DNA from: Candidatus Vogelbacteria bacterium
GTDB taxonomy: Bacteria > Patescibacteriota > Minisyncoccia > Phycocordibacterales > UBA12445
NCBI GenBank assembly: GCA_016201465.1
Contig: JACQCV010000021.1
Coordinates: 1-42,487 of the forward strand
Direction: 5' to 3'
Length of the DNA stretch: 42,487 bases
Of the stretch, positions 1 through 42,487 are shown in pieces (the stretch's first letter is position 1; the number at the start of each line of letters is the position of its first letter). Position numbers and translations under genes: made by a program. The notes beneath the pieces were generated by a model that was not told where the DNA came from, did not search any database, and saw only the letters and a program-made list of their open reading frames with translations.

Positions 1-8720: not shown

Positions 8721-8777
8721 GTATCGACCTCCACTTTTTTCAAGTTACAATCCATCTGATTTAAGTATAACTCAGCT

Positions 8778-8805
8778 TTGGATATAAAATCTAGGATGGT
8801 ATAAT
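8778..8805 (+). promoter_or_regulatory. Promoter upstream of the saccharopine dehydrogenase-like gene
   Basis: TTGGAT-N16-TATAAT, leader about 20 nt without obvious SD. Confidence 0.55.
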
Positions 8806-8829
8806 TTGTGTAGGTAATTAAATAAAAAA

Positions 8830-9984
8830 ATGGAATATGATTTCTTAATTATTGGTTCAAGTGGTATGCAGGGGAGGATTGTGGTGCGTGATCTTTTGGA
8901 ATCCGGATTCAAGGTTTATTGCGCAGACCTCTATCGTGATGGTTCAGAAAAGAATTTGGTTGAGCATCCTGGAACACCCTTTGAGTTTATTGATTTGAGG
9001 AAATTTGAAGAACTTAAAAGTTTCATAAAGAAAATCGTCGCCAGAGTGGTTATAAATTGCGCCGAAGGAGATTGGAATCATGACGTTTATCGTGTCTGCC
9101 TAGAGGAAAAACGTCATGTCATCGATTTGGGATCAGACATTCCGGTTACAAAAGCTCAGCTCGCTATGAGTAAAGCATTTAAAGACGCTGACCGTGTAGC
9201 GATAACTGGCTGTGGATCGACTCCGGGTATTAATAACGTAATGATGAAGCACGCTTCCCAATTCTTTAATAAGATCGATACGATTGAAATAGGTTTCGCT
9301 TGGGATTCGAATGTGAAAAAATTTGTCGTTCCGTTTTCGGTGGAGAGTATTATAGAAGAGTTGACAGATTTGGCGCCTGTTTATGAAGCTTCACAGTGGA
9401 TAGATAGGGTGCCGGCTGAGACCGAAGTGACTAGGGAGTTCCGGGAAATTGGTTCACAGAAATGCTATTTGGTGAGACATCCTGAAACATACACTTTCAC
9501 TCAAGATTATAAAGATTTTGAGCCTAAAAATATTAGGTTTTATGCTGGGTTTCCGGATCATTCTTTAGAGGTCTTGAGGAAGATTATTGAACTAGGCTTC
9601 GGAGCCAAGGGGCTATTGAATTTTGAAAAGACGGAAATAAGACCAATTGATGCTGTATCAAGAATCTTAACTAGATTACCAAAACCGGATAATTACACTG
9701 AGAAGGAAAATCTCTGGGTGGAGGTGTCTGGAAAGGGTAAGGATGATGGAATTAAGATTGTTCGCATGGAGTGTATTGTGATGACACTTCCAGGCTGGGG
9801 TGACGCTGGTTGTAATATTGATACTGGTTTGCCCGCTTCGATAATAGCACAAATGATCCTCGATGAGAGGATTTTCGCTCGCGGTAGCTTCGCGCCAGAT
9901 ATGGCTGTTCCGACTGATGAATTTTTTAAGGAATTGAAGAAAAAGGGAATGACTGTTTATCAGGACGGTAACTCAATAAATTAG
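8830..9984 (+). CDS. Saccharopine dehydrogenase-like NAD(P)-binding oxidoreductase
   Basis: N-terminal Rossmann motif DFLIIGSSGMQGRIVVRDLLESGFKVYCAD, then VINCAEGDWNHDVYRVCLEEKRHVIDLGSD and AITGCGSTPGINNVM. Confidence 0.82.
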   Translation: MEYDFLIIGSSGMQGRIVVRDLLESGFKVYCADLYRDGSEKNLVEHPGTPFEFIDLRKFEELKSFIKKIVARVVINCAEGDWNHDVYRVCLEEKRHVIDLGSDIPVTKAQLAMSKAFKDADRVAITGCGSTPGINNVMMKHASQFFNKIDTIEIGFAWDSNVKKFVVPFSVESIIEELTDLAPVYEASQWIDRVPAETEVTREFREIGSQKCYLVRHPETYTFTQDYKDFEPKNIRFYAGFPDHSLEVLRKIIELGFGAKGLLNFEKTEIRPIDAVSRILTRLPKPDNYTEKENLWVEVSGKGKDDGIKIVRMECIVMTLPGWGDAGCNIDTGLPASIIAQMILDERIFARGSFAPDMAVPTDEFFKELKKKGMTVYQDGNSIN

Positions 9985-10602
9985 ATGTGTTATTCAGCCG
10001 GGGCAAGCCTAGTGGCTAGTGGGGGATTGGCTACAATAGGTATCGCAACTTATCGCGCAGCGGATAAGAAGCATAAGATGCTTGCTGCAATTCCAATTAT
10101 TTTTGCTGTGCAGCAGGCATTTGAAGGTTTTCAGTGGATTTCTCTGGGTGTCGGTAAACCGAGCATGATCGCGGCTTACAGTTTCCTCTTTTTTGCTTTT
10201 TTATTTTGGCCGGTGTATATGCCCTACACGATTTTCAAACTTGATCCAAAAAGGCGGAAAATATTAAAATGGTTAGTTGGTTTTGGTATAGCTGTCGCGT
10301 TAATTTTTCTTTTGTCACTTTTATATTTACCACTATCTGTGTATCCACGGGGGGGCAGTATTTGTTACGATATTAATGTTCCATTTAGTCAGTTACTCGT
10401 TGCCTTCTACGTCTTTGTAACCTGCGGGGTTCTCTTGTTCTCTAGTAATAAAGTTTTTAATTGGTTTGGGGTTTTACTCCTATTGTCGGCGGTTATTTCA
10501 GAAATTTTCTTTTTTTACACATTCACATCGGTCTGGTGTTTCTTTGCGGCCATGTTGAGTTCTCTCGTATATTTCTATATTAGGCACCTTAAGATGTATT
10601 AA
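9985..10602 (+). CDS. Multi-pass membrane protein, DUF6629-like
   Basis: N-terminus MCYSAGASLVASGGLATIGIATYRAA...LAAIPIIFAVQQAFEGFQW and six to seven hydrophobic segments. ATG directly follows the upstream stop. Confidence 0.6.
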   Translation: MCYSAGASLVASGGLATIGIATYRAADKKHKMLAAIPIIFAVQQAFEGFQWISLGVGKPSMIAAYSFLFFAFLFWPVYMPYTIFKLDPKRRKILKWLVGFGIAVALIFLLSLLYLPLSVYPRGGSICYDINVPFSQLLVAFYVFVTCGVLLFSSNKVFNWFGVLLLLSAVISEIFFFYTFTSVWCFFAAMLSSLVYFYIRHLKMY

Positions 10603-10606
10603 TAGT

Positions 10607-11044
10607 ATGCCCAAACAAAAACTTGTCACAATTGGAAATGAAAACATTTGTCCTGTGGCCGTTATAATTAGGGGCGGCAAGATCCTGTTGGGATTGAGAC
10701 ATTATACTAAAGATAAGTGGAAGCTAATTTCTGTATGGACGACACCGGGTGGAAGATGCAACACAAATGAGTCTCTAGGGTCTGCGCTTCATAGAGAAGT
10801 TAAAGAAGAAATTGGAGTTGATGATCTGGAAATTATAGAATATTTAGGCGAAGTACCTGGGGCGAAATATAGTAACGATCATTCAGATATCGTTCCACTT
10901 TTTTTATGCAAGACCAATCAGGAGCCTAAGCTAATGGAGCCTCAGAAGTTTTCGGAGTGGCGTTGGTTCGCTCCGCTTGATATTCCGGATAATTTTATCA
11001 ATCCCGCGGCGCTTGAAATCATAAAAGAGAAGGTATTTGATTAA
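10607..11044 (+). CDS. NUDIX hydrolase
   Basis: Nudix box GGRCNTNESLGSALHREVKEEIGV. Confidence 0.9.
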   Translation: MPKQKLVTIGNENICPVAVIIRGGKILLGLRHYTKDKWKLISVWTTPGGRCNTNESLGSALHREVKEEIGVDDLEIIEYLGEVPGAKYSNDHSDIVPLFLCKTNQEPKLMEPQKFSEWRWFAPLDIPDNFINPAALEIIKEKVFD

Positions 11045-11141
11045 GTTTGAAATCACAGACTTCTTCTTCATGTTAACGGTGAGGGGAAACTCTCTGTGGG
11101 CATTGTTGTTTTTGTGACGAAGTTTTGATATTGTCAAACGA

Positions 11142-12146
11142 ATGGTAAAAGGATTCTGGGAAAAAATACAAAAACCTATTTTTGCTCTTGCGCCAATGGC
11201 AGATGTTACCGACGCGGCTTTTAGGCAGATCATAGCTAAGTATGGCAAGCCAGATGTTATGTGGACTGAGTTTGTGTCATGTGACGGTTTGTGTTCTATG
11301 GGGAAGGATAAACTGTTGAAGGATTTGTGGTATACCGAGGCTGAGCGTCCAATCGTGGCACAATTTTTTGGTTCGAAGCCCGAGAATTTTTATAGATGTG
11401 CAAAATTGGCGATCGAGCTTGGATTTGATGGTATTGATATCAACATGGGTTGTCCAGATCGCTCAATAAATAATCAGATGGCCGGAGCAGATCTGATAAA
11501 TAACCCAGAGCTCGCCAAAATGATTATTCGTGAGACAAAGAGAGGTGCGGGTAACTTACCTGTGTCCATCAAAACTCGCGTTGGGTATAATAAAGAAAAT
11601 CTAGATGAATGGCTTAAGAATTTACTCGAAGAGAAGCCAGCTGCGATAACTATTCATGCGCGAACCAAAAAAGAATTATCTCTTGTGCCCGCCCGCTGGG
11701 AATTAGTTGCTCGTGCAAAAGAAATAGCAAAAGGAACAGGGACTTTGATATTAGGAAACGGAGATGTAAAATATTTACGCGATGCACAAAATAAAATTTC
11801 CCAAACCGGCGCCGACGGAGCAATGCTCGGACGTGCTGTTTTTGGTGATCCATGGCTCTTTAGTGGTTTTAATCGAGAAAAAGCACTTCAAAAGTTTACT
11901 AATAGTGAGACGTCCATTTTTATCGACAAGAAGTCGACACTTACATTAAGTCAAAGGCTAAAGGTTATGCTTGAGCACGCAGAACTATTTGATGAACTCT
12001 TTGCTGGTATCAAGAACTTCGCGTTAATGCGTAAGCATTTCGGATCTTATGTTGGGGGATTTCCCGGAGCTAAAGAGCTTCGAGTCAAATTGATGGAAGC
12101 TGAAAATTCGAAGCAGGTAGGGAAGATTGTGAGACCGTTGTTGTAA
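11142..12146 (+). CDS. dus: tRNA-dihydrouridine synthase
   Basis: LAPMADVTDAAFRQII, GFDGIDINMGCPDRSI, VSIKTRVGY, ITIHARTKKE, GADGAMLGRAVFGDPWLF. Confidence 0.93.
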   Translation: MVKGFWEKIQKPIFALAPMADVTDAAFRQIIAKYGKPDVMWTEFVSCDGLCSMGKDKLLKDLWYTEAERPIVAQFFGSKPENFYRCAKLAIELGFDGIDINMGCPDRSINNQMAGADLINNPELAKMIIRETKRGAGNLPVSIKTRVGYNKENLDEWLKNLLEEKPAAITIHARTKKELSLVPARWELVARAKEIAKGTGTLILGNGDVKYLRDAQNKISQTGADGAMLGRAVFGDPWLFSGFNREKALQKFTNSETSIFIDKKSTLTLSQRLKVMLEHAELFDELFAGIKNFALMRKHFGSYVGGFPGAKELRVKLMEAENSKQVGKIVRPLL

Positions 12147-12174
12147 TATCTTAATTTAGTCTGCGCTGTAACCT

Positions 12175-12202
12175 TTGACATCTGTAAAGATATGTGTATA
12201 AT
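12175..12202 (+). promoter_or_regulatory. Consensus sigma70 promoter
   Basis: TTGACA-N16-TATAAT. Confidence 0.8.
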
Positions 12203-12256
12203 TTCTTTTGAACTGTACTTTAATTGGTAATGGCCATTGGCCAAGGAGAGTGGTTT

Positions 12257-12862
12257 ATGCCTACGGGATACACTTCGGATATTTGTTACGGGGAAAAGGG
12301 TGTTTCATTTCAGAAGTTTATTTTAACTTGTGCTCGAAATTTTGGAGCCACGATTACAATGCGTGATGAGCCGCTCGATGCTCTAATCCCAGAGGAATTC
12401 AAGCCAGATGATTATAATCACGAGCGGTTGATTCAAGCCAAGGCAAATCTGACTCGTGCTCTTAATATGAGCGATCGTCAAGTTCTTGCGGCCTCGGTCA
12501 AGACTTATAAAGATTCATGTAAGTCTTATTTGGAATCTCTCACCAAGTCGCGAGCGCTTCGTTCTCGCTACGAGACAATGTTGGCTCAGGTGAGAGCTTG
12601 GACTCCGCCATCCACCGACCATTATGGATTGAAGGATTTTATGGTTGAGCAACTGACGATGAGTATTGATCACGACTGCTCGACTTATCCACGACGATGG
12701 CCCAGACAGAAGTCTGTAACTGGCTATCGGAAGCAGATCGTGAAGAGTGCAAAGTGGGATATTGCATATCATTCTAAGGGGTGGGCGGAAGAGATTGATC
12801 GTGCCGAGAAGCGCACAACGTGGATTAAGCAGCTTCGTGAAAGTTTGCGGAATCTAAGTTAG
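12257..12862 (+). CDS. Hypothetical protein (MPTGYT..I...RDEPLDA.IP-type family)
   Basis: SD AAGGAGAG upstream of ATG 12257. N-terminus MPTGYTSDICYGEKGVSFQKFILTCARNFGATITMRDEPLDALIPEEFKPDDYN resembles a hypothetical family seen in bacteria and phages (recalled). Confidence 0.8.
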   Translation: MPTGYTSDICYGEKGVSFQKFILTCARNFGATITMRDEPLDALIPEEFKPDDYNHERLIQAKANLTRALNMSDRQVLAASVKTYKDSCKSYLESLTKSRALRSRYETMLAQVRAWTPPSTDHYGLKDFMVEQLTMSIDHDCSTYPRRWPRQKSVTGYRKQIVKSAKWDIAYHSKGWAEEIDRAEKRTTWIKQLRESLRNLS

Positions 12863-12880
12863 AATAGTAGACAGTTTTGT

Positions 12881-12907
12881 GCGTGCTACAAGGTAGCACG
12901 CTTTTTA
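12881..12907 (+). terminator. Rho-independent terminator
   Basis: GCGTGCTAC-aag-GTAGCACGC-TTTTT. Confidence 0.9.
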
Positions 12908-12916
12908 TATTTGATG

Positions 12917-12944
12917 TTGACTAATTAGACAGATTGATTATTCT
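12917..12944 (+). promoter_or_regulatory. Sigma70 promoter
   Basis: TTGACT-N16-TATTCT. Confidence 0.7.
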
Positions 12945-12980
12945 GAATGAATAATTTGTTCGTTGAAAAAGGAGGAGAAA

Positions 12981-13499
12981 GTGAAGATTCCTGAGAGCAT
13001 TATTACAAAGTTGGATAATTTGGAGCGAAAGAAAAAGGATAGACGAAACAGAGATAGGCTAGCCAAGGAAGAGGAAAAGACGGCCGTGGATGCGCTTAAG
13101 CGACTCAAGAAAGATCGAGCAATTGAACTTCAATCTGCCGCCAGTTCAGTTGCTGCATGGATTGGTCTATTTTATCAAAATCCCATTGGCAAGAGATTGC
13201 TCAAGGCCGTTGGCTCTTTAAAGATTTTTTGTGCCGCGTACTGGCTTGGAATGCCTGTCCCAGAGGCGTACACTACAACGTTTGCAGTGATTAGTTTAGA
13301 TGCCAAGGGTAATGTCAGTTATGGAGAGAGGTATAAGGGGATGCCGGTGCATGAAACATTTTTGGACATGAATCCGGTTAATCCCGCGGTTCTTGTTGAG
13401 GCCCTACATCCAGACTATTTGGTTGCACTTGCTGACCACCTGGTGTCTGGTGTTGTGTGGGAATATATCGAAAACTTTTTGCCTAAAGAAATTTATTAA
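12981..13499 (+). CDS. Hypothetical protein
   Basis: GTG start preceded by AAGGAGG; charged N-terminus (KLDNLERKKKDRRNRDRLAKEEEK). Confidence 0.7.
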   Translation: MKIPESIITKLDNLERKKKDRRNRDRLAKEEEKTAVDALKRLKKDRAIELQSAASSVAAWIGLFYQNPIGKRLLKAVGSLKIFCAAYWLGMPVPEAYTTTFAVISLDAKGNVSYGERYKGMPVHETFLDMNPVNPAVLVEALHPDYLVALADHLVSGVVWEYIENFLPKEIY

Positions 13500-13513
13500 T
13501 GGAGGTGAATGAG

Positions 13514-13951
13514 GTGGTAAATGAGAAGAATCGTTTTGTCTGCACCATGATTGACCCTATGGGTCCAATCAGGTGGCTTGATAATAATAGGATAATAGGA
13601 CGCCAGAATTTTGGTGAAAGAAATAATTTAGTGATCATCGAGTTTGTAAACGGTAGTGAGGTTGGTGTCTGTATCTCTGTCGGATTCAATAGTGCCATCA
13701 ACGAAATTGAAGTTTTTAATAGTGGTGGCTCAGTTAAGGTAACATCGAATTGTGATGAGAAGATTAACATCCTTGATCTCGCCGCTAGAGAGATTGTTAG
13801 TTCTTGTGATTACGGTGAATTTTCAGTACGGAGATTGCTTGGCGGCCTGGCTGTAACTTCTTTGGACGAATCACCAGATGGAAGCAAATTTATCAAGAGA
13901 GTGATGATGGTAAACCCTCTTGAGATGCATCTAGAGATAGTCGAAAAATAA
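13514..13951 (+). CDS. Hypothetical protein
   Basis: GTG start with SD GGAGGTGA at 13501-13508. ATG 13499, overlapping the upstream stop, is an alternative. Confidence 0.6.
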   Translation: MVNEKNRFVCTMIDPMGPIRWLDNNRIIGRQNFGERNNLVIIEFVNGSEVGVCISVGFNSAINEIEVFNSGGSVKVTSNCDEKINILDLAAREIVSSCDYGEFSVRRLLGGLAVTSLDESPDGSKFIKRVMMVNPLEMHLEIVEK

Positions 13952-13981
13952 GGCGAAATCTAACACATATTGAGATATACT

Positions 13982-14012
13982 CTCCCGGCTTTGACCAGGG
14001 GAGTTTTTTTTG
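13982..14012 (+). terminator. Rho-independent terminator with a -35 element in its loop
   Basis: CTCCC-ggctttgaccagg-GGAG-type stem followed by TTTTTTTT. Confidence 0.8.
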
Positions 14013-14027
14013 TAATAATGTGGAGTA

Positions 14028-15368
14028 ATGTTTAATAAATTTAAAAAATATTTCCTACTGATTCTCTTTGTGTTGTTACCGATAATTTCATTTAATTTAG
14101 GAAAAGATATAGGTAGCAAGAGTCGAGAAGACGTAAACGCAGATAAAGTTACATATATAAGTAATAAGGATCCTTTACCTCAAGCGACGGCTGACTTTTC
14201 ATCATTCTGGAAGGTATGGAATATAATTAACGAGAGATTTGTTGATGTTCACGCCACGACCACAGCGTTATCGGCCACAACATCTAAAGATATTTCTGAT
14301 CAAAAAAAGGTGTACGGTGCAATTTCTGGACTGGTTAAATCTCTGGGTGATCCATATACAGTTTTTATGCCCCCAGATGAGGCGGCAGCCTTCCAGGGCG
14401 ATATTGATGGTAGTTTTCAAGGTGTTGGTATGGAAGTTGGTCTTAAGAATGATGTTCTGATAGTAATTTCTCCGCTTGAGGGTACTCCGGCCAAGATTGC
14501 GGGCATAAGGCCAGGCGACAAAATTGTTAAAATTGATAATAAAATTACAAGTGGCATGACCGTGGAAGAGGCTGTAAAATTGATTAGGGGTCCCAAGGGT
14601 ACAAAGGTCAGTTTGGCATTGCTACGTGAGGGGGAGTCAGATCTTCTTGATCTTAAAGTGACAAGGGATGTAATTAACATTCCAGTTCTTGATATTGGTG
14701 ATTCGAAGTCTGTGGACAAGGATGGAGCACTAAAGAATGGTAAGGGTGGAACAGTTAACGATCCAAACAACACCGGGCTTCGTAAGGATGGAGTATTTGT
14801 TATGAGATTATATAATTTTTCTGCTCCGTCACCTGAGTTGTTTAGACAGGCACTTCAAAAATTTGTAGCCACAGGATCAAATAAGCTTCTGTTAGATCTT
14901 AGGGGTAATCCTGGTGGATATTTAGAAGCTGCTGTGGAGATGGCAAGTTGGTTCCTCCCCTCCGGCAGGGTTGTTGTAAGTGAAGCCGTAAGTAAGGATG
15001 GCGAAATGAACAATCACAGAAGTAAGGGTTACAATATTTTTAATAGCAATCTTAAAATGGCTATACTTATAGATGGCGGCAGTGCGTCAGCTTCAGAAAT
15101 TTTGGCCGGCGCTTTGTCTGAGCATGGCATTGCCAAATTAATAGGTGGTCAGTCATTTGGTAAGGGCTCAGTACAAGAGCTGGTTCCTGTTACTTCAGAT
15201 ACTTTTGTCAAGGTAACAATCGCTAGATGGTTCACGCCTAATGGAAATTCTATCTCAGATCATGGACTTACACCGGACATTAAGGTGTCAATTTCAAAAG
15301 AAGATATTAAGGCCGGTAGGGACCCGCAGTTTGATCGTGCGATTAAATATTTATTAGAAGGTAAATAA
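14028..15368 (+). CDS. S41 family C-terminal processing peptidase
   Basis: N-terminal TM, PDZ ([39 protein letters not shown]), [30 protein letters not shown]. Confidence 0.93.
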
Positions 15369-15373
15369 GCGAT

Positions 15374-15817
15374 ATGAAAGTAGTATTACTTAAGGATGTA
15401 CCAAAGGTTGGAAAGAAGTATGACATAAGAGAAGTTTCGGACGGATATGGGAGAAATTATCTCGTGAAGCTTGGGCTTGCTAAGTTAGCAACTGACAAAG
15501 CTCAGGAAGAAGTTAAAGAGTTTAAACAGAAGAACGTCGCTGTTAAACAGATGGAAGATGCCGAGATAGAAAAAGGTCTAGAAAAACTTTCGACAATAAA
15601 GATTATTATCAAGAGCAAATCCAATGAGGACGGACATCTTTTTGCGGGAATTAAGGCGGATGATCTTTCTTCTGCAATAAGGGATCAAACAAAGTTGATT
15701 GTTATGCCAGAGTTTATCAACCTAGAAAAACCGATCAAAATCATAGGCGAGCATATTATAAATGTTTCGATCGGTGATAAAAAAACGAAATTTAAACTTC
15801 GCGTTGAAAAAGATTAG
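15374..15817 (+). CDS. rplI: 50S ribosomal protein L9
   Basis: [36 protein letters not shown]. Confidence 0.95.
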
Positions 15818-16086
15818 ATAATTTTTACGATGGTCTTTTTTGTTGTTACACCATTGAAGCTGGTTTTCCTCGCGGTGCTAAATTTTACAGTACCAGCTTT
15901 CTTTGCGAATAGGGTGTGGTCTCTACCAGCTTTTACATTATTACCAGCCAAGATTACGGTTCCACGTTGTCTAACAATTATTGAACCAGCTTTGGCCTGT
16001 TCTCCATCGTGAAGTTTTGTTCCCAGATATTGTGGTCCAGAATCCTTTAAGTTTTTCGCCGAACCACCTGCTTTTTTGTGTGCCAT
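15814..16086 (-). CDS. rpmA: 50S ribosomal protein L27
   Basis: [43 protein letters not shown]...[13 protein letters not shown]. Confidence 0.95.
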
Positions 16087-16122
16087 GTTAAATTAATTAA
16101 TTATCTGTTATTGTAAGTAACA

Positions 16123-16497
16123 ATGAGTCTAAAATATTTTAAGGAAAAAATCAAGAGCAACCATGCGCATATATTTTTTTGTGCTGCCTTCATAATTGTC
16201 GGCCTTTTGGGCTTTGGACTGGGAAGATTATCTAAGATTGAAGATGGTAGACCACCAGTTATTATAAGGGGGGAGGAGTTGGGTGAAAAAAAGAGCGTTT
16301 CGCAACCTCAAAATATAGATAATTTAAAAATAACAAATCAAAGTCAGTACATTGCCTCGAAGACTGGTAATTCTTACTATTTACCGTGGTGTGTGGGGGC
16401 AGGTAAGATCAAAGATATCAATAAAATATGGTTTAAAACCAAAGAGGAGGCTGAGGGTGCGGGATACAAAAAGGCCTCGAACTGTAGGGGGATATAA
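16123..16497 (+). CDS. Single-TM protein with Ada-like metal-binding C-terminal domain
   Basis: TM near N-terminus, then YIASKTGNSYYLPWCVGAGKIKDINKIWFKTKEEAEGAGYKKASNCRG. Confidence 0.65.
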   Translation: MSLKYFKEKIKSNHAHIFFCAAFIIVGLLGFGLGRLSKIEDGRPPVIIRGEELGEKKSVSQPQNIDNLKITNQSQYIASKTGNSYYLPWCVGAGKIKDINKIWFKTKEEAEGAGYKKASNCRGI

Positions 16498-16611
16498 ACA
16501 GATACACACAGTTGGGGTTGATTAATTTATGAATAGGAGATATAATAGACGTAGTTTTTGTTAAAGGTCGGTCGATCTTTAATCTTATTAATTTATGTGG
16601 AAGTCCAAAAA

Positions 16612-16794
16612 ATGAGTAATAAAACAGTTTGGGTTGTGATCGTAATTTTGGTGCTTGCCGGTTTGTGGTACTGGTCTCAGCCAGCCGCTGCTCCAGTTGC
16701 ACCAGCTCCTGCTCCTGTAGTAGATACTACATCAGCTCCTGCTGCCCCAGCCGCTCCGGTAGCTCCCGCTGCTCCTGCAGCCCCAGTTAAATAG
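16612..16794 (+). CDS. Short TM protein with Ala/Pro-rich tail
   Basis: MSNKTVWVVIVILVLAGLWYWSQPAAAPVAPAPAPVVDTTSAPAAPAAPVAPAAPAAPVK, followed by a terminator. Confidence 0.6.
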   Translation: MSNKTVWVVIVILVLAGLWYWSQPAAAPVAPAPAPVVDTTSAPAAPAAPVAPAAPAAPVK

Positions 16795-16818
16795 AATTTT
16801 CTATTAAGACTGACAATG

Positions 16819-16845
16819 CACTCCGAATTAAATCGGGGTGTTTTT
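16819..16845 (+). terminator. Rho-independent terminator
   Basis: CACTCCGA-attaaa-TCGGGGTG-TTTTT. Confidence 0.85.
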
Positions 16846-16846
16846 G

Positions 16847-16875
16847 TTGACCAATTTTGGTTAATAATGTTAAAT
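16847..16875 (+). promoter_or_regulatory. uvrB promoter, predicted leaderless
   Basis: TTGACC-N17-TTAAAT, 7 nt to ATG 16883. Confidence 0.65.
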
Positions 16876-16882
16876 GTAGGAG

Positions 16883-18937
16883 ATGAATAATTCATTTAGT
16901 ATTAAATCTGACTTCATACCAGCAGGCGATCAACCTAATGCGATTTCTGGATTGGTTTTGGGTCTGGGGCGTGGATTAAAGCATCAAACCCTTTTGGGTG
17001 TAACTGGTTCGGGCAAAACATTTACGATAGCAAATGTGGTGGCGGCCTTTCAGAAGCCAACATTGGTTATTGCTCACAACAAAACTCTGGCTGCCCAGCT
17101 TGCACAGGAATATAGAGAATTCTTTCCTAATAGTGCAGTACATTATTTTGTCTCCTACTATGATTACTATCAACCGGAGGCGTATATGCCTATTACGGAT
17201 ACTTATATAGAAAAGGATGCGCAAATAAACGAAGAGATAGATAGATTGCGACATGCCTCGACCCAGGCACTCCTCACACAGCGGGATGTTATAATTGTTG
17301 CATCGGTCTCCTGTATTTATGGTCTAGGAAGCCCTGAAGATTATGAAAATGAAAATTTGAAGATAAAAGTTGGGGATTTAGTTACTCGTCAGGATCTATT
17401 CAAAAAGTTAGTATCTATTCATTTTGAGAGAACAAATTCAGATTTGACACCCGGGAGTTTTAGATCACTCGGGAATAACGTGGAAATAATGCCAACCGGT
17501 GAAAAGGTATTACTCAATATAAGCCTCGAAATATCGGCCGACAATCGAAGTTATGTTTCTAATATTTTAAAGCTGGATCCGATCTCAATGAGCGTGCTCG
17601 ATAAGCCAGATTTCTTTTTTCTATTTCCGGCCAAACATTTTTTAACGAATAGTAGTAAAAAAAGAGCGGCGATTAAATCCATAAGAGCTGAGTTGGCGGC
17701 AAGGCTTCGTGAGTTGAAAAAGAGTGGAAAAATACTTGAGGCCGAAAGATTGAAGAGGCGTACGAGTTATGACTTGGCCATGATTAATGAAGTTGGTTAT
17801 TGCAGCGGCATAGAGAATTACTCGAGACATTTATCTATGCGACCGCAAGGTTCACCTCCAGACACCTTACTTTCTTATTTTCCACATAAGGCGGATGGCA
17901 GTCCAGATTTTTTGACTATTATAGATGAGTCACACGTCACTGTTCCACAGATAGGTGGTATGTACTCTGGTGATCAATCCAGAAAAAAAACTTTAATTGA
18001 GCATGGCTTCAGGTTACTATCAGCCCTTGATAATAGGCCACTTAAATTTGGTGAGTTTTCTGAACGAGTTGGGCAGGTCATTTATACATCTGCAACCCCG
18101 GGAGATTATGAGTTAGGGTTAAGCAAGCCGCCAAAAGGTCAAACTGTCGAGCAGATTATTAGACCGACGGGATTGGTAGATCCGGAAGTTATTATTAAAC
18201 CAATAGTCCCAAAAGACGGATATCAGGGTCAAATCAAAGACTTCATTGATGAGGTAAATAATACGATAAAAAAAGGCTTTCGAGTTATTGCCACAACCTT
18301 AACCAAAAAGATGGCTGAAGAGCTGTCTATTTATTTGAAGGAGAGGGGGGTCAATGCGGAATATTTACATAGTGATATTAAAACGATTGAGAGGATCACT
18401 ATTCTTTCGGATTTTCGAAAAGGTAAATTCGATTGCATTGTTGGTGTTAACCTTTTGCGTGAGGGTCTAGATCTTCCTGAAGTCGCTTTAATTGGAATTT
18501 TAGATGCAGACAAGGAGGGGTTCTTGAGGTCCGAAACAGCCTTGATTCAGACCATAGGTCGTGCCGCTCGAAATATTTATGGGCGTGTCATTTTGTATGC
18601 TGATCATATCACTGGCTCAATGAGGTCGGCGATTGACGAAACCAACAGAAGAAGAAAAATTCAGGCTGATTACAACACTAAACACAATATAACGCCGAAG
18701 ACAATAATTAAATCAATTAAGGATATTACAGAAAATATAGAGTCAAAACACTCAAAGACGGTGAGGGCACTTATTGAAATTGATAAGTTTGTCTACGCCA
18801 AAAACCCCAAGGCGTTAATAAAAGAAAAGGAGCGCCAGATGAATGATGCCGTTAAGGTACTCGATTTTGAAACCGCAGCGATTTTGAGGGACGAAATAAA
18901 AGAATTGACGAAACTAGACAATTCTGGCAGCCTATAG
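16883..18937 (+). CDS. uvrB: Excinuclease ABC subunit B
   Basis: GVTGSGKTFTIANV, YYDYYQPEAYMP, DESHVTVPQIGGMY, YTSATPGDYE, GVNLLREGLDLPEVALIGILDADKEGFLRSETALIQTIGRAARN, C-terminal UVR motif. Confidence 0.97.
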   Translation: MNNSFSIKSDFIPAGDQPNAISGLVLGLGRGLKHQTLLGVTGSGKTFTIANVVAAFQKPTLVIAHNKTLAAQLAQEYREFFPNSAVHYFVSYYDYYQPEAYMPITDTYIEKDAQINEEIDRLRHASTQALLTQRDVIIVASVSCIYGLGSPEDYENENLKIKVGDLVTRQDLFKKLVSIHFERTNSDLTPGSFRSLGNNVEIMPTGEKVLLNISLEISADNRSYVSNILKLDPISMSVLDKPDFFFLFPAKHFLTNSSKKRAAIKSIRAELAARLRELKKSGKILEAERLKRRTSYDLAMINEVGYCSGIENYSRHLSMRPQGSPPDTLLSYFPHKADGSPDFLTIIDESHVTVPQIGGMYSGDQSRKKTLIEHGFRLLSALDNRPLKFGEFSERVGQVIYTSATPGDYELGLSKPPKGQTVEQIIRPTGLVDPEVIIKPIVPKDGYQGQIKDFIDEVNNTIKKGFRVIATTLTKKMAEELSIYLKERGVNAEYLHSDIKTIERITILSDFRKGKFDCIVGVNLLREGLDLPEVALIGILDADKEGFLRSETALIQTIGRAARNIYGRVILYADHITGSMRSAIDETNRRRKIQADYNTKHNITPKTIIKSIKDITENIESKHSKTVRALIEIDKFVYAKNPKALIKEKERQMNDAVKVLDFETAAILRDEIKELTKLDNSGSL

Positions 18938-18972
18938 AAAGATTAAATTAAGAAAGAAAAAGGAGGTTCTTT

Positions 18973-19497
18973 GTGAAGTATTGTCCATATGACGCGACAC
19001 TGCTGGTTGAGAAAGACTTTGAAGGAAAAAAGCATATGGCTTGTCCCAAGCCTAAGTGTGAGTTCGTTAATTGGAATGGACCACTTCATGTTGTGGCAGT
19101 AATTATCCCGCATCAGGACGGACTTGCGATGGTTAAAAGGGGTGTGAAGCCAATTGGTAAGTGGTGCTTTCCATGTGGTTTCATTGATGAACATGAGTCT
19201 GCCTATAATGCTGCTATTCGAGAAACGTATGAAGAAAGCGGACTGGTAACCGTGCCAAATAAGTTGGTTGGTACGTTTTGCCCAACACCCGCAAAGAATC
19301 AAAACATCAATGTTTATGTTTCTCGAGTTGTTGGGGGTGTAATGGTGGCCGGTAGCGACAGTACTGATGTTGGAGTCTTCAACAAGGAAAGACGTCCAGA
19401 TAGTTTTGCCTTCGAATTTCACGAGAGGCTATACGATGCCTATTTCGATGGTAGAATCAAGCTTGATGATGAGGGCTCTGTTCTAATTTCAATTTAG
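18973..19497 (+). CDS. NUDIX hydrolase with N-terminal zinc-ribbon-like segment
   Basis: GTG start with SD AAAGGAGG; KYCPYDATLL...CPKPKCEF; Nudix box GFIDEHESAYNAAIRETYEESGL. Confidence 0.88.
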   Translation: MKYCPYDATLLVEKDFEGKKHMACPKPKCEFVNWNGPLHVVAVIIPHQDGLAMVKRGVKPIGKWCFPCGFIDEHESAYNAAIRETYEESGLVTVPNKLVGTFCPTPAKNQNINVYVSRVVGGVMVAGSDSTDVGVFNKERRPDSFAFEFHERLYDAYFDGRIKLDDEGSVLISI

Positions 19498-19512
19498 TCG
19501 AATTTAAGTAAG

Positions 19513-19536
19513 GCCGTGGTTGATTCCACGGCTTTT
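19513..19536 (+). terminator. Rho-independent terminator
   Basis: GCCGTGG-ttgatt-CCACGGC-TTTT. Confidence 0.85.
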
Positions 19537-19540
19537 ATAT

Positions 19541-19569
19541 TTGCACACAAAAAGAATTTATTGTATAGT
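19541..19569 (+). promoter_or_regulatory. uvrA promoter, predicted leaderless
   Basis: TTGCAC-N17-TATAGT, 6 nt to ATG 19576. Confidence 0.7.
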
Positions 19570-19575
19570 CTTTCA

Positions 19576-22206
19576 ATGCATAAGGAGACTAAATACGAGA
19601 AGAGCGGCAAAATAATAGTAAGAGGCGCGAGAACTCACAATTTGAAAAACATTACAGTTGAGATGCCTCGCGATAAGATGGTGGTTTTCACTGGTCTTTC
19701 GGGTTCCGGTAAATCTTCCTTGGCGTTTGATACAATATTTGCCGAAGGACAGAGAAGATACATAGAATCGTTGTCGTCGTACGCCAGACAGTTTCTTCGG
19801 CAGTTCCAAAAGCCTGATGTTGATGAGATAATTGGATTGTCGCCGGCTATATCTATTGATCAAAAATCCCACTCCTCGAATCCAAGATCGACTGTTGCAA
19901 CTATTACTGAAATTTATGACTACATGAGAGTTCTTTTTGCGCGTATTGGCAGGCCCCACTGTTTGATATGTAGCCAAGAGATAAAGAGACTTTCGAATGA
20001 CGAGATTGTAGACTTTATAATGAACAAGCTTAAGAGGCATAATCTCGATGACAAGAGCAAGACCGATCAGGTTAGTAGAGTAATGATATTCGCGCCTGTT
20101 GTTCGTGGAAGAAAGGGTGAGTATTACCAGCTTTTATATGACCTTTTGGGTAAGGGCTATACACAGGTTAAAATAGATGGAACGATCTATAAATTACGAG
20201 AGCAAATAGTATTGGATAAAAACAAAAGACACGATGTTGATGTATTGATCGATGAAATTTCATTGGTTGAGCGAGATGGACTGGCGTCTGCGATTACAAA
20301 TAAAGAAAAAATAATTAGGGATCGCTTAGCAGAAGCGATTGGGATTGCCCTGGCTCAATCTGACGATACTCTTAGAGTAGTCTTCAATATGGATCAGGGG
20401 CGGGTCGTATTATCGGGTTTGGGTCCGAAGTGGGAGGAGATTGGGATGTCGGCAAAATATACCTGTCCTAACGATGGATTTTCGTTTATGGAAGTTGAAC
20501 CGAGGTTGTTCTCATTTAACTCACCATTTGGGGCCTGTGAAGTTTGTCATGGGCTCGGAACCAAAACCCTGTTCGGTGATGAGCCATGTGATGCATGTCA
20601 GGGTAAAAGGTTGAGACCGGAGGCACTGAATGTTTTTATTGCTGCGAAAAACATTGTTGATCTAAGCTCAATGTCGATTAAAGATGCTTTCATTTTTTTT
20701 AAAGAACTAAAACTTACCGAAAGAGAGATTGGAATTTCGTCTGTTGTTACCAAGGAGATTCAAAATAGAATTAAATTCATGCTAGACGTCGGATTGGACT
20801 ACTTATCGCTCGATCGTCGTGCTGGCACGCTCTCTGGTGGAGAGGCACAAAGAATAAGATTGGCATCGCAACTCGGTTCACGCCTGGTAGGGGCCCTTTA
20901 TGTTTTAGATGAGCCAACGATTGGTCTCCATTCTCGTGACAACGACCGCTTGATTAAAACCTTAAAGGATCTACGCGATTTAGGTAACACAATTATCGTT
21001 GTCGAGCATGATGAGGATACTATTTTCGCCTCCGATTATCTTGTCGATATTGGCCCAGGTGCTGGGGTGCATGGTGGTGAAATAGTCGTCTCAGGACCGA
21101 CAGACGAACTAATAACTAACCGAAAGAACAAATCCCTTACGCTTGATTACCTTCGTGGTGATACAAGGATTGAATTGCCCAAAAAGAGACGCGACAAAGA
21201 GATGGGCTCACTTAAGATTATTGGGGGCAACATTTTTAATATTAAGAATTTAAATATCGATGTTCCTTTAGGTAAATTGATATGTTTAACCGGCGTCTCT
21301 GGATCGGGTAAGTCTTCATTGATGGATGAAATTATTTTTAGAAACCTGCATAACCGTTTTGAACGTAGACGGAAGGCTCTGCCGGAAAATTGTACTAACT
21401 TTTTAGGTGCGGAGTATGTTTCACGAATTGTTTCTATTGATCAGTCTCCAATCGGTAGAACCCCTCGTTCAAATCCTGCTACGTATACTGGCGCGTTCAC
21501 ACACATCCGTGATATGTTTGCTGAAACTGTCGACGCCAAGGTTAAAGGTTTCAGATCAAATAGATTCTCGTTCAACGTTAAGGGCGGTAGGTGCGAAACA
21601 TGTGAAGGTAATGGGCAAATTGCGGTTGAGATGCTTTTTCTTCCCACAGTTTATGTGCCTTGTGATGTTTGTAGTGGGAAGAGGTTTAATCGCGAAACAC
21701 TTGATGTTAAATATAAGAAAAAATCTATACACGATGTACTTAAAATGACAGTTGAAGAAGCAGGAAGATTCTTTGCGGAAATTCCCGCGATTTATGACAG
21801 ATTAAAAATATTAAATGAAGTTGGGTTGGGTTACCTGGAATTAGGACAATCTGCAACAACACTCTCCGGTGGAGAATCTCAACGCGTAAAGATTGCTTCG
21901 GAACTCTATCGCCCAGGTCTTCATAAGACAGTCTACTTGCTGGATGAGCCTACCATCGGTCTTCATTACGAAGATGTAAAAAACTTGGTTGAGATTCTGC
22001 AAAGATTGGTTGTACACGGTAATACAGTGATCGTGATTGAGCATAACATGGATGTAATTAAATCTGCTGATTACATAATTGATATGGGGCCAGAGGGTGG
22101 TGTTAATGGTGGTCAGGTTATTGCACATGGTACACCGGAAGCTGTTACAAAAGTTGCGAGATCTTACACAGGTCAATATCTAAAGAAAGTTTTGAAAAGA
22201 AAGTAG
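19576..22206 (+). CDS. uvrA: Excinuclease ABC subunit A
   Basis: [50 protein letters not shown], two ABC domains, [19 protein letters not shown] and [17 protein letters not shown]. Confidence 0.97.
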
Positions 22207-22211
22207 AGTAG

Positions 22212-22240
22212 TTGACGCTACTATATATTTATGTTAGATT
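22212..22240 (+). promoter_or_regulatory. Sigma70-type promoter
   Basis: TTGACG-N17-TAGATT; leader with CTGCC-tta-GGCAG hairpin just before SD GGAAGGA. Confidence 0.55.
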
Positions 22241-22293
22241 TCAATTAACGTTAGATCTTTGACAGTCTGCCTTAGGCAGGGAAGGATAAAAAG

Positions 22294-22878
22294 ATGTTTA
22301 GTCTCAAGAGGGTTTTGCTAATATCTTTTTCGATCGCAGTTTCAATGGTGGCTTTGGGGATTTGGCCGGAACAATTTAGTCGGTCTGCGAATTCACAAGT
22401 CACTGTGTGTTCTGGGCAAATTCTAGAGTTGAACAAGGTGAGTCAGCAGATCAGCTGTACCTCAGGATTCTACAGCCTTCACGACCAAATTCCCATGTCG
22501 TCAGACGGAGACGAGATTTCTGGTGTTGTAGAACTATTTGGAACGGTTAATGTTGGGAGGCATCCCTATTACGATGTTGCTGAACATATAGATCGGGTTG
22601 AGAAAGTAATCAAGCAGATTAAGTTTCTCGCAGACTGGAGTGATGTTTCGAGTCAGAGCGATGATAGGGTAGTGTCAGTGATGGAGCGAATTGCTGTTTT
22701 GAACAATGAACGAGAGTCACTTTACGCTCACCTCGATGATAGTTTGGTGGACGGTAGCATTACATCGACGCAATACGACTTTTACTCTAGTCAGTGGATT
22801 GCACCGACGTGGAAGGGTCTTGCGAGTGCTTCGTCTGGGCTGGACCAGGCTATTAACAATCGGACATTTGCAAAATAA
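22294..22878 (+). CDS. Hypothetical protein with signal peptide or TM anchor
   Basis: N-terminal MFSLKRVLLISFSIAVSMVALGIWPEQ; SD upstream. Confidence 0.7.
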   Translation: MFSLKRVLLISFSIAVSMVALGIWPEQFSRSANSQVTVCSGQILELNKVSQQISCTSGFYSLHDQIPMSSDGDEISGVVELFGTVNVGRHPYYDVAEHIDRVEKVIKQIKFLADWSDVSSQSDDRVVSVMERIAVLNNERESLYAHLDDSLVDGSITSTQYDFYSSQWIAPTWKGLASASSGLDQAINNRTFAK

Positions 22879-22893
22879 ACAAAGGAGGCTCTA

Positions 22894-23181
22894 ATGAGAT
22901 CGGAGAAGGTTGATCGCACACTTCTTGAGCAGTTTTTGGGTAAGGATCAAGATTTTCGTCTGAGGGTGATTGTGAAAATGATTGGGGAAACCGATTCAGA
23001 CAAGGTTAGAATGCTTCGCGATCTCGGTGCCGACGGTGCAATTGACGAAACCGTTTACATTTCGACGCGGTTGACTAAAGCCGCAGTTGAAACTCTTTCC
23101 GATCAGGATTGGGTCGTTGCAATTGAGGTGCCGGCAGACCCCACCTATAATCCAGGTGATCCGCCTTGGCTAGTTAGGTAA
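22894..23181 (+). CDS. Small hypothetical protein, possibly inhibitor-I9/propeptide-like
   Basis: SD AAAGGAGG; FRLRVIVKMIG...LTKAAVETLSDQDWVVAIEVPAD faintly resembles a subtilisin propeptide fold pattern. Confidence 0.6.
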   Translation: MRSEKVDRTLLEQFLGKDQDFRLRVIVKMIGETDSDKVRMLRDLGADGAIDETVYISTRLTKAAVETLSDQDWVVAIEVPADPTYNPGDPPWLVR

Positions 23182-23191
23182 TTCGTGTTGC

Positions 23192-23224
23192 CCGTTTGTG
23201 ATTAATTTCACAGACGGTTTTTGT
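23192..23224 (+). terminator. Rho-independent terminator
   Basis: CCGTTTGTGA-ttaatt-TCACAGACGG-TTTTTG. Confidence 0.8.
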
Positions 23225-23372
23225 TTTATTCAGTCTGTAGTATATAATTTATTTATTACGGAAATTAAAAAGGCATTTATCGAAGAGAGATATGTTGATT
23301 CTACTATGACTCTTTGTAACGTTTGTGGGCGGCTAGCTATTATAAAAAACGTAATAGATTTAAGATTTTAAG

Positions 23373-24341
23373 ATGTTAACAACAAGAGTCGCGGTATTGC
23401 GCGGGGGCCCAAGTTCAGAATACGACGTATCCTTGAATACGGGTGCTAACGTTTTGAAGGCACTTGCCCCCATATATAAAGTAAAAGACGTTCTCGTGAC
23501 AAAGAACAGTGAATGGTATATGGATGGAGTTAAGGTTAACCCCGAGATTGTTTGTAGGGGTGTTGATGTTGTGTTCATTGCAATGCATGGTGAATTTGGC
23601 GAAGATGGGCAGGTTCAAAAGATTTTGGATAGATTCAAGGTTCCTTATACAGGCTCACGATCGTGGCCATCTAAAGTTGCTATGAATAAGGCTCTGACCA
23701 AAGATTACTTTAGAAAGAACGCTATTCGAACTCCGCATGGTTTACTTGTGCATAGTTCTGGTGAGAGCGTGGAAGAATTAACCAGTAAAATATTTAACAA
23801 AGTTTCTCCACCATGGTTTGTGAAGCCAAATATTGGTGGGTCGTCAGTTGGGGCCAGTTTGTGTAAAAATATTCCCGAACTCATCGTCGGCTTGAATCAA
23901 GCATTCAAATATTGTGAATCTGTAATTGTTGAGGAGTGTATTAAGGGCAGAGAGGCAACCTGTGGGATCATTGAAAATTTTCGGGACACCAGACGATATG
24001 CTTTGTTTCCAATTGAGATTATAAAACCGGACAACAGATCGTTCTTTGATTATCAGTGTAAGTATGATGGGACAACAAAGGAGATTTGTCCTGGTAATTT
24101 CTCAAAGGAAGAGAAAGATGAGATGCAGAGGATGGCTGTTAAAATTCATAAAGCTATTGGTTTGCGCCATTACTCCCGTTCCGATTTTATTGTTTCACCT
24201 CGTGGGATCTATGCTCTCGAGGTTAATACACTTCCAGGATTGACATCTGAATCACTATTTCCAAAGGCAATGGCTGCCGTGGGCTGCGGATATGCGAGTT
24301 TTTTGGAACACCTGATCAATCTGGCACTTGCTGACAAATAG
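23373..24341 (+). CDS. ddl: D-alanine--D-alanine ligase
   Basis: VAVLRGGPSSEYDVSLNTG, VFIAMHGEFGEDGQVQ, GGSSVGASLCK, YSRSDFIVSPRGIYALEVNTLPGLT. Confidence 0.94.
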   Translation: MLTTRVAVLRGGPSSEYDVSLNTGANVLKALAPIYKVKDVLVTKNSEWYMDGVKVNPEIVCRGVDVVFIAMHGEFGEDGQVQKILDRFKVPYTGSRSWPSKVAMNKALTKDYFRKNAIRTPHGLLVHSSGESVEELTSKIFNKVSPPWFVKPNIGGSSVGASLCKNIPELIVGLNQAFKYCESVIVEECIKGREATCGIIENFRDTRRYALFPIEIIKPDNRSFFDYQCKYDGTTKEICPGNFSKEEKDEMQRMAVKIHKAIGLRHYSRSDFIVSPRGIYALEVNTLPGLTSESLFPKAMAAVGCGYASFLEHLINLALADK

Positions 24342-24364
24342 TTAGACATAATATAGAAAACTAT

Positions 24365-26305
24365 TTAGAGGATATTTTCGGGCTCTACTTTTATAACGAA
24401 TCTTTTTGGCAGTGATTCAAGAATTTCTAAAAGATTTGAATAAGGAGATTCCTCATTGCGTTCGTTTGTTTTTGAGGATTTTGGCGGCCACTGACTTGGT
24501 TCAATCTTGAGGAGTATGTTTATTCTGTCTTTGTTGTTGATTCTTTCAATAAAGGCGTTGAATTTGTTAGGATCATATTTCTTAAGAAATGTTTCAAGTT
24601 GATTCATTTCTTTGTTAACCAAATCCTTTGGGCCTTCAGCGGTTATTTTTATCAGGGTTTTGAATGGAGGAAATTCAAATCGTTTTCTCTCTTTGATTTC
24701 GTTCCTATAAAATTCTAAAAGATCACCTCTCATTACGTGCTCAAAAATCTTTTCGTCCGGCTTGCGTGTTTGAATCAAGAAAGTATTTAATGACAATAAC
24801 TTTAGTCGAGTTAGAAAGCTAAAAATGTTTTCACTGATTCTAAAATCTGGAATAGAGAAAAGCGTGTCTATAGAAATTACGGCAATATTTGGAATTTCAG
24901 AATTTAAATAGTTAAGGATCATCTCTGTGGCTATAAGAATTGAGCCCGGAGTACTTTTAAAGTCGTCTATAATTTTACTTGCTTGTTTGTAACTCTTTGC
25001 TACATTACTATCAAGTCTAAAAACTTTTGCGGCGATAAATATACTTTTTACCTCTTCCTCAATCTTTTCTGTTGCGACACCCAGAGCTTTAAGCTTCCAT
25101 CCGCTGCACTTAGCACACTTTATATCTGTAGATGATTTTGCTCCACATTTATTACAAGCAAAAATATTTTCCTGTTTGGTTCTAAACAAGACCATTGGAA
25201 GTGTGCAATTTGCACATAAAATTATTTCACCACAGTCAGAACAGGTGGTTGTTGTTCCTAAGCCCTTGCGAGTACAAACAAGGAGAATCTGCTCTTTGTT
25301 TTCGAGTGCTTGCTTGACTGCCTGTTTTGTTTTGGGACATAGAATTGCGTTCTCCTCTACCATTTTTCTCATGTCGATTAATTCCTGTCGAACTTCTTTT
25401 GGGAATCGATATTTCAATGGAGCTTCTGGGATAAAAGTGCCGGCCTCCGCCCTAAATATATCTTCGATTCTTGGAATCGAATCGCCAAGGATGAGTTTAG
25501 CATCGAGTTTTTTTGATAGTTTTTCGGCAAAAACTCTTATGTCAATGTATGGTCTGGCCATTGATTTGTAAAACTGTGAATTTTCCTTATCAACAATGAT
25601 CGTTGCCAAGTCATCTCGCGGGAGTGAAATGAAGCTTGGTGTAGTGATTATCAAGACTGGATGTTCTTCTTTAATTGCCGAATTCCACCTTTCGAGTATA
25701 AGTTTCGTCGGTAGTCTGCCATGTAAAATGGTTGTGTACTTCTCGATTCCCTTTTTTAGTAGCTCGCCACAATTTTCTACATCATGAATTGTAGGTAAAA
25801 CAAATAGTGCGGAACGCTTTTTTGCAAACTCTTCTCTAATAAGGCTTCTGTAAAAAGAGTAGCGTTCTTCATCAACCATACCTAGTACGGTGACTTCAAA
25901 TCTTTTGGTCTTTATTGGTGTAATTCTTGCTATGCTGGTTGAATCGACTTCTTGTTTTAGCCAATTATCCAAGATTGACTTTGGAGTAAGATAACGAATT
26001 ATTTGTCCAGGTGAAGTTACGAAGTATTGTGCTGACTCTCTCGCCGCCTCAATAAATGCAGGAGACAAAGCAGAGTTGGAAATTATCCGCTCAATTTTCT
26101 TCAAACCGAAATCTGAACTTTTTAGATCAGATTTTAATTCGTCCGCTTGAGCGATTGATGTAACCACCCCTAGGATGTCGGACTTGCGGAGGGATATGAG
26201 TACCAGGGCACCGATCTCAACTTCTTTTGTGGTGAAGTATGAAAGGTCCTCATTGAAAGGACTTTTTGTTATTGGTGTGACTTTTACAACTTTGAGATTC
26301 TCCAT
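24365..26305 (-). CDS. priA: PriA-like primosomal protein N', degenerate helicase motifs
   Basis: Zinc module CSDCGEIILCANCTLPMVLF...FACNKCGAKSSTDIKCAKCSGWKLKALGVATEKIEEEV, upstream LPTIHDVENCGELLKKG...TILHGRLPTKLILERWN, ATIIVDKENSQFYKSMARPYIDIR. Confidence 0.83.
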   Translation of the reverse strand: MENLKVVKVTPITKSPFNEDLSYFTTKEVEIGALVLISLRKSDILGVVTSIAQADELKSDLKSSDFGLKKIERIISNSALSPAFIEAARESAQYFVTSPGQIIRYLTPKSILDNWLKQEVDSTSIARITPIKTKRFEVTVLGMVDEERYSFYRSLIREEFAKKRSALFVLPTIHDVENCGELLKKGIEKYTTILHGRLPTKLILERWNSAIKEEHPVLIITTPSFISLPRDDLATIIVDKENSQFYKSMARPYIDIRVFAEKLSKKLDAKLILGDSIPRIEDIFRAEAGTFIPEAPLKYRFPKEVRQELIDMRKMVEENAILCPKTKQAVKQALENKEQILLVCTRKGLGTTTTCSDCGEIILCANCTLPMVLFRTKQENIFACNKCGAKSSTDIKCAKCSGWKLKALGVATEKIEEEVKSIFIAAKVFRLDSNVAKSYKQASKIIDDFKSTPGSILIATEMILNYLNSEIPNIAVISIDTLFSIPDFRISENIFSFLTRLKLLSLNTFLIQTRKPDEKIFEHVMRGDLLEFYRNEIKERKRFEFPPFKTLIKITAEGPKDLVNKEMNQLETFLKKYDPNKFNAFIERINNKDRINILLKIEPSQWPPKSSKTNERNEESPYSNLLEILESLPKRFVIKVEPENIL

Positions 26306-26379
26306 ATTTGTAACTTTATTTTTACAAATAAAGGCGATTTCGTCTATATTACGGAGGTTACAATTATGTGTTATCGCTC

Positions 26380-26408
26380 TTGACTTTTACTTTATGATAT
26401 GCTACACT
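26380..26408 (+). promoter_or_regulatory. Sigma70 promoter
   Basis: TTGACT-N17-TACACT. Confidence 0.7.
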
Positions 26409-26473
26409 CCTAGCTGAAAAAGGTTGAACATTGTTAGGGTCAAATTCAGCATATCGCTGAGAAGGAGAATACT

Positions 26474-27019
26474 ATGGATTCCATCGAGGCAACTGGCCAA
26501 ATCCTCAACAACTGGAGGACTGCAAAGCTCTCTGGGCAGATTCCCGTGGATATGGTTTACCGGCCGGCAATCAGCCGCGTTGGTGGGAAGCTGAGTCTCT
26601 ACTGCAAGGACGCCAACGGGAACAAGTTGGGAGACGTGCTTACGGTTGAGGTGGATCTCTCGGAGAACGAGAAGATTCGCTTACTTCAAGAGAAGAATCT
26701 TGAGCAAGCCCTTCGTGATCAGCTTGTGGACCTGAATCGGCAGTCCACGCAAAACATCAGTTTGTCCGAGCCGATCTTCTGGCTCACCTGGGGTGAGTGC
26801 TTCGACGATCTGGGCCTCATATGCCTTTTCGCCCTCCTCCTTGTGGGCGTGAAGTTGGGTTCACACTTTAACTGGAAGTTGGTTCAGCCGAAGGATTTCC
26901 TGTTCTTCGTGCCTTTCCTGGCTCTGGCTACCTGGATCGGTTGGCCACGCAAGGCCAAGGTCGTCGAGGTGGTGGCTGCCCCTGTTACTGAGGCTCCCGT
27001 TGATCCGGAAAAGAAGTAG
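26474..27019 (+). CDS. Hypothetical membrane protein, GC-rich gene
   Basis: SD GAAGGAG; two C-terminal hydrophobic segments (DDLGLICLFALLLVGVKLG, DFLFFVPFLALATWIGW). Confidence 0.75.
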   Translation: MDSIEATGQILNNWRTAKLSGQIPVDMVYRPAISRVGGKLSLYCKDANGNKLGDVLTVEVDLSENEKIRLLQEKNLEQALRDQLVDLNRQSTQNISLSEPIFWLTWGECFDDLGLICLFALLLVGVKLGSHFNWKLVQPKDFLFFVPFLALATWIGWPRKAKVVEVVAAPVTEAPVDPEKK

Positions 27020-27048
27020 AAGCAGGAAGGAGTTAAAAGCTCCAAATA

Positions 27049-27083
27049 CCCCAGTCAGGCTATGCCTGGCTGGGGTTTCTTAT
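27049..27083 (+). terminator. Rho-independent terminator
   Basis: CCCCAGTCAGGC-tat-GCCTGGCTGGGG-TTTCTT, 12-bp stem. Confidence 0.92.
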
Positions 27084-27098
27084 TTCCTTGCAAATCGC

Positions 27099-27127
27099 TT
27101 GACAGAATTTGGCACGTCTGCTAGAGT
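27099..27127 (+). promoter_or_regulatory. pspA-like gene promoter
   Basis: TTGACA-N17-TAGAGT. Confidence 0.75.
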
Positions 27128-27181
27128 CTGATTTAGAACAGTAACACTAACAGTGAACCCTGACAATAGAGGAGGAAAGCG

Positions 27182-27895
27182 ATGAAGAATCCTTTCAAGT
27201 TGCTCTGGAGATTTATTTGCGGCACGGCTGATTCGACGGTCACGTATTTTGAAAACAAGCAGGATCCCAAGAAGGTTTTGAAGCAATCTATCGAGGAAAT
27301 GCGTGCCGAGTACACTGAGTATAAGAAGGGTGGGGTTGAAGCTGAGGTGGCCCTTAGGGGATATGAGAAGGAGCTCGAAAAGTATAAGGTCCAGCTTCGG
27401 ATTTTGAATCGAAAGGCCGAACAGGCTGTCGCAGATAAGAATGATGCCCTCGCACGAGCAGTTCTTCACAAGAAAAAGGAAGTTGAGATGCTTGTAACGA
27501 TGTACGAGCAGAACATGAAGGACCAAGTCATGGCTGTTGCACAATTCAGGCAGCAGCTTGAAATAAGGGAGGGCAAGATTGCCTCTGCATGTGGGAAGCA
27601 GAAGGTTCTGGAGACTAGGTCCAAGGTTGCTGAGATGAGTCAGAAGATGGCAGAGTCGAGATCAAGTATTCTGGCACCATCCGGTGAAGGCGGTGCGTTC
27701 GCAGAGTGGGATCGGGCCGAGGCAAAGATCGAAGAGGCCATGACTCGTGCGGAGATCACTACTGAGATTTCGTCTCGGGAGTTCAGTCAGCAGGACGAGA
27801 TCAAGCTGTTGACAAACACCACTAGCGATGTCGATGATGAGCTGGCCGCACTCAAGCAGAAGCTGCAACTTCCGGAGAAAACAGAAAAGAATTAA
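27182..27895 (+). CDS. PspA/IM30 family protein
   Basis: SD GAGGAGG; long coiled coil following DPKKVLKQSIEEMRAEYTEYKKG...LEKYKVQLRILNRKAEQAVADKNDALARAVLHKKKE, typical PspA/IM30 pattern. Confidence 0.82.
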   Translation: MKNPFKLLWRFICGTADSTVTYFENKQDPKKVLKQSIEEMRAEYTEYKKGGVEAEVALRGYEKELEKYKVQLRILNRKAEQAVADKNDALARAVLHKKKEVEMLVTMYEQNMKDQVMAVAQFRQQLEIREGKIASACGKQKVLETRSKVAEMSQKMAESRSSILAPSGEGGAFAEWDRAEAKIEEAMTRAEITTEISSREFSQQDEIKLLTNTTSDVDDELAALKQKLQLPEKTEKN

Positions 27896-27903
27896 GGTGT
27901 GTA

Positions 27904-27938
27904 CCCCACAGTCGAAAGGCTGTGGGGATTTCTATTTT
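27904..27938 (+). terminator. Rho-independent terminator
   Basis: CCCCACAG-tcgaaagg-CTGTGGGG-ATTTCTATTTT. Confidence 0.88.
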
Positions 27939-27954
27939 GTGTTAAAGTAGAGGT

Positions 27955-30099
27955 GTGAAAGAAAAATTAAAGGGTAAAGCAAGAAAGGAGTCCTCTATTA
28001 GATTAGAAGTTCCATCTGTCCATGATTCGCCATTTGTGTTTGATGAATATAGGAAGGAGCCTGAATTTATTTCTCTGCCTAGAGAACAAATCGCGAAAGA
28101 GGCCAAAGAAATTTTGATAGATCTAGAAAGGAAAGATCAAGAAGACAAAATAAAAAGAGAGGAGAGAAAGAAGAGAAGAGAGAGTGATCCGTTATATAAA
28201 GCGGTAGAAGCTTTGGTGAGACAGTCGGAGTTACTTATCGATAAGAGAGATTCTGTAAAATCTGAGATCGGTGCGTTGTCTAAGAAAAAAGACGCAGAGT
28301 CAGAGGAGCGAGTACGTATTGGTAAGGAAAAACTTCACATAATTCGAGAGGAATTAAATAAGGTCTCAAATAAGGCTGAAGATATTTCTGATGAAAAAAC
28401 TAAAAACTTCAGAATAGAAAATGCTGATAAGGTTGTACGCGAAAGAATCGCAGTTTATCTTATTGGTCCGTCAATTGAAAAAATTTTACCGATGGCGGAA
28501 AACAAGACGGAAAGTCTTTTAAGGTTGGCAATCAAAAATAAGTTTAAAGGCAAAGACTTAAGCTCGCTCTCTAAAGCAAATATTGCCTCGCTCAGCGGTT
28601 ATGTATCTACTCTTTTAGCCGACAAACTGAGACCTGATTTGCGAGAGTATATATCGTCGATTGCATACGAGGAGTTTCTTAAAACTGGCGTACTTCTCGC
28701 GGACTTTATTCGTCCAAATGTACTGGAATTTATGACAGAAGCTTACGAAAAGCTGAAGGTTGATTTTTCCGATGCCAGAGCCAAGGAGTTGAGAGAGAAG
28801 AAAAAGGAGATTGAAGAGGCCGCAAGTAGAGAGGGTATGAAGGTCGAAGATTTGTCGAATGAAGAGGTAGAAAAATTGTGGAGTTTAGTGCGGAAAGATA
28901 AACAAGAAGGTCTAATGGCCGAAGCAGAAATGCAGATTAGGGAAGAATTAAAAGAGAATCAAGTTAGTCTTGGTAAGAAGATGGTTTCTACTTTGAAGTC
29001 AACCAAAGATTATATTGTTGGTTTATCAGAGGCTGAAAAAGAGTATCGTGAAATTCGTAAAAATATGGAAATGCAGAAAAAGGGTCTACTCTTATTTTAC
29101 CTGGGCCAAAAAGTTTTCGACAAAGTTCACAAAATTGTTAACGACTCTCTCCCTCATGAACTTCGAAAGATTGGCAAGGCGTTGACTACGGAGTTGACCA
29201 GTGCGGAAGTTATTAATCTGTATTCAAGCATAAATAAAAAGGTACTCTTTAGCCTATATCCAATTAGTTTTGATGCTGATCAAGCAAGTAAGTTAAAAAG
29301 TTTTGAGGACCATGGCCAGTTATTAAACGAGTTGGTAATCGCAGAAACATATAGGTTCTTGGATGAGATTTTATCATCGAATGGAGTGGCCATACCAGCA
29401 TTTGATAAATCTGCTGATCGTTTGAATAAAAATGGAACCGATGTAAGTGACGTCGATGCTGCTATCGCAAGGCAAAACAAAAATGATTTGGCAGAATTAA
29501 CATCGGGAGTATCGAAAATCCCCAGTAAGATAAAAGATGCTTTTATTGAGGCGAACACTGTGCCCATGAAAACAATATGGTCATTTGTAAAAAAAGCCTG
29601 GGATAATATCAGTTACTTTGCTACTGATATTGTCAGCGAAGATAATTCTCTCCTTATTAAATCTTTCGGTAGTTATGAAAAAATGAAAGAGAAAATTGAG
29701 TCATATTTTGACGAGGTTATGGCTGAAGTTAAATTAGGATTTTCTCTAACTAGAGATCAAATAGTGCAGCGGGTGCTCAACAAATTTAATGCCGACTTCA
29801 AGGCTGATTATACAGCCTTGAAAATTGTGCATGAGTCGTTTGGTAAAATAGTTGATAAGTTATTAAAAACTAAGGACTTGATAATATACGAATCGTTGCC
29901 GCCAACGTATGGGTTAAGGCACTCATGGAAGGATTTGGAACTTGCAACAAGGGTGAATATGGCTCAGCAGGCAATGATAGCTGACACATTGGAGAAACAG
30001 TCACAGGGCCTACAAAATCAAGATAAATTAAATGAGTCGCAAAACAAAACTAGGGCTGAGATAGATAATAGGATCAGTAAAATTGCAACGGGACTTTAG
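27955..30099 (+). CDS. Large coiled-coil protein, paralogue group A
   Basis: Intact GTG-start ORF of 714 aa, highly charged, predicted helical; N-terminal half aligns with the 30130 product. Confidence 0.8.
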   Translation: MKEKLKGKARKESSIRLEVPSVHDSPFVFDEYRKEPEFISLPREQIAKEAKEILIDLERKDQEDKIKREERKKRRESDPLYKAVEALVRQSELLIDKRDSVKSEIGALSKKKDAESEERVRIGKEKLHIIREELNKVSNKAEDISDEKTKNFRIENADKVVRERIAVYLIGPSIEKILPMAENKTESLLRLAIKNKFKGKDLSSLSKANIASLSGYVSTLLADKLRPDLREYISSIAYEEFLKTGVLLADFIRPNVLEFMTEAYEKLKVDFSDARAKELREKKKEIEEAASREGMKVEDLSNEEVEKLWSLVRKDKQEGLMAEAEMQIREELKENQVSLGKKMVSTLKSTKDYIVGLSEAEKEYREIRKNMEMQKKGLLLFYLGQKVFDKVHKIVNDSLPHELRKIGKALTTELTSAEVINLYSSINKKVLFSLYPISFDADQASKLKSFEDHGQLLNELVIAETYRFLDEILSSNGVAIPAFDKSADRLNKNGTDVSDVDAAIARQNKNDLAELTSGVSKIPSKIKDAFIEANTVPMKTIWSFVKKAWDNISYFATDIVSEDNSLLIKSFGSYEKMKEKIESYFDEVMAEVKLGFSLTRDQIVQRVLNKFNADFKADYTALKIVHESFGKIVDKLLKTKDLIIYESLPPTYGLRHSWKDLELATRVNMAQQAMIADTLEKQSQGLQNQDKLNESQNKTRAEIDNRISKIATGL

Positions 30100-30129
30100 A
30101 TAAGTTCTAGTTAAAGCTATAATTTACAC

Positions 30130-31815
30130 ATGAAAGAGAAGTTGAGGGCAAGAAAAAAGGAGACTGTCTCGGAATTGCCGAGTGAGTCTATTTTTGACTC
30201 GACACCGGTTTTTGGTGAATATCAAAAGGATGGTGATAAAAAAGCGAAGGCTGCTGAATTAGAAAAGCACGCCAAAGAGATTGCTGAAGAACTTCACATA
30301 AGAGATTTGCTTGGAGATCAGGGGCAGAACACTAGGGATGTTGAAGCAGAAAAACAGGATCAGTCTTCGGACACGAACTTTAAGGGTCAGGAGACAAGGG
30401 GCGGTGTGGATTTAGCCAAGATGCATACTTTGATAGATCAATCACAAGAGCTCATATCTTGGAGAGATCAGACGAAGGAACGAATTAAGTCTTTATTGAA
30501 GAAAAAAGATGATGATTCGAAGGAGATGTTGGATCTGGCAAAGACCGAACTTAGATTGCTGAGGAGAGAACTAAATAAGCACCAGATCCAGATGGAAAAA
30601 GTAATCGACGGCAAAGGGGCGGATCTTGAGATTGGCAATCCAGTTCAAGATGTAAAAACGGCTATGGCAAGGGAGATTGTTTTACCGGAATTAGATTGGA
30701 TTAAATTAAAGATTGAAAGTGGCATTGAAGAAGTTTTGCCATACGTTATTGTGGATCTGGAAGTGTCTAAGCCAATTAGTGAAATGACCCAGAAGGAGAA
30801 AGAAAAGATTGTTGATCGCGCCCTTGAGCCAGTTTTTGAGATGGCAAAGAAGCGTATTTTTGAATCCATGAGTGAGTTTGCTCGATGGGAGTTTAGACAG
30901 ACTGGGACCATGATAGGTCAGCTCATAAACAGGAGGTTGAGGAAGCTCATTCCTGAGATTCTAGAGTTTTCCGCGGAGCGCACAGACAAAAGGGTAAAAA
31001 ATATTATAGAGCAGGAGGAGGTAGAGAAGTTAAAGCGAGCCGAGCATGAAATGGAAATCAAAAAGTCTGCGGCGAGAAAGGAGACGGAAGCCAGAGAGGC
31101 TCAGGATAATGCATGGATGGTAGAGCACGAATTGCGAAAGGGTAAGGCAGAAGGATTGGGAGGTGTGTACCTTGGATCAAGCAATAATTATATTGCGCCC
31201 GCACTCGTTAATCAAGTATTTGGTAATCCTAAGCCGGTTAGTTCAGAGCAGTATGTAGAGGATTATCCGTTGATATACACAACTGTGAATTTTTTGCATG
31301 GCTGGATAGATTGGAAATGGGCAAAAAGAAATGAGAAGCTAAGATTGTTGTTGGACCAAACTCGGGATTTTAATTATGCGAGACGAGATTTTGAAAATTT
31401 TTTTGGCCGAGAAGTCGATAATGGTTTTAGGGAGATGCTTGAAAGACAAACAGTGCTCTTTTATGAAGAATGTTACGGTGAAAATGGCAAAGAGAAGGAT
31501 ATGAAGCCACAAGAATTTATTAGACAGTTGCAGGATCACATGAGAGCCATGATATATGGCAGTGAGAAGAGGTTTTTTGACCAACTTGCAGGAAGGTTTG
31601 ATGAAGCCGTATCTGCCGATATTAAATTAACACATGGATTTGATAAATTATTGAACATGGCCGTCGTTAGATTTTTGCAGCTACTGACGAATCTGGAGAT
31701 TATAGAAGAATATTTCAAAAAGAATGGTTTCATATTTAATTTCGACAAAGATGGGCGGATTGTAGAGGCTGATCCATCTACACAAAGTCCTGAGGTGATT
31801 TGGCCCAAAATTTAA
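30130..31815 (+). CDS. Large coiled-coil protein, paralogue group A
   Basis: TATAAT-N6-ATG; MKEKLRARKKE... shares colinear segments with the 27955 product. Confidence 0.8.
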   Translation: MKEKLRARKKETVSELPSESIFDSTPVFGEYQKDGDKKAKAAELEKHAKEIAEELHIRDLLGDQGQNTRDVEAEKQDQSSDTNFKGQETRGGVDLAKMHTLIDQSQELISWRDQTKERIKSLLKKKDDDSKEMLDLAKTELRLLRRELNKHQIQMEKVIDGKGADLEIGNPVQDVKTAMAREIVLPELDWIKLKIESGIEEVLPYVIVDLEVSKPISEMTQKEKEKIVDRALEPVFEMAKKRIFESMSEFARWEFRQTGTMIGQLINRRLRKLIPEILEFSAERTDKRVKNIIEQEEVEKLKRAEHEMEIKKSAARKETEAREAQDNAWMVEHELRKGKAEGLGGVYLGSSNNYIAPALVNQVFGNPKPVSSEQYVEDYPLIYTTVNFLHGWIDWKWAKRNEKLRLLLDQTRDFNYARRDFENFFGREVDNGFREMLERQTVLFYEECYGENGKEKDMKPQEFIRQLQDHMRAMIYGSEKRFFDQLAGRFDEAVSADIKLTHGFDKLLNMAVVRFLQLLTNLEIIEEYFKKNGFIFNFDKDGRIVEADPSTQSPEVIWPKI

Positions 31816-31828
31816 GATAGGGGATATT

Positions 31829-32359
31829 GTGGCATTTGGTGCAGATGCTTTAGGTGGAAATTATGACTTTAATCCAGGAAGGGCTGTAGTGAGAACTATA
31901 ACACCAGACTATATTGCCGATCTTTCTGTGGAGATGATAGATGGTTCGGACAAGGGTAAGATATATGCTCTACAGTCAAAGTATACCCATAGAATTAGCC
32001 GGCCGGAGTTTGGATTTAGAAAACTTGATCCCGCTATCATTAGATTTTTTGGAGATAACGAAGAGCAAGCAAAGAAGAATATTATGCTAGAAGTGAACGG
32101 TTCTGTCACAAGGATATTAAGAAAAAAGGAGGCTGAATATAACGTAGCAAGTCCCAATTTTTGGACTCACATGGATAGCACAATTAAAGATAGGCTCTTA
32201 GATGAGCTGCTTGATTTGTATCGTACTGTCGTTACGCCGATTAATTTTCCATCGTTGAGAGATACTTTTACTCAAGCTTTAGATATAATAATCAAAAAAG
32301 AGGTAGATAAATTACAGCCAGAGCAGCCTCACGATCCATACCTGAATGGGCGGATGTAG
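31829..32359 (+). CDS. Hypothetical protein, 176 aa
   Basis: Intact GTG-start ORF (AGGGG upstream), same orientation, 13 nt after the previous stop. Confidence 0.65.
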   Translation: MAFGADALGGNYDFNPGRAVVRTITPDYIADLSVEMIDGSDKGKIYALQSKYTHRISRPEFGFRKLDPAIIRFFGDNEEQAKKNIMLEVNGSVTRILRKKEAEYNVASPNFWTHMDSTIKDRLLDELLDLYRTVVTPINFPSLRDTFTQALDIIIKKEVDKLQPEQPHDPYLNGRM

Positions 32360-32362
32360 GAT

Positions 32363-32391
32363 TTGACTCACGGAAGATTTTACTGTATTTT
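32363..32391 (+). promoter_or_regulatory. mnmA promoter, predicted leaderless
   Basis: TTGACT-N17-TATTTT, 6 nt to GTG 32398. Confidence 0.65.
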
Positions 32392-32397
32392 TTGGCT

Positions 32398-33618
32398 GTG
32401 GATAAAAAGCGCAAGCGAAAAAATTATTTTCTTAAAAAACAGCGTGTCTTCGTTGGCATGTCTGGCGGCGTGGATAGTTCTGTTTCAGTTGCACTTTTAA
32501 AAGATCGGGGTTTTGACGTAACTGGGGTTTTTATAAAAACTTGGTCACCAGATTGGTTGCCTTGTACTTGGAGAGAGGAGAGGCGGGATGCGATGAGGGT
32601 TACGGCTAAACTTAAAATTCCACTTATCACTTTGGATTTGGAGAAAGAATATAAAGAGAGGGTGGTGGATTACATGATTACAGAATACCGATCCGGACGA
32701 GTTCCAAATCCAGATGTCATGTGTAACAAAGTTATCAAGTTTGGTGGCTTTTTTGACTACGCAATGAATCATGGCGCGGATTTTGTGGCGACAGGACATT
32801 ACGCCAGAGTCGTTAGGGCTTCTCCTCAGACAAACAATAGTTTGCCGTCTCCTGCGGGCGACAACTATCTGCACTCTCGACCTATCGGCCCCTTCGGAGA
32901 CCAAGCCCGAGCGGTCTGCGAGAGTTTGTCTTCAAAGAACCCTAACTCCTCTTGGCTTTGCACATCTGTTGATCGTGAAAAAGATCAGACATACTTTTTG
33001 TGGACTCTTACACAGAGAGAACTTTCAAGAACACTTTTTCCAATCGGCCACTTACAAAAGTCTGACGTCAGAAAGTTGGCGAGGAAATTTGATTTACCGA
33101 ATGCAGAGAAGAAAGATAGTCAGGGGCTCTGTTTTATGGGAAAGATCGATGTTAAGGAATTCTTGAAACATTATATTAAGGAAAAGACGGGGAGAGTTTT
33201 GAATGAGGATGGTGAAGTTATTGGTGTACATGAAGGCGCGGCATTCTACACTTTAGGCGAGAGACATGGTTTTAATATTATAAATAAGAGTACTAATGAC
33301 TTGCCGCATTATGTTATTCATAAAGACATTAAAAAGAATATTTTAGTTGTGTCGCAAAAAAGGGACGAAGGTGAAATCTTAAAGAAAGAAGTTATGGTCA
33401 AGAATGTTAACTGGAATCAAGGGTTAGAACCAAATCTAAAGAAAAAATTTAAGGCCAGAATTCGCTATAGGCAAGAGTTACAGGACTGCATGATCGGGGG
33501 GATTAAGGGTGGTCAATATAAAATAATTTTCGATAAAGGACAGGTGGCGCCGGCGCCTGGCCAATCGGTTGTTATTTATGAAGACGGTGTCTGTTTGGGT
33601 GGTGGGATTATTGTTTAG
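32398..33618 (+). CDS. mnmA: tRNA-specific 2-thiouridylase
   Basis: VFVGMSGGVDSSVSVALLKDRGFDVTGVFIKTW, NPDVMCNKVIKFG, DFVATGHYARV, KDQTYFLWTL, KKDSQGLCFMGKID, GGIIV. GTG start used instead of TTG 32392. Confidence 0.93.
   Translation: MDKKRKRKNYFLKKQRVFVGMSGGVDSSVSVALLKDRGFDVTGVFIKTWSPDWLPCTWREERRDAMRVTAKLKIPLITLDLEKEYKERVVDYMITEYRSGRVPNPDVMCNKVIKFGGFFDYAMNHGADFVATGHYARVVRASPQTNNSLPSPAGDNYLHSRPIGPFGDQARAVCESLSSKNPNSSWLCTSVDREKDQTYFLWTLTQRELSRTLFPIGHLQKSDVRKLARKFDLPNAEKKDSQGLCFMGKIDVKEFLKHYIKEKTGRVLNEDGEVIGVHEGAAFYTLGERHGFNIINKSTNDLPHYVIHKDIKKNILVVSQKRDEGEILKKEVMVKNVNWNQGLEPNLKKKFKARIRYRQELQDCMIGGIKGGQYKIIFDKGQVAPAPGQSVVIYEDGVCLGGGIIV
32828..32931 (+). repeat. Structured palindromic insert inside mnmA
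   Basis: Outer arms AGACAAA (32828-32834) / TTTGTCT (32925-32931); inner hairpins ATAGTT/AACTAT (32837/32863) and ACTCTCG/CGAGAGT (32873/32919). GC-richer than flanks; encodes extra residues absent from the usual MnmA spacing. Confidence 0.6.
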
Positions 33619-33630
33619 GTGTTGACCATC

Positions 33631-33826
33631 TTTAAATCACGAAATACGTTAAATTTCCAAGTCCTCGGGTCGGAAAACAGAGTTGAAGTCTGAGTCTCAC
33701 CTTGCTCAACCCCAGGGAGGTTTTTAGCGTTCGGCATGGAAGCCTCACTAAAACTCCCGTAAAACTCAAGCAGTTGAGTTTTACCTCAACCAGAAATTGA
33801 AAATTTAACGTATTTCGTGATTTAAA
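33631..33826. repeat. 196-bp intergenic element with perfect 26-bp terminal inverted repeats
   Basis: TTTAAATCACGAAATACGTTAAATTT (33631-33656) and its exact reverse complement (33801-33826); internal hairpin TAAAACTCAA-gcag-TTGAGTTTTA (33760-33783). Confidence 0.9.
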
Positions 33827-33862
33827 CCACTTTCAATCTGATGTGAGTATATACAAATTACT

Positions 33863-33890
33863 TTGGGTTGGAGTACTCATTTGCTATACT
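33863..33890 (+). promoter_or_regulatory. Promoter, predicted leaderless
   Basis: TTGGGT-N16-TATACT, 6 nt to ATG 33897. Confidence 0.6.
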
Positions 33891-33896
33891 AATTTT

Positions 33897-36206
33897 ATGG
33901 AATCACTAAACAGAAGGGCTAGCCGCAAAATTGAACTTGCACCAGATGAAGAGGTTGCTAAACATTCTATTGAACGTCTTGTTGATGAGATAAGCGAGCC
34001 GACTGACATAGCGGATGTGTCTTGTAAAAGAGAAAAGGTGAATCAAGAAGCTTTGGAGAAGGCTGGGGAAATTTTGAAACAGTTGGAGGACGAGGATATT
34101 GACCGCTTGAGTCCGGAGTTGCAGCAAATGCACTTGAAAACGGCCATTGAGGATATGGAACGAGAAATAAAGATCAAATATACTGGTAAGTGGGCGAACC
34201 TAAAGGATTTTTGGTCAGTCGCTTTTCGTAGAGATAAAGAGGAAGCTCTCAGCGATTTGCAGTACGCTAAGGATTCTATTCAAGTTCTGTCTGTCATGAA
34301 CAGGGCGCAAGCAGTATTGCCCGAGGGTGTCGAGGCGCCAGAAGTAACTGCTATTGAAAAGATAAAAAAAGAGGTGGATATTTTAGTAAAGTTGCGAGAG
34401 GAATTGGAGGAAAGAATAGATGGTAAAGTCAAATCGTTCTTTCGCACAAAACGGGAATCCAGTCTCGATTGGTTCTGGAAAAATAGCGCCCACCGTACTC
34501 TTCTCGAGAAGCAGTTACTCGCCACCTCTTCAGATGGAAAAAATTTGTTGAGTATGGAAGACTACTTTGTTTTTTTGGATATTGAACTTGAGGTTGTGCA
34601 GGAGAGAATTGCCACTTTGCATCGCCAGATGGAAGGACACATATCGGGGAAACTCATCGATCAAGACTTTTCCAAAATGTCTCAAGATGAAGTGGCGGGA
34701 ATTATTATAACTGAAAAAGATTTGGATCGAGAAAGAGTTATTGACTATGATTCTAGGGTTACAGGTAAAAATATAGCCTCTATGACCGCGCGGGAGTTAG
34801 AACTTGAAAGAAAATTGTTTGAAGAATCTAAGGAACGATTTTATGAAAAGAAAGTTCTAGAGTTTATAAAAAATAACAAAGAAAGAGTGCTAGAGCTTGC
34901 AGATACGTCGATTTTTTTAGAGGTACAAACACATCTGGCTGAAATCGATGAGAGTGATCCTAAGTTTGAATTTGATAACAAAAGTAGACAAGGTTTAAAC
35001 GAGACGCTGAAGATGCGTGTCATATTTAGCGCCCTTACAAGTTTGGGGGTGCGAAATCCGGTGACAACTCATGTCGGTGATAGTGAAGGCAAAATCATTT
35101 CAGTCCTCGCGGGTGTTCTGGAGTTAAAAATTGACGACGAAAATTTCCAAAATAAAGTTAGCAAAATTACAGAGCGGTGTTTGGGGCCGAAATGGGAGAA
35201 TGGTGAGGTTTTAAAGCTGCGAAATACTCCTGACTCGGACTCCGTTAAGATTTTTTCTGGTGGTGTTATGCAGCGTGTGCAATTTGATATTAACCACAAT
35301 CCTAGGCGATTGCAATATATTATGAATGACGGTATCACCAAAGTAATTGATGGTGTGTTCGATAAAGACTCTTGGTGGCCACATCCGCTGGGAGTTATAA
35401 TTATGGATTCTTACGGAAATTTATTATTGAATGGAAAAGATTTGATTTCTGATAGAGAGTTTTGGAGGAGCAGGATTGACGTGGAGAGTATACCAGCGGG
35501 TATTTTGTGGCATGACTTAAGTGATAATGGAGTTTTTTTGAATGGAAAAAAGGTGGGTGAACTACCAATGAGTGGAAGGGGACAACCACCCCAACATTTT
35601 TCTGGGTTAAGTAAAAATGGCGTAGTGATGCAGCGTCAGCTTGGTGGGGTTGGTGATGAACATAAAAAAGATGCCGGCATATATATTAATGGTGAACAGG
35701 TTTTAAATGATTACGGTTTCGCTTTTAATGTAAAGGCTGTTGTCTCCAAAGACTTTGTTTTTGCATGTTATAAAAAAGTGGACATGCACAGCGACAGTGC
35801 TAAGATATTATTAGATGGTAAATATCCAATTAAGATAATTTCAGATTCGCCAATAGTGGAGTGGTGGGTTCATCCGCGCGGGATCGTAGTGCTCAATAAG
35901 GATAAAGAATTTAGATTTTACAGTTTTGAGAAGGTTGCTCAGGAGGTTAGATTGAAAAATAAGTTTAATGATGTTTTGTCTGAAAAAGGATTCAAGGTGA
36001 TTCCAAATATGGAAGATATTAATGCTAACCGCTATGGAGAGAAGTTGTGCTGGTTTAATGAGAATAATTATGACAAGATTCGCGCTGCGGTGATTAGCGC
36101 AATTTACAATAAGGATGCGGAGGCATTAGATAATTATTTGAGAGAAGAAAAACAAAAGTACATTAGTATTGTTCAAAACGCGTTGGCTGAGTATCATGAT
36201 CATTAA
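33897..36206 (+). CDS. Large protein: coiled-coil N-terminal half plus repeat-rich beta C-terminal half, paralogue group B
   Basis: Intact ORF; repeated GNLLLNGKDLI / GVFLNGKKVGE / GIYINGEQVLN / AKILLDGKYPI units in the C-terminal half. Confidence 0.8.
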   Translation: MESLNRRASRKIELAPDEEVAKHSIERLVDEISEPTDIADVSCKREKVNQEALEKAGEILKQLEDEDIDRLSPELQQMHLKTAIEDMEREIKIKYTGKWANLKDFWSVAFRRDKEEALSDLQYAKDSIQVLSVMNRAQAVLPEGVEAPEVTAIEKIKKEVDILVKLREELEERIDGKVKSFFRTKRESSLDWFWKNSAHRTLLEKQLLATSSDGKNLLSMEDYFVFLDIELEVVQERIATLHRQMEGHISGKLIDQDFSKMSQDEVAGIIITEKDLDRERVIDYDSRVTGKNIASMTARELELERKLFEESKERFYEKKVLEFIKNNKERVLELADTSIFLEVQTHLAEIDESDPKFEFDNKSRQGLNETLKMRVIFSALTSLGVRNPVTTHVGDSEGKIISVLAGVLELKIDDENFQNKVSKITERCLGPKWENGEVLKLRNTPDSDSVKIFSGGVMQRVQFDINHNPRRLQYIMNDGITKVIDGVFDKDSWWPHPLGVIIMDSYGNLLLNGKDLISDREFWRSRIDVESIPAGILWHDLSDNGVFLNGKKVGELPMSGRGQPPQHFSGLSKNGVVMQRQLGGVGDEHKKDAGIYINGEQVLNDYGFAFNVKAVVSKDFVFACYKKVDMHSDSAKILLDGKYPIKIISDSPIVEWWVHPRGIVVLNKDKEFRFYSFEKVAQEVRLKNKFNDVLSEKGFKVIPNMEDINANRYGEKLCWFNENNYDKIRAAVISAIYNKDAEALDNYLREEKQKYISIVQNALAEYHDH

Positions 36207-36220
36207 GTTTAAGGTGGCCA

Positions 36221-37477
36221 ATGAAAAGTGAAAAAATAAGATCACAAAAGAAAGAAGGTCAGGGTCAGGGTAGTATAGAGCAAACTCCGACCACTGCCGC
36301 TATACCAAACATAAATTTGCTGAGCGCTGAAGAGTTAAGTAGATACAAAGTTGAGGATTTAGCTGATGAAACGCGGCAGCTTACTGATTTTTCGCGTGTA
36401 GACGATATGGCGACAAAGGAAGATCTTGTGGCCGAGGCGGCTAAAATTAAAGAAGAGATTGAAAGAATGGATGAGCAGACAATGAGCGTCGACATGCTTC
36501 ACGCGAAACTTCTAGTGACCCTTAAAGACGCTAGAGGAGAGCTCGAGAATCTTCGTGGCCAATCCCGTTTTAAATTTATTTCGAAAACTAAGAAAGATTG
36601 GCGTAAATCAAAAGAAGAAGAGTTGGTTGCTGAGATAGCTGTCAATGAGACCGATCTTAAGGCTCTTGCATTAAAACACAAGCGACCATTACTCGATATT
36701 GAGAACCGTCCGCTTCGGTTTGATATGGAGCTTGAAGAAATTACAACTGAAATTGGTGCTTTAGAGGTGTTGCGAGACGAACTTAAAAAAGACACTAGAC
36801 TTGTGGAGGACGCGCCGAGATTTGTGAAAAAAGGTTTTGAAAAATTCGTGAACTTTTTGAGCAATTTTTTTGGTCAACCTTATGATAAGGTGATGTCACT
36901 TCATCAAATTGAATTGGATCTTATCCGAAAAAGAATAAGAGGGCTTGTTGCAAAACTTAACGCAGGGCACTTGAATAGTGAGGAAAGAACGGATGAGATA
37001 TCGAGTTTGGACGAGGGAGAGATGAGGTATAAAATTCGGGTTTTTGATTCGAATATAAAAAGTTTGCCGAAGCGAGTTGAACAAGAGATTGAAGAGGAGG
37101 CGAAGGATATATATTACAAAGAGCAGTTTGCTGAATTTATCAAAGAGCAAGAGGAAGCGATAAAACATACGGCTGGTAATATTGCCAGATTCATGTATAT
37201 ACCAATTTTTGCAGATCCAACCGATCCTAGTTATAACGACAGGCTTTTCCTCCAAATGGCTACGACTAATATGGAAGGTCTTAAGCATGAAATAAAGTAT
37301 AAAATGAGTGAGTCAATGAGAGGCGCATTTATTTGGAAGAATGAGAATTTTATTGATGAGAGTAACAGACGAGCGTTTAATCGTTTTTTGCGTAGCCAAA
37401 CGGTGATCAATATGGTAAACAGAATTATTGACGAGGTGATACAGAGTAGAGTAATGTATTTGACGAAGGGAAAATAA
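36221..37477 (+). CDS. Coiled-coil protein, paralogue group B
   Basis: Intact ORF; colinear similarity to the N-terminal half of the 33897 product (VEDLADETRQLTDFSRVDD... vs IERLVDEISEPTDIADVSC...). Confidence 0.78.
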   Translation: MKSEKIRSQKKEGQGQGSIEQTPTTAAIPNINLLSAEELSRYKVEDLADETRQLTDFSRVDDMATKEDLVAEAAKIKEEIERMDEQTMSVDMLHAKLLVTLKDARGELENLRGQSRFKFISKTKKDWRKSKEEELVAEIAVNETDLKALALKHKRPLLDIENRPLRFDMELEEITTEIGALEVLRDELKKDTRLVEDAPRFVKKGFEKFVNFLSNFFGQPYDKVMSLHQIELDLIRKRIRGLVAKLNAGHLNSEERTDEISSLDEGEMRYKIRVFDSNIKSLPKRVEQEIEEEAKDIYYKEQFAEFIKEQEEAIKHTAGNIARFMYIPIFADPTDPSYNDRLFLQMATTNMEGLKHEIKYKMSESMRGAFIWKNENFIDESNRRAFNRFLRSQTVINMVNRIIDEVIQSRVMYLTKGK

Positions 37478-37493
37478 AGTTTAATAGGACTAT

Positions 37494-39395
37494 ATGACAT
37501 CAAAAGAGGTTAGGCAAAAATATTTGGAATTTTTTAAGAAGCGGAGACATGCGATTATCCCGTCTTCACCCATAATTCCTGAGAACGACCCGACAACCTT
37601 ATTTACCGGTTCAGGTATGCAGCCCATGATCCCATATTTGCTTGGACAGAAGCATCCATTGGGGACGCGGATTGCTGACTCGCAAAAGTCATTTCGTACC
37701 GTTGATATTGACGAGGTTGGTGACAATCGACATACAACATTTTTTGAAATGCTTGGTAATTGGTCTCTCGGCGATTATTTTAAGAAAGAGCAAATACCCT
37801 GGATATTTGAGTTTTTAACGAAAGAGATTGGAATTGACCCGGAGAAATTATATGTCACCACATTCATTGGTGATGATAAAAATAATATACCCAAAGATAC
37901 TGAGACCGCGGAAATTTGGAAAGGACTTTTTGAAAAAGCCGGGGTGGATGCTAAGGATGTTGAAATTGGTAGCGAAAAGAATGGTTATGAACTTGGCATG
38001 CAGGAGGGAAGGATATTCTATTATGACGTAAGCAAAAATTGGTGGAGTAGGGCGGGAGTTCCTGATAAGATGCCTGTGGGTGAACCTGGCGGTCCTGACA
38101 CAGAAATGTTTTACAGATTTACGGATCTTGCCCACGACACTAAATATGGGAAATACTGTCATCCTAACTGCGATTGCGGACAGTTCATTGAGATTGGTAA
38201 CAATGTGTTCATGGAGTATAAAAAGAACGTAGACGGGACCTTTTCTAAGCTCCCACAAAGGAATGTTGACTTTGGTGGCGGACTGGAGAGAATTATAGCC
38301 GCATCAATCAACACGCCGGATATCTTTCAAATTGATATCTTTAAACAAATTATAAACACACTCGAAAGACTTTCTGGTAGGTCATACCATGATCAAAAAT
38401 ACACAGCGTCATTTAGAGTCATTGCTGATCACGTCCGCGCAGCATCATTTCTCATGGCCGATGGAGTAAATCCTTCTAATACAGATCAGGGCTATTTTAC
38501 TCGAAGGTTGATTAGAAGAGCGGTAAGATTTTGGGACAAGTTAGGGATTCAAAAAGGTGGATTGGCAGAGTTGGTTGGTCCACTTCTTAATTTCTATCAG
38601 GATTCATATCCACTAGTATATGAAAAAAGGGAGCAGATTAAAGACGAGGTCGCATCTGAGGAGGAGAGGTTCCGACAGACGCTTGCTCGCGGTCTAAAAC
38701 ATTTTAATGAATTAACTGGCAATTTAATAACTGGTCAGGATGCATTTATACTTTTTACAACATATGGATTTCCGGTTGAGGTTACTCAAGAACTAGCCAA
38801 AGAGAGGGTAATGAAGGTAGATATGGGGGAGTATGATAAGGCAATGAAGGAACACCAGGCCTTGTCGCGTTCTGGGTCAGAGCAAAAGTTTAAAGGAGGA
38901 TTGGCAGATCACTCTAAGCAAACAGTGCAATATCACACAACCCATCACATTTTACTTAAGGCACTTCAGAGCGTGCTTGGACCGGAAGTTCATCAAAGGG
39001 GATCAAATATAACTGCCGAGCGTTTGCGTATAGATTTTGCTAGTCCCCGTAAGATGACGGACGACGAGAAAAAAAAGGTTGAGGAGATTGTTAACCAAAA
39101 GATTCAGGAGAATCTACCGGTTATCAGGACAGTAATGAAGAAAGAGGATGCTGAAAATTTTGGAGCAGAGCATGAATTCAACGCTAACTATCCTGAAATG
39201 GTAACAATTTATTCTGTTGGACCAAAAGATGCGACCATAGGTGAACCAAAAATTAAAGAGGCGTTTTCAATAGAATTTTGTGGCGGACCACACGTTACAA
39301 ATACAGAGGAAATAGCCCACACTGGTGTATTTAAAATTATAAAGGAGGAGGCAGTCGCAACGGGGATAAGGCGAATTAAGGCAGTTGTGGTATAA
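37494..39395 (+). CDS. alaS: Alanyl-tRNA synthetase, short form ending after the editing domain
   Basis: MTSKEVRQKYLEFFKKRRHAIIPSSPIIPENDPTTLFTGSGMQPM, FFEMLGNWSLGDYFKKE, CHPNCDCGQFIEIGNNVFMEY, GGGLERI, editing-domain HTTHH and FCGGPHVTNT. Confidence 0.95.
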   Translation: MTSKEVRQKYLEFFKKRRHAIIPSSPIIPENDPTTLFTGSGMQPMIPYLLGQKHPLGTRIADSQKSFRTVDIDEVGDNRHTTFFEMLGNWSLGDYFKKEQIPWIFEFLTKEIGIDPEKLYVTTFIGDDKNNIPKDTETAEIWKGLFEKAGVDAKDVEIGSEKNGYELGMQEGRIFYYDVSKNWWSRAGVPDKMPVGEPGGPDTEMFYRFTDLAHDTKYGKYCHPNCDCGQFIEIGNNVFMEYKKNVDGTFSKLPQRNVDFGGGLERIIAASINTPDIFQIDIFKQIINTLERLSGRSYHDQKYTASFRVIADHVRAASFLMADGVNPSNTDQGYFTRRLIRRAVRFWDKLGIQKGGLAELVGPLLNFYQDSYPLVYEKREQIKDEVASEEERFRQTLARGLKHFNELTGNLITGQDAFILFTTYGFPVEVTQELAKERVMKVDMGEYDKAMKEHQALSRSGSEQKFKGGLADHSKQTVQYHTTHHILLKALQSVLGPEVHQRGSNITAERLRIDFASPRKMTDDEKKKVEEIVNQKIQENLPVIRTVMKKEDAENFGAEHEFNANYPEMVTIYSVGPKDATIGEPKIKEAFSIEFCGGPHVTNTEEIAHTGVFKIIKEEAVATGIRRIKAVVV

Positions 39396-39402
39396 TTTAG
39401 GC

Positions 39403-40566
39403 ATGTTTGGTTTCTTTGGTAAAGATAAAGGAGATTCTACACTTATTATTGATGTCGGTAGTGGAAGCATAGGAGTCGCCTTGGTAAATTTGGGGGATTC
39501 AGTACCAATTTTAAAATACCAAATAAGGCAAGACCTGGTATTTCAGAAGGATTTAAATTCTAGAAATCTTTTTTCTTCTACGATCAAAACATTGAGTAGG
39601 ATTCTTGAACAGTATCATCGGGCTGGTCAGCCGAATCCAAAACGTATATATTGTTATTTGTCTTCTCATCTTTCTCTGTCGCAAACTCGGATAATCAGAT
39701 CAAAATTTGAAACTCCCTATATTATTAATCGATCTTTTGTAAATAACATAGTCGAAAAGGAGTTAAGTGCTTTTAAAAATGAACACACTGGGAAGTATAA
39801 AAACAGTTCAATTTTAATTGAAAGGAAGCTCATGTCTTTAAAATTAAATGGTTACTCTGTTTCTGAAATTGACAATAAGATGGTGCACGAGATAGAGCTT
39901 TCGGTTTTCTTTACCCTTATGTCCACTGGCGTTGAAAATGAGATCAGGCATATCGTGGCCGATTTCTTTCATCATAAGATTTTGGAGTTTCATTCTTTTT
40001 TATTTGCAAACTTCGCGACTACAAGAGATTTGCTTACAGAAGAGAAAGAATATGTTTTTATAGATATTGGCAGTGAAATATCCGATTTTTCAGTAGTTAG
40101 AGATGGCGTATTAGAAGCGTCTATTTCCTTTCCTTTGGGTAAAAATTCTGTAATTCGAAAATTATTAAAAAATGCTGGTGGCGAAAAAGTGTTATTAGAT
40201 TCACGATTGAACATTTACAATTCAAATCTTTTGAATAGTGATGATGATCGTCGTTTTTTGGATCTACTCCGATCAGCAGGTGATGATTGGATGAGAGCAA
40301 TGGAAAAAGCCGCTTATGGTACGTCGACAAACAAGAGATTGCCACAGAAGTTTATTGTGATTTCTGATCAAGATGTATCAAAAATATTTAAAGAATTTTT
40401 AAGTTCTCTGAACTTAACACATTTGACCTTATTTGATCGTAATCCCGAAATTACTTTTCTTAAAGATTTAGATATCAACAAATTTATTGATAATAGAAGC
40501 GGTATCGTAGGTGATCCATTTTTGACAATAGATGCTTTATTTTTAAAAAAAGATTTTAAGATATAA
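39403..40566 (+). CDS. Actin-fold PilM/FtsA-like protein
   Basis: TLIIDVGSGSIGVALV, YVFIDIGSEISDFSVVRDGVLEASISFPLGKNSVIRKL. Confidence 0.7.
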   Translation: MFGFFGKDKGDSTLIIDVGSGSIGVALVNLGDSVPILKYQIRQDLVFQKDLNSRNLFSSTIKTLSRILEQYHRAGQPNPKRIYCYLSSHLSLSQTRIIRSKFETPYIINRSFVNNIVEKELSAFKNEHTGKYKNSSILIERKLMSLKLNGYSVSEIDNKMVHEIELSVFFTLMSTGVENEIRHIVADFFHHKILEFHSFLFANFATTRDLLTEEKEYVFIDIGSEISDFSVVRDGVLEASISFPLGKNSVIRKLLKNAGGEKVLLDSRLNIYNSNLLNSDDDRRFLDLLRSAGDDWMRAMEKAAYGTSTNKRLPQKFIVISDQDVSKIFKEFLSSLNLTHLTLFDRNPEITFLKDLDINKFIDNRSGIVGDPFLTIDALFLKKDFKI

Positions 40567-40574
40567 AATCAAAT

Positions 40575-41831
40575 ATGAGTAAAAAAATATTTCAAGATAT
40601 AATTACTAAAGCGGTTGGGTCAGTGCACGAAGAGGTTTCTGTAGATGGAAATAAAGGCCGTGTTTCTAATCGACCACGACGAGGTGTAGGCAACAAGTTT
40701 CTTGTTTCCGTTAGCCTGATTGTCCTGGGCGCAGTAGTCGTTTTGGCACTATTTTTATTATTTTCATCTTCGTTTTCAAGAGTGTCGCTTAAGGTTACTA
40801 CTAGTCGGAAAGTTTTTGATTTAAATGATAAAATCACTCTTAATAAAAACGGCATGAACGGAGACATTAAGTACGACATTATGAAGCTGGAAGACTTAGA
40901 GTCTACTAAGGTTTCAATTACGGGGTCTAAAAGAGTACAAAGGAATGCGATTGGTGTAGTTACAATTTATAATTACGGTAAAACTGTTCAAAGGTTGGTA
41001 ATTGGTACTAGAGTTGAAACCAACGACGGTAAAATTTATAAGATTCAGAAGGCTATTTTGGTGCCATCAAATAAGTTGGGTACCGGTAGTGTTGATGTGG
41101 CGGTGCGAGCTGAACAAGCAGGTGACAATTATAATATTCCACCATCCGATTTTATACTCCCGGGATTAAAAGGAGGAACTAAATTTGATTTGATTCGAGC
41201 CAAATCTCATAAGAATATCATCGGGGGGTTTGTTGGTGAAATAAAAACTGTATCACCGGCTGATCTACAGAAGGCGAGACAACAACTTAGAGAAGTAATA
41301 ACACAAAAACTTACAAAGAATGCAATTCTCCAGGTTCCAAAGGGTTTTATTCTTTACAGTGACTCCATGTTTCTTTCTTTTACAGACAACGTAATTGATA
41401 ACTCAGCTCTGGTAGATTCGACCGAGGGTCAAGCGTCACTCACAATGAGTGGTGCACTCAGCTCAATTATAATAGATCAGAATGAACTTAGAAACTATTT
41501 AGTCTCAAAAACGATTCCCGATCTTAATAAAAATGTCAAGGTTATTTTGTTGGGTCTTGAAAAGCTCGATTTCCACGTTTTGAATAAGGAAAAGGTCGTC
41601 TTAGGTGGTGATCAATCTATTAAGGCTGATATCTCAGGAAGTATCCGAATTATTTGGGATTTTGACGACATTATGTTAAAGGACAAGCTAGTTGGAATTA
41701 AGAAATCTAACTATCAAGATGTTTTTAGACAATTTTCCTCAATAGAAAAAGCCGAAGCGGTTTTTAGTCCATCGTGGGCGTTATATTTTCCCAATGATCC
41801 CCAAAGAATCACAATAGATAAAGGTTTTTAG
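40575..41831 (+). CDS. Single-TM protein with baseplate J/gp47-like region
   Basis: One TM after a basic N-terminus; GVVTIYNYGKTVQRLVIGTRVETNDGKIYKIQKAILVPSN...GSVDVAVRAEQAGDNYNIPPSDFILPGLKG. Confidence 0.6.
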   Translation: MSKKIFQDIITKAVGSVHEEVSVDGNKGRVSNRPRRGVGNKFLVSVSLIVLGAVVVLALFLLFSSSFSRVSLKVTTSRKVFDLNDKITLNKNGMNGDIKYDIMKLEDLESTKVSITGSKRVQRNAIGVVTIYNYGKTVQRLVIGTRVETNDGKIYKIQKAILVPSNKLGTGSVDVAVRAEQAGDNYNIPPSDFILPGLKGGTKFDLIRAKSHKNIIGGFVGEIKTVSPADLQKARQQLREVITQKLTKNAILQVPKGFILYSDSMFLSFTDNVIDNSALVDSTEGQASLTMSGALSSIIIDQNELRNYLVSKTIPDLNKNVKVILLGLEKLDFHVLNKEKVVLGGDQSIKADISGSIRIIWDFDDIMLKDKLVGIKKSNYQDVFRQFSSIEKAEAVFSPSWALYFPNDPQRITIDKGF

Positions 41832-41848
41832 ATTATTTGTATTAAGAC

Positions 41849-41878
41849 TTGACTTAGAATGCACCAATCTGCTATGAT
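41849..41878 (+). promoter_or_regulatory. infA operon promoter
   Basis: TTGACT-N18-TATGAT. Confidence 0.6.
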
Positions 41879-41895
41879 GTCCGAGCAATTTGAAT

Positions 41896-42123
41896 ATGGA
41901 AAATAATTCACCAAAAGACCACATAGACCAAGAAATAGATGGATTAGTGGTTGAGGCTCTGCCTAATATGATGTTTCGTGTAGATATCGGAGGGGGCAAG
42001 ATTCTTTTAGCATATCTTGCCGGTAAAATGAGAATGAATAGAATTAAGGTTCTTATAGGAGACCGTGTACGGATCAAACTTGATATATATGGAGAGCGTG
42101 GGAGAATTATTAGAAGATATTAG
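41896..42123 (+). CDS. infA: Translation initiation factor IF-1
   Basis: IDGLVVEALPNMMFRVDIGGGKILLAYLAGKMRMNRIKVLIGDRVRIKLDIYGERGRIIRRY. Confidence 0.95.
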   Translation: MENNSPKDHIDQEIDGLVVEALPNMMFRVDIGGGKILLAYLAGKMRMNRIKVLIGDRVRIKLDIYGERGRIIRRY

Positions 42124-42135
42124 ATTTACATTTAA

Positions 42136-42249
42136 ATGAAAGTAAGATCGTCATTAAAGAAATTATGTGCAAAATGTAAAATGGTTAAGCGTAAAGGTTG
42201 CCTTTATGTTGTGTGTGATAAGCCTAAACACAAGCAAAGGCAGGGTTGA
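42136..42249 (+). CDS. rpmJ: 50S ribosomal protein L36 (missed by the 60-aa ORF cutoff)
   Basis: [37 protein letters not shown]. Confidence 0.95.
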
Positions 42250-42287
42250 GTTTAGTATGTGGGAAAATAGTAAATCATAAAGATAAA

Positions 42288-42487
42288 ATGAGAATTTCAG
42301 GAATCACAGTAGCAGATAATAAAAGACTCGAGACGGCCCTAACTGCCGTCTATGGAATTGGGAGAAAATTATCTCAGAAAATTTTAGACGAACTCTCTAT
42401 TCTACATGGGAAAAAGGCTTCGGAGTTAACACCAGATCAGGAAAACTTTCTTCGTAAACGAGTTGAATCAGAAAAAATAGAAGGAGA
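42288..42487 (+). CDS. rpsM: 30S ribosomal protein S13, 5' part (runs off window)
   Basis: MRISGITVADNKRLETALTAVYGIGRKLSQKILDEL... Confidence 0.95.
   Translation, partial: MRISGITVADNKRLETALTAVYGIGRKLSQKILDELSILHGKKASELTPDQENFLRKRVESEKIEG

Follow-up and report, generated by a model that had tools for sequence, protein, structure and literature searches.

A probable decayed MITE-like palindromic element downstream of mnmA in Candidatus Vogelbacteria, with intergenic and in-frame relatives in Paceibacteria

Bacterial MITEs such as ERIC, BOX and QMITE of Coxiella are non-autonomous elements of ~100–200 bp with terminal inverted repeats and target duplications that are mostly located in intergenic regions, features that the family described here shares. 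REP/BIME elements are short intergenic palindromes present in many copies, and integron attC sites are imperfect palindromes in which the stem sequence varies while small boxes stay fixed. In-frame palindromic elements are, to our knowledge, chiefly known from Rickettsia, and how they move there is unclear. The Rickettsia palindromic elements are short palindromic repeats of ~100–150 bp, which occur many times per genome and lie in frame in unrelated genes (PMC10969869, a MITE review). In the present study, we analyzed a window of 42,487 nt from Candidatus Vogelbacteria bacterium (contig JACQCV010000021.1), in which a 196-bp element begins 12 nt downstream of the stop codon of mnmA (tRNA 2-thiouridylase; 32392–33618, + strand). 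The results suggested that this element very probably belongs to the non-autonomous palindromic mobile DNA elements of the MITE class and is an old copy; the best reading is that of a decayed, MITE-like palindrome whose loop contains a second one.

The first-pass annotation had described a 196-bp element bounded by perfect 26-bp inverted repeats, and its coordinates proved to be exact. The left outer arm (33631–33656, + strand) and the right outer arm (33801–33826, − strand) are complementary at 26 of 26 nt and can be lengthened to 35 nt at 91% complementarity, which makes this the longest inverted repeat of the window (spacer up to 250 nt); the longest one in 60 first-order Markov shuffles of the window was 16 bp. 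Together with C at 33630, the left arm reads CTTTAAATCACGAAATACG, which resembles the ends CTTTGAATTACGAAATRC of the class A relatives described below. The hairpin and the imperfect stem reported inside the element were also located, the former at 33760–33769/33774–33783 (10 bp, or 11 bp counting G33759–C33784) and the latter at 33715–33727/33748–33758. In agreement with the annotated lack of coding capacity, no ORF of at least 60 aa was found inside the element. A target-site duplication, likewise reported as not clearly seen, is not visible for this copy; it has been either lost or never existed, and we therefore infer the mobility of the window copy from its relatives.

The 5′ core box GTCCTCGGGTCG (33661–33672, + strand) was invariant except for one column among 41–42 aligned copies, which had been picked by the core pattern itself; the conserved 3′ core box CTCAACCAGA lies at 33785–33794 (+ strand). 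Between the boxes lies an extra loop segment of ~92 nt (33684–33775, + strand; limits approximate), which the genus's remaining core-family copies (G000:C27 and G001:C16) do not have. Part of it (33706–33777, + strand) matches a separate sequence of the sister species (G001:C16:4275–4366) and contains a GGGAGG..CTCCC stem and the hairpin AAAACTCAA-GCAG-TTGAGTTTT, with paired changes between the two sequences in both stems.

Further copies, for which the first-pass annotation had proposed a search, were found in the same genome, in the genus and in related Paceibacteria. The family is built on a core GTCCTCGGGTCG...CTCAACCAGAC; an inner stem separates its two boxes, and outer arms that are long and complementary but variable in sequence surround it. 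The genome of the window (G000) contains four copies, including a shorter second one (C27:5487–5606), in which ACGT is changed to ATAT on both arms relative to the window copy, and a second subfamily with the core GTCCTCGGWTCTCC..CTCGGCCAGAC, detected at G000:C43 and C16 by a covariance-model search of this genome and the genus; further copies are present in G001 of the same genus. Altogether, ~100 distinct copies were gathered, nearly all from Paceibacteria (101 rows, one or two of which are possibly partial duplicates). The distribution is patchy, with the core found by pattern search in 11 of the 397 genomes of the order, and the reversed core pattern had no match in these 397 genomes. The highest single-genome count, 34 copies by covariance model, was obtained for G008. 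When 85,462 species genomes were scanned with the strict core, matches appeared in Nomurabacteria, Campbellbacteria and other Paceibacteria, with no Rickettsia record among the matches listed; the Burkholderiales-labelled contigs among them correspond to G384, which is placed in the window's own order. Because the strict core was the search key, the copy lists lean toward it. Core matches in Myxococcus, Thermoanaerobaculia, Omnitrophica and Chloroflexi records, and those at L132 and L135 (six loci in all, four of them in other phyla), were rejected as chance matches with poorly pairing arms, and the family had no match in the viral contigs, phages and plasmids searched. The 59%-complete genome G254 carries 19 copies as against none in its sampled genus mates, an observation that could reflect transfer or contamination.

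Class A relatives are intergenic, with CTTTGAATTACGAAA repeats at their bounds, 7-bp target duplications outside and arms resembling those of the window copy. Direct repeats of at least 7 bp were found at the ends of 46 of the 103 CTTTGAATTACGAAA-bounded elements, compared with ~3% for mismatched flanks, and their modal length is 7 bp, immediately outside CTTTGAATTAC. In a Campbellbacteria genome, one element interrupts another member and is flanked on each side by TATAAGA, a perfect duplication, and uninterrupted members provide many empty sites for it; an empty site for L134:6863 is present in G008. The family is short and non-coding, carries terminal inverted repeats, occurs in multiple dispersed copies and shows a 7-bp target duplication at the family level, in class A. 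The first-pass annotation had offered a MITE-like element or a structured ncRNA, and the former part is supported by these duplications, by the copies elsewhere in the genome and genus, and by arms that change together.

A cut-and-paste transposase of the DDE type would act in trans on class A copies, recognizing their ends as double-stranded DNA, and arm complementarity would be preserved because transposition uses both ends and one arm is copied from the other, not because of an RNA function. The loop palindrome of the window copy resembles class A nesting and may, by analogy, have arisen in the same way, as shown in one relative. In G008, of which 721 of ~800 kb were read, and in the loci examined in the taxonomic family of G008, these ends did not bound any transposase gene, and no autonomous partner emerged from a search of G008 for terminal repeats that face each other at distances of up to 3.5 kb, from a 15-mer search in that taxonomic family, or from self-BLAST for long repeats. 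Unlike the described bacterial MITEs, the family has ends common to several families with different interiors, includes an in-frame class, and gave no parent insertion sequence in G008 or the loci examined in its taxonomic family. In G008, the CTTTGAATTACGAAA ends bound ~100-bp core elements as well as three or more further families, whose interiors differ. Across L147–L186 of this genome, at least four MITE families with common CTTTGAATTACGAAA ends and different palindromic interiors were observed, and at L162:9776–9968 a 193-bp element of another family encloses a further palindrome (CCCCTCCCCAGTTTTAAG...).

In class B, ~20 copies lie in frame within genes, with the reading frame open through the element. 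The hosts include genes of essential proteins such as DNA polymerase I (polA), the helicase UvrD (uvrD) and DNA ligase (ligA), together with uvrC, recJ, leuS, pheT, rpe, genes for a CCA-enzyme-like HD protein and an FAD-linked oxidase, and others, named by sequence resemblance and additionally by solved homologues for UvrD, LigA, cysteine desulfurase, PolI and LeuRS. Alignments to solved PcrA, LigA, cysteine desulfurase and PolI stop at the element and resume beyond it. The in-frame copies are sense in 20 of 22 cases, or ~12 genes sense versus one or two antisense, where the antisense L036 may fall in the gap separating two glycosyltransferase genes instead of within either, and L007, scripted as coding but located upstream of its gene, was left out. 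The 20 sense copies are read in three frames (13, 5 and 2), and the conservation of the core boxes in several reading frames implies a nucleotide-level role. In polA of related genomes, the element is sense, antisense or absent, and L111, an antisense copy, has its arms inverted along with the core, so both inversion and independent insertion are possible. Other inserts, which fold strongly (dG −44 to −65 kcal/mol) and have no core, occur in the same polA loop (L250, L252 and L254), so that this loop looks like a shared landing site. At L030, the leucyl-tRNA synthetase carries ~150 extra residues resembling a NUDIX domain by motif.

Gene-inserted copies would survive only where the frame is kept open and the loop is tolerant, as in Rickettsia palindromic elements, and class B relatives would by analogy work like these. 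The likeness, drawn from description, concerns the in-frame insertion of class B in protein-coding genes, while the window copy is intergenic. The present family differs in belonging to another phylum, in a conserved nucleotide core that is read in more than one frame, and in the existence of a sister class that nests in its own kind and has terminal repeats and 7-bp target duplications. The Candidate Phyla Radiation has a comparable in-frame form alongside a class with target duplications and empty sites, through which movement can be traced. No description of such elements in Patescibacteria/CPR was found in titles and abstracts from open-literature searches, most subscription papers being outside their scope; the family appears to be undescribed in the sense that it was not found in the literature searched. 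It is worth bearing in mind that extra segments in PolA, UvrD, LigA, UvrC or aminoacyl-tRNA synthetases of Patescibacteria are not necessarily functional domains and can represent selfish DNA. The sense bias of the in-frame copies is not predicted by a model of a pure DNA-level parasite. There is some chance, though a minor one, that the core is a compact recognition module and that one family serves both as an intergenic cut-and-paste MITE and, in essential proteins, as a peptide insert that is in frame and biased in orientation, with other palindromes entered at their loops; such a mobile element would be nested and palindrome-seeking and would have a function at the nucleotide level within coding sequence.

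Variable stems with fixed asymmetric internal boxes, and class B copies that by eye lack a clear target duplication, would also fit a single-strand hairpin element moved by an HUH/Y1 transposase or an integron-like recombinase, with the core boxes as the asymmetric recognition site. We consider this unlikely, since class A has 7-bp duplications and DDE-like terminal repeats, and neither a GTAG foot nor a GTTRRRY box was seen in the aligned copies. The family shares variable stems and small fixed boxes with attC sites, but its boxes lie between two stems, GTTRRRY/RYYYAAC was not seen by eye on the alignments, and the class A duplications set it apart. With REP/BIME elements it shares short intergenic palindromes in many copies, whereas its arms are much longer and it has target duplications.

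Covariation among homologues, which the first-pass annotation had suggested examining, was strong in the inner stem. In this stem, 96.9% of cells are paired, the covariation score is 0.471 versus 0.092 for shuffled and 0.10–0.14 for slid alignments, and both sides are changed in 90 cells versus 26 after shuffling. The outer arms vary from copy to copy yet remain complementary, and the element, when tested in this respect, is neither single-copy nor composed of freely diverging arms. A family of structured RNAs, non-coding or cis-regulatory, whose stems drift freely while the core boxes bind a protein or ligand, would account for a conserved core amid covarying stems, for the sense bias and for the strong fold, and is nonetheless decidedly improbable. 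Arms kept paired by RNA folding would be expected to show an excess of G-U (G-T in the DNA) over A-C on the transcribed strand, but in the outer arms the two types are equally common (143 G-T and 159 A-C); we read this as a DNA-level constraint, with caution, as the copies are related and non-independent and the class A inner stems alone show a G-T excess (40 versus 17 A-C). The fold of the window element is strong relative to shuffles on both strands (z −8.0 and −8.9, one per strand), as would be the case for any long palindrome. No match to any curated Rfam family was obtained, and the sole match at a lax threshold was a chance snoRNA outside the element. The promoter TTGACC/TACGTT proposed earlier was not called by the promoter scan, which found one promoter-like site at the window element versus 1.1 expected by chance. 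Many copies per genome at unrelated loci, target duplications, and antisense copies at the same polA site also argue against an RNA family, and the ncRNA half of the earlier proposal was not supported.

Removal of class B copies by mRNA splicing or ribosome bypass instead of their translation would suit the sense bias and the conserved core, but it is very unlikely, as it would not need the stop-free, frame-keeping sequence of the in-frame copies (an open frame was a selection criterion, so this holds partly by construction), and in the cases tested, the element is the only point at which the alignment to solved homologues is interrupted. Equally remote is a non-mobile bidirectional transcription terminator of mnmA, which is suggested by the position just past the stop codon and by two weak terminator-like sites. 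The multi-copy family contradicts it as a complete explanation, and members inside genes and the mnmA loci of relatives also speak against it; termination of mnmA may be a side effect of the MITE-like element.

In the comparison of loci downstream of mnmA, proposed in the first-pass annotation, neither G001 nor G003 had an element of this kind after mnmA. In G001, alaS lies directly after mnmA, and a clean empty site for the window copy is therefore lacking. Two large ORFs in the window at 33843–37477, between the element and alaS, are absent from G001. An imperfect second palindrome (32806–32952) lies in frame within mnmA, in a segment whose length varies among relatives; it was rejected as a family member, being single-copy in its own genome, absent from four relatives and without a match to the core model. 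In G354 (L200), a MITE of another family also adjoins the 3′ end of mnmA.
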